Positions 1-64,000 of a stretch of 64,000 bases of DNA are shown here, piece after piece (position 1 is the first letter of the stretch; each line of letters opens with the position of its first letter). The notes under the pieces were generated by a model, which saw only the letters and a program-made list of their open reading frames with translations, ran no database searches and was not told the origin of the DNA. Made by a program: the position numbers and the translations under genes. This DNA is from Spirobacillus cienkowskii (GTDB taxonomy: Bacteria > Bdellovibrionota_B > Oligoflexia > Silvanigrellales > Silvanigrellaceae), in assembly GCF_037081835.1 (NCBI RefSeq), contig NZ_CP146516.1, forward strand, positions 2,309,501-2,373,500, in the 5' to 3' direction.

Positions 1-58
1 TTTTTAGCCTGGCATAAAAAATTTGTAGAAAACAACACATTTACAAATTAAAAAATAA

Positions 59-1639
59 TTATGACCCACTCGCAGGCATATATTTAGCAACCAACTTTTT
101 CACTTCATCAAGACCTGCTTCTTTAGTAACATAAAAAACATTATCATATTTAAAGCCGTTTTCACCGCCTTGATTTACTAAATTACTGCTAAAAAAGATG
201 AATGGTGTTAATATTTTCTCTTCACGCAACGCAACCAAAAAGTGTGGTCCAGTCATACGCGGCATCCGCACATCACAAATAATAGCAACAATACGTTCTG
301 CAAAAGGTTTTTTTGCTTCATCCTGAAAATACTCAAGAGCTTCTAAACCATCTCCCGCTTCGATTGACTCCCATCCAGATTGTTTCATAGCCCGTTTTAC
401 CAAACGGCGAATATCAGGTTCGTCATCAACAATCAGCACTAAAGGGCGATCTGTTGCCGATAATTTTGTTGTAGAGGTTGCTGCACCATCTGTAGTTGCA
501 CCCTCTTTTTCTGCATCATCTTTTTGCTCTTCGGCTTCTTGAAAACAATTTAACCCAAGGCTAAACAACACATGAGACTCTTGTAAAATTGCTTCAAACT
601 TAGCACTTCCAGGCATTTTATTTGCAAACTTTTCGAGAGTTGTGATTGTGACTTTTTGTTTGCCGCCTGGGACACAGGCACACTGCGCAGAAATTGTGAC
701 AAACTCATCATTACCATTAATATCAATGTAAATAACACTATTACCCTGAGGAATAATATTGCATAATTCTGCAAAAGCAGCGTTTAACCACATTATAAAA
801 TTTACAGGATTTGCTAATACTGCAGGGTCATAGTTTTCATCTTTACGAATTTTATAAGTCACACCCTGAGTTGTAAATCGATGCACATTAAGCATTAGCG
901 CATCATCAACCATGCTCATAATTTTAGTAATTTGAGTTTCTGAAAGTTTTGGATTTGAAAATTTTCTAAACCACACAGCAAGATCTTGAATATCTTGCAT
1001 GTATTGCAGTGCTTTTTTCATATCATCTTGAGCAGCGGGATCGGTAAGAATTGGGGTAATTTGAGTTTGCAAAATACCGCGACACATGGTGATAGGATTA
1101 ATAAGCTGGTGTGCAATGTCTGCACCAATTTCTGAAATTGTATTCATGCGAACTGAGTAATGCAGTTCAGCTTGAGCAGACATCAAATCTGCCATTTTTT
1201 CTCTCATTTGAGAATGAGTACTTTGCAACTCATCATACATTTTTGTTAAACTGAGATCGGCAATCTCCATACAAATTAAAATTTCTTCTTGGTTTTCAGC
1301 ATTGCTAATGACTATTTTATGCAACTTAACTTCTGCAGGAAAAGAACCTACAGGCCCTCTTCTCACTTGCCTTTGAAAATCGTAAGCTTGCCCAAGACTT
1401 AATGCGATATTAAAAAGATCATAAATTAATTTATGATCTTTTTTATCAAATAAATCACTAATATTAACTTTTGCGGCAGATTTTCCAGCACCACCAAACC
1501 AAGTTTGCTTTTTAAAAGTTGCGTTACACCAACGCATAAAATGATCGTCTGGACTAAACAGAGCAATTCCTGTTGAAACATTTTTTAATATTTGTGCCGC
1601 AAGGGCTTTATCAAGATCCTTGCTAAACTCGGCAGACAT
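59..1639 (-). CDS. Hybrid sensor kinase/response regulator
   Basis: 526-residue cytoplasmic signalling protein. Residues about 18-130 look like a PAS sensor. A DHp-like segment follows around residue 177, with a His in 'GADIAHQLINP', the position of the phospho-accepting H-box. The ATP-binding region (about 230-380) is poorly conserved and lacks clear G-boxes, so kinase activity is uncertain. Residues 400-526 are a good receiver domain: acidic pair Asp405/Asp406, phospho-acceptor Asp456 in 'ICDVRM', and Lys506. No membrane segment is visible. It is the last gene of a three-gene leftward operon with an RsbW-like ATPase and a STAS protein, 2 bp behind the former, which suggests it feeds or reads a partner-switching module. 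Domain calls are from motifs; the stimulus is unknown. Confidence 0.8.
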   Translation of the reverse strand: MSAEFSKDLDKALAAQILKNVSTGIALFSPDDHFMRWCNATFKKQTWFGGAGKSAAKVNISDLFDKKDHKLIYDLFNIALSLGQAYDFQRQVRRGPVGSFPAEVKLHKIVISNAENQEEILICMEIADLSLTKMYDELQSTHSQMREKMADLMSAQAELHYSVRMNTISEIGADIAHQLINPITMCRGILQTQITPILTDPAAQDDMKKALQYMQDIQDLAVWFRKFSNPKLSETQITKIMSMVDDALMLNVHRFTTQGVTYKIRKDENYDPAVLANPVNFIMWLNAAFAELCNIIPQGNSVIYIDINGNDEFVTISAQCACVPGGKQKVTITTLEKFANKMPGSAKFEAILQESHVLFSLGLNCFQEAEEQKDDAEKEGATTDGAATSTTKLSATDRPLVLIVDDEPDIRRLVKRAMKQSGWESIEAGDGLEALEYFQDEAKKPFAERIVAIICDVRMPRMTGPHFLVALREEKILTPFIFFSSNLVNQGGENGFKYDNVFYVTKEAGLDEVKKLVAKYMPASGS

Positions 1640-1641
1640 AA

Positions 1642-2574
1642 TTAATTGCTGTCCTCAACTTGAAAAAAATGAAAGCTCCGTAAACGACTATCAAAATCTT
1701 TAAATCTCTTTTCAAACCTCATCAAACACACGACTTCCGTCATTTTTCCTGGTTTTACATTAACAATAAAGTGATGCAAACGATCAAAAATTAATTTAAT
1801 TCCAAGTCCACCACTTGCTCTTTTACCCATAGATTCTGTTTTTTGATTTTCATCAATGTATTGCATCACCGTTTTTTTGGTTAAAGTACCAAAAGGATCA
1901 GCCACAGAAACTCCAAACACTTCACCATCAAAACCCCATTTGATGGTAACCTGCTCTTCTTCACCAAGCTGAAAAATTTCATTTCTAGAACTTTGTTTTA
2001 ACCTTGGGTTTGCATCAAATACTGCGTTGAGTAAAAGTTCGTCTGCAAGATCGCACACTCTTTGCGCATAATGATGAAATCTTTCTGTGTTACCACCAAT
2101 CTTTAAAATAAATCCTTCTAAATTTGTAAGAGCTTCTTTTTTATCAATTTGGTTTTTAATAAATTTTTGATTGAATATAGCAGGAAATCCAAGATGCTTA
2201 TCGAGTCCTGGATAATCTTTAGATTCAAATTTTTTCAGTAATAAAATGAGTTCTCTCGCATCAAATTCACCATTATTTGTTGCGACAAAACATTGAATAT
2301 TAGGACAATCCATCAATTGCGGAATCACTCTTTGCAACGATTCTTGTAAAATTACAATTATTCGACTACTTGGGTATGCCAAAGAAAATTCTTTTAAAAA
2401 AGCGACTTTTTTAGCATCAGCAAATAAAAAAAAGCGCTCAATTTCTTTTGCTGCAAAAATTTTTGCTTCTTCTTCTGTTTTACATGGCTGAAAATCAACT
2501 CCAGCAGAACGAGTGAGCATTCCTAGTTTATTTTGGAAAGAAATAGAGTCTGGTAAAAAGCAAACAACTTTCAC
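1642..2574 (-). CDS. RsbW/SpoIIAB-like ATP-binding protein
   Basis: 310 residues. The N-terminal ~130 residues look like a degenerate receiver-type fold without the acidic pocket. The C-terminal half resembles a GHKL (HATPase_c) domain of the anti-sigma serine-kinase type: an N-box-like 'LADELLLNAVFDAN', a G1-like 'VADPFGTL', and a glycine-rich 'GGLGIKLIFDRLH'. Such proteins phosphorylate or sequester STAS-domain partners. The start is a GTG whose 4 bp (GTGA) overlap the stop of the upstream STAS gene, implying translational coupling. Partner switching with the neighbouring STAS protein is inferred from gene order; the final target is not visible here. Confidence 0.65.
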   Translation of the reverse strand: MKVVCFLPDSISFQNKLGMLTRSAGVDFQPCKTEEEAKIFAAKEIERFFLFADAKKVAFLKEFSLAYPSSRIIVILQESLQRVIPQLMDCPNIQCFVATNNGEFDARELILLLKKFESKDYPGLDKHLGFPAIFNQKFIKNQIDKKEALTNLEGFILKIGGNTERFHHYAQRVCDLADELLLNAVFDANPRLKQSSRNEIFQLGEEEQVTIKWGFDGEVFGVSVADPFGTLTKKTVMQYIDENQKTESMGKRASGGLGIKLIFDRLHHFIVNVKPGKMTEVVCLMRFEKRFKDFDSRLRSFHFFQVEDSN

Positions 2575-3077
2575 GCAGCTTCTCCCTTAAACCTTTTGGT
2601 ATTCGAAGAAATAAAATAAAAATACTCATTGGGCTCAAAATCAATTTCTAGATCAAAACCATCTTTGCTTTTCATCACCAAATTAAAATTATCATAATTA
2701 TCTAAAATTGGAATTTCTTTGCCAATTGTTAAAAGTAACGTCTCATGCGTGTCATTTGCAGGGCAATAAAAATTTGCTTGAATACTTTCAACATAGGTTC
2801 TGTCAGTTAAAAAATCACTAATATTAAACTGCTCTACCAACCAACGAGGAACGTTTGTGTAAATACATTTACCATCTTTAAAATCTTCTAATATTTTATA
2901 CCAAGCCAATATACCGCAAGAATTTGCCCTTTTAACTTTAGAAAAATCAAGCCGCACCACTTTGTCTTTTGCATTGCTAAAAGCAAGTTCAAGAGCTTTT
3001 TTAATGTTTGCAACCGACGACTCTTCGTTTAAGAGTCCTGAAAATTCTATAGTTGTATTGTTGACTATGACTTCCAT
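2571..3077 (-). CDS. STAS-domain (anti-sigma antagonist-like) protein
   Basis: 168 residues from the ATG at 3077, chosen over the in-frame TTG at 3101 because a GAGGTG ribosome-binding site lies 6 bp before this ATG. The first ~100 residues fit a STAS domain: beta-strand 'VVRLDFSKVKRANSCGILAW', where the Ser in 'NSCG' matches the phosphorylated position of SpoIIAA-type antagonists. The C-terminal ~65 residues are an extra beta-rich tail of unknown role. First gene of the leftward operon with the RsbW-like ATPase and hybrid kinase. Likely role: phosphorylation-controlled binding partner of the ATPase. Family assignment is from fold pattern and context. Confidence 0.6.
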   Translation of the reverse strand: MEVIVNNTTIEFSGLLNEESSVANIKKALELAFSNAKDKVVRLDFSKVKRANSCGILAWYKILEDFKDGKCIYTNVPRWLVEQFNISDFLTDRTYVESIQANFYCPANDTHETLLLTIGKEIPILDNYDNFNLVMKSKDGFDLEIDFEPNEYFYFISSNTKRFKGEAA

Positions 3078-3156
3078 GCCTTTCACCTCAAATCCAGACA
3101 ATAGCCTGATATTAGTTTATCGGCGTTAAAATTGAGCTCTTTAGACGCCCGAAAAC

Positions 3157-3185
3157 TTGATGCTTTTTAAAGCCACCCCTATAAG
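3157..3185 (+). promoter_or_regulatory. Probable sigma-70 promoter of fumC
   Basis: TTGATG at 3157-3162 and TATAAG at 3180-3185 are separated by exactly 17 bp. A start near 3192 would give an ~85-nt leader before the fumC ATG, containing the hairpin at 3197-3221. Confidence 0.5.
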
Positions 3186-3196
3186 TATTGTGTATA

Positions 3197-3221
3197 GTCC
3201 TTACAATCAGTTTGTAAGGAC
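3197..3221 (+). promoter_or_regulatory. Perfect 10-bp inverted repeat in the fumC leader
   Basis: GTCCTTACAA and TTGTAAGGAC flank a 5-nt loop (TCAGT). No T-run follows on either strand, so it is not a typical terminator. It lies in the putative 5' leader of fumC between two divergent transcription units and may be an operator or an mRNA hairpin. Confidence 0.5.
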
Positions 3222-3275
3222 AAAAAACACTGCCAGAATTCTTAATTAATTTTTATCTTACTTGGAGATTCTACT

Positions 3276-4670
3276 ATGTCTACCAGAATAGAAACAGACA
3301 GCATGGGCGAAATTTCTGTACCTCAAAATGTGTATTGGGGGGCGCAGACACAACGTAGTTTTGAAAACTTTAAAATCAGCGGAGAAAGATTTCCTCGTGT
3401 ATTTATAAGAGCTTACGGACTAGTTAAAAAGGCTGCAGCACTGGTAAACGTCCAATTAGGCGAACTTGCTGCCGACAAAGAGAAGTTTATTTGCCAAGCA
3501 GCAGATGAAGTGATTGCTGGAAAATTTGACGATCATTTTCCGTTGGTCGTGTGGCAAACCGGGTCGGGCACTCAGACAAACATGAACTTCAACGAAGTGA
3601 TCTCAAACCGCGCAATAGAACTGGCTGGAGGTACAATTGGAAGCAAAAAGCCAATTCATCCCAACGATGATGTCAACAGAGGTCAAAGTACCAATGATAG
3701 CTTTCCAACCGCAATGCATGTTGCGGCAGCTATCGCAGTTTATGAAAATTTTTTTCCAGCAATTGATAAATTGATAACAACCTTTGAAAAAAAATCCAAA
3801 GAGTTCGAAAAGATTATTAAAATTGGGAGAACGCATTTACAGGACGCCACACCGCTCACTTTAGGAGACGAAGTCAGTGGTTGGGTGATGCAACTTAAAA
3901 TGTGCAAAAAAGCCGTGTCTCATGCGATGGAAATGGTTTGTGAATTGGCGGCAGGAGGAACTGCTGTTGGAACGGGCTTAAATTCACACAAAGACTATGC
4001 TAAAGGCATTGCACAAAAGCTTTCTGAGCTCACACGCATTCCATTTATTACGGCGCCCAACAAATTTCAGGCGTTAGCAGGACAAGAAGCGCTTGCTAAT
4101 CTTTCTGGAGCCCTTAATACAACTGCCACCGCTTTTATGAAAATTGCAAATGATATTAGATGGCTATCTAGCGGTCCGCGTTGTGGCATTGGAGAGATTT
4201 CAATTCCAGAAAATGAACCCGGTAGCTCCATTATGCCAGGAAAAGTCAATCCGACTCAAAGTGAAGCCGCAACCATGGCATGTTGCCAAGTTATGGGAAA
4301 TCATGTTGCCGTAACCCTTGCCTCAAGCCAAGGCAATTTTGAGTTAAACGTCTTTAAACCTGTTATTATTCATAATGTTTTGCATTCAATTAGGCTTCTG
4401 GCAGATTCTTTTGTAGGATTTAATGATCACTGCGCGGCTGGGATTAAAGCCAATACGGAACGTATTAATGAACTTATGCAAAAATCGCTCATGCTTGTTA
4501 CAGCATTAAACCCATATATTGGCTATGATAAAGCGGCTAAAATTGCAAAAACAGCGCATCAAAATGGCACCACTCTTAAAGAAGAGGCTATAAAGCTTGG
4601 CTACCTTACCGCAGACCAGTTTGATGGATGGGTAGATCCGAGCAAAATGCTGGCACCTCATGGTAAGTGA
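3276..4670 (+). CDS. fumC: Class II fumarate hydratase
   Basis: 464 residues, the normal length for the iron-independent fumarase that interconverts fumarate and malate in the TCA cycle. The fumarase/aspartase signature '[11 protein letters not shown]' is at about residue 316, and the substrate motifs 'GSGTQTNMN' and '[10 protein letters not shown]' are intact. ATG start with GGAG upstream. It stands alone between a divergent signalling operon and a convergent secreted-protein gene whose 3' end overlaps it by 13 bp. Firm call. Confidence 0.98.
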
Positions 4671-6007
4671 TTATTAATTAATGGGTTGTGGCCTTTAATT
4701 ATTTTTTTATTGTTAATTATTTTAATTAAAGCACCATAATAATGCACACCCAGTTTATGCTCTTCTAAAGATTTTACAGAACCACCTATAATTAAATCAC
4801 CTTCAGTATTAACCGTTAACTTAGCTTTATTATAACTATTAATAACTCTATTTACAGAATATGGTAAAAAATAAGACCAATTATTCTCTCCATTTAAATT
4901 ATAACTTTTAATAAAAAGTTTATTTAGATCATTCTGTTTATTTAAAGAACCTATCACAAAAATCTGGTCTTCATAAACTTTTAAATCATAAATATTATTA
5001 AATTCATCTTTATTTCCATATATACGAATCCAATCTTTTTTAATTTCTTTAGCGTTAAACTTTAAAATAAAATAATCTTGATAGCCAGATATTACACTGT
5101 ATTTTTTTACTTTAAGAACTTCATTTTCTTGATTAAAACTAAAAATTCCATCCGCCGTAGAAGAAGCTCCACCTCCTAAATAAATATTTTCTTTATCATC
5201 AATATTTAAATCCGCTAAAAATAAGTTATAATTAGATATACTAAGCAATTCTTTAAATGTAAGAACTCCATGTAAATTTACTTTTAAAATAAATAAACAT
5301 TCAGAAGATAAACTAGTTTGCCCTGCTATATAAATATTTTCATCTTTATCCATTTTTGCAGTGATAGTTCTATCAACAGAACCTTTTCCAAAACCAAGAT
5401 GAGTATATTTTTTTTCAAAAAGATTATTACCATCAAAATCAAATTTATATAAAACAACATTAATTTCTTCAGAGACATTAGTTCCTAATGCATAAATATT
5501 ATTATACTTTCCTATTAATATTTTTTGTAAACTCGTCTTATTATCAACATCACCTAATATTTTATCCCACTGTTTTTTTCCTTCGGAATCATATTTTGCA
5601 ATAAAATTTTTCCTATTATTACTTTGTTCAATTATCCCTAAAACATAAATATTTCCGTTATTATCAATGGATAAATTTTGACCTATAACTTTAGTATCGT
5701 TTTTATTATTTAACGGAACTCTCCATTCTTTTTTTCCATTTTTATTACGTAATATAATATATGAATATTGAAGATTTTTTTTACTATCATCAGGTGAGAA
5801 CTTATTCGCATTAAGCAATACAATTGTATTATTATTGCTATCCGATACAATTGCAGCAACTTGAGTTCCGTCTCCAGCTTTTCGAAAATTTTTTACCCAA
5901 GCAATTTTTTCATTATCCTGGGCATTCACTTTTAGAGTCATAATAAGAAACAAGAAACCAATAAAACTAATTTTTTTAAATATTTTCTTTAAAAAAAATT
6001 TATTCAT
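4658..6007 (-). CDS. Secreted SBBP/beta-propeller-like repeat protein
   Basis: 449 residues from the ATG at 6007 (an upstream TTG at 6019 has no better signal). A signal peptide is evident: Lys-rich N-terminus, hydrophobic '[11 protein letters not shown]', then a likely cleavage after 'VNAQ'. The rest is a run of ~45-residue repeats of the form 'D-NGNIYVLG...[13 protein letters not shown]', typical of bacterial SBBP (seven-bladed beta-propeller) repeats. Such proteins are exported and usually of unknown function; no catalytic motif is visible. Strongly AT-rich, with Asn/Lys-rich composition. Convergent with fumC. Confidence 0.65.
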
Positions 6008-6033
6008 ACAAAAACCCAATCAAATAAAGTGTA

Positions 6034-6074
6034 ATAAAAAAAAAGAAACGAGAAATGATTTTTACTGTTTCTTT
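6034..6074 (-). terminator. Weak intrinsic terminator
   Basis: On the minus strand an 8-bp stem (AAAGAAAC/GTTTCTTT) is followed directly by a run of Ts, downstream of the Gly-rich lipoprotein locus. The stem is AT-rich, so efficiency is doubtful. Confidence 0.35.
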
Positions 6075-6173
6075 AATTTTTTTTGGTATTCTATATTTAT
6101 TAAATTTTCAAGTCTAAAAAAATTATCGTAATAACTATAAATTAATTAAATAAAAAACAAAAAATAAATAATA

Positions 6174-7064
6174 TTAGTAACTATTCCAGTCAATTATAAT
6201 TATTCCAGGCCGTCCTTGCTGACCATTTTTTCCTGTATTTCCATTGCCTGCCGCACATAATGCATTATTATGGTCAAATTTACTTATTGTATTTTGCTGA
6301 CTTCCAGCACCTCCAGCACCGCCAATTCCTACTTGATAGTTAATAACTTGTCCTGGTTGCACATCAATAAATGCTTCTTGAAGCGCTCCATGAAATCCAG
6401 ATGCACCTTTGCCACCGTTACCGCCATTGGCTCCAATAGAACTCCCAGAAGTACACCCTTTCCCGCCAAAACCACCGTCACCACCATCTCCACCATGGCA
6501 CACTTCTTCTAAACCAATTAATGTTCTTATTGTGCTTACATAATTGTAATTAAAAACATTTTTTGATGCTTCAGAAAATTTATACTCACCAAACACTGTA
6601 GGCGTCCCAAACAATCCCTCTTTACCTGGAATCGTGGCACTCTGTTCTGGAGCATAACCGTCGTGTGCTCTAAGAGCAGGCGATCCTCCTATAGTTCCAG
6701 CTTGACCTTCACCCCCTAAGAAACCAGAATTTTTAATGCCGTTGGCATCACCTCCTTGAGAACCCCCTCCAGAAAACGAAGCTCCCCACCAACTTCCTTT
6801 AAAAAAAGTCGATCCAGCTCCACCAGCTCCGCCACCGCCGCCACCATTGCCTCCTGAACAGCCAATAACTCTCACGCTTTTTACGTTTGGCGGCACTACC
6901 CAAGACCCTTTGTTAACTTGATATGTTCCATCTTCTTTTTTTAAAGCAAATATTATTTTACGGTGTGATTGAAGAGAAATAATGTCTCAATCGAGCTGCT
7001 CCGATTTACAACCAACAAAAAATAAATTTAAACCAAATATGCTAAAAATTAACTTGTTTTTCAT
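6174..7064 (-). pseudogene. Gly-rich lipoprotein gene interrupted by TGA
   Basis: A leftward frame starts at ATG 7064 behind an AGAGGA site and encodes a lipoprotein signal peptide (MKNKLIFSIFGLNLFFVGC, lipobox LFVGC-like) for 25 codons. It meets TGA at 6987-6989 and then continues in the same frame without another stop for ~270 codons. The downstream part contains 'VVPPNVKSVRVIGCSGG' followed by glycine-rich repeats (GGGGGGAGGAG, GGDGGDGGFGGKG) like those of tail-fibre or cell-surface Gly-rich proteins. TGA is a normal stop elsewhere in this window (fumC ends in TGA), so this is a nonsense mutation, a sequencing error or, less likely, readthrough. A start inside the 3' part would lack export signals. 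Confidence 0.7.
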
Positions 7065-7320
7065 ATGCGTCCTCTTTCTCAATTTACAAAGGAACGCATT
7101 GTTTAAATTGATATTTTTTAAATTTCCTCAGATAATTACTTTAATTTGCAAACTCAATTAAAAGCAGATATACCTAAATTTCTCATAGCTTTCTTAAGTA
7201 TTGCTATTTTTTAAGTTAAAGATATAAGCTCAAAGTTGCTTTAAATTAAAGCTTCTTAATTTTTTGCTTTTATTTTCAGCATCTTTAATATCTGAATCAT
7301 TGCCAGGAGAAGCCAGAAAC

Positions 7321-8445
7321 ATGCCAGGAACTGATGCCATAAAGCACATCCTTAACACCCAATCTGCAACCACCTATCAAAATTTTACCGATTTGCAATC
7401 CATGATTGAAAATGAAAGAAAAAATCTTGTAGAAGTGATTGGACTAAACGGAAAACGAATCCCACAACTTGATATCTTTAACCAAGAACTCATTGAAGAA
7501 ATTAGAATTCGTTTTAGTGGTAAAAAATCTCCGCTACAAGATTGGCTCAAATCACTCAAAAATATTCCCGCAGAAGAACGCAAACCAGCCGGAGCATTAA
7601 TTAATGAACTCAAGCAAGAAATTGAACAAAGCTTAAAGTTCTTTTTTATGACTTGGCGTCATGAGGACGAAGCAAAAAGACTCTCTGGCGAAACAGTTGA
7701 CATCACCCTTCCGTTACCTAAACAAAATATTGGTTCGCGCCATCCTGTTACAACACTCATGCGCGATCTCATGGAGCCTTTTCACCGTATGGGTTTTACG
7801 GTAATTGATGGTCCAGAGATTGATAATAATTTTTATAATTTTGACTCGTTAAATGTGGTGAAAGATCACCCTGCCCGCGAAATGCAAGATACATTCTTTT
7901 TAGCCAGCGAATGGGTACTAAGAACTCACACCAGCAACGCACAAAGCCATGCAATGCTCGAAAGACAATTGCCTCTTAAAATCGTATGCCCTGGCTGCGT
8001 GTACCGTAACGAATATGATATGACTCACCTTCCTTCATTTCGTCAAATTGAATGTCTTGTTGTTGATAAAGGCATTCATATGGGACATTTGCGTCATACA
8101 ATCAATGAAATGCTGAATGCCGCATTTGGCAGACCCGTTAAATTGCGTTTTCGCTCAAGCTATTTCCCGTTTACAGAACCCAGCGCAGAAGTGGATGTCG
8201 AATGCCAACAATGTTTTGGTAAAGGTTGTCGCAGCTGCAAGCACACAGGTTGGTCAGAAATTGGCGGTTGCGGTTTAGTAAACCGTAAGGTGCTAGAAAA
8301 CTGTGGCATTGATACAAAAGTATATAGTGGTTTTGCGTTAGGTTTTGGGGTTGATCGTATGGCAAAAGATCGCTTTGCCATTGCAGATCTCCGCTCAATG
8401 TTAGATGGAGATGTTGCCTTTTTAAAATCATTTTCTTTGTCTTAA
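7321..8445 (+). CDS. pheS: Phenylalanyl-tRNA synthetase alpha subunit
   Basis: 374 residues from ATG 7321, preceded by AGGAGA; an in-frame TTG at 7264 would add 19 residues with no better signal. PheS carries the class II catalytic core that charges tRNA-Phe: motif 2 region 'YRNEYDMTHLPSFRQIECLVVD' (visible as VYRNEYD) and motif 3 'GFALGFGVDRMAKDRF' at the C-terminus, with 'FPFTEPSAEVDV' for Phe binding. The N-terminal ~90 residues form the coiled-coil arm. Forms an alpha2beta2 enzyme with PheT, encoded 27 bp downstream. Confidence 0.97.
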   Translation: MPGTDAIKHILNTQSATTYQNFTDLQSMIENERKNLVEVIGLNGKRIPQLDIFNQELIEEIRIRFSGKKSPLQDWLKSLKNIPAEERKPAGALINELKQEIEQSLKFFFMTWRHEDEAKRLSGETVDITLPLPKQNIGSRHPVTTLMRDLMEPFHRMGFTVIDGPEIDNNFYNFDSLNVVKDHPAREMQDTFFLASEWVLRTHTSNAQSHAMLERQLPLKIVCPGCVYRNEYDMTHLPSFRQIECLVVDKGIHMGHLRHTINEMLNAAFGRPVKLRFRSSYFPFTEPSAEVDVECQQCFGKGCRSCKHTGWSEIGGCGLVNRKVLENCGIDTKVYSGFALGFGVDRMAKDRFAIADLRSMLDGDVAFLKSFSLS

Positions 8446-8472
8446 CTTTTTTAATTACAAAAGGTAACAAAA

Positions 8473-11277
8473 ATGCTTGCAAGTTTAAAATTTGTAGAAA
8501 AATATATTTCTTTACCAAAAATAAAAACACAAACTGTTCTTAATAATAAACAAACAGAAATTGAAACATACAACCTCGAAAAAATAACCTCACTATTAAC
8601 ACGTCAAGGCTTTGAAGTGGATAGCATCCGCATTCATGGAGAAAATTTAGAGTCTGTTGTTGTTGGATACATCGAAAAAGCAGAACCTCATCCCAATAGT
8701 TCTAAGTTACAAATTTGTTACGTAAACGTAGGTGAATCTGCGCCTAAACAAATAGTGTGTGGTGCTCAAAATGCCCGAGCTGGTTTATATGTCGCTGTTG
8801 CATTACTTGGTACAAAATTACCCAATAATTTAGAAATTAAGCCTTCTAAAATTCGTGACATCGATAGTTTTGGCATGTTGTGCGCTCGTGAAGAGCTGGG
8901 TTTGCCTGTTAATAAAGAACTCGATGGCGATGGAATTTGGGAGTTGCATCAAGAATGCCAAGGTGGTGTGTCTATCCAAAAATTAGCACAAAATGTTGGT
9001 AATTCAGTTTTTGCAGCATTGAACTTAACAGATGTCATATTAGAATTGAGCATCACGCCAAACAGACCCGACATGTTAAGCCATGTTGGCGTTGCGCGAG
9101 AACTCGCGGCTGCTTTTGCTTATGAAGGCATTTCGTTTGAGCAAAAAGAAATTTATACAAATAAAACCAAAATATCAGAAGAGCACATTAAACAAAATGT
9201 TACACACAATAACTCTGTAGAGTGTGGCAATATTTTATTTGCAGCAGAAAATCACCTTGAAGCTCCAGCTTTTTTTATGGCGCTCGATGGAATTCAAGTT
9301 GCTCCAAGTCCAGCTTGGCTTAGAAATTTGCTTGAAGCTCTTGGACAAAGCTCGATTAATAATATTGTTGATATTTCAAATTATATTTTGCTGGCACACG
9401 GCCAACCAAGTCATGCTTTTGATCTCGAAAAAATAACTTCTGAAAACCCCAACAATAAAAAATTGATACTTAGAAAAGCAAAACCCAATGAAAAATTTGT
9501 GGGTCTCGATGGCAAAGACAGAGAACTTCACGAAACCGACGAGGTGATTTGTGATCTGAAAGGAACTCAAGGTTTGCTCGGTGTATTAGGAGGAGAACAC
9601 TCAAAGGTTACAAACTCAACTCAAAAAATTATTGTAGAATTTGCCAATCCACATCCTGTTTCTGTTCGCCATTCTTCAAGGCGTCACTCAAGACAAACAG
9701 ATGCAAGCTTTATGTTTGAAAAAGGCATTGATGCGGCTGCACGGTTTCATGCCGCTGCAGAATTTTATGCACTTTTGTGTGAAACTCAAAGTCAAGCTCC
9801 AATATATTGCGGCTCTGTGCATTCTTTAAATAAACAGAATCAACCGCAGGTAAAAATTGATTTCCCACAAAGCAAAATCAATTTTGCAGAAAGCGCGCAA
9901 CAACGTATTTTGGGTGCGCATATTATTGACTACAAAGAACAACTAAACATTTTAAAATCTTTAGGGTTTGGCATTTTAAATGCAACTCAAAATTCTGCAA
10001 CCATTGTTGTTCCAAGTTGGCGCTCCATGGATGTGTGTGGTGAAGCCGATTTGGTAGAAGAATTTATTCGTGTGGTAGGAATTGATAAAGTTCCTTCTAC
10101 ACCAATTATTGCACCTGCTGTTGTGAATCATGATGATAGCCACTTTAAAATCATTGAAAAACTCTGTTCGCGCACCGCAGCACTTGGCTACAACGAAGTT
10201 ATTAGTTTGCACTTTATGCGCGCCAATGATTTTGAAAAACTTGGCTTGCATTCCGCCGATGCATTAGGAACTCCAATTACTCTCCTGAATCCAATTATTG
10301 GGGATGAGCCATTGTTGCACACTTCGCTTGTTCCTGACTTGTTACGCAAAGTAAATCGTAACTTGGCTTATGGTAATTTTAGCGGACAGCTGTTTCATTC
10401 TTGTCGCACTTTTCAAAATGCAGACGTTAATGGAAGTCTTGTGTTTAATAATCTAAATGCAATACAAACAGCGCAACCATATAACAAACTGCAAGACTAT
10501 CATTTTTCTCAAGGATTTACTTATACGCAAGAAAAATCTCAAGCAGGACGTCCTGTAGAAACCCCAAGGCTTGCAGGTACTTTATTTGGCAATAAAGTAG
10601 AAAAAACATGGCAAAACAAACAAGAAATTCCTTGGTCGTTACATGATATTATGTGTCACGTAACAGAAATCTGCAAAAGCATAAATCTTGAAATATTTGT
10701 AAAAAAGATTTCAAGCACAGAAAACGAAGACAATGCTTGTTATCACCCTTTTGCAAATGCATTGCATCCAGGAAGACGCGTTGGTTTTTACCTAAGAACA
10801 GAAAACAATACAGAAATTGCTGTTGGCTGGGCTGGAGAGCTGCACCCACAAACAATGCGTGCGTATGAAATAGAAACTGTGTGCCTTGCATTTGAGTTGA
10901 ATACAGCATTACTCATTCAGTATGCACAAAAACCTACAAATATTGCCAAGCGCTCTATAATTATTCAAAAATTTCCTACAATTAAAAGAGACTTTGCATT
11001 TGTTTTAGAAAACTCTGTTACAGCTCAAGATCTTAGCGCAGTCGTTTCTAACTCATTATCAAGCTTAATTGAAAAAGAAATTCCTGCGCACCTGCAATCG
11101 GTTAACATTTTTGATATTTATAAAGGCAAAGGGATACCAGAAAACAAACAATCTGTTGCTTTTCAAGTATTTTTAGTTCCTTTAGAAAAAACATTCACAG
11201 ATAAAGAAATTCAAAAAATCTCGTTAACAATTATAGAAGCAATTCAACATCATTTAAATGGAGAGCTCAGAGGTTAA
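8473..11277 (+). CDS. pheT: Phenylalanyl-tRNA synthetase beta subunit
   Basis: 934 residues, ~130 longer than the usual ~800. Domains in order: EMAP/OB tRNA-binding fold with 'VVGYIEKAEPHPNSSKLQ' (about 55-170), B3/B4 editing domain, B5 domain, the B6-B7 catalytic-like region, and a C-terminal anticodon-binding FDX-ACB domain with 'FPTIKRDFAFVLEN' (about 835-930). Extra length appears spread through the B3/B4 region and around residues 640-710. ATG start with AGGTAA upstream. Partner of PheS in the same operon. Its 3' end nearly touches the convergent S9 peptidase gene. Confidence 0.96.
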   Translation: MLASLKFVEKYISLPKIKTQTVLNNKQTEIETYNLEKITSLLTRQGFEVDSIRIHGENLESVVVGYIEKAEPHPNSSKLQICYVNVGESAPKQIVCGAQNARAGLYVAVALLGTKLPNNLEIKPSKIRDIDSFGMLCAREELGLPVNKELDGDGIWELHQECQGGVSIQKLAQNVGNSVFAALNLTDVILELSITPNRPDMLSHVGVARELAAAFAYEGISFEQKEIYTNKTKISEEHIKQNVTHNNSVECGNILFAAENHLEAPAFFMALDGIQVAPSPAWLRNLLEALGQSSINNIVDISNYILLAHGQPSHAFDLEKITSENPNNKKLILRKAKPNEKFVGLDGKDRELHETDEVICDLKGTQGLLGVLGGEHSKVTNSTQKIIVEFANPHPVSVRHSSRRHSRQTDASFMFEKGIDAAARFHAAAEFYALLCETQSQAPIYCGSVHSLNKQNQPQVKIDFPQSKINFAESAQQRILGAHIIDYKEQLNILKSLGFGILNATQNSATIVVPSWRSMDVCGEADLVEEFIRVVGIDKVPSTPIIAPAVVNHDDSHFKIIEKLCSRTAALGYNEVISLHFMRANDFEKLGLHSADALGTPITLLNPIIGDEPLLHTSLVPDLLRKVNRNLAYGNFSGQLFHSCRTFQNADVNGSLVFNNLNAIQTAQPYNKLQDYHFSQGFTYTQEKSQAGRPVETPRLAGTLFGNKVEKTWQNKQEIPWSLHDIMCHVTEICKSINLEIFVKKISSTENEDNACYHPFANALHPGRRVGFYLRTENNTEIAVGWAGELHPQTMRAYEIETVCLAFELNTALLIQYAQKPTNIAKRSIIIQKFPTIKRDFAFVLENSVTAQDLSAVVSNSLSSLIEKEIPAHLQSVNIFDIYKGKGIPENKQSVAFQVFLVPLEKTFTDKEIQKISLTIIEAIQHHLNGELRG

Positions 11278-11279
11278 AG

Positions 11280-13190
11280 TCACAAACAGCATTGATTCAA
11301 AAACTCAAGTTCTTTAATCAATGCTGTCATAATACTTTCAGATTTTTTAAAGCCGTGCCCTTCATCTTCAAATATATAAACCTCATGATAAATATTATTT
11401 TGCTTAAGTGCTGCTGCTATTTTTTGAGTTTGGCTTATATCAACAACCACGTCACGATCCCCATGAAAAAAGATGATGGGAGATTTTATTTTGTGTGCTG
11501 AGTGAATTGGAGAACGTTGCACATACACATCTTTATCTTTGGTTGGTGACGCCCCTAGCAGCCTTTGATCATAATAGGCTTCAAACTTATGTGTATTATT
11601 TGCCATGTCTAATAAGTCAGAAATTCCAAAGGTACATGAACCACAATTAAACACCTGCTGTTCTGAGGTTAAGGCCGATAAAACTGTATACCCACCAGAA
11701 CTGCCGCCAGAAATAATGAGTTTATTTTTATCTGCTTTGCCAATTTTACAAAGAAACAGAGCCGCATCAAGACAATCTTGTACGTCTATTATTCCCCATT
11801 GACCATTTAGTTTTTCGCGATAATCTTTTCCGTAACCTGTACTTCCTCGATAATTGACTTCAACGTATGCGTAACCACGGCTTGTAAAAAATTGAACTTT
11901 TGAATTAAACATCACATCGGCGTTAGCAGTAGGTCCGCCATGAACTTTCACAATTAAAGGCGGAGCTGTTTTATTATTTAGTAACGGCAAATAATTAGGA
12001 TTTTGCGGAGGATAAAAAATTGCATAACCAATACTTTTATCTTGAGTAGGAAAATCAATAAGTTCTGGCTTAGAAATAAATGCTTTATCAAAATTAATAT
12101 TTAAAGATTGTCTAATGTTTTTTGGTAAATGCAAATGATTATTGTTAGACACTAAAATAGAAAGCGGCGTTTCTGGATTTCCTGCTAAGTAACACACCAA
12201 ATTATTATTTGCAGCCAAGCTATTAATACAAGTTAAATTATTATCTACATTAACAATTTGATTCGTTTCTAAATTAAAAATACCGGTTTTCCAAACACCT
12301 TTTTCTATATAAATAAACAAAATTTTATTGTCTGTTAAAAAATCAAAACAGCGGGTGCCAAGTACCCACATTGCACGGCCAACATCTGCTTCAATAAAAA
12401 ATAGAGCAGTTAACTTATTATGATTGGCATTTAAAGAATATAGATTCCAAAATCCAGAACGATCGCTACACACATATAAAATGTTATCACGACTCCACGT
12501 TGGTTGATAAAATGCTTCGCAATTTGTAGAAGATATTTTTCTTTTGTTTATTAAGGCGCCATTGAACTCAATATCAGCAAGCCAAAGTTCATTACAATCC
12601 CAAGGCATGTTTGGATTATTCCATTGCAGCCAAGCAAGATGTTTGCCATTAGGACTGACTCTTGGTGAGCTATAAAAATCAGCTCCCGTACATACCTCAA
12701 ATACTTTTTGATCAATTAAAGAAATCATTACAATTTCGGTAACAGGAAAATGATGATTTGAAGATTCATGGTTACGCAAACAATATAAAAATTGTTTCGA
12801 TTCATTTACAGAAAAATCAGCAAAACAAGAATTAGAATTTCCAACTAAAGCTGTAACTTTAGAAGTTTGTAAATTTTTATGATATAAAAATCCGTCTTTT
12901 GCATTAGAAAAATAAAGATCGTTTTCTTTTACAAAAAAGGCTCCTCCTCCATACCCATGAACCGAGGTTGCAACCTTAAATTGTGCTGTTGTAACATCTA
13001 AAAAAGCTCCGTCTTGATGATAACAGACAATAACAGATGCGCCATTATCATAAGGTCTGTTTTCAATCCAATAAATTTTTTGATTATCAATTTGAATATC
13101 TGAAAAAGAGATAGATTTACTGGCAATCATTTCAGCAGTGATTGGCGACTGCCAAGTGCCAAAATTTGCGTTTTGTTGAGGAGCATTCAT
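11280..13190 (-). CDS. S9 family (prolyl oligopeptidase-type) peptidase
   Basis: 636 residues with an N-terminal beta-propeller (about 1-370) and a C-terminal alpha/beta-hydrolase. Catalytic triad candidates: Ser in 'GGSSGGY' (about 498), Asp in 'HGDRDVVVD' (about 577) and His in 'EGHGF' (about 613); the 'VHGGPTA' oxyanion segment is at about 415. The layout matches acylaminoacyl-peptidase/DPP-like S9C enzymes, which trim short peptides. No signal peptide is seen, so probably cytoplasmic. Start ATG has AGGAT upstream. Monocistronic, convergent with pheT. Confidence 0.9.
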   Translation of the reverse strand: MNAPQQNANFGTWQSPITAEMIASKSISFSDIQIDNQKIYWIENRPYDNGASVIVCYHQDGAFLDVTTAQFKVATSVHGYGGGAFFVKENDLYFSNAKDGFLYHKNLQTSKVTALVGNSNSCFADFSVNESKQFLYCLRNHESSNHHFPVTEIVMISLIDQKVFEVCTGADFYSSPRVSPNGKHLAWLQWNNPNMPWDCNELWLADIEFNGALINKRKISSTNCEAFYQPTWSRDNILYVCSDRSGFWNLYSLNANHNKLTALFFIEADVGRAMWVLGTRCFDFLTDNKILFIYIEKGVWKTGIFNLETNQIVNVDNNLTCINSLAANNNLVCYLAGNPETPLSILVSNNNHLHLPKNIRQSLNINFDKAFISKPELIDFPTQDKSIGYAIFYPPQNPNYLPLLNNKTAPPLIVKVHGGPTANADVMFNSKVQFFTSRGYAYVEVNYRGSTGYGKDYREKLNGQWGIIDVQDCLDAALFLCKIGKADKNKLIISGGSSGGYTVLSALTSEQQVFNCGSCTFGISDLLDMANNTHKFEAYYDQRLLGASPTKDKDVYVQRSPIHSAHKIKSPIIFFHGDRDVVVDISQTQKIAAALKQNNIYHEVYIFEDEGHGFKKSESIMTALIKELEFLNQCCL

Positions 13191-13307
13191 AGAATCATCC
13201 TGTTATAATTTAGATTAAAAATAAACTATGGCATAGATATCCATCTTTTATTGGAATTACACATAATTTATAGTATTTGCAACAAGGATTACAAAAAAGG
13301 AATTTAT

Positions 13308-14036
13308 GTGAAAAAAAATTTAATTTTTATTATGATATTATTGTTCATTTTTTTAATAAGTTACGCATCATATTTTCAAGAACCAAAAGAAAATTCATTA
13401 GACACCTTACTTATTAAAAACATTCAAAATTACACAGATTTTTTTAGATCTTTTTATTCAGAAAAACCTCTCATTGTGATGAGCGTCATATCAATTTCAT
13501 TTTTACTACTTACAATTTTATATTTTCCATTTATTGGTCCATTTTTTGTTTTATTAACAAGCTCTTTAATAGGGAGTATAAAAACTATTTTATTATGTTC
13601 TGTTATAATAACAATTTCATACACTTTTTCATTTATCATTTCTAGATTTATTATAAATAATTTTATTCGAAATAAAAATAATGATAAAAAAATAAAAATA
13701 ATAACACAAAGCTTTGAAAAAGATGGATGGGTTTATTTATTATCAACAAGGTTTTCTGGAGTGATACCTGCAATTGTAATTAATACTGCAATGGGATTAA
13801 CAAAAATTCCTACTTGGCAATTTTATTTAGTAACACAAATTGGCACATTGCCCCATATTATAATTTATAGCATTGCAGGCAATCAAATTCTTGATATAAA
13901 AAGCACTCGCGATTTAGTATCACCAAATTTTTTAATAATTATGCTATTTTTATCAATTTCCCCAATTATTTTAAAAATAATTGGGGAATACTTGCTTAAA
14001 AAACCAATTACAAAAAAAAATAAAACATTATTCTAA
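13308..14036 (+). CDS. VTT/TVP38-family (DedA-like) membrane protein
   Basis: 242 residues from the GTG at 13308, chosen because AAGGA lies 6-7 bp upstream; the longer frame from 13251 has no such site. One N-terminal membrane segment is followed by a hydrophobic pair ('FPFIGPFFVLLTSSLIGS' and 'VIITISYTFSFIISRFI') and then the conserved VTT stretch 'STRFSGVIPAIVINTAMGLTKIPTWQFYLVTQIGTLPH', with two more membrane segments. Members of this family are implicated in lipid scrambling and envelope homeostasis; the substrate here is unknown. Convergent with lepB. Confidence 0.75.
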   Translation: MKKNLIFIMILLFIFLISYASYFQEPKENSLDTLLIKNIQNYTDFFRSFYSEKPLIVMSVISISFLLLTILYFPFIGPFFVLLTSSLIGSIKTILLCSVIITISYTFSFIISRFIINNFIRNKNNDKKIKIITQSFEKDGWVYLLSTRFSGVIPAIVINTAMGLTKIPTWQFYLVTQIGTLPHIIIYSIAGNQILDIKSTRDLVSPNFLIIMLFLSISPIILKIIGEYLLKKPITKKNKTLF

Positions 14037-14038
14037 CA

Positions 14039-14740
14039 TTAATTCTCAAGTTTTTTAAACCATCTTTCATTTCTAAAACCTGGCAAAATAGAATCTTTTT
14101 TATCATAAGTAGAATAAGAAATCATAAATGCGCGGCCATAGATTCTATTTTGATCCATAAATCCCCAAGAACGGCCATCTGCTGAGTTATCTCGATTATC
14201 ACCTATTAATAGTAATTTATCTTTTGGTACAACCCACTCTTGAGTGTCTTCATCGGTTTGACTTCTATATTTTCTTTTTAAAATATAGTGAGGATATTGA
14301 CTAAAACCAGATTCTAAAAATAAATTATAACTATCGGAGTTATCGTTGCCACCCATATTTTCTAAAATTGATCGATCAAGCTGTAACTCTTGCTTTGCGA
14401 TAGCACCATTTACTGTTAAAATTCCATTTGTAAACTTGACCACATCTCCGGGCACCCCAACAACCCGCTTGATTAAAGTCAATTGATTTTCTGATTCAGG
14501 CCCCTCAAAAACAACAATATCACCTCGTTGCGGCTGATCCCAACTAAAAATTCGAGTTTCCATAAGGGGTAACATAAATCCGTAGGATAACTTATTTACA
14601 ACGACATGGTCGCCTATTTTTAACGTTGGCAACAAAGAACCCGTTGGAATGACATACCAATTTAAAAAAGACGAACGAAAAAAGATTATAATTGATACAA
14701 TAATAAGAATTGATTTAACTTCACTTATAATTTTATTCAT
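14039..14740 (-). CDS. lepB: Signal peptidase I
   Basis: 233 residues from the ATG at 14740, which has TGAGGT 8 bp upstream; ATG 14755 lacks a site. One N-terminal membrane anchor (about 8-28), then the catalytic Ser in 'IPTGSLLPTL' (Thr where many enzymes have Ser before Gly), the catalytic Lys in 'TLIKRVVGVPGD', and the S26 motifs 'RGDIVVF' and 'GDNRDNSADGRSWG'. Cleaves signal peptides on the outer face of the inner membrane. Single gene, divergent from the recombinase-like gene. Confidence 0.95.
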   Translation of the reverse strand: MNKIISEVKSILIIVSIIIFFRSSFLNWYVIPTGSLLPTLKIGDHVVVNKLSYGFMLPLMETRIFSWDQPQRGDIVVFEGPESENQLTLIKRVVGVPGDVVKFTNGILTVNGAIAKQELQLDRSILENMGGNDNSDSYNLFLESGFSQYPHYILKRKYRSQTDEDTQEWVVPKDKLLLIGDNRDNSADGRSWGFMDQNRIYGRAFMISYSTYDKKDSILPGFRNERWFKKLEN

Positions 14741-14824
14741 AAAAAAATACCTCATTTACAAGAACCCAATTGGGTATATCATAGCTTGATAGAAGTGCGA
14801 TAGAAAGCGATAGGAGGTTCTATT

Positions 14825-16885
14825 TTGAATTTTATAAAAAAATTTTTAACAGGAGTTGAAAAATTTATCCTCGCAGGAAAGATAAAATATGATTTAAATA
14901 CGCTATTATCGAGTGCAAATCCTAAATTATCTCTGGAAAAACGGGTTGAATGGATTCAAGACCTCATGACCTGGATTCGTTCTACAGAAAAAATACCAAT
15001 ACAATTTGATACTTCTATTGGACAAATTCACACAGCACGAGTTCGCTTTATTCTTCAACTTTTAGATCGAAACCCAGAATGGAAGCAAACAGTGTCACAG
15101 ACATTAAGATCTGTTATTCATGAAACCAGTGCATTGCAGCTCTTTTGTAATACGGGTCTCCCCAATGAAGCAGGATTTTTACAAGAAGCCACAGATAGAA
15201 TTTTAAACAAAATAATCCCAACGCCACCAGAGGAAAAAGAACTTTCAGAACTTTTTTTAAAAATCTTTCCTAGAGAAGAAGATGCTATATGGGTTGAAAA
15301 TTTATCGACCGAAACAATAATCAAAATTCATGAACTGATTTTATTTGAATCTGATGAATATAATGTATGGGCAAAAATAAAAAATGATATAGAAGATGCA
15401 ATTTATATTTTAACGAGTCAAATTCATGCAATTGGATTATCAGATATATTTAGAAATCGCACAAACTTAAAAAACATAAAAGACTCTCCATTTATTGCAT
15501 TAAGCGATTATGTTGATGCATTTTTAAATTCTTATAATAATGTATCACACGATAATCTTACCAAATATGTTTATAATTGCGATAAATACATTTTAGAATG
15601 CAAAAAATCTATTCAAGAGGTTTTTCATCATTTAGATGAATATGGAATAAGCGTAACATTAGTTTATCAATTAGAAAAAGTCTCTTTTCATTTAGCACGT
15701 TTAGAAATTTTGTTGTTATTTTTATATAAAATTGAAAATGCAAATAAATACAGTATAATTCCTGCTTTTATTGCAAAACTTATTAGAGAAAGTATTGAAA
15801 AAAAGAGCATTAGAGCTTTAGTACAAACAAATCTCAATCAGCTTTCCAGAAAAATTGTAGAACGCGCTGGACACACAGGTGAGCATTATATAACAAGCAA
15901 TAAAAAAGAATATTTTCATATGTTTAAATCTGCCGCAGGAGGCGGATTGATTACAGGTTTTACCACATTATTTAAAACAATTATTGTACATTCAAAACTC
16001 GCTATTTTCTTTGAAGGATTTTTTGCTTCTATAAATTATGCCTGTAGTTTTGTTTTTATTCAATTATTAGGTTTTACACTTGCAACCAAACAACCATCTA
16101 TGACAGCCTCAGCAATGGCAGGAAAATTGCATAATGTACAAGATGAAAAATTGCTAAATGAATTTATTGACGAAGTGACTAAATTAACCCGTTCGCAGTT
16201 TTCTGCAATTTTTGGCAATATTGTTGTTGTGATGCCAACAGTTTTTTTAATTGATTTTTCTTATAAACTCATTACTGGAAATCATGTTTTAAATATAGAC
16301 CGCGCCCATAAAATTGTTCAATCATTTTCAATTATAGGGCCAAGTATTTTTTATGCGATTTTTACAGGTGTCTTGCTTTGGTTATCGAGCATTATTGCTG
16401 GCTGGTTAGAAAACTGGGCGGTGTATCGTAGACTTCCCGAAGCAATTGCAAAAAATAAACGACTGATTTTTGTGTTTGGCGAAAACAATGCCAATCGATT
16501 CTCTGCATTTTTTAAAAATAATATTTCTGGCTTTGGCGGTAATGTGTCATTAGGCATTATGTTGGGCATGACCCCTTCTGTAGGAATGTTTTTTGGTATT
16601 CCTCTTGACGTTAGACATGTAACCTTAGCCGCTGGTGGATTTTCTTTTGCACTATCGAGTATAGGTTTAAACGAATTTTACAATTCTGATTTTATTTTAG
16701 CTTGCTTTGGTATTGTAGCAATTGGTCTTTTAAATTTATCTGTCAGTTTTTGGCTTGCTATGTCTGTGGCAATTAGAGCCCGTAAAATTCAGAGCGTTGG
16801 CAGAAAAATAATTAGAAAAGCAATTATAAAAAGATTATTATCTTCACCTTTAGAATTTTTTTATCCTACCCAAAAAAATAACTAA
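14825..16885 (+). CDS. Gcr-type 'site-specific recombinase' family membrane protein
   Basis: 686 residues. The segment 'AGEHYITSNKKEYFHMF' followed by 'SAAGGGLITGFTTLFK' and repeated membrane helices in the C-terminal half match the COG4389/Gcr family, annotated as site-specific recombinases but with no serine- or tyrosine-recombinase motif. The N-terminal ~330 residues are helical and soluble. At least five membrane segments follow (about 380-410, 460-485, 500-530, 575-600, 615-660). A membrane role therefore fits the sequence better than recombination. Start is TTG, fixed by a strong AGGAGGT site 6 bp upstream. Confidence 0.75.
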   Translation: MNFIKKFLTGVEKFILAGKIKYDLNTLLSSANPKLSLEKRVEWIQDLMTWIRSTEKIPIQFDTSIGQIHTARVRFILQLLDRNPEWKQTVSQTLRSVIHETSALQLFCNTGLPNEAGFLQEATDRILNKIIPTPPEEKELSELFLKIFPREEDAIWVENLSTETIIKIHELILFESDEYNVWAKIKNDIEDAIYILTSQIHAIGLSDIFRNRTNLKNIKDSPFIALSDYVDAFLNSYNNVSHDNLTKYVYNCDKYILECKKSIQEVFHHLDEYGISVTLVYQLEKVSFHLARLEILLLFLYKIENANKYSIIPAFIAKLIRESIEKKSIRALVQTNLNQLSRKIVERAGHTGEHYITSNKKEYFHMFKSAAGGGLITGFTTLFKTIIVHSKLAIFFEGFFASINYACSFVFIQLLGFTLATKQPSMTASAMAGKLHNVQDEKLLNEFIDEVTKLTRSQFSAIFGNIVVVMPTVFLIDFSYKLITGNHVLNIDRAHKIVQSFSIIGPSIFYAIFTGVLLWLSSIIAGWLENWAVYRRLPEAIAKNKRLIFVFGENNANRFSAFFKNNISGFGGNVSLGIMLGMTPSVGMFFGIPLDVRHVTLAAGGFSFALSSIGLNEFYNSDFILACFGIVAIGLLNLSVSFWLAMSVAIRARKIQSVGRKIIRKAIIKRLLSSPLEFFYPTQKNN

Positions 16886-16920
16886 ACAAAATTATAAATA
16901 TTTTTTGTTTAGTTATTTTT
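16873..16920. terminator. Bidirectional-looking AT-rich terminator
   Basis: Arms of the form AAATAACTAAACAAAA and TTTTGTTTAGTTATTT enclose a short A/T loop right after the Gcr-family gene stop. T-runs flank the hairpin on both sides. Confidence 0.6.
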
Positions 16921-17056
16921 GTATAGAATTTCTAAAATTAGATTATAATACTAGAATTTTTTCTCAAATATTAATAAATCCTTAAATTTTAGCATATTAC
17001 CATTTAACTCATTTTTTAATTTCATACAATTGACTGGTATTCGCATTGCAATTAGG

Positions 17057-17097
17057 GTGGCGAGCTTCAAGTTTGAATTTCACTTGAAGCTCGCCAC
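17057..17097. repeat. Perfect 16-bp inverted repeat upstream of rpn
   Basis: GTGGCGAGCTTCAAGT and its exact complement flank a 9-nt spacer. It is much more GC-rich than its surroundings and has no T-run, so it is not an ordinary terminator. It lies ~80 bp before the Rpn-family gene and could be an operator, a cruciform target or a remnant of a mobile-element end. Confidence 0.6.
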
Positions 17098-17174
17098 AGT
17101 TGCATTTGCTAAACACAAATCCAATTTACTAAAGCGGGATTAAAAATAACCAGTTTAATTGTTAGAGGATTTTT

Positions 17175-18086
17175 ATGATTCAAACAGAATCTGTTGATAT
17201 TTTAGACCCCAAGGTTGATTCCATATTCAAAAAGATTTTTGGTGAAAAACAAGAACTCTTTATTGATCTTGTCAATAGCGTGTTTGCCAATAAAAACGAA
17301 AAATTGGTAAAATCTGTTATCTTTTTAAACTCCTCTCTCTCAAAAAATATTGCCAATGGCAAAGAATGTTTTTTAGATGTACTTGCAGAACTCGATGATG
17401 GCAGCAAAATTAATATAGAAATGCAGGTTGCTCCACAAAAGCATTATGTAAAAAGAAGTTTGTATTATTGGAGCAGTTTGTATGTTGAGCAATTATCTCT
17501 TGGCAATCATTACAAAGGCTTAAACCGCTGTGTGTGCATTAATATCATAAACTTTGACCTCTTCCCCGAAAACAATAGCTATCATAGAATGTTGTCTTTG
17601 ATGGATGTTGATAACCACGAAATTGAGGCCCCCGACCTCGAAATTCATTATTTAATTATACCCAAAATGCCCAAAAATATGTATAATGGCAGTATGACAA
17701 GGCTTGAAAAATGGTTACTCTTCTTTCAAGCATCAAACAATCATGTGTTCGAGGAACTCGCCATGCAAGACAGACTATTTGAGGAAGCAAAAGAAACTTT
17801 GTACTTTTTAAGTCATAACCCCGAAGAAAGAGCCGCATACAGACAACGTTTAAAATACCTACTCGATACAGCATCTCGACTTGATGATGCCAGAGCTGAA
17901 GGTGAAGCGAGAGGCGAAGCGAGGGGCGAAGCGAGGGGTGAAGCGAAGGGTGAAGCGAGAGGCATTGAAATCGGTAGGCGTAAAAATATGATTGATATCG
18001 CAAAAACAATGAAAGCAAGTGATTTTCCATTGATGAGTATTGTTAAAGTTACTAAACTCTCCCCAGAAGAAATTGAAAATCTTTAA
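17175..18086 (+). CDS. Rpn/PD-(D/E)XK nuclease family protein
   Basis: 303 residues, the usual length for Rpn (recombination-promoting nuclease) or PF12784-type 'transposase' proteins. The start 'ILDPKVDSIFKKIFGEKQE' is the family N-terminus; the nuclease core follows with 'FLDVLAELDDGSKINIEMQV' (D...ExQ active-site pattern, about residues 73-92) and 'RSLYYWSSLYVEQL'. The C-terminus carries five perfect or near-perfect EARG tetrapeptides from a 12-bp tandem repeat (17904-17963), then a short helical tail. AGAGGA site before ATG. These genes spread horizontally and are often linked to phage defence or DNA rearrangement; here it is convergent with cas2-3. Confidence 0.85.
   Translation: MIQTESVDILDPKVDSIFKKIFGEKQELFIDLVNSVFANKNEKLVKSVIFLNSSLSKNIANGKECFLDVLAELDDGSKINIEMQVAPQKHYVKRSLYYWSSLYVEQLSLGNHYKGLNRCVCINIINFDLFPENNSYHRMLSLMDVDNHEIEAPDLEIHYLIIPKMPKNMYNGSMTRLEKWLLFFQASNNHVFEELAMQDRLFEEAKETLYFLSHNPEERAAYRQRLKYLLDTASRLDDARAEGEARGEARGEARGEAKGEARGIEIGRRKNMIDIAKTMKASDFPLMSIVKVTKLSPEEIENL
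17904..17963 (+). repeat. 12-bp tandem repeat, five copies
   Basis: Five units of GAAGCGARGGGY type encode EARG or EAKG in the C-terminal linker of the Rpn-family gene. Copy number in such repeats commonly varies through slippage. Confidence 0.85.
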
Positions 18087-18092
18087 ATATTG

Positions 18093-18125
18093 GGAGTGCT
18101 GAAAAAGTTTTCCATACAGCACTCC
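18093..18125. terminator. Hairpin between convergent rpn and cas2-3
   Basis: GGAGTGCTG and CAGCACTCC form a 9-bp stem around a 15-nt loop, between two converging genes. A T-run is lacking, so it may be a Rho-assisted or bidirectional stop signal. Confidence 0.4.
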
Positions 18126-18161
18126 TCTGGGTTATTTGACGACTCTCCACCTATTTAAATT

Positions 18162-21100
18162 TTAAATTTCCCGAATACCCAAACCTAAAATAGGATGATA
18201 ATTAAATTTTTTATCTTTCCAATAATATGGCACCCTTATTGCTGCAAGTTTTTTAAGACTATCATTATCGCATGTTTCTTTGGGTAATAATTTTTTAATT
18301 TCTTTTAATTCTGAAATTAAATTATAGTCAATAAAAAAATTTCTTTTACTTTTTAAAACATTGTTATACTCTTTAATACTCATGGCAACAGCAAAATCAT
18401 TGTTATGAGTAGGAACATTTGGCTTAGTTTTTAATAACCATCTATCCCATTTTTTTTCGTTGAAATATACAGGAAAATACTCATCTTCAATTCCAAATTT
18501 ATTTTTTCTAAACCTTGTTTTTAAAAAGAAATGCTGCGTCAAACGATGTTTTTTATTTTTTATAAATTCTTCTAAACTATATTTATTTTTAATATTTTTA
18601 ATCAAATGCTCCCTCAGCTCAATCAGTTCTACTGCAGTTAATGGAGAATCAAGATAATATTTTAATTCTAGCAAACAAAGACTCGAATCAATTTTTTTAG
18701 AAACTTCAGCAAAAATTGCTTTTTCTGCATCTCGAATACGCTTGATTACAACATCCTTTTTTATTTCCAGCTGAATTTCTGCACTTAATAATTGTTCTTC
18801 TACTTTTCTATATACTTCATAATCAATATTATCTTTTTTAGGAAAATCAGCCCTACGCATTGCGCGCCATCCAAAATGCGAAAACACTCCAAATGTTGAA
18901 TCCGTTTCAACACCAGGATATGCCCAACTATTTGGTTTTTCCTGTTTGTTGTGACTATCAAACCATGTTTGTGAAGAAAATCTTAATATTCCAATATTGG
19001 GCCGGTTGGCAAACACTGAGGACGATGCCGTAACACCCTTCCCGAAGCTTGCACAATAGAGCGGGTTGAGCACGGATCAAGAATTGTCCAATCGTAATCA
19101 TGATCACGGCCCGTTTCTTGAATACTTGTTGAAGAAACAAGCATCATCACATTTTTTGGAAAATTATTTTGCTCATACCATTTTAGAAACTCAGGAGAAT
19201 TCAAAAGTATTTTTGGATCGTTGCAATTTTCTGTTCTTTTTAAACCTTTATCTAAAAAGCTTTCGACACGTCTTCTATCCACAAAATTTAAATAACTATG
19301 GTAACAAAATACTGCTATTTTTAAATCGCTTGCTGACTTTTCTTCATCCATTAACCATTTGGCAAAATCACGACAAATATGGGTACGATTCCACCTTACA
19401 AAACCAATTGAAAATCTAAAAGAATTATTATTTACCATATACGAATGTCTCAAATGCATGCGTTCTGCGGCTTGCAACACAATGTTAAAATTTTCTTCTT
19501 CAAAATTTTTTTTATCTTTAACTTCAATAAATTCAGCATAGTGCTTTTCTGGAGATTTTTTTAAATAATTGCAATGATTTAATAAAAATTCATTGTAATA
19601 TTTTTTAAATTCATCATTATTATTTATAGGCATTAATTTTGCAGAACTACAAGAGCTATAATTGCTACCTAAACAAACGATTAAATTTTGCTCATTGGTA
19701 TTTTTTAAATTTCTGTCTTTAACACCATCTAAAAATGCGTCATACAATTTTTGCACAATAACGCTTTGAACACTTGCAGAAGATAACACAACATTTCTTC
19801 CGTAAAACCCCGTTAAGTAAACCAAACGACCAATACTCACCAAATCAGATGCCGCAAAAGAATCTATCTCATCAATTGCTAAATCCGAAGTCATCAAGCG
19901 CAATGCCATAAAGGATTCACTGCCTCGTTTAATTTCTGCGCCCGAAATAAAATGATCTATTGTTGCCACAACAATAGGCGTAGATAAAATCACTTCTTGG
20001 GTTTTATTTAAAAACGGGATGCTTTTATTCTCATTTCTTCCACCAATTACAAAATTAGCCTCTTCGAGTTCTTTTAAAAGCTGAGGTGAATTTGAGGTGC
20101 CATTTTCTGAATCATACAACAAATCAGTATTTTCGGCTTGGGACTCCCAAATTTCTCGGGTTAAACGATCACCCACCACAACAGCAACATCGGATTCATC
20201 ATACAGTTTTTTATATTCACTCCCAGTTTGTAACGTTAACGTTCGCAATCCTAATCCCAAAGAATATCTCAGTTTATGATCTTGCGCTGCGGCAGAACAT
20301 GCTAAAGCAATGGCTCGAGTTTTTCCACTTCCAGTTGAGGAAGTGAGCACACAAAAAACTTGCGCAGAGGCATTTGTTTTTTTTAATTGATCAATTTTTT
20401 GGTAAACTTCATGCTGCCATAAAAATCTTTCATTTTCTGGTTTTTTAGATTTTAATGGCATTGCGGCAGAAAACGCTTCGCTGTTTAAAAAAATGCAGTT
20501 AAAATAAACTTTAGTGTAATGCGCGACTTTATTTAAATGAACTTCTAAAGTGTCTGCATAATATTTTTCGTCACTTTGCAATATTGTATTTGCAAAAATT
20601 GTAGAATTTAATGATAAAGAATCTCCTAAATATTTTTCTTTTTTTTCTGATCCCATGTAGTCAGAAATAATAAGAAGTGGTCTTAAATAATTGGGAACAT
20701 AGGTTTCAATAAAATTTTTATTATTTAAATTGTTTTGCAGATATTTTGCAATAAAATTACATTCTTTTGCAACCAACGCGCACCAAGATTGCGGACTTTC
20801 TGCATTATCCCAAGGTTTTTTACCTTCTTTTAAGGTTAAAAAATTTAAAAATTCATCGAGCAACTTTTTTTCTAAAATTTTTGAGGTATCAACAAACTCT
20901 TCGCGCCAAAAGTTTTTAACTCCCGAGCACACGCGTAAATCTTTTGCTTCTGGTAATTTGTGGTGAGTGAGCACAAGCCATAAAATATATTCAATAACTT
21001 TTGATTGATTAGAATTACTCAATAAAAAGTTATTAAATTGCGGCCAAGGATCACGAATTGCTGTTTTGCAATACTTATTTAAACTACTTTTAATAATATT

Positions 21101-21682
21101 AAGATAATTTTCAGAATTTTCAGAAAAGCATTTGTGCACATTTTCTTCGGTTGATAAATGCTGAAAAATAATATTATCATCCATATTATTTTTAATAATA
21201 CCATAAATCATCAAACACGATACAAGCTCATGGCGCACAACATCTTTTTTAATTTTATTATCGCGCAGCGCGTTATTGAGTTTTGCTTGAAAGCCAACTG
21301 TTGCCTTACCAAGATCGTGAAATAAAGCCGATAATTTTAAAACAGAAAGAAAAAATTGTTCTTCTTCTGATTTTAAATTCATTTCAATTTCTTTCTGCAT
21401 TTTTGTAATTGAATAACTGTATTCACCATTTTCGCTAAAATGAATTTTATTTCCAACATGAAAAAGAAAATTTTTGTCATTATATTTACCTATTTTGTAA
21501 CAGGTAATTGATGTTTTTTTACTTGAATTTTTTATAAGTAACTCGTGAAGTTCTTGATATCCCTCTTCTGATAAGTTACCAATCCAAGTACGCCTGCCAA
21601 TTTGGTTTAAATATTTTGACAAATTTTTTCTTGTCTTGGGTAATGATTTTTTAGTGCATTCGCTCACGCACAGTATTAACAT
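18162..21682 (-). pseudogene. cas3: Type I-F Cas2-3 fusion nuclease-helicase, frameshifted
   Basis: The first frame (18983-21682, 899 codons) has the I-F Cas2 domain (about 1-95), an HD nuclease motif 'LFHDLGKATVGFQ' (about 120), Walker A 'SSTGSGKTRAIA' (about 450), a DExH-like 'AIDEIDSF' (about 600) and motif VI 'QASGRVLRHRP' (about 885). It then runs into a stop 12 codons later. The family's C-terminal region ('RPNIGILRFSSQTWFDSH...') continues in the -1 frame to 18162. The two join best near 18999-19003, where one extra C in GGCCC would restore '...PTGPNIGIL'. Cas3 is recruited by the Csy complex to shred target DNA. ATG with GGGAGA upstream, 18 bp after cas1. A real lesion would leave helicase motifs but lose the C-terminal domain. 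Confidence 0.85.
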
Positions 21683-21700
21683 ATTTTATCTCCCTAAATA

Positions 21701-22648
21701 CTATACCCATTTTTCTGTTACTTTTTTAATTTCTTCCAGCATAATTTTTAAGGCTTTATTTTTTTCAAACCAATTAATGCAATCTGTACGAAATTGACCA
21801 TAAGTTAATTTATTAAGTTCTGCTAAAAATGATAACGGCAATACAGAGGCATCTTTAATAATATCGGCAACATCAAAAACCAAACCACCTCTTCGGGTTT
21901 TGCCGTGGACAACTGACAGAGAATGCGAAATACCTAAAATCCATAATGCAGAATTTGCCAAGCCGTAAGCTAAATAATTACCACTATTTAAAAATTCGTT
22001 AGCAGTCATATTTGTTTTGTTACTTTTATTTTTTTTACTTATGTTTATTATGTTTTTTTTATCTTTTTTAAGAAAACGGGTTCTTTTAAAATCTTTATCC
22101 AAAACATTTTTTGCTAATATTTTAAAAAGCCCTCTTGTTAAGTCTCCTTCGTGACCTAGGAGTTCAAATGTATTTTTTGCATTCTCCATTTTTTGTCTAA
22201 ATTCTTCTATAATGTGACCTGGGTTAATTTCATTTTCAAAAATTTCACTCCAAGATTCTAATACTAACTGACAACGACGATGCTGAAATTCTTTTGCAAC
22301 CTGTAATCTGGCGTCATCGTTGATCCACATTTTAATCCAGCCTTGCAAAAATTCTGGTTTGCGATATTCAGACTGCGACGCTAAATAAACAGGAGTACCA
22401 CCTCCTCCAGTAAATATGACAGAAACAGATTCTCCAGATAATAAATACGCGGCTTTTTGTGAAATTGAAGTACCTGGGCCTAAAACAAGTGCATTTATGT
22501 TTCCATAAGGTAAAGAATAATGTTTTTCGAGCATAATTTTTTCTAACGCATCTGGTTTTCTAGTAAAAGTAACCATATCGTTACGCACCGAAATACGACA
22601 ATGTTCTAAATAAACAATTGCAGCTTTATGTGTGGGTAAAATAGCCAT
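21701..22648 (-). CDS. cas1: Type I-F Cas1 integrase
   Basis: 315 residues, close to the usual I-F Cas1 length. Subtype features: N-terminus 'KAAIVYLEHCRISVRND', 'YGNINALVLGPGTSISQKA', and active-site candidates Glu in 'GHEGDLTRGLFKIL', His in 'LSVVHGKTRRGGLVFDVADI' and the Asp that follows. With Cas2 (fused to Cas3) it inserts new spacers next to the leader. It lies downstream of the array, separated from csy1-4 by the whole array and by a terminator-like last repeat, so it probably needs its own weak promoter or readthrough. Confidence 0.95.
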   Translation of the reverse strand: MAILPTHKAAIVYLEHCRISVRNDMVTFTRKPDALEKIMLEKHYSLPYGNINALVLGPGTSISQKAAYLLSGESVSVIFTGGGGTPVYLASQSEYRKPEFLQGWIKMWINDDARLQVAKEFQHRRCQLVLESWSEIFENEINPGHIIEEFRQKMENAKNTFELLGHEGDLTRGLFKILAKNVLDKDFKRTRFLKKDKKNIINISKKNKSNKTNMTANEFLNSGNYLAYGLANSALWILGISHSLSVVHGKTRRGGLVFDVADIIKDASVLPLSFLAELNKLTYGQFRTDCINWFEKNKALKIMLEEIKKVTEKWV

Positions 22649-22693
22649 AAATAATCTCTTTTTTATTTAGGAATTAATAAGAATGATTAAGTT

Positions 22694-22719
22694 AAAAATA
22701 AAAACCGCCTATGCGGCGG
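22694..22719 (-). terminator. Degenerate last CRISPR repeat acting as an intrinsic terminator
   Basis: On the minus (crRNA) strand CCGCC-GCATA-GGCGG keeps the loop and stem position of the array repeats, but both sides of one A-U pair changed to G-C. It is followed at once by TTTTTATTTTT instead of the repeat's CTGAGAAA handle. It is offset from the first good repeat by 57 bp, close to the array's 60-bp period. GC stem plus U-tract is the shape of a Rho-independent terminator ending the pre-crRNA before cas1. Confidence 0.65.
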
Positions 22720-22753
22720 GAAACAATACTAGTGAAAATACCTATAATCATAA

Positions 22754-24230
22754 TTTCTCAGCCACCTACACGGTGGTTAATGTTATTCATAGAGACATCT
22801 AACACGTTTTCTGTTTCTCAGCCACCTATGCGGTGGTTAATTATTCTTTATTATTTAGACTACTATATGAAGATTTCTCAGCCACCTATGCGGTGGTTAA
22901 TTGATGTTTGTTTGTGCTTTAGAAAGTTTTGTATTTCTCAGCCACCTATGCGGTGGTTAATGTCGTTTTAAATACTGCATTAATTAAATTTGAGTTTCTC
23001 AGCCACCTATGCGGTGGTTAATAAATGCAGGTATGTCAAAGCAATTGAACCAAATTTCTCAGCCACCTATGCGGTGGTTAATGGCAAATCACCAACACCT
23101 TGTTTTAACCATTGGTTTCTCAGCCACCTATGCGGTGGTTAATCAGCAACTTACCGTGGCGCATCATTTACAAATTTTCTCAGCCACCTATGCGGTGGTT
23201 AATAGCTAGTCTATTTATTTTCCGCTGTAATAAGTTTTCTCAGCCACCTATGCGGTGGTTAATTGTTATATTATTTGTTATGCCTTTGTTTTATTTTTCT
23301 CAGCCACCTATGCGGTGGTTAATATTGCTCAGATGTAACATATACTATACAAAACTTTCTCAGCCACCTATGCGGTGGTTAATTATTGCAAACACCACGA
23401 GCAATTATACGTTTATTTCTCAGCCACCTATGCGGTGGTTAATGTGGTTGTTTTTTGAACTCTATTTGTATTAAATTTTCTCAGCCACCTATGCGGTGGT
23501 TAATAATATCAACGCTGCAACATATCCTCTTTGGAAATTTCTCAGCCACCTATGCGGTGGTTAATTTCTTTATGCTTTTGGAGAAGAAAATTTTGATATT
23601 TCTCAGCCACCTATGCGGTGGTTAATTTATAAAACATTATACACAAGTGGAGTATTAGGTTTCTCAGCCACCTATGCGGTGGTTAATGAAATTATCCGCT
23701 CGGCATTATTGACGGGTTATTTTCTCAGCCACCTATGCGGTGGTTAATGTGATGTTTTCTTTTCATCAGGCTCTGGATCTTTTCTCAGCCACCTATGCGG
23801 TGGTTAATGTTTAATCAACTATTATTTATCGCAACAGTTGTTTCTCAGCCACCTATGCGGTGGTTAATGCGTAAGCAATGAGGCTGCCATAAATGCACCA
23901 TTTCTCAGCCACCTATGCGGTGGTTAATCGCTATTCTTTTTCTTTGTATTGACTTAAAAATTTTCTCAGCCACCTATGCGGTGGTTAATACCCCTTTACA
24001 AACGGAGTTTAAATAAGGGGTTTTCTCAGCCACCTATGCGGTGGTTAATAAAGACGATGTGGAGCAGGCTCTTTCTGAATTTTTCTCAGCCACCTATGCG
24101 GTGGTTAATTTATAAAACATTATACACAAGTGGAGTATTAGGTTTCTCAGCCACCTATGCGGTGGTTAATATATCATGTGTCAGACAAAATTTTAGCCAC
24201 AATTTCTCAGCCACCTATGCGGTGGTTAAT
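22754..24230 (-). CRISPR. Type I-F CRISPR array, 25 repeats and 24 spacers
   Basis: 28-bp repeats spaced by 32-33-bp spacers. On the minus strand each repeat begins ATTAACCACC, has loop GCATA, closes with GGTGG and ends CTGAGAAA: a 5-bp hairpin plus 8-nt handle, the I-F hallmark recognised by Cas6f/Csy4. All repeats are identical except the one at 22754-22781, which has two changes in the loop. That variant and the terminator-like remnant beyond it mark the old, leader-distal end, so transcription runs leftward from the csy4 side. One 33-nt spacer occurs twice (23627-23659 and 24110-24142). Open frames through the array encode only translated repeats and are not genes. Confidence 0.98.
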
Positions 24231-24373
24231 GCTCTAATTTTTGTAACAACATACTGGTAACAATGCAATACATTATAATTTAAACCACTGCACCATTGCT
24301 TTAGGCAATTTTAAAAAAGCATAGTATTTATAAGGTTTTCAAATAACAGTCTATACACAATGGGTGCATAGAA
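24231..24373 (-). promoter_or_regulatory. CRISPR leader with -10-like box
   Basis: The AT-rich 143-bp stretch between csy4 and the newest repeat is the leader. On the minus strand a TATAAT lies at 24277-24272; transcription would start ~35 nt before the first repeat. No convincing -35 box is visible. Confidence 0.5.
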
Positions 24374-24973
24374 TTAAAAATGCGGAACACCCACCCCTTG
24401 AGGAGCAAGTCCATAGCTTGAAAATTTAATATCCCTCTGCAAGTCAAATGGAGGTTCCACCTGTTCACGCGCTATAAATAACACAAATCCTTTTTGCGCA
24501 GTAGAACTGCTATCAACAGGTATTCCATGAGCAATTGACTGAAGACGTGTTTTTATTGACTCTCCTAACTGAGGTTTATTAAATAGATGCTCTTTATTTT
24601 TTCGTGCGTAACGTCTTTTAATGCGTTCAAAAAAAGCAGGGGTTTGTTTTTCTATGCCACGATTTCTAAAAAAACGGTAATATGTTGTTGTGCTTTCTGG
24701 TACCTTTTTAATACGACTCACATCTAGCAAACCACGCTCTGCATTTTGATTTAACCAAGCCGAACGTGAAATAAACTGCAACTGATCTTCACTTCCTAAA
24801 AAACGAATAACTCCACCAATAGATTGATCGCTCCATTCTGGAAACGAAACAGCAATACAGCCTTCTGCTTTACCAACAATAGTATGAAAATGCTGATAAA
24901 TTTTTTTAATATCCATTGCTGTAAACTTAGAAAGATCTGTTAATTTAATGTCTAAATAATAATTTAAATTCAT
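24374..24973 (-). CDS. cas6f: Type I-F Cas6f (Csy4) crRNA endoribonuclease
   Basis: 199 residues from ATG 24973 (AAGGA upstream), normal for Csy4. The N-terminal 'MNLNYYLDIKL' strand is followed by His28/His30 in 'YQHFHTIVG', matching the position of the catalytic His of this family, and the C-terminus has Arg-rich 'RIKRRYARKNKEHL', suited to gripping the repeat hairpin. Cuts pre-crRNA at the base of each hairpin and stays bound to the 3' stem-loop. Last of the csy1-csy2-csy3-csy4 genes and directly upstream of the array leader. Confidence 0.92.
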   Translation of the reverse strand: MNLNYYLDIKLTDLSKFTAMDIKKIYQHFHTIVGKAEGCIAVSFPEWSDQSIGGVIRFLGSEDQLQFISRSAWLNQNAERGLLDVSRIKKVPESTTTYYRFFRNRGIEKQTPAFFERIKRRYARKNKEHLFNKPQLGESIKTRLQSIAHGIPVDSSSTAQKGFVLFIAREQVEPPFDLQRDIKFSSYGLAPQGVGVPHF

Positions 24974-25004
24974 CACTATTTTTCCTTACAATTAAGCATT
25001 CGCA

Positions 25005-26132
25005 TCAAGATCCAATTTTTTTATTATCTTTCTTTATTTGCTTTTTAGATGCCTTTTCTGCTTCTTTCTTTTTGCGCTTTTCAAAACTTTCTTGGCTAGA
25101 GTAACTAAACACACCGCCGCGAACTAAACACCCAACAACAAAATGTACATTTCCAGGTATTTCTTCTACATTTTTTGATGCTTTAAGTTCTTCGGTTAAA
25201 GAAATAATATTTTCTACTAAAGAATAAAAATCATTTTTACTTTCTTTAGAAACACGCATGGCTTTTTGCATTTTTGAATCAACACCATAAGGCTCAATGG
25301 GTAAGGCGGGCACAAAATTTGCATTGGAATACCAAGTATCAATAGTGCGCAAGGCATTGCCTATTTTTTGCGGGTGCAAGTAGGCATGATTATCTACTGT
25401 ACCTAAGCTTGTTTTTGCAAGAACTCTGCCAATATCATCTTTCATTTTATCTTTTTCTATAAATTCTTGACTTGGAAAAATTTCTTGCCCCAAACCAATT
25501 TTACCGCTTGCCGTAATTTCTAATCGTAATAAATGACTTTTTCCAGAAAGTGCGGCAGCAAACTGATCGATTAACATTTGTAAAAATTTTTTTTGCTGCT
25601 CAGAATAAGGCTGCGCAACAATAAATTGACATTCATTATTAAATTCTTCTAAAAAATTGGTACGATTCATCACTTTAATAGTAATTGTTAAGTTATCGGC
25701 GTCTCTGTTGCGCCATAACCACGAACCATTTAAAATTTGGTTTACATATTTTTGTGCTAAAATTGCGTAACCATTTTTATCTGTATAAATTTTTAAAAAT
25801 TGGGCAACATATTCTATAAATTGCTCGTCATTACAGGCATCGGGTTTAATGCTCTTACCTAATACATTTAAAGAAAACACACACTCAAAGGTATCGGAGT
25901 TTGCAGGCAAGTGCGCCACCTCTATGCGTTGCAAATTCGGTTTATCTGGGTTTTCATCATAAAAACTTTGCCCTGCAGAATGGCTTGATTGCGTACCACG
26001 GATGCTTGTTTGCACTACAGTAACAGGTGTTTTTATTTTTTTCCCCTCATGATTAACAATTGCGTAAAATAAACCCTTGCCTGTTTGTATAGAACGCGAA
26101 TAAGAAAGTAAGCTTGGTTGCAATAATTGCAT
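25005..26132 (-). CDS. cas7f: Type I-F Cas7f (Csy3) backbone subunit
   Basis: 375 residues; about six copies per complex coat the spacer part of crRNA, each covering 6 nt. Family features include the start 'PSLLSYSRSIQTGKGLFYA', 'TSIRGTQS', 'NPNLQRIEVAHLP' and 'LRTIDTWY' near the middle, ending in a Lys-rich tail. GGAGA site 7 bp before ATG. Immediately follows csy2 (2-bp gap), and is followed by csy4 after 31 bp. Confidence 0.93.
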   Translation of the reverse strand: MQLLQPSLLSYSRSIQTGKGLFYAIVNHEGKKIKTPVTVVQTSIRGTQSSHSAGQSFYDENPDKPNLQRIEVAHLPANSDTFECVFSLNVLGKSIKPDACNDEQFIEYVAQFLKIYTDKNGYAILAQKYVNQILNGSWLWRNRDADNLTITIKVMNRTNFLEEFNNECQFIVAQPYSEQQKKFLQMLIDQFAAALSGKSHLLRLEITASGKIGLGQEIFPSQEFIEKDKMKDDIGRVLAKTSLGTVDNHAYLHPQKIGNALRTIDTWYSNANFVPALPIEPYGVDSKMQKAMRVSKESKNDFYSLVENIISLTEELKASKNVEEIPGNVHFVVGCLVRGGVFSYSSQESFEKRKKKEAEKASKKQIKKDNKKIGS

Positions 26133-26134
26133 AG

Positions 26135-26983
26135 TTAAATCTCCAAAATAGTATTTGATTTTGCAATAAACATTTTTGAATTAGAAAAATAAGACCAAAA
26201 TATTTTTTTATGATTTTCTTGTTTTTCGTGATTACGCAGCGATTTTACATTGCGCAATCTGCCAGCTCCCAATAACGGTTCAGCATAAATGTGCTGCACA
26301 GCTCGAGCCCCTTCTCGTTGCTGCGGCTGCTCGTCTAAAGAAACAAAACCAACAGCTAACGGAACAGCATAAAAATCTACATTTTTTTCATCACGTTTTC
26401 CTCCTTCACACATACGCAGCAATGCTTCCAATGCATCGACTTCGTGTTCATTTTTTATTTTTATGAGCTCATCACTTGCACATTCTAATACAAACGCATT
26501 ATATGGAATAGAATTTAAATGAGTAAAGAAACTTTCATCAAATTTTATTTTATCAACACTTTCAATAACACCACTGCAGCAAAAGTTAGAAAAAAAGATA
26601 TTTTTAAAATCTTCGCTTTGTAAAAAATCAATATTTTCATCTAAATTTTCATCTAATAAATCAATATTAAAAACAAAATCTGCAACAAAATTTAAAATAC
26701 GTGTATCTACAGTTGCTGCAATAGCAGAGTTGCCGCTTGCTCTTTGATTTTCATGCCCAGGGGTAAAGCGAGGGTGTGTGATAGAACACTCTAACTCTCG
26801 TAAAAATACCGACACCGCATTAAATTTAATATTTTTATTATGCTCAAAATTGCACTTGCGTTGTGTTGCATGCATCATTCCAAGTATTCCCGTAACAGAT
26901 GGAAAACCCTCCACATAAATATTCGCCATGGCTTGCGCACCCGTTACCACCACATTATGCACACCTAAAAATCCATTTTTCAT
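26135..26983 (-). CDS. cas5f: Type I-F Cas5f (Csy2) subunit
   Basis: 282 residues from ATG 26983, whose ATGA overlaps the csy1 stop and which has AAAGG upstream; the longer TTG-started frame is less likely. Sequence starts 'MKNGFLGVHNVVVTGAQAMANIYVEGFPSVTGILGMMHA', the usual Csy2 beginning with its first RAMP-type strand. With Cas8f it caps the 5' handle of the crRNA and helps read the PAM. Translationally coupled within csy1-4. Confidence 0.9.
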   Translation of the reverse strand: MKNGFLGVHNVVVTGAQAMANIYVEGFPSVTGILGMMHATQRKCNFEHNKNIKFNAVSVFLRELECSITHPRFTPGHENQRASGNSAIAATVDTRILNFVADFVFNIDLLDENLDENIDFLQSEDFKNIFFSNFCCSGVIESVDKIKFDESFFTHLNSIPYNAFVLECASDELIKIKNEHEVDALEALLRMCEGGKRDEKNVDFYAVPLAVGFVSLDEQPQQREGARAVQHIYAEPLLGAGRLRNVKSLRNHEKQENHKKIFWSYFSNSKMFIAKSNTILEI

Positions 26984-28212
26984 AATAAACAACCTTTCAA
27001 ATATTTTGAAAACAAATAAATTAAATGCAATGATATACCATTTGTAATAACTTCTTCATTTTTATTTGCATATTTTTGTAATTTATCAGCACAATATCTT
27101 GAAAATAATTCTATATTTTTTTCGTTTACTTCATGATATAAATTTTGTTCTCGGTAATCAAAATTTTTTAAAATATAGTTTGATGTACTTGCTTTTTTAA
27201 ACCGTAAATCATCAATAATATCAAATACATTTTCAAAAGATTTCTCAATTAATATTTGAAGATTTTTTTCTAGTTTTTGTTTATTTTTATAAGTATAATG
27301 AAATCTTCCTTCTTCTTCATTATCAATTTTTTCTAATTCTATTAAATAATTACTAAAATTAAAAAATTTATACACTTTATAATCAAATGCTGTTTCGCAT
27401 TGAGAGATTCTACTCTTTGGAAAAGTAAATTTGATGAGCTTAAATTTTCCGGCAATTGAAGCGCTCAAATCTCCCGCATTCACAGGATTTGAACCACCCA
27501 CCGAAATAGTTTCAAACTGGCGGAATAAGGTATCGTGAGATGCATATCTTCTTTCCCACAATTCACGTAACATCCCATTATGAGCAATAGGACTAATTGC
27601 AAGATAATTGCCATTGTCAAGCGGCCATAAAATTTGCGGATCGGTGGCAAAAGTTGAATTATGAAAAAATGCTTCATCAATTTTTTCTTTTAAATAATAT
27701 AAGTTTTTTTCTAAAATACCCAATTCAAAAAGTACCTTAATAACATCCGATTGCAACCAATTGTCAGAATGCAGCTCTTCGGCAATAGATGTTAACTTAT
27801 TATTGTATTTAAATTGAGTTACAAAAAAATACTTTTTTTTGTTATCTGCTGCATTTCCACCCCAAAACAAGTTTTTTAAAAAATTTGTTGTTAAAGAATA
27901 CGCAAACCGAGGATCTTTATACTGCGGTTCTTTTAAAAAAGGGTTAGGCACTGGAGTGTTGGCATCTGGAATTTTTGCATTATATTTTTGCATTCCTTTT
28001 ATTGCATGCACAATATCTGCAAGAAATTTTTGGTCTTGCAAAAGAAGCTTGGCATTGTTTTCTAAATTAATATCTTTGCTCAATTCCTTTTCATAAGAAT
28101 TAATAATTTCAATTATAAATTTTTTTAACTCAGAGCGCCCAAATACATTTGCTGCAGGATTTTTAGGCTGCATTGGGTCACTAGAAACTTCTTTTTTTTC
28201 GTTTTGAATCAC
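26980..28212 (-). CDS. cas8f: Type I-F Cas8f (Csy1) large subunit
   Basis: 410 residues, slightly short for Csy1 (~430). Recognisable parts: the helical N-terminus 'SELKKFIIEIINSYEKE', 'DPRFAYSLTTNFL', 'LWPLDNGNYLAISPI' and 'SVGGSNPVNAGDLSASIAGK', the last being a conserved Csy1 signature. Cas8f recognises the CC PAM and holds the crRNA handle. Start is GTG (28212) with GGGAG six bases upstream. First gene of the csy operon; its promoter region carries the CreR-like target. Confidence 0.92.
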   Translation of the reverse strand: MIQNEKKEVSSDPMQPKNPAANVFGRSELKKFIIEIINSYEKELSKDINLENNAKLLLQDQKFLADIVHAIKGMQKYNAKIPDANTPVPNPFLKEPQYKDPRFAYSLTTNFLKNLFWGGNAADNKKKYFFVTQFKYNNKLTSIAEELHSDNWLQSDVIKVLFELGILEKNLYYLKEKIDEAFFHNSTFATDPQILWPLDNGNYLAISPIAHNGMLRELWERRYASHDTLFRQFETISVGGSNPVNAGDLSASIAGKFKLIKFTFPKSRISQCETAFDYKVYKFFNFSNYLIELEKIDNEEEGRFHYTYKNKQKLEKNLQILIEKSFENVFDIIDDLRFKKASTSNYILKNFDYREQNLYHEVNEKNIELFSRYCADKLQKYANKNEEVITNGISLHLIYLFSKYLKGCLL

Positions 28213-28260
28213 ATTGTCTCCCTTATTTATAATAAAAATTATTTGAATTTTTAATTACAT

Positions 28261-28279
28261 CCTTTATACTTTAACTTTT
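28261..28279 (-). promoter_or_regulatory. Putative CreR target overlapping the csy1 -10 box
   Basis: The plus strand reads CC (28261-28262) followed by TTTATACTTTAACTTTT (28263-28279). The same 17 nt open the guide of the mini-CRISPR at 28298-28379, and CC is the type I-F PAM in the correct place. On the minus strand the site includes TATAAA (28268-28263), a plausible -10 box of csy1 with start near 28256. Csy complex bound here would block the promoter. Confidence 0.7.
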
Positions 28280-28297
28280 ATTAAATTTAAAATAATA

Positions 28298-28379
28298 CAA
28301 ATACTCCGTTTTCCCAACGGTTAATATAAAAATAAAAAGTTAAAGTATAAATTTCTCAACCGAAAAGAATCGGACAAAT
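28298..28379 (-). ncRNA. creR: CreR-like Cas-regulating mini-CRISPR RNA
   Basis: Leftward unit of a 28-nt repeat-like element (28352-28379), a 26-nt guide (28326-28351) and a second 28-nt repeat-like element (28298-28325). The first keeps a hairpin CCGA/TCGG and an 8-nt 3' handle TTGAGAAA (array: CTGAGAAA). The second keeps ATTAACC at its 5' end and a 5-bp, 5-nt-loop hairpin CCGTT-GGGAA-AACGG, a changed but still paired stem. These are the parts that stay in a mature I-F crRNA. The guide starts with 17 nt matching the csy1 promoter next to a CC PAM. Its length, 26, is one 6-nt Cas7 step below the array's 32. Role inferred: autorepression of the csy operon by partial target binding. Confidence 0.75.
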
Positions 28380-28391
28380 GCAATTCTGATG

Positions 28392-28420
28392 TAGCTAGCA
28401 CACAAAAGAACCCTAGTCAA
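28392..28420 (-). promoter_or_regulatory. Putative promoter of the CreR-like RNA
   Basis: On the minus strand TTGACT (28420-28415), a 17-bp spacer and an extended -10 TGC-TAGCTA (hexamer 28397-28392) lie just before the first repeat-like element. Transcription would begin about 5 nt ahead of it. Confidence 0.5.
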
Positions 28421-28455
28421 AATTTTCTTTAAATATTTTTCATCTTTCCAAATTT

Positions 28456-29358
28456 TCAATTTTTATTAAAAATCGACGAAATATTTAAACCCGATTTTAC
28501 AATTTCTTTTATAAAGTCATCATACTCATTATTTTTTTTGTTTACAGGTAGCAGTTCTTGAATATTATTAATCGCATTTGGAAAGTCTTTTGCACATTGC
28601 GCAATAGCTGGAGCTAGCTTGACTTTAAGATCGTTACTTAAGCCTTTGCGCACATACACGGGTTCATTAGGGATTGGTTTCGATAACCATAAAATTTTTG
28701 TTTCTTTATAAATATTTGGATAAATTTTTTCTACTCTTGATCTTGCATCTAATATTTTTCCAGAATCTTTATCTGGCGCATTGTAATATGCGGCCGCCGC
28801 ATCAACCTGACCTTGCATGAGCGCAATGATTGAGGCGTCCATACTTCCAGTAGCAACCTCTTGTGCGAATTTAGCATTAGTATTTTTCATTAAAATAGAA
28901 GGATAAATATAGCTTGAAGCAGAGCTGGCGTCAGAGTATGCAAATTTTTTTCCATTCAGATCTTTTACTGTTTTAATAGGAGAGTTACTTTTTACAAAAA
29001 TAGCCGATTGGTAACTGCGCATTCCATACCGAACGGTTTGTAATAGAGGCTCGGCACCAAATTTATTTCGCGCAATGATAAAACTCACAATATCGCCAAA
29101 TGCTAAATCTACTTTTTGCGCCCCCATTGCTTCCACAACCGCTATATAACTATTTGGAATTTGTAAAGTAATAAAAATTTTTGATTTTTGCTCAATACAT
29201 TTTGCGACTGGCTTTGCACTGTCTAATGCTTGGATTGCTTGACTCGATGGCACAATTGCAATTTTTAAAGGGTTATTATGTGAACCAAGTTTATCTAATG
29301 CATAAGAACTTGTGATTGGTAACAAAAAACACATTGCTGAAACCAGATTTAATTTCAT
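28456..29358 (-). CDS. PhnD-like phosphate/phosphite/phosphonate-type binding protein
   Basis: 300 residues from ATG 29358, which has GGAGG upstream; the longer frame from 29388 has none. A signal peptide precedes 'SSYALDKLGSHNNPLKIAI'. The body matches periplasmic PhnD-type proteins: 'GAQKVDLAFGDIVSFIIARNKFGAEPLL', 'SAIFVKSNSPIKTVKDLNGKKFAYSDASSASSYIYPS' and 'DAAAAYYNAPDKDSGKI'. No permease or ATPase gene is adjacent, so its transporter is elsewhere or it acts as a sensor. Ligand unknown. Confidence 0.8.
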   Translation of the reverse strand: MKLNLVSAMCFLLPITSSYALDKLGSHNNPLKIAIVPSSQAIQALDSAKPVAKCIEQKSKIFITLQIPNSYIAVVEAMGAQKVDLAFGDIVSFIIARNKFGAEPLLQTVRYGMRSYQSAIFVKSNSPIKTVKDLNGKKFAYSDASSASSYIYPSILMKNTNAKFAQEVATGSMDASIIALMQGQVDAAAAYYNAPDKDSGKILDARSRVEKIYPNIYKETKILWLSKPIPNEPVYVRKGLSNDLKVKLAPAIAQCAKDFPNAINNIQELLPVNKKNNEYDDFIKEIVKSGLNISSIFNKN

Positions 29359-29553
29359 ATTTTTTGGCCTCCAAGCAATAAGATACAAAACAAATTTTAA
29401 TATTAAAATTTATCTATAATATAATTCAATTGTCAAAATTACTCTACTTTTATTTTAAATAATTACTTTTTATTTATAAAAATACAAATATAAACAAATT
29501 ATTCTTATTTTATATATAATTTAAATCGATATCATGTAAATAAACACGCCAAC

Positions 29554-29582
29554 TTGACATATGCTCCCTGCTCCTTTATTAA
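29554..29582 (+). promoter_or_regulatory. Strong sigma-70 promoter
   Basis: Consensus TTGACA (29554-29559), 17-bp spacer, TATTAA (29577-29582). The -10 runs into the dyad at 29578-29616, a standard place for a repressor. Confidence 0.7.
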
Positions 29583-29616
29583 TTGATATTGATAAAAGTT
29601 ATCAATATCAATTAAT
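29578..29616. promoter_or_regulatory. 18-bp perfect dyad, probable operator
   Basis: ATTAATTGATATTGATAA and its exact complement flank AAG. Each arm holds two TTGATA steps, a layout reminiscent of iron-regulator (Fur-type) boxes though not the standard sequence. It covers the -10 box and transcription start and ends 1 bp before the GGAG site, so it could act on DNA or as an mRNA hairpin. Confidence 0.65.
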
Positions 29617-29625
29617 GGAGTTGCC

Positions 29626-30594
29626 ATGAATGAATTGCTTTCCTTAATTTTCTCTCTTTCACCAACATTAGATACAGCAGAGGCAAATTTTCGTACCAAT
29701 CAGTATGTTGCTGGTAAAAATGCGATATCTAAAATGTCTGGTTGTTTTTTGGTGGATTATAACTACACAGAAACTGAAAGCTTACAACCAGATTATCTTG
29801 TAGACAAAAGAGTTTATGATGTTAATAAAAATCATTCTGTTAAAGAATGGATATATTCAGAAGAAATTTCTCCAAATCAAATAAGACTGCAACATATTTT
29901 GTTTTCAACAGATTTAAATGGAAACTTTATAGAACACAGTATTTTAAAACATCATGCAGAAGACTGGGAGTATAATGCACCATTTTTATATGAATTCGTT
30001 AAACCATCAGAATGGATCGTCAAAATTCCAGAACAAGATTTATGGACAAGACGTATTACAAATCTTGACGATGGCCTAAGGTACCAATGCGCCTCACAAT
30101 GGGATACAAGTTCACAGTATTTAACTTGGAGCTGCGGCAATAATTTTGCCCCAATTCCAGGACGTGAAACACGCGATATGAAAAGAAAAGATTATAACAC
30201 TTTAAATCGCACAACCAAAGTGATTGTATACAATCAAAATTGGTTAGAAAGACAAGAAAATATTAAAACAATTTATCAAAACGAAACTAAACTTCCGCTT
30301 GCTAGGGAAGAAGGGAAAAACTGGTACATTCGTTTAAATGATCAAGAATGCTCAGTTGCACAAAACTTTATGGCACCTAAACTCGAGTTTTGGAAACTGT
30401 TACGAGAAACTTGGAGTGAAGTATTAAACGGAAGCGCACCGTTTTCAGAAACAACTCCAACAAATCCCACTCCACGTTATGTAAAAATTTGGGAAATAGA
30501 AAAGCAAGCTTTACATTTAGACCTTACTAACCCCGAACAAAGAGCTAGCACTAAAAATGAAATTTTAAACGTTATTAACTTGTATAAAAAATAA
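29626..30594 (+). CDS. Probable DUF6607-family protein
   Basis: 322 residues. Phrases such as 'IRLQHILF', 'HHAEDWEYNAPFLYEF', 'EQDLWTRRITNLDDGLRYQCASQWD' and 'NRTTKVIVYNQNWLERQEN' recall DUF6607 proteins, a lipocalin-like group; I recognise the pattern but cannot confirm it. No clear signal peptide. GGAG 5 bp before ATG. The gene sits behind a consensus promoter and an 18-bp operator dyad, so it is tightly regulated. An IS982 element inserted 18 bp after its stop. Possible iron or haem link is inferred only from the operator style. Confidence 0.55.
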   Translation: MNELLSLIFSLSPTLDTAEANFRTNQYVAGKNAISKMSGCFLVDYNYTETESLQPDYLVDKRVYDVNKNHSVKEWIYSEEISPNQIRLQHILFSTDLNGNFIEHSILKHHAEDWEYNAPFLYEFVKPSEWIVKIPEQDLWTRRITNLDDGLRYQCASQWDTSSQYLTWSCGNNFAPIPGRETRDMKRKDYNTLNRTTKVIVYNQNWLERQENIKTIYQNETKLPLAREEGKNWYIRLNDQECSVAQNFMAPKLEFWKLLRETWSEVLNGSAPFSETTPTNPTPRYVKIWEIEKQALHLDLTNPEQRASTKNEILNVINLYKK

Positions 30595-30612
30595 AGTTAC
30601 AATAAATTATAA

Positions 30613-31634
30613 ATGCCAGTTAATAGTTGAGAAAGTTATTGTGAGGCTTGAAGAAATAGCTCCAATTTGTTAAATAATTTTTGCACAAACAAAATTAACA
30701 AAGGAGCTACCAATGGACTGGCAGAGCCAACTCATCACTGTATACCTTACTACCTGCGATTTCTTTTCTCAACTCTCTCCAACCTCTTTTTTAAAAATTA
30801 GTCCAAACTCAAATCCCTCGTTCACAGACCAAGAAGTCACCACTATTTACATCTTTGGAGTTTTAATGAAACAAAAAAATATAAAAGCTATTTTTAACTT
30901 CACTAAAAATTTTATTCCAAACTGGTTTCCTCACTTGCCTTCTTATGAAGGATTTTTGTCAAGACTTAATAGCTTAAGTAAACTCTTTCCTGAACTTGCA
31001 AACTTTATTTTAAAAAATAATAAATTTAAAATCCCTAAAACAAAATCCAAACCTTTTATTCTTATTGACTCTTTACCTATTATACTCACAACTGGTTTTC
31101 GGGCGCACAAGTGCAATACTGCAAACGATATTTCTGCTATTGGCTATTGCTCTTCAAAAGATAAATTTTACTATGGGTTAAAACTTCATCTCGCTGCTTT
31201 GTTTCAAAATAAAAAACTTGCCGCACCTATTGATTTTAAAATCACACCCGCCGCAACTCACGACTTAACTGCTGTTAAGAATGATCTTTTAAACTTCAAA
31301 CATTCGCAAATCTTTGCCGATCGTGCTTACTGTGACAAATCAACTAAAAAAAACTTGAATCAAATAAACTCTAAATTACACACACCAATTAAACTCTCTC
31401 GGAATAAAAAAACTCTTTCTAGTGATGAGAAAGTTTATTCTAAATCTGTTAGCTCTATTCGGCAGTCCATTGAAATCCTTTTTAACTGGTTAATTGAATC
31501 CAGCGGTATTCAAATCGCATCAAAAGTTCGATCGACTAAAGGCCTTATCGTCCATGTTTTCGGACGATTTTCTGCCTGCCTGTTTAACTACTTATTCAAA
31601 TTCTAATTGATTTTTCTCAACTATTAATTGGCAT
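30613..31634 (+). mobile_element. Complete IS982-family insertion sequence
   Basis: 1022 bp. Terminal inverted repeats start ATGCCA and match at 21 of 22 positions (ATGCCAGTTAATAGTTGAGA on the left, A for G on the right). A 5-bp direct repeat TATAA flanks it (30608-30612 and 31635-31639), the target duplication. Intact transposase inside. The pair of near-perfect ends and the duplication indicate a recent insertion. Confidence 0.92.
30713..31606 (+). CDS. IS982-family transposase
   Basis: 297 residues, full length for the family. DDE candidates: Asp in 'LIDSLPI' (about 119), Asp in 'IFADRAYCD' (about 202) and Glu in 'SIEILFNWL' (about 252). 'GYCSSKDKFYYGLKLH' and 'RFSACLFNYLF' are family signatures. 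AGGAG-type site before ATG. Lies within terminal repeats with a 5-bp target duplication, so the element is probably still mobile. Confidence 0.92.
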   Translation: MDWQSQLITVYLTTCDFFSQLSPTSFLKISPNSNPSFTDQEVTTIYIFGVLMKQKNIKAIFNFTKNFIPNWFPHLPSYEGFLSRLNSLSKLFPELANFILKNNKFKIPKTKSKPFILIDSLPIILTTGFRAHKCNTANDISAIGYCSSKDKFYYGLKLHLAALFQNKKLAAPIDFKITPAATHDLTAVKNDLLNFKHSQIFADRAYCDKSTKKNLNQINSKLHTPIKLSRNKKTLSSDEKVYSKSVSSIRQSIEILFNWLIESSGIQIASKVRSTKGLIVHVFGRFSACLFNYLFKF

Positions 31635-31713
31635 TATAACTTTATTTTTCAACTTTTTAATTTTTTATTTCATAAATTAAAATTAATTTAAAAATATTTT
31701 TAATTATTAAAAA

Positions 31714-32511
31714 TTACCATGCAGGCACTGCGCCAGGAAAAAGTTCTTCGGTCTTTTTCTTAATTTCATCAGAATTCATAATAGCTTTTAAAGTTTGAAA
31801 TATTTTCTTATCTTTATCAACTTGCCTTACAACAATGACATTCACATAAGTTTTTGCAGTTGTGGGGTTTTCGCGAACAAGCGCTTCTGCAGGCTTAAAA
31901 CCTGCATTTAAAACAAAATCATTATTTAAGACAACAGCAGTCACATCATAGGATGCACGCGCAGCCTGAGCAGCGTCTACAGTTCTAATCGTTAAACTTT
32001 TAGGATTTTGGACAATATCTTTTAAGTTTGGAAGCTCGCCAGCATTATGACGTAACTTTATTAATCCGGCATTTTGTAACAATACTAATGCTCTACCTTG
32101 ATTACTGGTATCATTAGGAATAATAATAGAATCCTTTTCTTTAATTTGATTAATATTTTTGATCTTGCGAGAATAAATTCCCATAGGATAAATAAAAGTA
32201 TTGGCTACAATAGCTAACTTATATCCTCTTTTTTCAATAGCTTGATTTAAAAACGAGACTGTTTGAAAAATGTTTGCATCAAGATCACCAGAATTTAGCG
32301 CCTCATTCGGCATTTGATAATCGACAAAAGGAACAATTTTAAAATTTAAATTGTATTTTTCTTTGGCAATTTTTTTTGCAACTTCCATAATTTGTACAGA
32401 AGGTCCTGCAGTAATTCCTATTTTTATAGTTTCTTCTGCAAACAATAAATTGATTTTTAAAAATAACAAAACAGGTAAAAAAACAAATTTTATAATACAT
32501 TTTAAAGTCAT
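31714..32511 (-). CDS. metQ: Methionine ABC transporter binding protein
   Basis: 265 residues of the MetQ/NlpA family. N-terminal signal peptide ends near 'LLFAEETIKIGITAGPS'; no Cys lipobox is seen, unlike many MetQ lipoproteins. Family hallmarks: 'NEALNSGDLDANIFQTVSFL', 'IYPMGIYSRKI', 'IIIPNDTSNQGRALVLLQ' and 'ALVRENPTTAKTYVNVIVVR'. Delivers methionine to the MetNI importer encoded just upstream. Confidence 0.93.
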   Translation of the reverse strand: MTLKCIIKFVFLPVLLFLKINLLFAEETIKIGITAGPSVQIMEVAKKIAKEKYNLNFKIVPFVDYQMPNEALNSGDLDANIFQTVSFLNQAIEKRGYKLAIVANTFIYPMGIYSRKIKNINQIKEKDSIIIPNDTSNQGRALVLLQNAGLIKLRHNAGELPNLKDIVQNPKSLTIRTVDAAQAARASYDVTAVVLNNDFVLNAGFKPAEALVRENPTTAKTYVNVIVVRQVDKDKKIFQTLKAIMNSDEIKKKTEELFPGAVPAW

Positions 32512-32532
32512 AGAAAATCCTTATCATTAATT

Positions 32533-33186
32533 TTACAAATGAGAAACTTTACGAGTGATAAAGTCGCCTAAAAACTGAATAATTAATACAAGTAAAACTA
32601 ACATAACTAGGGCTTGTAACATAACAGGAGTATTAAATTGATAATACCCATACTGTATCGCCATATTACCTAAGCCACTTCCCCCCACAGCACCTGCCAT
32701 TGCAGAATATTCTGTAAGACTTACAAATAAAATTGTGCACGCATTCGATATTCCTGGCACCGCTTCAGGTAACAAAACTTTATATATAATTTGAATTGGT
32801 GATGCACCCATTGCTTGTGCCGCTTCTATAAGTCCAGAATTCACACTCGCTAATTTACCTTCTACCACTCTTGCAAAAAAAGGAATTGCTGCAACACTTA
32901 ATGGTACCATTGCTGCAGCAGTACCAATAGAAGATCCTACAATAAAACGAGTAAACGGAATTATAGCTACCATTAAAATTACAAAAGGAACAGAGCGGCC
33001 AATTGTTACAATACTACTTAATATTTTATGAACCAACACATTTTCATAAAACATACCTTTAGCTGTAACGGTAAGACCAATTGCAATTGGCAAACCAACT
33101 ATAAATGCAGAAAATCCTGCAACCAAAACCATATAAATTGTTGAAAGCGTTGCATCAAGCAGTGTATTTAATGTTTCCAGGAACAT
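32533..33186 (-). CDS. metI: Methionine ABC transporter permease
   Basis: 217 residues with five membrane segments and the EAA-type loop 'EAAQAMGASPIQIIYKVLLPEAVPG' that contacts MetN. GAGG lies 9 bp before the ATG. The gene overlaps the end of metN by 32 bp and precedes metQ by 21 bp, the usual metNIQ order. Confidence 0.95.
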   Translation of the reverse strand: MFLETLNTLLDATLSTIYMVLVAGFSAFIVGLPIAIGLTVTAKGMFYENVLVHKILSSIVTIGRSVPFVILMVAIIPFTRFIVGSSIGTAAAMVPLSVAAIPFFARVVEGKLASVNSGLIEAAQAMGASPIQIIYKVLLPEAVPGISNACTILFVSLTEYSAMAGAVGGSGLGNMAIQYGYYQFNTPVMLQALVMLVLLVLIIQFLGDFITRKVSHL

Positions 33187-34210
33187 ATCCTAAAACCTCT
33201 GTAGAAATATTTAACTGATTTAAAAAATGAATACCCAAATCAATATCTTTTTGCTCTCCAATTACCTGACAAAGCATCAAACCTAGAGGAGAATTATTGA
33301 CTAAATCAATGTGTGCTTGCAAAATATTCACTTGCAAACCAAATTTAACAATAAATGTTGAAATAATAGATTGACTCGCTGTTTCTCCAATAAAAGTAAA
33401 CTTAAGAATTGGCGCTAAACCACTACTTGGATTTTGTTGTAACGAATTTTCAATACTTTCTGGAAGAGCAATATGAAAAGTAGATTTAACTAAAGATTTT
33501 GCAATTTGAGTTTTAGGAGCGCTAAACAATTGAAACATAGAATTGATTTCTACTAATTCGCCATTTTCAATTACAGCAACACGATCACAAATAGATTTTA
33601 CCACTTCCATTTCATGAGTGATTAATAATATTGTAACGCCAAATTTACTATTAATTTCTTTTAACAAAGATAATATTGATTTTGTTGTTTCTGGATCTAA
33701 GGCAGAAGTGGCTTCATCACATAATAATACTTTTGGATTAGTAGCCAAAGAGCGTGCAATTGCAACACGTTGTTTTTGTCCACCGCTTAATTGATGCGGA
33801 TAATAGTTACTTTTATCTGTTAAACCAGTAACATTTAGTAAATAATTAACTCGCTCTTTAATAAATTGTTTGCTTTCACCCGCAAGCCTAAGAGGCAAAG
33901 CCACATTATCAAAAACATGAGCAGATGCTAAAAGATTAAAATGTTGAAAAATCATTCCAATATTACGACGCTGTTTTCTTAAATCAACCTCTTTTAGTTC
34001 TGTTAAAGAAACACCATCTAAAACAACCTCACCCTGTGTTGGTTTTTCTAAAAGATTAACAGTACGTAACAAGGTACTTTTTCCTGCTCCACTCTTTCCA
34101 ATAATGCCAAATATCTCACCTTTAAGAATATGGAGATCAATTCCTTTTAAGGCATAAGAAAGACCTCGTTTTGTGTTGAAAGTTTTTTTAATTCCAATAA
34201 GTTTAATCAT
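33155..34210 (-). CDS. metN: Methionine ABC transporter ATPase
   Basis: 351 residues. Walker A 'GKSGAGKSTLLRT' (about 38), Q-loop 'FQHFNLL', signature 'LSGGQKQRVAIARSLA' (about 142), Walker B 'VLLCDEATSALDPE' and the switch His 'LITHEM'. The C-terminal ~85 residues are a NIL domain, the methionine-sensing module that shuts MetN down when the amino acid is abundant. First gene of metNIQ. I see no SAM riboswitch upstream. Confidence 0.96.
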   Translation of the reverse strand: MIKLIGIKKTFNTKRGLSYALKGIDLHILKGEIFGIIGKSGAGKSTLLRTVNLLEKPTQGEVVLDGVSLTELKEVDLRKQRRNIGMIFQHFNLLASAHVFDNVALPLRLAGESKQFIKERVNYLLNVTGLTDKSNYYPHQLSGGQKQRVAIARSLATNPKVLLCDEATSALDPETTKSILSLLKEINSKFGVTILLITHEMEVVKSICDRVAVIENGELVEINSMFQLFSAPKTQIAKSLVKSTFHIALPESIENSLQQNPSSGLAPILKFTFIGETASQSIISTFIVKFGLQVNILQAHIDLVNNSPLGLMLCQVIGEQKDIDLGIHFLNQLNISTEVLGYVPGNIKYTA

Positions 34211-34354
34211 ATTAGTACCTAATAATTAAAAACAAATAAAATAAATATTATTTTTGTTACTTCAATAAATGATTATAAATAACAAGAATAACAGTTAAAT
34301 ACAGGTTTATTATTTAATTTAATAAAAAAAGAAAGATTAAGCAAAGAAGATAGT

Positions 34355-34489
34355 ATGAAGGACATAGAGATAGTTCCCGCTTTAGCTGAATTTAGTTATT
34401 CACAACAGAACGCCCGCAAGCTGATTGTCAAATCGGCGCTCAGGCACCTTAAAACACACAAACACGATATCGTCAACTTGAATTTTTAA
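34355..34489 (+). CDS. Possible 44-residue small protein
   Basis: A frame from ATG 34355 to TAA 34489 encodes a basic peptide beginning MKDIEIVPALAEFSYSQ and ending THKHDIVNLNF. Its base composition is richer in G+C than the flanking non-coding DNA, as in true genes here, but the ribosome-binding site is weak. It lies between divergent metN and lysC. It is not obviously a lysine/threonine attenuator peptide. Function unknown; may not be real. Confidence 0.3.
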   Translation: MKDIEIVPALAEFSYSQQNARKLIVKSALRHLKTHKHDIVNLNF

Positions 34490-34556
34490 TGAATAATTAA
34501 TGACAAGAGTTATTGCCCATGGTAAAATTTGTCTCACATTATTTATGAGGTTAAAT

Positions 34557-35792
34557 GTGAAAACCACAGTCCCTGATAAGCCTCTGAACTCCCCACTCAC
34601 TATAAGTTTGGGAGCTGTTTTTAAATTTGGCGGCACCAGTGTTGGGTCAATTGAACGCATCGAGCACGTTGCCGACCTCTGCGTAAAACTCAAGCCATCT
34701 GCTGTTGTCGTTTCGGCAATGTCTGGCGAAACCAATCGCTTAATCGGGCTTGCGCAACAAATTACTACGATGCACAATGTGCCCGAATACGACATGCTTG
34801 TTTCTACTGGAGAGCAGGTGTCAGTTTCTTTATTAAGCCTTGCGTTACGCAAGCGAGGCATCCACCCAGAACCAATGCTCGCAGCACACGCAGGAATTTT
34901 AACAAACTCAGAATTTTCAAAAGCAAGTATTCAAAAAATTAATAGCACAGCAATTCATACTGCTATTCAGCAAGGAAAATTGCCTATTATTGCAGGTTTT
35001 CAGGGAATCACTGAAAATGGCCACCTTACTTCTTTGGGACGTGGAGGCTCAGATACCTCGGCAGTTGCTATTGCTGCAGGAATTGGAGCTAAAGAATGCG
35101 TTATTTATACAGATGTTGATGGCGTTTACACGACAGATCCCCGTATGTGTAAAAATGCAAAAATTATTCGACATATTCATTACGAAGAAATGCTAGAAAT
35201 GGCGAGCCAAGGAAGCAAAGTTTTGCATATTCGGAGCGTGCAACTTGCTGCAAAGTGGGGAATAAAATTAATGATTAAAAATACGTTTTCTAATGATAAA
35301 GGAACAACAATGGACATTTTAAATTGCCCTATTGAAGGGGAAGTTGTTTCAGGAATTGCTGCGACGCAAAACGAATCTTGGATACAAATTAGTTTGCCTC
35401 ACAGCCCTTCTTTTACTTTAGCAAATGTATTTGGCCTACTTGCAGAAAAGCATGTTAATGTAGATATCATTACGCAAAATATAGAAGAAAATTATACCAA
35501 GTTTAGTTTTACAGTCACACAGTCTGATTCTCAAAACGCAATCGAAATTTTAAGTCACTATTTTCCCAGAGCAAACATTAAGAAAAATGATGATGTTGCT
35601 AAAATTTCTATTGTAGGAGTTGGTATGCGCACGCATGCAGGTGTGGCTTCAAGAATGTTTCAATCTTTAAGTGCAAAAGACATTAAAATTTTGCTGGTTT
35701 CAACTTCAGAAATTAAAGTAGCTTGTCTTATTCCAAAAGAAAAAATTGAAGAGGCTGTTCAAGTATTGCACTCAGAATTTATCCGCCTTTAA
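34557..35792 (+). CDS. lysC: Aspartate kinase
   Basis: 411 residues from the GTG at 34557, chosen because TGAGGT lies 6 bp before it; upstream ATGs at 34500 and 34545 lack a site. Kinase domain (about 22-250): 'FKFGGTSVG', 'VVVSAMSGETNRL', 'GRGGSDTSAVAIAAG' and 'YTDVDGVYTTDPR'. Two ACT domains (about 265-411) bind lysine or threonine for feedback control. First step of the aspartate family pathway (Lys, Thr, Met). Its end overlaps the convergent VC0807-like gene by 14 bp. Confidence 0.95.
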   Translation: MKTTVPDKPLNSPLTISLGAVFKFGGTSVGSIERIEHVADLCVKLKPSAVVVSAMSGETNRLIGLAQQITTMHNVPEYDMLVSTGEQVSVSLLSLALRKRGIHPEPMLAAHAGILTNSEFSKASIQKINSTAIHTAIQQGKLPIIAGFQGITENGHLTSLGRGGSDTSAVAIAAGIGAKECVIYTDVDGVYTTDPRMCKNAKIIRHIHYEEMLEMASQGSKVLHIRSVQLAAKWGIKLMIKNTFSNDKGTTMDILNCPIEGEVVSGIAATQNESWIQISLPHSPSFTLANVFGLLAEKHVNVDIITQNIEENYTKFSFTVTQSDSQNAIEILSHYFPRANIKKNDDVAKISIVGVGMRTHAGVASRMFQSLSAKDIKILLVSTSEIKVACLIPKEKIEEAVQVLHSEFIRL

Positions 35793-36513
35793 GAATTTCG
35801 CTTGCTTTTAATCCTGTTAATTTTTTAAGATTAAAAATAAACCACCACAAACCAAATATTGAAATTAAAAATTTAGGAAGTGCAATAACGATGTAACTTT
35901 TCCATGTCATTTCGGCAAGTTCTTTATTAAAAGATTCGGTACCAGCAGGGCTTACAATAATTTGTATTGCTAGAATATAATTTAACAAACCACTTAGAAA
36001 AAAAGCAAAACCAAAAACCATGGTAACTTGCCACATTAATGATTTAAATTGAGACTCCGCTTTATTTTCTTTTAATTTATTTTCAAGCAAGTCAATTTTA
36101 AAAATATTTTCGTTATAAACAAAATAATTCACAAAAGGCTTACCAATCCATGCACTAACAATAGTAAACACACCTAAAAAGGTGGGGATAGATGCTTCTT
36201 GCACAGCAAACCAAAATCCATCAACTTTATAAAAAGCAAAAATACCTTTGATAAAAATACTCACAATACCCAAAATTGCGATAGGACTTGCTTGTTTTCT
36301 TTTAGAAAAATCATAAATTCCGTAACAAAGTGGAATTGCCAATGCCAAAAGCAGTGTTTTTAAAGGCCCTAATGAAGTGTTGAGCTTTGAAAGGACTAAA
36401 ACAGGGAGAGCAACATAAAAGATAATTGATGCCCAAAGATTTTCTTGGGTTTTTGGCGCCTTATTATAACTATCAGTAATAACGCTATTTTTATGAGTAT
36501 TTGATTGTTCCAT
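35779..36513 (-). CDS. VC0807-like integral membrane protein
   Basis: 244 residues with about five to six hydrophobic segments ('ASIIFYVALPVLVL', 'LLLALAIPLCYGIYDF', 'AILGIVSIFIKGIFAF', 'VFGFAFFLSGLLNYIL', 'LPKFLISIFGLWWFIF'). The pattern of a helix pair followed by 'WFAVQEASIPTFLGVFTIVSAW' resembles the VC0807 family, whose function is unknown. No catalytic motif. Convergent with lysC. Moderate confidence in the family name. Confidence 0.55.
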   Translation of the reverse strand: MEQSNTHKNSVITDSYNKAPKTQENLWASIIFYVALPVLVLSKLNTSLGPLKTLLLALAIPLCYGIYDFSKRKQASPIAILGIVSIFIKGIFAFYKVDGFWFAVQEASIPTFLGVFTIVSAWIGKPFVNYFVYNENIFKIDLLENKLKENKAESQFKSLMWQVTMVFGFAFFLSGLLNYILAIQIIVSPAGTESFNKELAEMTWKSYIVIALPKFLISIFGLWWFIFNLKKLTGLKASEILKGG

Positions 36514-36672
36514 AAATGTTTTCTATCTTTCCTAGTTATCAAAAAACAATGAATAAAAAAAAGACAGTAGCACAAAAATATCAGGGTCACAGCAAAAAAT
36601 GCTCACTTAAACTCTTGTAAAACCATCCGATTAAAAACACCACCCTATCCATAAGTCCAGGAGATTATAAAA

Positions 36673-37272
36673 ATGGATTTTAACTTAGACGAATTCAATG
36701 CAAGTAAAGTCAATGAAGTTATAAGGTTTATCACACACAAAACAAAAGAACTTGGTTTTGACATGGCATCACGCCCAGAAACAGGTGCCTTACTCCGCGT
36801 ACTTGCGGCATCTAAACCTAACGGAACATTTTTAGAAATTGGAACTGGTACAGGGTTTGGTACTGCATGGCTTCTTGAAGGTATGGACAACAACTCTAAA
36901 TTAATCAGTATCGAAAGTGATTCAACAGTACAATCTGTTGCAAAACAAGCGTTTATAAAAGACAAACGGTTACAATTGATAACAGAAAATGGCGATGATT
37001 TTCTAAAACAACAATTACCAAATACCTATGATCTTATTTTTGCTGATGCGTTTCCTGGTAAGTATAATTTACTTTCCGAAACGTTAAATCTTTTAAAACC
37101 CGGTGGATTTTATATTGTCGATGACATGTTACCCCAATCAGACTGGCCAGAAGATCATTATCCACTTGCAAAGCAGGTCCTAAATAATCTTAAAAATCTA
37201 AATAACGTAACATCTGTTGGGCTTCATTGGTCGAGTGGATTAATTATTATAGTACCAAAAACAAAGGGTTAA
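36673..37272 (+). CDS. SAM-dependent O-methyltransferase-like protein
   Basis: 199 residues. The Rossmann SAM-binding motif 'FLEIGTGTGFGTAWLLE' is at about 54-70, followed by 'SIESDSTV', 'DLIFADAFPGKY' and 'LLKPGGFYIVDDML', matching class I (COMT-type) methyltransferases. AGGAG site before ATG. First gene of a tight four-gene operon (2-bp gap to the next gene), so it likely methylates an intermediate or product of that pathway. Substrate unknown. Confidence 0.85.
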   Translation: MDFNLDEFNASKVNEVIRFITHKTKELGFDMASRPETGALLRVLAASKPNGTFLEIGTGTGFGTAWLLEGMDNNSKLISIESDSTVQSVAKQAFIKDKRLQLITENGDDFLKQQLPNTYDLIFADAFPGKYNLLSETLNLLKPGGFYIVDDMLPQSDWPEDHYPLAKQVLNNLKNLNNVTSVGLHWSSGLIIIVPKTKG

Positions 37273-37274
37273 TA

Positions 37275-38537
37275 ATGGGCAAAAAGATCAACTATAATTT
37301 TAAAAATATTCAAAATGATGATGAATGGAATTTTTTTAGAGAAAATTTTACATTAGACAAAAACTATATTCATTTATCTTTAGCAATTCATGTACCGCAT
37401 AGCAATACTTTAAACATCGAAATTGATAAATTTAGAAAAATGATTGATTGCAATCCAGATTTAATGCGAAGAGAAAGACATCAATACACTAACCATACAT
37501 TAGACGCTGCAGCAAAACATCTAAATACAAATAAAAATTTAATTGCACTGACTGATAGTTCAACAATGAGTCTTTCCTTAATACTCAACGGACTAGATTT
37601 TAAAAATAATGATGAAATTCTTACAACTAATAGTGAACATTATTCACTCGAAAAATTATGCGAACATAATGCAGAAAGGCACAATTTAAAATTAACAAAA
37701 ATTAATTTAAAAAAATGTTTAGAAATGAATAACAAAGTAGAAATCGCAAAATATATTACTAGCTATATAAATAATAATACATCTGTAGTTTTTATTTCAT
37801 GGGTAAACTCTAAATATGGAATAAAAATGCCTCTACAAGAAATTTCTAAAGAGTTACAATTAATCAATACTACAAGAGCAGAAAATAAAAAAATATTACT
37901 TTGTGTAGATGGTGTCCATGGATTTGGTGTAGAAAATATAAATAGTATTCATGATCTCGGTGTCGATTTTTTTGCAGCTGGTTGTCATAAATGGTTGTTT
38001 GGACCACGTGGAACAGGTTTACTTTGGGGAAGTGAAAGAGGATGGAAAAGATTAAAACCCACCATTCCATCTTTTGAAAAAATCGCGTGGGATCATTATT
38101 TAGAATGGAATAATCAAAAAGCTGCGGAAGAAGAACTCATTAAAGCAAAATTATGCACACCTGGTGGATTTAAAACGTTTGAATACATTTGGGCACTTCG
38201 ACATGCTTTTGAGTATCAAGAAAAAATTGGTAAGCAAAATATCCATGAAAGAGTTCATTATTTAACAAAAATTGCAAAAAAGGAATTAGAAAAATCTCCA
38301 AATATTATTATCCATACACCAATTAACGATGAGCTATCTTCAGGGTTTGTATGTTTTAATATTAATGGAATAAATCCTACAGAAATTGTTAATAATCTTG
38401 CTAAACATAATATTATTATTGGACAAACTCCATATAAAGAATCATGCGCAAGAATTACACCAAGCATTTATAATTCAGAAAAAGAAGTTATTTATTCATG
38501 CGAAAAAATAAATAATTTTGCACATGAAAGCATTTAA
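37275..38537 (+). CDS. Class V aminotransferase-fold PLP enzyme
   Basis: 420 residues from ATG 37275, with AAAGGG 6 bp upstream. PLP-binding features: 'TDSSTMSLSLILNGLDF', 'ILLCVDGVHGFGV' (Asp to the pyridine N) and the Schiff-base Lys in 'AAGCHKWLFGPRGTGLLW'. This pattern fits the isopenicillin-N-epimerase/cysteine-desulfurase-like branch, whose members do epimerisation, C-S lyase or side-chain elimination. Second gene in the putative biosynthetic operon; only one base separates its stop from the next start. Confidence 0.85.
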   Translation: MGKKINYNFKNIQNDDEWNFFRENFTLDKNYIHLSLAIHVPHSNTLNIEIDKFRKMIDCNPDLMRRERHQYTNHTLDAAAKHLNTNKNLIALTDSSTMSLSLILNGLDFKNNDEILTTNSEHYSLEKLCEHNAERHNLKLTKINLKKCLEMNNKVEIAKYITSYINNNTSVVFISWVNSKYGIKMPLQEISKELQLINTTRAENKKILLCVDGVHGFGVENINSIHDLGVDFFAAGCHKWLFGPRGTGLLWGSERGWKRLKPTIPSFEKIAWDHYLEWNNQKAAEEELIKAKLCTPGGFKTFEYIWALRHAFEYQEKIGKQNIHERVHYLTKIAKKELEKSPNIIIHTPINDELSSGFVCFNINGINPTEIVNNLAKHNIIIGQTPYKESCARITPSIYNSEKEVIYSCEKINNFAHESI

Positions 38538-38538
38538 A

Positions 38539-40060
38539 ATGGAAAGTAGTAAGTTTGATATTATTATTTTAGGTGCAGGTGCACAGGCAACAGCGTTTTT
38601 ATCTGCGATTTATCATATAACTAAAAATATTAAAAAAATTCCTAATTTAACTATTGGAATAGTAGATAAACAAGAAAACTACGGTTGCGGAGTTATCTAT
38701 AACGAAGATTATCCATGGATTATTATGAATACACCAATTACAGATTTATCGGTTGAGCTAAATAATAATCTTGATTTTTCAGATTGGTTACAAGAAAATA
38801 TTGAATTATACTGCACTGTAAAAACAAATAACTATGTATCAAGAAGTGTATTTGGAAAATATTTAAATTATAAATTTAACTTTTATAAAAATTGTTTATT
38901 AAAAAATGGGGTTCTTGTTGAAACAATTAACGGTTTAGCTGTAAATATAGAAGATAATCCTATTAACAAAGATGTGATAGTAACATTACATGACAAAAGA
39001 TCATTATTGACTAAAAATCTTGTAATCGCAATTGGAAAAGAAAATTCAGAAGACATATATGACTTAAAAAAACATTCAAATTACATTCATTCACCATTTC
39101 CAGCATTTAAAAAAATTGCACATTTCCCAAAAAAATCATGTGTAGGAATTATTGGTTCAAATTTAACTGCTATTGATGTTGCTGTAACGTTAAAACATTT
39201 AAATCACCAAGGTAAAATCATTATGAGTTCTAGAGGAGGATTACTACCAGAAGTAAAAGGAAAGCATCTTAGAGCTTATCCTCCAAAATACGCTCTGCAT
39301 AAAAATTACCTAAAAATTTTTAATAATAAAAAAAATGACTTAACACTACTTGATATTCTTAGACCTATTAGAAAAGAATTAAAAAATTATAATTTAAACT
39401 GGAGAAATATATTTTTTCCAAAAACATTATCTCCAGATAACACTCAAAAATTTGAACAAAGAGTTTACGAAGCAATAAATTTTCCAACAAACTTTAATAT
39501 AATTCTTGGAATGATACCTGAAATTGCAAAAACATGGAATTTAGTTAAAAACTCAGAGATTGACTTATTTATTAAAAAATATCATCGCTTTATTCATCAA
39601 AAACATGGTGCAATCCCTCTTGTTAATGCAAAAAAAATACTCGAATCTTCTAAAAACAGAACAGCTAAATTTAAAAGGCGATATTTTAGATATTAGATAT
39701 GAAAATAATAAATTTAAAATAGAATACAAAAACAATGATAAAACAGAATGTGACTATATTGTAAATGCAATGGGAACTAAAAAAAGCGCGTGCAATAATA
39801 TTTTTCTAACATCTCCATTTAAAAGCTTGTGTCAATACAATTTAATTAATGAAGTAAGTGGTGGAGGAATTATTACTGATTTTTTAACAGGAAAAATTCA
39901 ATCAAAAAATAATAAATACTCACCACGCATAAGGGCTATTGCGCATAATGCGGAAGGAAGTCATCCATTTATTAATAACTTTGCATGGATATTAGAATCG
40001 AGTCATCACGTTGCAGAAGACTTAATTAATGAGGTTTTGAATGCCCACAAAAAATATTAA
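38539..40060 (+). pseudogene. FAD/NAD(P)-binding oxidoreductase, frameshifted
   Basis: The first frame starts 'MESSKFDIIILGAGAQATAFLSAIY', a dinucleotide-binding motif, and contains a second one, 'CVGIIGSNLTAIDVAVTLKHL'. It ends at 39696 after an off-frame tail. The remaining ~130 residues, with 'DYIVNAMGTKKS' and 'RIRAIAHNAEGSHPFINNFAWI', continue in another frame to 40060. Removing one A from the A5 run at 39652-39656 gives '...KKILESSKTEQLNLKGDILDIRYE' and a single ~507-residue protein. Either a real +1 indel, a slippage site or a sequencing error. Such enzymes (PF13454-like) oxidise amino acids or scaffolds in natural-product pathways. Confidence 0.75.
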
Positions 40061-41306
40061 TAATGCAGGACTAGTTTGCATTGTTGATGCTTACTCAACA
40101 GGAAAAAAACTTGTTTCAGAATTTCTTAAATTTGGAACAATTTGTATACATATTAAAAGCTCGCAAAAAAATGCTTTAGACCCAAGACGACCAGAATTTT
40201 ATGAAGAAATTCAATTTGATGGCAACATACATGAACTACAAAAGACAATCAAACAATTTAGCCCACAACACATTATTGCTGGCTCAGAAATGGGTGTTGA
40301 ATTGGCAGACAAGTTAATTGATAATTTAAACATTAGAAATGCTTGCAATCCTAAAACAACTCATTATAGACGTAACAAATACGCGATGCATGAGTGTTTA
40401 AGAAAAAATAATTTATCTTCAATTCAGCAATTAAAATCAGATAATAAAAATAAAATCGTTGAGTGGTGTCTCAATCTCAAAAAATGGCCTGTAGTTATTA
40501 AACCCCTAAACAGTGCCGCGAGTGATGGAGTAACAATTTGTGAAACTATTGATGAAGTAAAAACTGCGATCGAAAAAATTCTAAAACAAGAAAATCGCTT
40601 AGGTATTAAAAACGAAGAAATTCTTGCACAAGAATTTCTAGATGGAACTCAATATTTTGTAAATACTGTAAGTTGGAACGGCGAACATTTTATTTCTGAT
40701 ATATGGATTCAAAAACGCAAAAGATTACCAGGCAAAGCATTTTTATTTGAAAGTATGGCGCTATGTGATAGAGAAGGACAAATAGAAGAGCATCTTGCAA
40801 AATATACTATAGAAATTTTAAATACTTTACAATTAACTCATGGTGCTGCGCATAATGAAATTATGTGGACAGAAAAGGAACCTGTGCTAATAGAATTAAA
40901 TGCAAGACTCATGGGAGGAGCAATTGAAGATTCCTCATTTAAATCTGCACTAGGATATACACAAGCAGAGCTACTTGCTATTGCCTATTTAGATTCAAAT
41001 ACATTTTTAAAAAAATATGCAAATAAAAAATATAATTTAAAAAATAACTTAACAGAAATTTCGTTTTTATTTAGTAAAAATGGAACATTAAAAAACTTTA
41101 CAAAAAAACATGCAATTGAAAAAATGGAGTCATTTCACTCATTTTATGGATTACCTCCACCTGGTACGCAAGTAATAAAAACGGAAGATACATTAGGAAA
41201 TCCTGGTTATGTTTACCTGCTACACCAAAACAATCATGTTATTAATAAAAATTTAAATCAAATTTTAGAATGGCAAAACAATGATGAAATATTTATAATT
41301 GATTAA
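40041..41306 (+). CDS. ATP-grasp ligase
   Basis: 421 residues. Central ATP-grasp fold: 'WPVVIKPLNSAASDGVTIC' (ATP-binding Lys and small loop, about 150), 'ILAQEFLDGTQYFVNTVSW', and Mg-binding 'GAAHNEIMWTEKEPVLIELNARLMGG' (Glu/Asn pairs, about 275-300). The layout resembles carboxylate-amine ligases such as BacD that join amino acids. Its start overlaps the FAD gene by 20 bp. As the last gene of the operon it is the best candidate for building an amide or dipeptide from the upstream enzymes' product. Substrates unknown. Confidence 0.88.
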   Translation: MPTKNINNAGLVCIVDAYSTGKKLVSEFLKFGTICIHIKSSQKNALDPRRPEFYEEIQFDGNIHELQKTIKQFSPQHIIAGSEMGVELADKLIDNLNIRNACNPKTTHYRRNKYAMHECLRKNNLSSIQQLKSDNKNKIVEWCLNLKKWPVVIKPLNSAASDGVTICETIDEVKTAIEKILKQENRLGIKNEEILAQEFLDGTQYFVNTVSWNGEHFISDIWIQKRKRLPGKAFLFESMALCDREGQIEEHLAKYTIEILNTLQLTHGAAHNEIMWTEKEPVLIELNARLMGGAIEDSSFKSALGYTQAELLAIAYLDSNTFLKKYANKKYNLKNNLTEISFLFSKNGTLKNFTKKHAIEKMESFHSFYGLPPPGTQVIKTEDTLGNPGYVYLLHQNNHVINKNLNQILEWQNNDEIFIID

Positions 41307-41308
41307 AG

Positions 41309-42928
41309 CTATTTTAACTTTAATTTCCATACATAAAACATATATCCATTATGCTGTTCACCTAAAGAGGCTATTCTTTCTGAATTATAAGCAAACGACA
41401 TTCTTTGATTTAGGACTACAACAAAGTATTTCTTATCTACAAAATACTCAGATAATCTTTTAGTATATTCACTATTTACTGTTGAATTTTCAACCGCTTC
41501 TTTATACAATTTTTCATATATATTATCAGGAGGCGACTCATTTGATAAAAACGAATTTTTTCTAAAATATGCAAAATTTTTATTTGGATCAATTGAAGGA
41601 AATGAAAAACCACTCCAAAGTAATACATTTGTGTCATTATACTTGAATTTATTATAATTAATATCCGTATCATAAAAAACTGTATAAATTCCAACGTCCC
41701 TTAATTGTGAAATAATTTCTTGAATATAAGGAAGTGAATTGATATTTTCAATATTTGCCCAGTATGTATGTACATGAAAAACCCTATTTTTCCACAAATA
41801 ATGCGGTACTTCATTTAAAAGAAGTTTTGCTCTTTTAATATTTCTTTTTTCAATAGGTATATTTGCTCTAAATTTTCTGATAGAACTAAAAATAGGAATC
41901 ATTTGATTTTCTGGAACTATTTCTTTAAAATGCGCCTTTGACGCAATTAATTCTCTATCAAGAGCCAAAGAAATCGCTTCTCTAAATTTTGCATTTGCCC
42001 CTAATAAAGTTTTATGATTAAAGAAAAAACCTCCATTAGTATAAATACTTGGAAATACAATACGACGATCTGTTTTGGAGTTGCCTCTAGTTAAATTTCC
42101 TAATAATATTTTAATATCGCCTTTATTTTTATTACTAAAAATAAATTTAATGTAACGTGGTATATTTTCTTGTTCATTAAATTTTTTTAATACAAATTCA
42201 TAGCTATTTAAATCATAACTTTCTATTTTATATTTACCAAATCCAATTGGATGCTTTAACCAGTTATTATAAAACGGATCAAACTCTTCTATTGGTACAA
42301 TAGGTAATCTTCCAATAGAAATTCTGTTAAAAAACAAATTATTAGTGCGCTTTAATTTAAAATTAATATTGTATTTATCAACAACCTCTATTCCCTTAAC
42401 CAAACCAGTTGGATAATAAATAGAATTAATTTTTTTTAACTTAATTTTTTTGCTCTTCAAATCATCTATTCCAACAATATCATCTAAAATTGAAGCAATA
42501 AATTTATTTTTATTTTTTAGTATTAGCTGTCTAATTAAAGAAAATTCAACATCGTATGCTGTAACTTCTCTATTATTATGAAAAAATATATTTTTCTTCA
42601 ATGTCGCAAAACAATAATTATAATCACAAGTGTATTTATCAAGTAAGGTATTTTGTGGAATTTCATTTTCATTAAAATTTTCTTCAATTGAAATTAAACT
42701 TCCATTAACTGAGGCTGTAAAAGTTTCAATTACATGAGCAAGAGCCCTAGATGTGTCCCAAGGAATTTGAGGAATTTCTGACAAATTAATAGTAATTGTT
42801 TCATCTGTTGGAAATAGTTCATTATAAGTTGTTAGATATACAACCTTGTGGTAAACAACAACAATCAATAAAATAATTGTTATTAATAACATTGCCATTA
42901 TAATGTAAACTTTTTTAAAAATCATCAT
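41309..42928 (-). CDS. Family 5 extracellular solute (peptide)-binding protein
   Basis: 539 residues anchored by an N-terminal membrane helix (MAMLLITIILLIVVVY) without a lipobox. The body resembles SBP_bac_5 oligopeptide-binding proteins: 'FATLKKNIFFHNNREVTAYDVEFSL', 'HPIGFGKYKIESYD', 'FREAISLALDRELIA' and 'INSLPYIQEIISQLRDVGI'. No transporter permease is adjacent. It converges on the ATP-grasp operon and may take up, or sense, a peptide related to it; that link is inference. Confidence 0.75.
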   Translation of the reverse strand: MMIFKKVYIIMAMLLITIILLIVVVYHKVVYLTTYNELFPTDETITINLSEIPQIPWDTSRALAHVIETFTASVNGSLISIEENFNENEIPQNTLLDKYTCDYNYCFATLKKNIFFHNNREVTAYDVEFSLIRQLILKNKNKFIASILDDIVGIDDLKSKKIKLKKINSIYYPTGLVKGIEVVDKYNINFKLKRTNNLFFNRISIGRLPIVPIEEFDPFYNNWLKHPIGFGKYKIESYDLNSYEFVLKKFNEQENIPRYIKFIFSNKNKGDIKILLGNLTRGNSKTDRRIVFPSIYTNGGFFFNHKTLLGANAKFREAISLALDRELIASKAHFKEIVPENQMIPIFSSIRKFRANIPIEKRNIKRAKLLLNEVPHYLWKNRVFHVHTYWANIENINSLPYIQEIISQLRDVGIYTVFYDTDINYNKFKYNDTNVLLWSGFSFPSIDPNKNFAYFRKNSFLSNESPPDNIYEKLYKEAVENSTVNSEYTKRLSEYFVDKKYFVVVLNQRMSFAYNSERIASLGEQHNGYMFYVWKLKLK

Positions 42929-43112
42929 GCATTATTCCACAAATATTTTTTTATAAAAATTTATTTAATTAAAAATTTTGTAAAAAAACTTCTAAAATTT
43001 AAAAAACTCAATAATACAAAAATTATTCTCGAACTGATTGCAGTCAATCAGTACATTAGGATAAATTTATAATATAATTTTTACTAAATATTGTCAAATA
43101 AATCAAGAAAAA

Positions 43113-44324
43113 TTATAATATATTACTTTTAATAAAGCTCGAAAAAAACCTACGCGGCTGTAGTCTAGAATGCAAATCAGAGCTCTTTTCATGCAACACC
43201 AAATCGCAGACTATGTTAGCAGCCCACGCTCCAGCAGAAAACCCTGTTGCGAGCCAGCCCGTGTTACCTAAAATCCTTCCTAGCTTACCAAACTCTCCCA
43301 AAATAGGAAGTTCATCACAGGGATAACAATCCGCCAAAATTCTTTTTTCAACGCATTTTATTGATTTTTCATAAATAAAATTGTTCTTAATTTCAATTTT
43401 TAGCTCGTCCATTAAAAATTTAAAAATTATATCTTTATGATATTTTTCAATACTATTAAATACTTTATCTTCTATTAAGACATTTTCTAAATTAATGCCC
43501 GCACCAGCGCCTGGCAATAAAAAGCGTGGTCCAGAAATTTTAATAAATATTTTCTCAAGTATTGAATAAGCAACAAGTGAAATGTGACCATTTGACATTC
43601 GATAAGAAAAAGGAAATTTTATATTTGTCTTTGGCAAAATAGCTTCATAATCATACAAACAATCACTCATTGGAACAAGAATATTATTGTACCTAGAAAG
43701 TAACTTAGAAATATTTAAAGAATTTCCAAGAATAACAATTTCTGTATTAGTTTGCTGCCCATTTGCCAAAGTTAAATTACAATTATTTTGTGTTTCACTA
43801 ATATTTATAACTTCACTTTGTATAAAAGTGACATTATTCTTTTGAAGAAATTGAATAATTTTTTTTTGGAATAATTTTTTATCTAAACAAATATAAGCCG
43901 AGTTAGTTTCTTTAAAAATATTATTTTTATTTGTCTTTTCTAACCCAAATCCAAGTGCACTTGCTTGATGCAACTCATCAACTTCAAAATCTTTTAGACC
44001 AACTCTATAACATTCTGAAGCTAACCAGTTAGACTTATCTTCAATAAGAGGTAATATATTATTATAAAAAAACATTGTTCCTTTATTACAAAATTCTTGT
44101 AAATACAAAGCAACCTGATGACCATGTGCAGCATGTGCACGAGTTGGTGGGTCATTGAGCGAAGGCCAACATGCATTTACCGAATGCAAAAAGCTTTCCA
44201 TAGGCTGAGTATTCTGAGGGTATATTAAACCTACACGTAAAGTTTGTTGTGCAAGCAATATTGCACAAAAACAAGAAAAAGGACCTGCTCCAACAATAAC
44301 AACATCAAACTCTTTCTGATTCAT
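43113..44324 (-). CDS. DAO-type FAD-dependent oxidoreductase
   Basis: 403 residues. N-terminal FAD motif 'DVVIVGAGPFSCFCAILLAQQ' and a C-terminal 'LGRILGNTGWLATGFSAGAWAANIVCDLVL', typical of the DAO family (amino-acid oxidase or sarcosine-oxidase-like). 'NDPPTRAHAAHGHQVALYLQEFCN' is conserved in the group. No membrane segment. Lies 59 bp downstream of prmA on the same strand and may be cotranscribed. Substrate unknown. Confidence 0.75.
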   Translation of the reverse strand: MNQKEFDVVIVGAGPFSCFCAILLAQQTLRVGLIYPQNTQPMESFLHSVNACWPSLNDPPTRAHAAHGHQVALYLQEFCNKGTMFFYNNILPLIEDKSNWLASECYRVGLKDFEVDELHQASALGFGLEKTNKNNIFKETNSAYICLDKKLFQKKIIQFLQKNNVTFIQSEVINISETQNNCNLTLANGQQTNTEIVILGNSLNISKLLSRYNNILVPMSDCLYDYEAILPKTNIKFPFSYRMSNGHISLVAYSILEKIFIKISGPRFLLPGAGAGINLENVLIEDKVFNSIEKYHKDIIFKFLMDELKIEIKNNFIYEKSIKCVEKRILADCYPCDELPILGEFGKLGRILGNTGWLATGFSAGAWAANIVCDLVLHEKSSDLHSRLQPRRFFSSFIKSNIL

Positions 44325-44383
44325 TTTTTAACTTTCTAATTAATAATGTTAAAATACAAACCAATTTTAAAATTAAAAATTAT

Positions 44384-45313
44384 CTAATTTTTATTACATA
44401 TAAAAGCGCACCAGTCACCCATAACTTTAATATTTTCAATATTTAAGTGTTTATCTTGTAAATAAACTTTAAATTCTTCCATCTCTGAAACTAAAATACC
44501 TGACAACAAAATTTTACCGCTATCAGAAATATGATCACAAATTGCAGGAATTATCATTTTTAGGGGTTTGGATTGAATATTAGCAATTGCCAAATCAAAG
44601 TCTTTATCATAAATATTTTCAATAGAATCGTAAGTAAATTGTATATAAGGTACATTATTATTTAAAACATTCTCCATTGCTATACGTATACAATCAGGAT
44701 CGATATCATTAGCAAGCACGCATTGAGCTCCCAATTGACTAGCAGCAATTGCTAAAATACCACTTCCTGTTCCTACATCTAAAACTTTTTTAGGCATATG
44801 CAAATCTAGCATAAGTTCCAAACAAAGTCGAGTTGTTTCATGCTGGCCAGTGCCAAATGCCATTCCGGGATCGATAATAATTTTATGTTCTTGTTTAAAA
44901 ACAGCCGGATCTTCCCATGGAGGTAAAATTGCGATTTTAGAACCAATAAGAATTGGTTTAAATGAAGATTTCCAGCTTTCCTTCCAGTTTTGATCTGCAA
45001 TTGGTTTAATGTAAAATGTTTCGTTATTAAGCGGAATATTTGCTTTAGGAAACAAATATTCTAAAGATTTTTGAAGTGATTGCAAATAATGTTGATCTTC
45101 ACTATAAATAATTACTGGTGAATTTTTAACATACTTGTCATAAAATTCTTGTTTAACACCATCAATAAAGTGTGCCGAATCTTCATCACAATCAACACTG
45201 CCTAATACAAAATTATCGACTCCCAGATCATCCAATAGCGATGCAAGAAGATCTTTACTATTTTCATCTATATTGATACCCAATTCGTAACAAATATTAT
45301 TTTGTTTTTCCAT
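44384..45313 (-). CDS. prmA: Ribosomal protein L11 methyltransferase
   Basis: 309 residues, normal for PrmA, which trimethylates ribosomal protein L11. Signature 'IDPGMAFGTGQHETTRLCLELM' is followed by the SAM motif 'KVLDVGTGSGILAIAASQLGAQ' (about 175) and 'LAIANIQSKPL' (the N-x-x-x-x-x-L active loop, here with IQ where others have IL). The N-terminal ~60 residues are the L11-binding domain. Firm call. Confidence 0.93.
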   Translation of the reverse strand: MEKQNNICYELGINIDENSKDLLASLLDDLGVDNFVLGSVDCDEDSAHFIDGVKQEFYDKYVKNSPVIIYSEDQHYLQSLQKSLEYLFPKANIPLNNETFYIKPIADQNWKESWKSSFKPILIGSKIAILPPWEDPAVFKQEHKIIIDPGMAFGTGQHETTRLCLELMLDLHMPKKVLDVGTGSGILAIAASQLGAQCVLANDIDPDCIRIAMENVLNNNVPYIQFTYDSIENIYDKDFDLAIANIQSKPLKMIIPAICDHISDSGKILLSGILVSEMEEFKVYLQDKHLNIENIKVMGDWCAFICNKN

Positions 45314-45494
45314 TTAACTTAAATCCTTATTATCCTAACTATATTTTTATAAAGCACTTTAAAAAATATTATAAAGAATTATTTCTAACATTATTTCTAT
45401 TTTTCATATTAGCTGATATAGCATGCTCAAGGCACACGAGGTCTACTAAAATCAACCTCTAAATTGCCATATCCTTTTTTTAAGGAGAAAAAAA

Positions 45495-46481
45495 GTGTTT
45501 TTACCAGAATATATAAATGACAAAAATACTACTAAATCTGATTTTAGCCGGATTGTTATTGGTGGAGGCGCGCTTGGGCTTTTTATTGCAAGTTGCATAA
45601 GCAAAGAATTTTCCAATAATAATTTAACTATTCTTACTAAATCAAAAATTAAGCAACCCGTTTTGATTCAAGATTTAACTCACAATATTTCACAATTTTA
45701 CTTTCAAAATATTGTATTAAGTAAAAATTTTAAAAACAATTCTATAAAACTTTCTCAAGCCACGCCTTTCGCTATTTTGTATATATGTATTCCTCCGGAG
45801 CTCATTAAAAAATCCTATCAATACATAAATAAAATTATAAATTGCAATTCTCATATAAAAAAATTTTTTATTATATTTTTAAATAATGGAATTGTTGATC
45901 CAAACATAATTAAAAAATTTAACAAAAAAACATTAATATTTATTAGATGCATTGTTTTATCTGGATTCCTCAGAGAAATAAAAGATAATTCTACCATTAT
46001 TAAAAACACATCAGGAAAAAATATTTATTATGGATCTAGTTCCAAAATTTCAAAACCACATTTATCTAAAATACTGCCTATGGAATACTTAAAATACAGC
46101 TACAAAAAAAACATATTTAATATTGAAAAAGCAAAGTTTATTACTAATTTCTTACTTGGTCTATGTATAGGCAAAAAAATACTTCCAAATTCTGAAATTT
46201 TTAAAATATTACCCAAAGAACAAAGAAAAGTTGTTTTTAAAAACTTTTGCTTATTATTCCCTGATACGTCTATTACTCCACTTTTTATAGAAAAATATTT
46301 TACCGAAACAATAAAAAATACAGCTGAAAACTTTAATAGCATTTCTGTTTCGTGGCATAATGGTAATTCAAAACCTATTGATTATTTTGTTGCAAATATT
46401 AAAAAAATGTCTTATTCAATAAAGAAAAGAGAAGTCATTCTTTTCTTTAATAGATTTATAAAAAAATTTCAACTTAATTGA
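45495..46481 (+). CDS. PanE/ApbA-like ketopantoate reductase-family protein
   Basis: 328 residues, GTG start with AAGGAG 7 bp upstream. The N-terminus 'FSRIVIGGGALGLFIASCISKEF' is an NAD(P) Rossmann motif as in ketopantoate reductases, and 'ILYICIPPELIKKSYQYINKI' fits the second strand. The rest is divergent and very Lys/Ile/Asn-rich; the catalytic Lys and Glu of PanE are not obvious. Probably a distant relative with another substrate. Followed after 10 bp by the rhomboid gene. Confidence 0.55.
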   Translation: MFLPEYINDKNTTKSDFSRIVIGGGALGLFIASCISKEFSNNNLTILTKSKIKQPVLIQDLTHNISQFYFQNIVLSKNFKNNSIKLSQATPFAILYICIPPELIKKSYQYINKIINCNSHIKKFFIIFLNNGIVDPNIIKKFNKKTLIFIRCIVLSGFLREIKDNSTIIKNTSGKNIYYGSSSKISKPHLSKILPMEYLKYSYKKNIFNIEKAKFITNFLLGLCIGKKILPNSEIFKILPKEQRKVVFKNFCLLFPDTSITPLFIEKYFTETIKNTAENFNSISVSWHNGNSKPIDYFVANIKKMSYSIKKREVILFFNRFIKKFQLN

Positions 46482-46491
46482 AAGATATCAA

Positions 46492-47807
46492 ATGATTGAT
46501 TTTATATTCCAAAAATTAATTTTAAGAAGAAATCCATATATTACATTACTATTTATATTTTTAAATGTAATTTACTACATTTATATTTGCTCTGTACCAA
46601 GCTTTTCTATTCAAGAAATTTTTTATGGCCCAAGTTATAAATCTCTTGTCTTACATGGCGCAAAAGAAAATGGCCTCATTGCAGCAGGTCAAATTCACCG
46701 TTTTTTTTTCCCATCTTCATGCATGCCAATTTAGTTCATCTTTTTGTTAATATGTTTGGTCTTTGGACTGTAGGTAGAATATTAGAGCTTATTGCTGGTT
46801 CAAAAAATACTTTTTTACTTTATATCATAGCAGGTATAACAGGAAATATTTTTAGCTTTGCACTTGCCCCTAATTTATCGGTAGGTGCTTCAGGAAGCTT
46901 ATTTGGTATTTTATTTTGTTTATATATTGTTCAAAAATACGAAGAGAATGTTGCTAAAGAACTAAATATTAAAACTGTAAATGTTAATGTTGGTAAAGCA
47001 ATATTAATTAATGTTTTTATTAATATTGCTTTTGGAATATTTGCACCAATTTTTGACTGGGCTGCACATCTTGGAGGGGCAATTGCTGGTACATTATTTG
47101 GATTAGGATTAACAACTAAACATAGAAGAAATTTAAACTTCATATTAGGAATTCAGAAAAAAGAAAAATTTTTAAAAAGAATTTTTTTTCGCTATCAAAA
47201 TTATTTTATTATTCTTTTATTAATAAATATTTTATTTTTACTTTCTTACTTTAATGTTAAAAAATATCAAAAAATTTATGGAGAGGGCGTTTATCTTGCA
47301 TCTCAAAATCAAACTATTTTTTTAAAAAACTCTGAATTATATCAGTATAAAGATATTTTAGAAGAACAAAATACAGAAACAAAATTTGAAAACCTATTAA
47401 ATGGAGCATACACACTTCATAGTTCTGGACACTTTTTTGCTTCTCGAATTTTATACGAGGTTTTAATTTCATTGTATAAAAATCAAAATTATACAATTAC
47501 TGATGATAAGCTTAAAGAAATTAATAATGCTTTAAATCTTTCTAGAAATAGGCAAAATTTAACAAATCATTACCTAAGTCAAATTTCACCAATTTCGTAT
47601 ATTACTAATATAGAAGAAATATGCTCTAAACCAGCGGAATTATATTTAACACTTGGATATTTTGATATTTCTGGAAAGCTGTTTGAATGTGCTTTTTTAT
47701 TAAATACCCAAAATGATGATTTTGCAATTAAGGCAGTTGAATCCTATGAATTATCTAAAAACAAAAAAGGTATTGCAGAAATCTTAGAAATAGTAGACTT
47801 AACTTAA
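46492..47807 (+). pseudogene. Rhomboid-family serine protease, frameshifted at a T9 tract
   Basis: The first 80 codons (to 46734) give an N-terminal membrane helix and 'GQIHRFFF', the usual run-up to the rhomboid core. The core itself, 'MHANLVHLFVNMFGLWTVGR', with catalytic Ser in 'VGASGSLFGILF' and His in 'FDWAAHLGGAIAGTLFG', is in another frame ending at 47807. Adding one T to the nine Ts at 46701-46709 joins them as '...HRFFFPIFMHANLVHL'. The C-terminal ~150 residues after the membrane domain look helical and TPR-like. Possible real frameshift, RNA polymerase slippage on T9, or sequencing error. Confidence 0.8.
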
Positions 47808-47815
47808 AAATCATA

Positions 47816-47849
47816 AAAGTTGCGCAAATATAAAAATTTGTGCAACTTT
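47816..47849. terminator. Terminator between rhomboid and raiA genes
   Basis: AAAGTTGCGCAAAT and ATTTGTGCAACTTT form a 14-bp stem with one G-U pair. T-rich DNA follows on the minus side, so it should stop the hibernation-factor transcript and may serve both convergent genes. Confidence 0.7.
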
Positions 47850-47862
47850 AACACAATATTAA

Positions 47863-48195
47863 TTAATCATTAATAGAAACTGTGTAAATATTTCGATTAC
47901 CTTTATGGTGATTTTGTTTTTTAGCATGACTTTTTTTCATTTGCTCTACAGCTTTTTTAGCGCATTGATGGATACTATTATACATATCTAAAGTTTTAAC
48001 TGTAACATTTCCATTAAACGCTCCGTCCGTCCAAATAAGATGTGCAATTTGTTGTTCACGCTCAATTGATAAGGTCCATTTTGTTGAAACTTGACTTAAT
48101 GCAATTGGATATAATTTGTCTTTTATTTCGGATTCACAAACTTCTTTTAAAGCTTGAGTAAGTTCAAAGCCATGAGCAGCAATTTGTATTGACAT
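47863..48195 (-). CDS. Ribosome hibernation factor (HPF/RaiA family, short form)
   Basis: 110 residues from ATG 48195, with AAAGGAG upstream; the earlier in-frame start lacks a site. Typical start 'MSIQIAAHGFELTQALKEVCESEIKDKL' and 'TLDMYNSIHQCAKKAVEQMKKSHAKKQNHHK', i.e. the beta-alpha-beta S30AE fold with a basic C-terminal helix. Binds the 30S decoding site and stores ribosomes as inactive particles in stress. The neighbouring universal stress protein supports a stress role. Confidence 0.85.
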   Translation of the reverse strand: MSIQIAAHGFELTQALKEVCESEIKDKLYPIALSQVSTKWTLSIEREQQIAHLIWTDGAFNGNVTVKTLDMYNSIHQCAKKAVEQMKKSHAKKQNHHKGNRNIYTVSIND

Positions 48196-48270
48196 AAACT
48201 CTCCTTTGTTCAATGAGCTCCAGTCCAATATATATTATCTTTTGCTATTTATCTACCACATTTATTATTT

Positions 48271-49254
48271 TTAAGAATATGATTTTTGTGCAATTAAAAT
48301 TGGAATTAAACAAGATTCTTCTAATGCAGACGTTTTGCTTCCCAAAAAAAACTTTGCAAGAGCATTTCCTTTTCTTGCACCAATTATTAGCAAATTATTT
48401 TCTGAATCATTATTGATATAATGTAAAATTTCTTCACCAACTCTACCAATATGAAGATGCGTTTTTATTTTTGTTAAATTGAAATCATTAACTAATTTTT
48501 GCTTTATTTTAGTTAATTCTTTATTTTTAATTTTCTTAACCTCTTCTATTGTTTCTGTTTGAATTTGTGATGGAATATAATCTATTGGAAAAACATGAGA
48601 CACATTCATATCAAAATGCAAATTTACGGTATCTACCACATGCATAATTGAAAGATACCCATGTAACTTTTGTCCTAGCTCTGCTCCATACTCTTCGGCA
48701 AGCGCACTGTCTTCTGTAAGAGAAGAGGCAACAACAATTCCGTTTGGCAACCATTCAATCCATTGTTCATTCCTTGGCAATAATAATGTTGAAATTTTAC
48801 ATTCTTCCCGTATTTCCGACGCAGGAGAGCCAAATAATAAACGCTCCCAAAAATTGTAATCTTGTTTTGTAACAACAACCAAATCAAAAGAATATGCACT
48901 CTCTTCAATAATATCAAGAGCGGCAATCACTTCATTTTCTAACCTAATTTCATAATTGATATTTTCTGGCATTTTTATTTTGTATTTTTTGGCAAGAGAC
49001 TCAATATGCTCAAGAGTTATCATTTTTTTTTGCTCAATAAATTTTAAATATTCTGCTGTATAAGGAACTTCTGTTTGTGATGGCACAATATTTTCATCTA
49101 AAAAATAATTTGAATCATGTTTATAAAAATCTCCACAACTTAATACTGTTAGCTGTGCTTTTAATTTTTCTGCTAATCTTAGTGACACAATTTCAGCATT
49201 TTTAGAAAAAGAAGAGAGATCAGTAACGCAAAGGATTTTACGAATTAAACTCAT
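48271..49254 (-). CDS. Tandem-domain universal stress protein
   Basis: 327 residues with two UspA domains. The first (about 1-155) starts 'MSLIRKILCVTDLSSFSKNAE'. The second (about 165-325) ends with the ATP-binding 'GRVGEEILHYINNDSENNLLIIGARKGNALAKFFLGSKTSALEE', the G-x2-G-x9-G(S/T) type loop, here 'GARKGNALAKFFLGSKTS'. AAGGA site before ATG. Cotranscribed with the receiver/TPR gene 23 bp upstream and probably the hibernation factor. Confidence 0.88.
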   Translation of the reverse strand: MSLIRKILCVTDLSSFSKNAEIVSLRLAEKLKAQLTVLSCGDFYKHDSNYFLDENIVPSQTEVPYTAEYLKFIEQKKMITLEHIESLAKKYKIKMPENINYEIRLENEVIAALDIIEESAYSFDLVVVTKQDYNFWERLLFGSPASEIREECKISTLLLPRNEQWIEWLPNGIVVASSLTEDSALAEEYGAELGQKLHGYLSIMHVVDTVNLHFDMNVSHVFPIDYIPSQIQTETIEEVKKIKNKELTKIKQKLVNDFNLTKIKTHLHIGRVGEEILHYINNDSENNLLIIGARKGNALAKFFLGSKTSALEESCLIPILIAQKSYS

Positions 49255-49277
49255 GCAAAAATTCCTTATATAATTTT

Positions 49278-49973
49278 TTACCTATTTCTATTTATTTTTT
49301 CAGCTTCTTTTACTCTTCCTGTTTTAAGCAATATTTTTGTTAACATTATTTTAGCAAATGCATCATGTTTATTATTACCAATTAAATATCTAACCGCTAA
49401 TTCTGCATACGAAAATTCATTCATTTCAAATAAAATCTTAGAAAATAAAGATAAATATTCTTTCGATTTAGAAAATCGCGCCAAAGCAGGCACCAACAAA
49501 CAATAGGCTTGATCAAATTGTTTTTTTCCTAATAAAGCTTCAACTTTTTCTGATAAAATACCTTCCCTATGGTATGAATAGCTTTTTTGAAAAATAGCAC
49601 GCATCCGTTGCTCTAAAAAACTTTCATTAACCGGTTTGGGGACATAATCAATAACATACGAGGTTTTAAGAGATTTTGTACTAAAATCAAGCCCAGTATC
49701 ACACAGAGCAATGCAAGGAGGAGGCGCGACAAAACGTTTACACGAATTATAAAATTTAATCGGAAAAAAATTGTAATCAGAAAACTCAAGCACATCTTCT
49801 ATAACCAAATGCACTTCAAATTTATTTTTTATAATATAATCAATAGCTTCTATGGTTTTTTGGCAGCCAACTACCTTTTTAGCACCACAACGCTTGCATG
49901 CAGCATCAAGCGTAGGGGCAAGATTTGCATCTGATGTAATGTATAAAGCGTTCGTCAAAAACTCAATTTGCAC
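49278..49973 (-). CDS. Receiver-like/TPR protein
   Basis: 231 residues from GTG 49973, which has AAGGGG 6 bp upstream; a TTG at 50024 lacks one. Residues about 1-120 resemble a response-regulator receiver ('ALYITSDANLAPTLDAACKRCGAKKVVGC', ending with 'VIDYVPKPVNESFLEQRM', where KP matches the conserved Lys-Pro). The phospho-Asp position has 'VIEDVLEF', so phosphorylation is doubtful. Residues about 130-231 form TPR-like helical repeats. First gene of the stress operon with the universal stress protein. Confidence 0.6.
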   Translation of the reverse strand: MQIEFLTNALYITSDANLAPTLDAACKRCGAKKVVGCQKTIEAIDYIIKNKFEVHLVIEDVLEFSDYNFFPIKFYNSCKRFVAPPPCIALCDTGLDFSTKSLKTSYVIDYVPKPVNESFLEQRMRAIFQKSYSYHREGILSEKVEALLGKKQFDQAYCLLVPALARFSKSKEYLSLFSKILFEMNEFSYAELAVRYLIGNNKHDAFAKIMLTKILLKTGRVKEAEKINRNR

Positions 49974-50070
49974 AGCAAGCCCCTTAAATAATAGAACTTT
50001 ATCAAATTCTGTGACTCTATCCAATGACGCTTAGTGAAAGGCATTGAAACTAAAACGAATTTTTATTTTC

Positions 50071-50099
50071 TTGACATTCATACCATAAGATTTTATCTG
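50071..50099 (+). promoter_or_regulatory. Promoter of rpsP
   Basis: Consensus TTGACA (50071-50076), 17-bp spacer, TATCTG (50094-50099). The ~140-nt leader that follows includes a small hairpin ATGGCG-TT-CGCCAT just before the GAGGAG site. Confidence 0.6.
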
Positions 50100-50244
50100 A
50101 AACATTCACAGCGCTCTCGTGGCGCACTGTTACCTGGCAAATGCACCTATGCTTGCTTTACTCATAAAAACAGTTGTGTTTATATGAAAATCTTGCAACA
50201 AGTGCACAATATTATGGCGTTCGCCATTTTGAGGAGTGACTCAC

Positions 50245-50517
50245 ATGTCTCTTAAATTTAGACTACAACGTCATGGTCGTAAGGGCCGTGCATTTTATCA
50301 TATTGTTGTAACCGACTCTCGCAATGCGCGTAATGGCCGTTTTATTGAGCAAGTTGGCTACTACGATCCAACCCCAGCAAATTCTATTGCTGAAGTCAAA
50401 ACAGACAGAATGGCACACTGGTACAAAGTTGGCTGCCGCCCAACCAATGCAGTAGAAAATATTCTTAAGAATATTAAGAAAGTAGATTTAAACGCGCTTG
50501 CAAAAAGCCCTGTTTAA
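50245..50517 (+). CDS. rpsP: 30S ribosomal protein S16
   Basis: 90 residues, standard S16 length. Begins 'MSLKFRLQRHGRKGRAFYHIVVTDSRNARNGRFIEQVGYYDP', the universal family signature. Start at 50245 because GAGGAG lies 8 bp upstream; the ATG at 50236 overlaps that site. The usual rimM-trmD-rplS partners do not follow; rpsT does. Confidence 0.98.
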   Translation: MSLKFRLQRHGRKGRAFYHIVVTDSRNARNGRFIEQVGYYDPTPANSIAEVKTDRMAHWYKVGCRPTNAVENILKNIKKVDLNALAKSPV

Positions 50518-50574
50518 GTTTCTTTAATTTGCTTAAAATCCTCTGAGGTATCCATAGCTCCTCAGTAGGTTAAG

Positions 50575-50636
50575 AGTGTTAAGTTGGTTCATGCAAGTAA
50601 ACGCATTAACACTTTTTTTGGTAGCTGCGTTTACTT
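50575..50636 (+). promoter_or_regulatory. Overlapping hairpins in the rpsT leader (possible attenuator)
   Basis: AGTGTTAA (50575-50582) pairs with TTAACACT (50606-50613), which is followed by six Ts: a terminator shape. A second, stronger 11-bp stem, AAGTAAACGCA (50595-50605) with TGCGTTTACTT (50626-50636), uses the loop of the first and encloses its right arm, so the two folds exclude each other or form a pseudoknot. It ends just before the GGAG of rpsT. Confidence 0.5.
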
Positions 50637-50658
50637 ATTTTATTTGGAGCTATTTTCA

Positions 50659-50931
50659 ATGGCAAATCATGCATCTTCAGAAAAACGCGCACGTCAAGCA
50701 GAAGTTCGTCGTCTTCGCAATCGTTCAAATATGAGCGCAATGAAAACTTCTGTAAAAAAAGTACTTGAAGCTGTGCAAAAAAAAGATTTTTCTCAAATTG
50801 ATGAGCTTTTACGCAATGCGCAATCAACCATTGCTAAAACTCGCCAAAAAGGAACTATCCACAAAAACAATATGGCGCGCCGCATTAGTCGCCTCAATGC
50901 ATTTGTGAATAAGGCGCGCAACGCGCAATAA
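50659..50931 (+). CDS. rpsT: 30S ribosomal protein S20
   Basis: 90 residues, standard S20. 'MANHASSEKRARQAEVRRLRNRSNMSAMKTSVKKVLEAV' and 'GTIHKNNMARRISRLNAFVNK' are family signatures; three long basic helices bind 16S rRNA. ATG at 50659 with GGAG 9 bp upstream. The leader carries mutually exclusive hairpins that may control expression. Followed by a strong terminator. Confidence 0.98.
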   Translation: MANHASSEKRARQAEVRRLRNRSNMSAMKTSVKKVLEAVQKKDFSQIDELLRNAQSTIAKTRQKGTIHKNNMARRISRLNAFVNKARNAQ

Positions 50932-50955
50932 TTTTTTTCTATTTTTGAGCTTTAT

Positions 50956-51005
50956 AAAAAGCCCTTGTTATTTTTGTGCATACATTAAATAGCAAGGGCT
51001 TTTTG
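50956..51005 (+). terminator. Intrinsic terminator of rpsT
   Basis: AAAAAGCCCTTG pairs with CAAGGGCTTTTT around a ~25-nt loop, ending in Ts. GC-rich core and T-run fit Rho-independent termination, and the A-run on the other side could serve the opposite strand. Confidence 0.85.
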
Positions 51006-51137
51006 ATTGTTTTTGCAAAAAATGCCTCTTTATTTTTTGCGTACTGATAAATTATTCCTGATTTAAAAAGCAGCTGTAAGCTCTTTTATAAAAATCCTTC
51101 ATATAAATATAAAATGCTAAAATCAGGAATTAACAAT

Positions 51138-53621
51138 ATGAATCAAAAAACAGATATGACGCAATTAGCAGACGCTCAATTGTCTTATAATACAAACAAT
51201 ATAAACTTAAATAAATACACCGCATGTTTTGCAAAATTAGAACAAACAACTTATAAATTTATTGATAGCTTACAACAATACAATACAATATTGATTCAAT
51301 TTCAAGAAAAATTTAGCCACAATAACAAAAAAAACAACAAAATTAAAATACAAAACAGTAATGATAAATTTCAAACAACTGTTTTTGTAAAACTAAATAA
51401 TTCCATTGATAGACTGACAAATAGATTTGAACGGTTCCAAGAAAAATTAATATCGAAACTTTCAACAACATCAAGTGATAAAAATTCTGAAATTAAAAGT
51501 CATATTTTAAGTGGCATATTAAATAGTGGTTCTTCAGAAAAAAATATAAAACTTATTGCAAACAATATTAAAGCGGATGAGAAAGATTATAGTGAAATTA
51601 AAAGTTTAATAGAAAAATTTGCCTACGAAAATAAAGTTTCTTATGTTGAAGCATCAAATGTATTTCTTCAAGTCTCAAAAAATTTGACTACAAGCTTGAA
51701 AGATAGCTCATTAGTACAAAAAATAGAAAAAATTAATGAATTGAGTTATTATTCACAAAAGCTTTCTACAGTTACAAATTCAAGCACAGATAGTACCTTT
51801 AAGATTTTTTACGAAACTCAAAAAAATAATTTTGACACAACCAATAATCCAAGTGAATTACTAGAATCTCTTTATGCAACATTAAAAACAGCACCACAAC
51901 TTCATGTCAGTTCATTTGAAAATATAATTAAAAAATCCGCTTCAGCTGCTACTCAATCAGGAATTCCTCTTGATAGCTATAGTGCCGTAGTGAGTGCATT
52001 AAATAATCAAGGTTACGTTCCTCAAGAAATTATAGATTCAATTAATACTCTTAGCATAGGCTTGCTTCACCTTAATACAATTCAAAAAGAAAAAATTAAA
52101 GAAAACCCCTCTGCATTTGCGCATGAATTAGTGCGTAATATTGAAAAACCAGAATCTAAACAACAGCAATCTCAAAAAAATGAGAGTTTAAATGCATTAA
52201 ATATAGAAAAATCTAAATTATTTAATGAAAATGGACAAGTTGATTTAGCATATTTAATAAACAAGCTCGAATCTTCAAGTATTACAAAAACACAAAAAGA
52301 AGAACATATTAAAACAATTTTTGGAACTGAAAATTATGAAAAAATACTAAAAATTATTGAGCCTAAAAACAAAGAAAAAAACTTTAATAACATACACAAA
52401 GAAATTACCGAATTTAAAGAAAAAAACACGTTAGAAAAAGATTACCAAGCAAATATAGATGACCCAAATCAAAAGATAAAAGATTTATGCAATAGTTTAG
52501 AAAGATTAAAATCTAAACTATTTGGTGGAAAAATCGGTGATTTTTTTATTACACTTGTTGGTTATGCAGAAAAATTTATTGATACAATAAACAAAATGCC
52601 GCAATCTTTACTAACCACCATTGGTTTATTATCAATTGCAGGATTAGGATTATTTAAAGGAATTGGCTTAATTTTTAAATCAATCGGTTCATTTTCTAAA
52701 ATAAAAGGAACTGCAAAAGAGAGTTATGAATACGTTAAATCTACAAAAATGGGAAATAAGATTTCCTCAAAATCAAAAAATATTTTTAATAAATTTAAGA
52801 AATTTGGATTTAAAGTAGAACCAGAAATTTCATTAAAGTCTACAGAAAAAATAAGTAAATTTAAAAAAATAGGCTCTAAAATAAAGCAAGGTGTTCCAAA
52901 AATCAAAAAACTAAATGTTTCAAGATTTAAAAAAATAACAACTGGAACTGCTAAATTAGCCTCTAGCGCAAAAAGTCCATTAGGAAAAATTAAGCAGATA
53001 TTTTCAAAAATCACTCCAGTGTTTTCAAAAGTTACAGGAATTTTTTCAAAAATAGCGCCAATATTTACAAAATTAATACCAGTTTTTTCTCGATTATTTG
53101 GATTTGCTAGAGTGTTATTGCTTGTTTTTGGAAGAATTGCCTTAGCACTTTTTCCAATCACTAACATATTAACTATAGTCATTCCTTTAATTATTACGCA
53201 TTGGGATACCATCATGAAATTAATGCCTGACTCTCTTAAAAAAGGAATTGGCGAAGCTATAGAATATTGCGTTGAAAAAGTAACATATTTATGGAATAAA
53301 CTAAAAAATATTTTTGGTTTTGGTGACAAAAAATCCAATTTAGCGACTATAAATGTAAATGATAATACAAAACCTAATGATATAAAAAATGATAAAAACT
53401 TTTTATCTTTTAACGAGCCAAAATCTCAAGAAAGTTTGCACCTTCCTCACTTTAGTAATACTCAATCGATGCAATATAAAAATCAAACAATGCAAAATTC
53501 AACTCAAACTAATGTTCTTGTAAAATTTGACAATGCTCCAAAAGGAATGAGTGCAATTGCTACAACAACAGGAGATGCAAACTTTGATCTTAAAATAGGA
53601 AGAACAAACATGATAAACTAA
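51138..53621 (+). CDS. Tape-measure-like tail protein
   Basis: 827 residues from ATG 51138 (AGGA upstream; an ATG at 51114 lacks a site). Residues about 40-420 are helical and coiled-coil-like, with a phage tail-tape-measure type passage 'SELLESLYATLKTAPQLHVSSFENIIKKSASAATQSGIPLDSYSAVVSALNNQG'. A hydrophobic section follows (about 480-510 and 640-690), separated by Lys/Phe-rich repeats 'KITPVFSKVTGIFSKIAPIFTKLIPVFS'. This plan, long helices plus membrane-active segments, is that of tape measures that set tail length and enter the cell membrane. The Mu-like baseplate genes lie 3 kb away on the other strand. Confidence 0.6.
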   Translation: MNQKTDMTQLADAQLSYNTNNINLNKYTACFAKLEQTTYKFIDSLQQYNTILIQFQEKFSHNNKKNNKIKIQNSNDKFQTTVFVKLNNSIDRLTNRFERFQEKLISKLSTTSSDKNSEIKSHILSGILNSGSSEKNIKLIANNIKADEKDYSEIKSLIEKFAYENKVSYVEASNVFLQVSKNLTTSLKDSSLVQKIEKINELSYYSQKLSTVTNSSTDSTFKIFYETQKNNFDTTNNPSELLESLYATLKTAPQLHVSSFENIIKKSASAATQSGIPLDSYSAVVSALNNQGYVPQEIIDSINTLSIGLLHLNTIQKEKIKENPSAFAHELVRNIEKPESKQQQSQKNESLNALNIEKSKLFNENGQVDLAYLINKLESSSITKTQKEEHIKTIFGTENYEKILKIIEPKNKEKNFNNIHKEITEFKEKNTLEKDYQANIDDPNQKIKDLCNSLERLKSKLFGGKIGDFFITLVGYAEKFIDTINKMPQSLLTTIGLLSIAGLGLFKGIGLIFKSIGSFSKIKGTAKESYEYVKSTKMGNKISSKSKNIFNKFKKFGFKVEPEISLKSTEKISKFKKIGSKIKQGVPKIKKLNVSRFKKITTGTAKLASSAKSPLGKIKQIFSKITPVFSKVTGIFSKIAPIFTKLIPVFSRLFGFARVLLLVFGRIALALFPITNILTIVIPLIITHWDTIMKLMPDSLKKGIGEAIEYCVEKVTYLWNKLKNIFGFGDKKSNLATINVNDNTKPNDIKNDKNFLSFNEPKSQESLHLPHFSNTQSMQYKNQTMQNSTQTNVLVKFDNAPKGMSAIATTTGDANFDLKIGRTNMIN

Positions 53622-53802
53622 ATTAATAGTATTATTTTAGATATAAAATTTCTCTTATACAATTCATTTCAAATATTCATTAGCAATTTTAGTAACTTAA
53701 ATAAATTTAAAAATAATAATTTTGGTAATCTATTAAAGTTGCAAATTTTAAAAATTAAGATACAAAAGGGATGACTAATTTAAAAAGGGGGAAATTTACA
53801 AT

Positions 53803-54336
53803 ATGAAAAAATTATTTTTACTTGCATCTTTATTTTGTACATCGGCTTCGTTTGCATCTAGCACAGAAAACATTGCATTCAACTACGCCACTTCACTTAA
53901 ACTAGAAGCAAACCAAGAAATATCAAGTATTGCTTGCAATCATGAAGAATGTACATTCAATCTTTTGGAAGACAATAAGGTAAAGAGTAATTTGACTTTA
54001 TTTTCTGAAACAAATGCTCTAAACAATGCGATACTAACTTTTATTGCAACCCATGAATTACCTACAAATGAGGTATCTCTTGGTGCAGTAGTATGTTTGG
54101 CTGACAATAACTGTGAATACTTTGACTCAAATAATTTATTAAATGCTGATGAAAGTTTTATTAGGGGCTCATTCACTAAAAAAAGATCAAAAAGGCAGGC
54201 TCACGTACCATATATAAGAGGCGGAACTACCCCTTATACTTTTAATATATTTTATAATTTATTTAAACCGAAAAAAAACCAAAACACAACGAATACCGCA
54301 AATAGCAACAATGCTCCAAGATCAACGACTCCCTAA
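53803..54336 (+). CDS. Small secreted protein of unknown function
   Basis: 177 residues with a clear signal peptide (MKKLFLLASLFCTSASFAS, cleaved after about residue 19). The mature part has four Cys, two in 'IACNHEEC' and two in 'VVCLADNNC', spaced alike and probably forming disulphides. It is followed by a dibasic stretch 'KKRSKRQA' and a low-complexity Asn/Thr-rich tail. I do not recognise a family. Sits between the tape-measure-like gene and the chemotaxis receptor, with a hairpin after it. Confidence 0.7.
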   Translation: MKKLFLLASLFCTSASFASSTENIAFNYATSLKLEANQEISSIACNHEECTFNLLEDNKVKSNLTLFSETNALNNAILTFIATHELPTNEVSLGAVVCLADNNCEYFDSNNLLNADESFIRGSFTKKRSKRQAHVPYIRGGTTPYTFNIFYNLFKPKKNQNTTNTANSNNAPRSTTP

Positions 54337-54339
54337 ATC

Positions 54340-54369
54340 TTGAAGCGTGCAAAATAATGGACGCTTCAA
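54340..54369 (+). terminator. Hairpin after the small secreted protein gene
   Basis: TTGAAGCGT and ACGCTTCAA form a 9-bp stem with a 12-nt loop, 4 bp past the stop. No strong T-run, so only a possible terminator. Confidence 0.45.
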
Positions 54370-54515
54370 ACTAAATTTAACGTACCAAAAATTATATTAT
54401 AATATTATAAATATTTACTAGATTTATTTGTTAATGATCTGATATCATAATTTTATATTTACGTCATTTGTTGTAATGCTAATAATTATTTAATTTTGGT
54501 ATTGGGAATTATACA

Positions 54516-56045
54516 ATGGACTTAAAAACAAGTTTTGAAATTTTTAATGGTAAAAATGAAATTTTTTCGATGTTTGATAAAATACCATTAAATATTATGT
54601 ATTGTGAACGTGACTTTGTGATAAAATATATTAATCAACACAGCTATGATAATTTAAAAAAACTTGAAAAATTTCTTCCCATTACTGCAGATAAAATTGT
54701 TGGAGCAAATATTGATATATTTCACAAAAACCCTTTACATCAAAGAAAATTACTGGATGATCCTAAAAACTTACCTCATAGGGCTATTATAAAAGTAGGT
54801 ACAGAATCCTTAGAGCTATATGTACAAGCTGTATTTGATGATAAAAATAATTATATTGGCGCTCTAGTAACATGGTATGTTATTACAGAAAAATTAATTG
54901 CAGAAAATAAAAATACGCAGTTTGAATGCATGCTTGAAAATATTCCAATAAATATTATACTTGCAAATTTAAATTTTGATATTGTTTACGTTAACCAAAC
55001 CTCACTAAAAACATTAACTAAAATCGAAAAATTATTACCTTGTAAAGCAGCAGAAGTTATTGGTAAAAGTATAGATATATTTCATAAAGATCCAAGCTAT
55101 CAAAGAAAAATTCTTTCTAATCAAAAAAATCTTCCACACAGAGCAGTGATTAAATTAGGTGATGAATTTTTAGATTTATTAGTCACAGGAATTTATGATT
55201 CAGAAAAAATTTATCAAGGATGTATGCTTACTTGGGATGTTATCACTGAAAAAATCAAGCAAGAAGAATCTAAAAAGCAATTATTTAATGCAACCACAGA
55301 AATGGTCAATGACTTTGCTACTAGCTCTAAAGAAATTGCAACAAAAGCAGAAGGCGTAGCAAAAGGAGCTCAAAACCTTGGGGCTACAACAGAACAAATG
55401 AGTGCCGCAATTCATCAATTAACAGCATCGATCAACTCAATCGTACAAAATACCAAAGCAGCAGATACGGTTGCTAAAGCGGCTCAAAACGATGCCGAGG
55501 CAGGTGCAAAACTTATTAAAAAAGCAATAGAATCAATGGATCTAATTAGTAAGTCATCCGATGATATCATTGAAATCGTAAAAATTATTAGTGAAATTTC
55601 TAGCCAAGTGAATCTTTTAGCATTTAACGCCGCTATCGAAGCTGCAAGAGCGGGTGAACACGGATTAGGGTTTTCTGTAGTGGCTGATGAAGTCCGAAAA
55701 CTTGCAGAAAAATCATCGCAAGCAACAAAAGAAATCACAAAGTTAATTAATGAATCGACAAAAAGAATTTCGAATGGAAGCGAAGAGTCAAAACAAGCAG
55801 GCAATGCATTCTCTAAAATTGTTGAAGGAGTTAGCAAATCAACACAATCAATTTCAGAAATTGCATCTGCGACATCAGAGCAATTGATCGCAGCAAAAGA
55901 AGTCAACACAGCAATTCAGCACGTTGCAAATGAAACAGAAAAAACATCAATTGCCTCTGAAACTATTGCAAATGCAATTAAGGATTTACAATTAAAAGCC
56001 ATTAGTTATCAAAAGAAATCTCTTGAATTTGAAAATAAAAACTAA
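54516..56045 (+). CDS. Soluble methyl-accepting chemotaxis protein with two PAS domains
   Basis: 509 residues, no membrane segment. Two PAS domains (about 15-125 and 135-245) are clearly duplicates: both carry '[13 protein letters not shown]...[10 protein letters not shown]'-like blocks. The signalling domain (about 260-505) has the MCP hairpin tip '[38 protein letters not shown]', which binds CheA/CheW. A cytoplasmic chemoreceptor, probably sensing an internal redox or metabolic cue. No che genes nearby. Its 3' end overlaps the CopG-type gene by 4 bp. Confidence 0.92.
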
Positions 56046-56305
56046 TTTTTTCTTTTTTTGTAGGAAATAAATTTTTCTAAAGACTGCCTAATGATTTTTT
56101 GGTAGCTTATTTTATGTTTTTTTGCATAGTTACGCAATTCTGTAAGACATGGATCCATGATACGTACAGAGAAACATTTACTTTTAGGCGCATACTCAGG
56201 CGAAGCGGGTTTAAGGTAATCACTATCTTTGTAGTCAGAAATATCGTCTACACAAAAGGCATTAATAGTATTTTTATTTAATAATGGATTTTCTTTTTTT
56301 TTCAT
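56042..56305 (-). CDS. CopG-type ribbon-helix-helix antitoxin-like protein
   Basis: 87 residues. The C-terminal half, '[38 protein letters not shown]', fits a CopG/BrnA-style ribbon-helix-helix DNA-binding domain (strand, helix, turn, helix). The N-terminal half is acidic and may be the toxin-binding tail. No toxin gene with good coding signals lies next to it, so it is either an orphan antitoxin or a plain repressor. Leftward, downstream of the baseplate operon. Confidence 0.65.
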
Positions 56306-56511
56306 GGATTTTAATACTCCCTATTGCAAGCTCTGACTAGAAATTATAAAATTATTTTATGAATTCTTCACAGAATCAGAAATGTAATAAAAAAGAAATA
56401 TTATTATTTTGTCAATATAAAATTATTAGATTGAAACAAATTAGATTTATTATCTATTTAAATTATTTATAAATAGACTTTTAAAAATTCAAATAGATAT
56501 ATTTGTCTAAG

Positions 56512-57039
56512 TCATAAAAAATTATTTACTTTTTTATTAAATAGGTAAATAAACTCTAAATGTGCTGGTTTAGACTTTTCGAGAGTTTTTTTACAATCTT
56601 CATTTTCTGCAATACTAAAAACAAAAATTACTGTATATCGAGGAATCAAACGCCGTCCGATGGTATCACCAGCTCTTGATTTACTCGCAACAAAATATAA
56701 ATTAGGATTATTTTTTTGAATAATCGCATTTTTATCAAAATTTTTAATTATAGAAAGAAAATAGTCCTCTGTGTTACCACCTGATGCACACATCTTTGCA
56801 GCAACAATCTCTCTTCGTTCACGCAATATTTTGTGAGAGTTATTGATTTTAAATAATCTTTCCCAATCATCAATTAAAATTTTAGCAGATTTTGGCAAAC
56901 ATTCATCATAAATAGCATCAATATCATTAGAGATTCTGTTAAACACACAAGAAATGCCATCAATCATATTTAAAAACTGACGCCCTTCCCAAAATAATCC
57001 TTTAGGAAGTAATGATTTTAAAATTTCATTATACTTCAT
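56512..57039 (-). CDS. Mu gp48/YmfQ-like tail protein (DUF2313)
   Basis: 175 residues. 'SLLPKGLFWEGRQFLNMIDGISCVFNRISNDIDAIYDECLPKSAKILIDDWERLFKI' is the start typical of YmfQ/gp48 tail proteins, which bridge baseplate and tail fibre in Mu-like phages. Its ATG overlaps the upstream gene's stop by 4 bp. Last gene of the baseplate operon; no tail-fibre gene follows in the window. Confidence 0.8.
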   Translation of the reverse strand: MKYNEILKSLLPKGLFWEGRQFLNMIDGISCVFNRISNDIDAIYDECLPKSAKILIDDWERLFKINNSHKILRERREIVAAKMCASGGNTEDYFLSIIKNFDKNAIIQKNNPNLYFVASKSRAGDTIGRRLIPRYTVIFVFSIAENEDCKKTLEKSKPAHLEFIYLFNKKVNNFL

Positions 57040-58136
57040 TGATTTTTACCTAAAATTAAATTGGGTTTATAACTAAATTCAATATTACCCAGTATTTGAA
57101 TCTGCTTGTCATTTGTTTTCACATCACAATTAATTGTTTGAGTATCTATATGATCATGCTTAGTTTTGAAGATTATTTTTTCTGAACGCAGGGCTTCTTC
57201 AATTTGATACATTTCAATTGTAAAACATGGTGCACTGATTTCTCTAATTACTTGTTGAATAATTTTTGTGCATTGTTGTTTAATCTGTAAATTATCTTCT
57301 GGTATGTAAAAATGAAAATTCATCGGTATTTTTTCTAAAGTGAGCATTGCGATTTCTGCAGTAATAGGACATTTGCCAAGTATTGTATTTCTCATCCGAT
57401 CATTTTGCTCTTGATTTGGAATTTGCTCGTCATCATTGTCACGCAAAAATGCCAACCCTACGCTCCCTTTTTCTGGGTAACAACTGTAACAATAAGCACG
57501 AGTGACTCCTTCAACTTCAAGCATCCAATTTTTATAATCTTCTGCTGTTCCTGCACACACAGGATTGCTAATTCTAAACAACAATCGCTCTCGAAACTTT
57601 TCGATATCTTCAATATCTGAGCCGCTGTGCGTTCCATTACAACCTAATGTTGCTTTGTGGATAGCCGCAATGGGAGTCACAGCAGCAAGTTGCGTTCCTT
57701 CTTTTAAGTTACCTCGCGCACCAGGTTGCATTGCGCAAATACTCACTTCTACTTTTCCATCTTGATTGATAATTCCTTTTTCTGTTGTTTGAAAAACAAA
57801 GTTATCTGCAGTCTGCCATTGAGAATATAATGGAACAACAGCTTCCTCTTTACCTTCAAATACTGCTGTGCCAAAAGATTTATTGGCTGCTTTTTGCTGA
57901 ATGCTATACATTTGTGCCCAGCGTTTTAAAAAATATTCATCGCAAGTATCAGGTAACAATTGTTTCATGGCAAGCTGAATTTTTCCGTACAATAAGTGGC
58001 ACGCCCCTCCTACTACGCGCGCTAAAACCTTATTAACCGAAAAACGAGCTGTGCTCGCTTCGTTTTGAAATCGGGCATAAATATCTGCCTCAATATTTTT
58101 AATTATTTCTGGTAAGGTTGGTCTTTGATATGACAT
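57036..58136 (-). CDS. Baseplate J/gp47-family protein
   Basis: 366 residues, the usual size of Mu gp47. 'RPTLPEIIKNIEADIYARFQ' at the N-terminus, 'LPDTCDEYFLKRWAQMYSI' and 'GTAEDYKNWMLEVEGVTRAYCYSCYPEKGSVGLAFL' are family signatures. Forms the wedge of the contractile-tail baseplate with the gp46 and gp48 homologues, between whose genes it lies (2-bp gap and 4-bp overlap). Confidence 0.9.
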   Translation of the reverse strand: MSYQRPTLPEIIKNIEADIYARFQNEASTARFSVNKVLARVVGGACHLLYGKIQLAMKQLLPDTCDEYFLKRWAQMYSIQQKAANKSFGTAVFEGKEEAVVPLYSQWQTADNFVFQTTEKGIINQDGKVEVSICAMQPGARGNLKEGTQLAAVTPIAAIHKATLGCNGTHSGSDIEDIEKFRERLLFRISNPVCAGTAEDYKNWMLEVEGVTRAYCYSCYPEKGSVGLAFLRDNDDEQIPNQEQNDRMRNTILGKCPITAEIAMLTLEKIPMNFHFYIPEDNLQIKQQCTKIIQQVIREISAPCFTIEMYQIEEALRSEKIIFKTKHDHIDTQTINCDVKTNDKQIQILGNIEFSYKPNLILGKNQ

Positions 58137-58138
58137 TA

Positions 58139-58558
58139 TTATGAAACCTCGAACTTAAAATTTGATGTTTTATTTTGATAAAATATAGTAATATTTATCG
58201 TTAATTCATGACTATTTATTTGAGCTTTAACTTCTATGTTTTCAACGAGCTTATCTTCAATAAGCCACTCAAGAGATTTTTTGCAGTATTCTTCGGTTTT
58301 TTTAATAACATGAGAATTTCGCTTACTCCTTAATAACAACCATAATTTTGATCCGGTTTCATGATTGTCCAATGCATCAGCCCAAAAACCTCGATTTGTT
58401 TCACTTCTAGGTAATTCAAATTCATCAACTTTTGCATCTGTAAATAAAGATAAAGCAATTGCCGTTCGTAACGAATCTTCTATTTGTATTTCTGAACCCA
58501 AGCATTGCAAATCAAAACACCTCTGCTCAGTGTCATAAAAAAATGCAATATCTTTCAT
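58139..58558 (-). CDS. Phage gp46-family baseplate protein
   Basis: 139 residues. 'SLRTAIALSLFTDAKVDEFELPRSETNRGFWADALDNHETGSKLWLLLRSK' is the gp46 (PF07409) signature; such proteins are gpW/gp25-like baseplate components. AGGA site before ATG. Second gene of the baseplate operon, 68 bp after the spike gene. Confidence 0.88.
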   Translation of the reverse strand: MKDIAFFYDTEQRCFDLQCLGSEIQIEDSLRTAIALSLFTDAKVDEFELPRSETNRGFWADALDNHETGSKLWLLLRSKRNSHVIKKTEEYCKKSLEWLIEDKLVENIEVKAQINSHELTINITIFYQNKTSNFKFEVS

Positions 58559-58626
58559 GGTTATTTTCCTTTTTTATTTTTAAATTATTTTTTGCAATAT
58601 TTTGATGCATCATAAAAATGACTCCT

Positions 58627-59559
58627 TTATGATTTAAATGTATCAATTTGAATTTTTAATTTTTGTAATTTTGCAAAATCTTTAAGAGGCATAGGACCCG
58701 AACATGTACTCACGGTTGTGGTACTTAAAATTTCGAGTGTTTGAGAAATAATATCAATTAACTCGGCGCTACCGTTACTAACTGCAAAGGTCTTGGTTTG
58801 AATACTTGTTTTTTGATCTGATTGCAGAATAAAGTTTTTATTATTTAATGAAAATTCTTTGGTTTTAACTGCTACACTCTCTTCTGCAGTCAATATGTGC
58901 TTTTTATCTTCTATGCTAAATTCTTTGGTTTTAACCGCTACACTCTCTTCTGCAGTCAATATATGATTTTTATCTTCTATGCTAAATTCTTTGGTTTTAA
59001 CCGCTACACTCTCTTCTGCAGTCAATATATGATTTTTATCTTCTATGCTAAATTCTTTGGTTTTAACCGCTACACTCTCTTCTGCAGTCAATATGTGCTT
59101 TTTATCTTCTATGCTAAATTCTTTGGTTTTAACCGCTACACTCTCTTCTGCAGTCAATATGTGCTTTTTATCTTCTATGCTAAATTCTTTGGTTTGAATT
59201 AATAGCTTATTTTCATTTTGAAAATGAATTTTATCTTTTTCGTGTGTGTATAAACAAACTTCACCTTCTTTTAAGTTTAGAATGCGATAGTTTTTATTTT
59301 CAGTCGCAATAATAAATCCTCTATCTCGTTCCCCACCAAGAAATAAACACAATGCCTCGCTATTAGAGGGTGGATTACAGGTAAAACCATACTCTTGCCA
59401 TCTCTCTACCTTTTCGCGTACTTCACCATCTTGAAGTTCTGTTTGTATTGTTTGGGTTTTATTCTTATCGGTTACAATTTTAATTACACACTGAGAAAAC
59501 ATTAAATTGATTTTATTGACAATGGGGTTTACCAACATTTCAATTAGGTACCTAGACAT
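58627..59559 (-). CDS. Mu gp45-like baseplate assembly/spike protein with five repeats
   Basis: 310 residues. The N-terminal OB-like part, with 'VERWQEYGFTCNPPSNSEALCLFLGGERDRGFIIATENKNYRILNLKEGEVCLYT', matches phage baseplate assembly protein V/gp45, whose trimer forms the piercing spike. Residues about 122-235 are five near-identical 22-residue units (TKEFSIEDKKHILTAEESVA, then VK) plus a degenerate sixth, a beta-solenoid-like stretch that would lengthen the spike shaft. AGAGGAG site before ATG. First gene of the baseplate operon. Confidence 0.88.
   Translation of the reverse strand: MSRYLIEMLVNPIVNKINLMFSQCVIKIVTDKNKTQTIQTELQDGEVREKVERWQEYGFTCNPPSNSEALCLFLGGERDRGFIIATENKNYRILNLKEGEVCLYTHEKDKIHFQNENKLLIQTKEFSIEDKKHILTAEESVAVKTKEFSIEDKKHILTAEESVAVKTKEFSIEDKNHILTAEESVAVKTKEFSIEDKNHILTAEESVAVKTKEFSIEDKKHILTAEESVAVKTKEFSLNNKNFILQSDQKTSIQTKTFAVSNGSAELIDIISQTLEILSTTTVSTCSGPMPLKDFAKLQKLKIQIDTFKS
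58863..59195 (-). repeat. 66-bp tandem repeat, five copies, in the spike gene
   Basis: Nearly identical 66-bp units (differences only at a Lys/Asn codon and a silent or single site) encode 22 residues each. Such close identity points to recent expansion and likely copy-number change. Confidence 0.9.
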
Positions 59560-59873
59560 GGCTCTCCTCTACAAAAAATTTTTGCTAACAAAATATTCTA
59601 AAAAATTTAGGATTAACACAATGATATAACTAAACTAAACAATCATTATTTAGCTATAAAGAGAAATATAAACAATAAAAAAATTCTGTGTCCTAAAATT
59701 TGCAATTATAATTTAAAAAATATGATTTAATTTTTAAAACCAATTTAATAAAAGATTACCAATAAAAATTTTTTTAAATTTTTACAGAAAAACTCCAAGA
59801 CTTCTGTTTTGTAAATATTCGTGTACAAAATATTTTTTTATATTAGATTAATTTTTACTGTGTGTGTTGATAA

Positions 59874-59902
59874 TTGACAAAAACTATTTGTTTGGTTATC
59901 TG
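59874..59902 (+). promoter_or_regulatory. Promoter upstream of the HTH gene
   Basis: Consensus TTGACA (59874-59879), 17-bp spacer, TATCTG (59897-59902), giving a leader of ~137 nt before the ATG at 60046. Confidence 0.5.
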
Positions 59903-60011
59903 TTTGTTGAATTTTTTAGAAATGGATAAAACCATAAGTAAAAAATTTATAATTTTTTCAACCCTTTTTGCTTTCATGAGGTTAGCAATTTATAAAAAAG
60001 GTTATTTATGG

Positions 60012-60027
60012 TTTTTTACGTAAAAAA
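60012..60027. promoter_or_regulatory. 16-bp palindrome before the HTH gene
   Basis: TTTTTTACGTAAAAAA is fully self-complementary and lies just before the ribosome-binding site, a plausible autoregulatory operator. Confidence 0.4.
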
Positions 60028-60045
60028 TATTACAAGGATTGAAAT

Positions 60046-60480
60046 ATGAATTTACATGACTTACTCATTGAAGCTATTCAAAGAGACATTCCAAAAGATT
60101 TCATAATTAAAATTATTCTCCTCAACAAGGCTGTTGTTGCAGAACTCAATGCTAAAATTCGTCATCAGCAAGAAGCCATTCTTATTCAAATTAGAGCAAG
60201 CTACAAATATGCTAAAATTGGAATGGAAAATTTTGACAAAGATGAAGAGCTACTTAGTATATGTGAAATGCAAACCACAAATTTGAGTTTGCTTTCAGAC
60301 ACAGCAGAATACACTCTGAAGGAGCTGTCAGAAATTTTTAATGTGCATTACAAAACATGTTCTAAAATTCTAGCTAACAAAAAGGTGCCTCATTTACGGC
60401 GTTTAGAAAAAGGGAAAATTTACTTAGGAAAAACTGTAAAAGAATATTTGGCAATTAAATCAAAATATGATGCAAAATAA
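60046..60480 (+). CDS. Small helix-turn-helix protein
   Basis: 144 residues with AAGGA before ATG. The first ~70 residues are helical ('HDLLIEAIQRDIPKDFIIKIILLNKAVVAELNAKI'). The C-terminal part 'YTLKELSEIFNVHYKTCSKILANKKVPHLRRLEKGKIYLGKTVKEYL' looks like a MerR/excisionase-style HTH that reads DNA. No family name is certain. It lies upstream of, but opposite in direction to, the baseplate operon and could be its regulator; that is inference. Confidence 0.55.
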   Translation: MNLHDLLIEAIQRDIPKDFIIKIILLNKAVVAELNAKIRHQQEAILIQIRASYKYAKIGMENFDKDEELLSICEMQTTNLSLLSDTAEYTLKELSEIFNVHYKTCSKILANKKVPHLRRLEKGKIYLGKTVKEYLAIKSKYDAK

Positions 60481-60689
60481 AACACATTAATTAAATTTCT
60501 ATCAATATTTCATAACTTAAATTGTGCTAGTGTATTATTCAATAATATTAATAAATTCATTTTTTACTTGAAATAAACTTTAAAATCAAATACATATTTT
60601 ATCACTAAAAGCTAAGAAAGATTTTGTTCTTTTTGTATTATATTTTGCTATAAAATTACTAAAGTCACAAATTAATATAGGAATTCAAA

Positions 60690-62612
60690 ATGAAAACAAA
60701 ATTACCTTTACTCATGATGTTTGGAATCCCTTTTTTAATTTTATTTGTTGCCTGTCATAAAAATCAAGACTATCCAAAAAATTTTACATTATCTGAAAGC
60801 TCTTCTTTACTAAGCCCTGGTGATTCAGTTGAAGTATATGGAAAATATAAAAACTGCTCTAGCAAAAACTCATCAGAAACTTGGGAAATTTCTACTAAAC
60901 AAGATAATATTTATTTATCTATAAACAAAAATGAACCAAATTGTAAATTAATAATTACCAATTTTAATATTATAAAAAATGACACTAATAAAAACTATAT
61001 TTCAGAAAATACGAATGGTGTAGAGGTTCAAGAAAATTTTCAATCTGATGCAGCAATATTTAAACACAACGATGAAATATTGCATGTACTTTTTAAAATT
61101 GACTCAAAAAAATATTCAGACAAAATAATTCTACATGCATATTTTGCAGAAAGATCTAAATTTATATTAAATAAAAACAATGATAATAGTACCCAAAACA
61201 GCGCTTCAACACCTTTAGATTCATCCACCTCAACTCCCACAGAACCTTCATCCTTATCACCTATAAGTCCCGAAACAGCTGCGCAATCAATTTTATTTGA
61301 TTTAAATGATTATCAATGTAAAAACAGATCTATTACTGAAATCAAATTACAAAATGACACAAATTTTAATTATTATTTAGTAATGGATAGTTATTTAAAT
61401 ACAGAAATTAAAAAATTAGAAAATAAAATATTATCTTTATCTGAAGCTGAAAATGAAATAAAGTTCTTTTTTACAAATGTCCCAATAAAAAATAATTCTA
61501 AAAAAGACGAAACAAATACAGAAGCTAATATGCTTTTATATTGTAAATTTAGATATTATTTGCATTTAGTTAATCAATTTTTAGACACATACAAAAATAG
61601 AATTATTTACCTTATTCCACAAAAAGATAGTTTTACAATAGGAAAAATTCCACGTAACAAATTTGGAAAAAAAACTTCTGGTGGTGCAACAGAAAACCTA
61701 CAAGAACTTAGTGATTTTTATATTGATCATGAAAATCTTGGGTTACTAAAAAACACTTCAAATTTTAAATTTATAAATAAAAATACCAATGCGGTCATCT
61801 GCCAAGATTTAAACCTGGAAACAGATGGAAATAAAGTAATAGCTACAAAATTTCCAAATGCAGTACAAACTGCAACTCCATGTACTTTTGAAGTGCATAA
61901 TACCTTAAATAATAATATCGAAACAGAATTGACAGTATTATTAAATCATACATATCGTTATTGGTGCCAAGCAGATCCTAATCTTCAAGCCCAACAAACA
62001 GCAATGGCTATTGGATTATGCGATAAAAGTGATAAAGAAATTAAAAATGTATTTGAACTCAATTTACAAAAAAAAGAAATTAAAGATTTGAGTCCAATTT
62101 CTGGTTTTTATTATTTAATTAGTTTAAATTTACAAGAAAATAATATAACAGAAATTCCTCCCCATATTTTTGATAATCTATCTCTATTACTTGATTTAGA
62201 TATCAATCAAAATCAAATTGAGAAAATTCCCGAAAATATTTTTTACAATTCTTTAGCATTAAGAATTTTAGAAATTGATTTAAGTAAAACAAATATTGTG
62301 TCTAATAAATTATTTTCTAAACAAAAAATTTTAAGTAGTCTTTCATTATCCTATAATAATGATCAAAAAATTCCAGAAAACATATTTAATTTAAATAATT
62401 TTCTTGCCTACATAGATATATATGTTAATAATTACAATCAAATTTCTGAATATATGTTTGATAATTTAAGCGAAATTAATCATATTTATCTTAGAGATAA
62501 AGAAACGTCTGACTATAAAGTTCCTGAAAGAATTTTAAACCGTTTAACTCAATTTAAAAAACTACAAGGAACTCATCAGTTTTTTTCAAAACCAAAGCCC
62601 AAAGAGGATTAA
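60690..62612 (+). CDS. Lipoprotein with C-terminal leucine-rich repeats
   Basis: 640 residues. Lipobox Cys in 'FLILFVACHKNQ' (about residue 22) predicts a membrane-anchored lipoprotein. Residues about 25-150 look like a beta-sandwich, followed by a Ser/Thr/Pro-rich linker (about 165-195). The C-terminal ~180 residues carry at least five LRR units of the form 'LINL.L..N.I.EIPP.IFDNLS.L', e.g. 'DLDINQNQIEKIPENIF'. Likely a surface or periplasmic binding protein. Ligand unknown. Confidence 0.75.
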   Translation: MKTKLPLLMMFGIPFLILFVACHKNQDYPKNFTLSESSSLLSPGDSVEVYGKYKNCSSKNSSETWEISTKQDNIYLSINKNEPNCKLIITNFNIIKNDTNKNYISENTNGVEVQENFQSDAAIFKHNDEILHVLFKIDSKKYSDKIILHAYFAERSKFILNKNNDNSTQNSASTPLDSSTSTPTEPSSLSPISPETAAQSILFDLNDYQCKNRSITEIKLQNDTNFNYYLVMDSYLNTEIKKLENKILSLSEAENEIKFFFTNVPIKNNSKKDETNTEANMLLYCKFRYYLHLVNQFLDTYKNRIIYLIPQKDSFTIGKIPRNKFGKKTSGGATENLQELSDFYIDHENLGLLKNTSNFKFINKNTNAVICQDLNLETDGNKVIATKFPNAVQTATPCTFEVHNTLNNNIETELTVLLNHTYRYWCQADPNLQAQQTAMAIGLCDKSDKEIKNVFELNLQKKEIKDLSPISGFYYLISLNLQENNITEIPPHIFDNLSLLLDLDINQNQIEKIPENIFYNSLALRILEIDLSKTNIVSNKLFSKQKILSSLSLSYNNDQKIPENIFNLNNFLAYIDIYVNNYNQISEYMFDNLSEINHIYLRDKETSDYKVPERILNRLTQFKKLQGTHQFFSKPKPKED

Positions 62613-62698
62613 AATTTTTCTATTTTAAATAGCTTATCTTTACTCGATAACTTAAGAATAAAATATTTATCACTTAATTAATAAAAATTTTATCCCTC

Positions 62699-62725
62699 TT
62701 GACTTTTAATGAATAACATTATAAT
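62699..62725 (+). promoter_or_regulatory. Possible promoter of the ABC-F gene
   Basis: TTGACT (62699-62704) and a perfect TATAAT (62720-62725), but with a short 15-bp spacer. The leader to ATG 62862 would be ~130 nt, as in several regulated ABC-F genes. Confidence 0.35.
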
Positions 62726-62861
62726 TGAATGTAGCATCCTAGTTTTCTACTCCTGGAGAAGTGTCTTGAATTAATTCTTTCCTAATAAAAATCTTCTTAC
62801 TATTTAAACAAAAAATCATGTTATTTAAAATTTTATATTAATAAAAAAAGGTTTACATTTA

Positions 62862-64000
62862 ATGGTATTAACCGAGAAAAAAAATAATCACATAAAGCAT
62901 CAAGGAATTATAATTTCTGACTTAAGTTTTAGCTGGCCTGATGGGACACAAGTATTTCATAAACTTAACACGCAATTTGGTAACAATAAAATTGCTCTTA
63001 TTGGACAAAATGGAGCTGGAAAATCTACATTATTACGTTTAATTGTAGGAGAAATAAAGTTAAGCTCAGGCTCAATTCAAAGGTCTGGTAAAATTGGTTA
63101 CTTACCGCAAAATTTATTAAATTTTCACTCAACATCTATAATGCAATTATTTGGAGTAGAAAAAGAAATTGCAGCACTAAAAGACATTTCGCAAGGTAAT
63201 TGCAGCCAGGAATTATTTAATATTCTAGATAATAAATGGGATATTGAAGATCGTATTTTTGCTTTTCTTGCTAAAAGAAATCTTTCTCATATTAATCTTT
63301 CTCGCACAATCAAAAGTTTAAGCGGAGGAGAAGCGTTACGCATCTATGTCGCTGCTTTAGAATTTAAAGGTGCCGAATTCTTAGTTCTCGACGAACCGAC
63401 AAATAATCTTGACACCAACGCATTACAAGATGTTATTGAAATGCTTTTAGCTTGGAAAAAGGGAGCATTAATCGTAAGTCACGATCCTGTATTATTAAAT
63501 ATTGTCGATCAATGCGCAGAATTATTTTTAGGAAAAATTCGGATTTATGGAGGTAATTTTGCCTTATATCAAGAACAACGCCAACTAGAAAATAGCGCTG
63601 CAAATAGAACCTACCAAGATGCAGAAAAAGAACTGCAAATTAGAAAACAGCAAGAAACACGTGCTCACGAAATTTCTGCTCGTCGCAGCAGTAATGCCAA
63701 AAAAAATCAAAGCTCATTAGGACTCCCAAAAGTTGCCATTAATTTTTTTAAAAACAATTCAGAAAAATCTGCTGGAAAAAGCAATGAACTACACCAACAA
63801 AAAGTAGACGAAGCTCAAGATCGTTTGCACGAAGCAAAACAAAATTTAAGAAACGAAGAAAGAATTGTTATTGATCTACCAGACACCCTAGTTCACGATC
63901 ATAAAAAAATACTCAATATAAAATCAGTTACTTTTTCTTACTCGGCAGAAAGTAAACTCTTTCATCAAAAAGAAATTAATTTTTCTGTATTTGGACCAGA
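62862..64000 (+). CDS. ABC-F family ATPase (5' part, runs off the window)
   Basis: At least 379 residues from ATG 62862 to the window end; no stop is reached. First nucleotide-binding domain: Walker A 'GQNGAGKSTLLRL', signature 'KSLSGGEALRIYVAAL', Walker B 'FLVLDEPTNNLD' and switch 'LIVSHDP'. A charged inter-domain linker follows ('RKQQETRAHEISARRSSNAKK'), then the start of the second domain ('ILNIKSVTFSYSAESKLFH'). No membrane segment, so this is a ribosome-associated ABC-F protein rather than a transporter; many act in translation rescue or antibiotic protection. Which subgroup cannot be told from this part. Confidence 0.9.
   Translation, partial: MVLTEKKNNHIKHQGIIISDLSFSWPDGTQVFHKLNTQFGNNKIALIGQNGAGKSTLLRLIVGEIKLSSGSIQRSGKIGYLPQNLLNFHSTSIMQLFGVEKEIAALKDISQGNCSQELFNILDNKWDIEDRIFAFLAKRNLSHINLSRTIKSLSGGEALRIYVAALEFKGAEFLVLDEPTNNLDTNALQDVIEMLLAWKKGALIVSHDPVLLNIVDQCAELFLGKIRIYGGNFALYQEQRQLENSAANRTYQDAEKELQIRKQQETRAHEISARRSSNAKKNQSSLGLPKVAINFFKNNSEKSAGKSNELHQQKVDEAQDRLHEAKQNLRNEERIVIDLPDTLVHDHKKILNIKSVTFSYSAESKLFHQKEINFSVFGP

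Follow-up and report, generated by a model that had tools for sequence, protein, structure and literature searches.

A likely creR-like, cas-regulating mini-CRISPR upstream of csy1 in the type I-F CRISPR-Cas locus of Spirobacillus cienkowskii

Small crRNA-like RNAs that regulate cas genes, termed CreR, are encoded by mini-CRISPRs first reported by Liu et al. in 2023 (Cell Host Microbe 31:1481, cited here through the reviews PMC12737573 and PMC13131331). One of these reviews assigns CreR to type I and type V-A systems generally (PMC12737573), and the other, from 2026, lists it for types I-B, I-E and V-A only (PMC13131331). The element described here resembles CreR in that a mini-CRISPR close to the cas genes would produce a crRNA-like RNA, here only predicted, with a partial match to a cas promoter and without a toxin. 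It differs in its type I-F setting, where the hairpins are of the Csy4 type and the PAM is CC, and in that its function is inferred. A type I-F CreR has not been described in the literature that we searched; we cannot exclude an I-F example in the supplement of the original CreR paper.

Three other known systems invite comparison. The I-F CreTA modules of Acinetobacter (Wang et al. 2023, PMC10097628), in which LoGeW2-3 was named as a CreTA locus and the family member WCHA45 was tested experimentally, also have a short guide enclosed, upstream of csy1, by two degenerate I-F repeats, with a nearby target behind CC and a matching handle layout, and they are found by the same scan that we use below. 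However, the CreTA target governs a divergent mini-ORF RNA toxin, while our locus has no such ORF and its target lies on the presumed csy1 promoter, in the orientation opposite to the guide. CrePA, in which a KilA-N toxin is repressed by CreA (PMC12737573), shares the guide-target design, but no protein toxin gene lies between the guide and csy1 in our locus. Finally, Racrs, the RNA anti-CRISPRs of phages (PMC10651486), are likewise ectopic RNAs resembling CRISPR repeats; they are, however, encoded by viral genomes, consist of a single repeat and inhibit CRISPR-Cas, whereas our element lies within a cas locus and has two repeats as well as a guide that matches a target.

The DNA analysed here (the window, 64 kb) comes from Spirobacillus cienkowskii, a water-flea parasite with a published complete genome of 2.81 Mb (PMC12321486). 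It carries a minus-strand type I-F system in the order csy1-csy2-csy3-csy4, array, cas1 and cas2-3 (Table 1), and membership of this type is met by csy1-4, cas1, the cas2-3 fusion and the I-F repeat. The cas2-3 gene itself (18162-21682) is frameshifted in the window strain, and an assembly error is not excluded; a contig of a conspecific MAG (C62) encodes an intact cas2-3 of 1177 codons, 90% identical, adjoining a diverged second cas6f (42%). Because of the frameshift, interference is possibly impaired in the window strain and the system may be decaying. Binding and repression by the Csy complex would not require Cas2/3. Two further features of the array were seen. Its end repeat forms a Cas6f-type hairpin (CCGCC/GGCGG, 22705-22724) that runs into TTTTT, and therefore may also serve as a terminator. 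In addition, the spacer CCTAATACTCCACTTGTGTATAATGTTTTATAA is present twice, at repeats 2 and 10, and is retained in the conspecific locus L002.

Table 1. Features of the Spirobacillus cienkowskii type I-F locus (window positions) and of related elements at other type I-F loci (positions within each locus).
Feature	Position	Strand	Remarks
csy1 (cas8f)	26980..28212	-	GTG start behind AAGGGAG; PADLOC Cas8f, E 7e-23; position
csy2 (cas5f), csy3 (cas7f), csy4 (cas6f)	24374..26992	-	
Main I-F array	22747..24260	-	25 repeats ATTAACCACCGCATAGGTGGCTGAGAAA
Terminal array unit	22700..22781	-	29-nt spacer between a variant repeat and a degenerate end repeat, GTTTCCCGCCGCATAGGCGG, which runs into TTTTT
cas1 (22648-21701) and cas2-3	18162..22648	-	cas2-3 split by frameshift near 18996
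psiR1 (degenerate repeat)	28352..28373	-	CCGA-TTCTTT-TCGG-TTGAGAAA; stem CCGA/TCGG
psiS guide, 26 nt	28326..28351	-	TTTATACTTTAACTTTTTATTTTTAT; nt 1-17 equal the target, 17/17
psiR2, 20-nt 3' handle	28306..28325	-	ATTAACCGTTGGGAAAACGG; ATTAA-CCGTT-GGGAA-AACGG; from sequence and folding
Target	28261..28279	+	CC PAM 28261-28262 and 17-nt protospacer TTTATACTTTAACTTTT 28263-28279; exact guide nt 1-17
Presumed csy1 promoter	28263..28291	-	TTTAAA 28291-28286, 17 nt, TATAAA 28268-28263; read from sequence, inference only
Presumed creR promoter	28392..28420	-	TTGACT 28420-28415, 17 nt, TG-n-TAGCTA 28397-28392; read from sequence
creR-like element, Vibrio megaplasmids	L017 8371-8447; L018 8408-8484		15-nt guide; target matched except positions 6 and 12
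creR-like element, Acinetobacter soli plasmid	L037 1193-1361		Directed at start of cas3f-csy operon
creR-like element, Psychrobacter plasmid	L027 4280-4485		20-nt guide; target 75-95 nt 5' of csy1
Mini-CRISPR, Vitreoscilla plasmid pVF1	L036 4190-4350		26-nt guide, nearby CC target
CrePA-like module, Acinetobacter ANC 7974	L030 4180-4775		Guide matches promoter of KilAC gene upstream of csy1

The mini-CRISPR lies in the 243 bp that separate an upstream transporter gene from csy1, where the minus strand (28373-28306) carries a 26-nt guide between two degenerate type I-F repeats. The first repeat, psiR1, ends in an 8-nt crRNA 5' handle (28359-28352) identical at 7 of 8 positions to the handle of the array repeat, CTGAGAAA, and folds into a stem of 4 bp with a 6-nt loop, compared with 5/5 in the array repeat. 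The second, psiR2, has exactly the geometry of the array repeat (a 5-bp stem and a 5-nt loop), with three of its five pairs altered on both sides and pairing kept. This hairpin geometry (5/5 in psiR2, 4/6 in psiR1) suits Csy4; processing and effector loading are inferred from it. The guide matches its target at 17 of 17 positions, with mismatches beyond, and the target lies directly behind CC and covers the TATAAA box 51 nt 5' of the csy1 start. The initial annotation had reported this arrangement, and on recheck its two degenerate repeats, 26-nt guide, handle, hairpin, coordinates and sequences all held, as did the recurrence of 17 guide nucleotides behind CC over TATAAA, the preserved handle of the first repeat and the re-paired 5-bp hairpin of the second. 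Its claim of a plausible creR promoter held only in part: the -35 is good and an extended -10 TG is present, but the -10 (TAGCTA) is weak, with 2/6 to the consensus, and a promoter scanner gave no call.

Could such a guide-target pair have arisen by chance? We defined as handle-like any octamer outside the array with at most 2 mismatches to the array handle, and scored the best CC-flanked match of the next 17 nt within 600 bp over 15 positions, ignoring positions 6 and 12; bases 6 and 12 of the crRNA are unpaired in type I structures. The window contains 628 such sites, with scores from 6 to 12 except at the mini-CRISPR, which reached 15/15 and was the sole site above 12; none of 20,000 Markov-simulated intergenic regions of the same composition reached a score of 13. 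By itself, the 17-bp inverted repeat is not unique, as perfect inverted repeats of that length occur elsewhere in the window (I6 and I7). It is therefore the register that counts, one arm starting immediately after the handle and the other immediately after CC. Genome-wide, the pattern TGAGAAA-N18-40-ATTAAC occurs outside the array only a handful of times, at the same level as a control pattern. We found no second exact copy of the target in the genome, and near-matches to it were at control level; a second regulated promoter elsewhere in the genome is not claimed.

Using the Spirobacillus csy1 as a query led to I-F loci on Vibrio plasmids, where a second element lies upstream of csy1. The scan was then run on 25 I-F loci, which came from relatives as well as from plasmids and phages, with the repeat of each locus and alongside decoys with shuffled handles. 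At a score of at least 14/15, 8 matches were obtained among 2,782 handle candidates versus none among 14,668 decoy candidates. They comprise the window, Psychrobacter L027, Vibrio L017 and L018, Acinetobacter L020 and L026, Vitreoscilla L036 and Acinetobacter soli L037, and all 8 lie immediately upstream of csy1 or of a cas3-csy operon. Acinetobacter LoGeW2-3 (L020), of which L026 is a relative, served as the positive control and was recovered. The Vibrio element was already known when the scan was designed, so that only the matches outside the Vibrio pair count as independent discoveries. Mismatches in the other elements fall mostly at positions 6 and 12, which the score excludes. The two Vibrio elements share an 86-nt identical run that spans handle, guide, psiR2 and target, starting in psiR1 and stopping exactly at the last matched target base, compared with 85% identity outside it.

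These elements do not all appear to be of one kind. In L017, L018, L027, L037 and the window, no toxin ORF with a Shine-Dalgarno sequence (SD) was seen between the target and the first cas gene, and we infer from their sequences that they fit CreR. L020 and L026 are CreTA or CreTA-like. The mini-CRISPR of L036 lies between XRE/VapC genes and csy1, and whether it is CreR or CreTA is undecided. L030, with a lower score (13/15) and a KilAC gene, fits CrePA by inference from its sequence. Two other sites scoring 13, in L025 and at a second place in L037, were dropped for lying away from a cas promoter or being a plain inverted repeat. No matches were obtained when viral contigs were searched with three Csy3 queries, and the other I-F locus of the same genus (G006) has a 40-bp cas3-csy1 gap without the element.

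Taken together, the sequence anatomy, its statistical singularity and its recurrence in other I-F loci are shown, and we consider it likely that the element is a creR-like, cas-regulating mini-CRISPR of type I-F; transcription, processing, binding, repression and sensing are all inferred, without RNA or expression data. It has two degenerate cognate repeats around a guide beside cas genes, partial complementarity of this guide to a cas promoter at the right PAM (activity of the promoter being inferred), and no coupled toxin gene, with an ORF-less RNA toxin not excluded. In the model that we propose, minus-strand transcription through 28398-28300 would produce a short RNA, which Cas6f (Csy4) would cut behind both hairpins to release a 54-nt crRNA-like RNA composed of UUGAGAAA, the 26-nt guide and AUUAACCGUUGGGAAAACGG (8+26+20). 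Loaded with Csy1-3, this RNA would form a Csy complex that recognises the CC at 28261-28262, forms 17 base pairs with the csy1 promoter and covers its -10 box. Cas2/3 recruitment in type I interference is not expected with so short a match; the pairing would be insufficient for a full R-loop or for attack by Cas2/3, so that the bound complex would act as a repressor and the csy operon would be held down by its own product. Repression would be relieved when array crRNAs compete or when anti-CRISPRs remove free Csy complex. Against this model stand the weak creR -10, the psiR1 stem one pair short, the absence of the element from a conspecific strain and the frameshifted cas2-3.

The autorepression of the csy operon claimed in the initial annotation is thus supported by layout and recurrence, its function remaining inferred in the absence of transcript or repression data, and the ~54-nt RNA that it predicted agrees in length with the anatomy. 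The repeat-guide-repeat plan, for which it suggested a search of relatives, recurs in front of the cas operons of unrelated I-F loci with a frequency not reached by the decoys. The idea of 6-nt steps behind its remark that a 26-nt guide is one Cas7 step short of 32 is no more than suggestive: guide lengths are 26, 15, 20, 31, 20, 26, 20 and ~20 nt (the guide of L037 being measured to the repeat start GTTGTCC because its psiR2 hairpin is extended), and the steps fit 26, 20, 20 and 26 but not 15 and 31. For the covariance check that it suggested, no orthologous element was available, as the single close relative, which is conspecific, has the whole block replaced.

Of the alternative explanations, CreTA or CrePA survives best, and we still regard it as very unlikely. 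Here the guide would repress a toxin under the same promoter and make the Csy complex addictive. In its favour, CreTA modules are the nearest tested I-F elements that occupy this position between csy1 and the DNA upstream of it (PMC10097628), and L030 carries a KilAC gene with a matching guide. However, no SD-bearing ORF was found between the target and csy1 in the window, where the next SD is that of csy1, which starts only 51 nt away. Neither a creT-type mini-ORF with an SD was found under the target on either strand, nor a KilA-N toxin, the feature of CrePA, the next gene being csy1. Since there is no toxin ORF, CreR, that is, autorepression guided by the Csy complex, is preferred to CreTA, although we cannot rule out an RNA toxin that lacks an ORF.

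A second possibility, also highly improbable in our view, is a cis-acting RNA hairpin or attenuator, in which guide and target are merely the arms of a 17-bp inverted repeat in a read-through leader of csy1. The read-through RNA does fold with these arms paired (-31.5 kcal/mol, z -2.9), and the window has the other perfect inverted repeats of such length mentioned above. However, this leaves unexplained why one arm lies exactly after a crRNA 5' handle and before a Cas6f-type hairpin, and the other behind CC; moreover, guide and target have the same orientation in related loci, and therefore no hairpin is possible there. Lastly, a dead relic, in which a self-targeting spacer and two repeats were captured by chance and are decaying without function, would account for the degenerate repeats, the block missing from the conspecific strain and the frameshifted cas2-3, but is very hard to reconcile with the retention of the mature-crRNA parts while the cut-off parts drifted, with a psiR2 stem that still pairs after changes to both bases of three pairs, and with a seed match of 17/17.

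Returning to the creR-like reading, the conspecific strain provides a natural comparison. Its locus (L002/L007, from a MAG) is ~99% identical to the window except in two patches. In the first, unrelated DNA of 257 bp stands in for the creR/csy1-promoter block (window ~28440-28200), with TTGACT also present at the corresponding place; searches for relatives of this replacement block in other genomes gave only low-scoring AT-rich matches. The absence of the mini-CRISPR from this strain means that it is dispensable or recent, and places its own covariation beyond test. The second patch covers the 3' half of csy1 and most of csy2 (window 26200-27490), with 75-92% identity. In known Csy complexes, the csy1/csy2 subunits bind the PAM and the 5' handle. 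This patch is possibly a second exchanged or fast-evolving stretch, perhaps reflecting escape from anti-CRISPRs.

The replaced promoter block has a match of its own. The last array spacer of L002 matches it behind CC at 15 of 17 positions (1-6, 8-11 and 13-17); this 29-nt terminal spacer is unchanged in both strains and has no target in the window. A random spacer would score equally with a frequency of ~5e-6 and shuffles of the terminal spacer with 2.5e-5, or <1e-3 for the 26 spacers tested. When 904 array spacers from the 25 loci were compared with their own whole loci, the terminal spacer of L002 was the only one to score 14, and three scored 13. One of these three is in Acinetobacter indicus (L023), where the last array spacer, bounded by a degenerate end repeat, again has its match behind CC, in the region of the cas3f start and just 5' of the start of the cas operon. 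The other two (L021 and L052), inside or beside csy3, were taken as chance. The two terminal spacers measure 29 and 27 nt, compared with the usual 32-33, with degenerate repeats at their ends. Separately, L002 contains at 4768-4872 a micro-ORF of 34 aa with a good SD (MKKELIWVYIIFFIFIIYIFFVKIDKFVFAINIK), hydrophobic and with a single membrane span, which sits between csy1 and the promoter matched by the terminal spacer and is a possible toxin or leader peptide.

It is tempting to speculate that a mini-CRISPR and the array tail may be able to exchange a regulatory guide, which we consider possible. A bolder reading is that type I-F systems are widely autorepressing, their guide having two interchangeable homes, a mini-CRISPR beside csy1 or a shortened unit at the array end. 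This hypothesis rests on only two cases, L002 and A. indicus, and for now the balance tips slightly against it. Were it true, spacers at the trailer end would be retained for regulation and not for memory.

If the creR-like reading is correct, type I-F, on which much anti-CRISPR research relies, would join the types with RNA-guided self-repression, and a simple scan could pick out such elements with few false matches. The comparison of strains also offers two testable hypotheses: the oldest array spacer can act as a regulator built into the array, and the control cassette 5' of csy1 is exchanged as a unit. Moreover, Cas levels would be tied to crRNA supply and to anti-CRISPR attack across many species.
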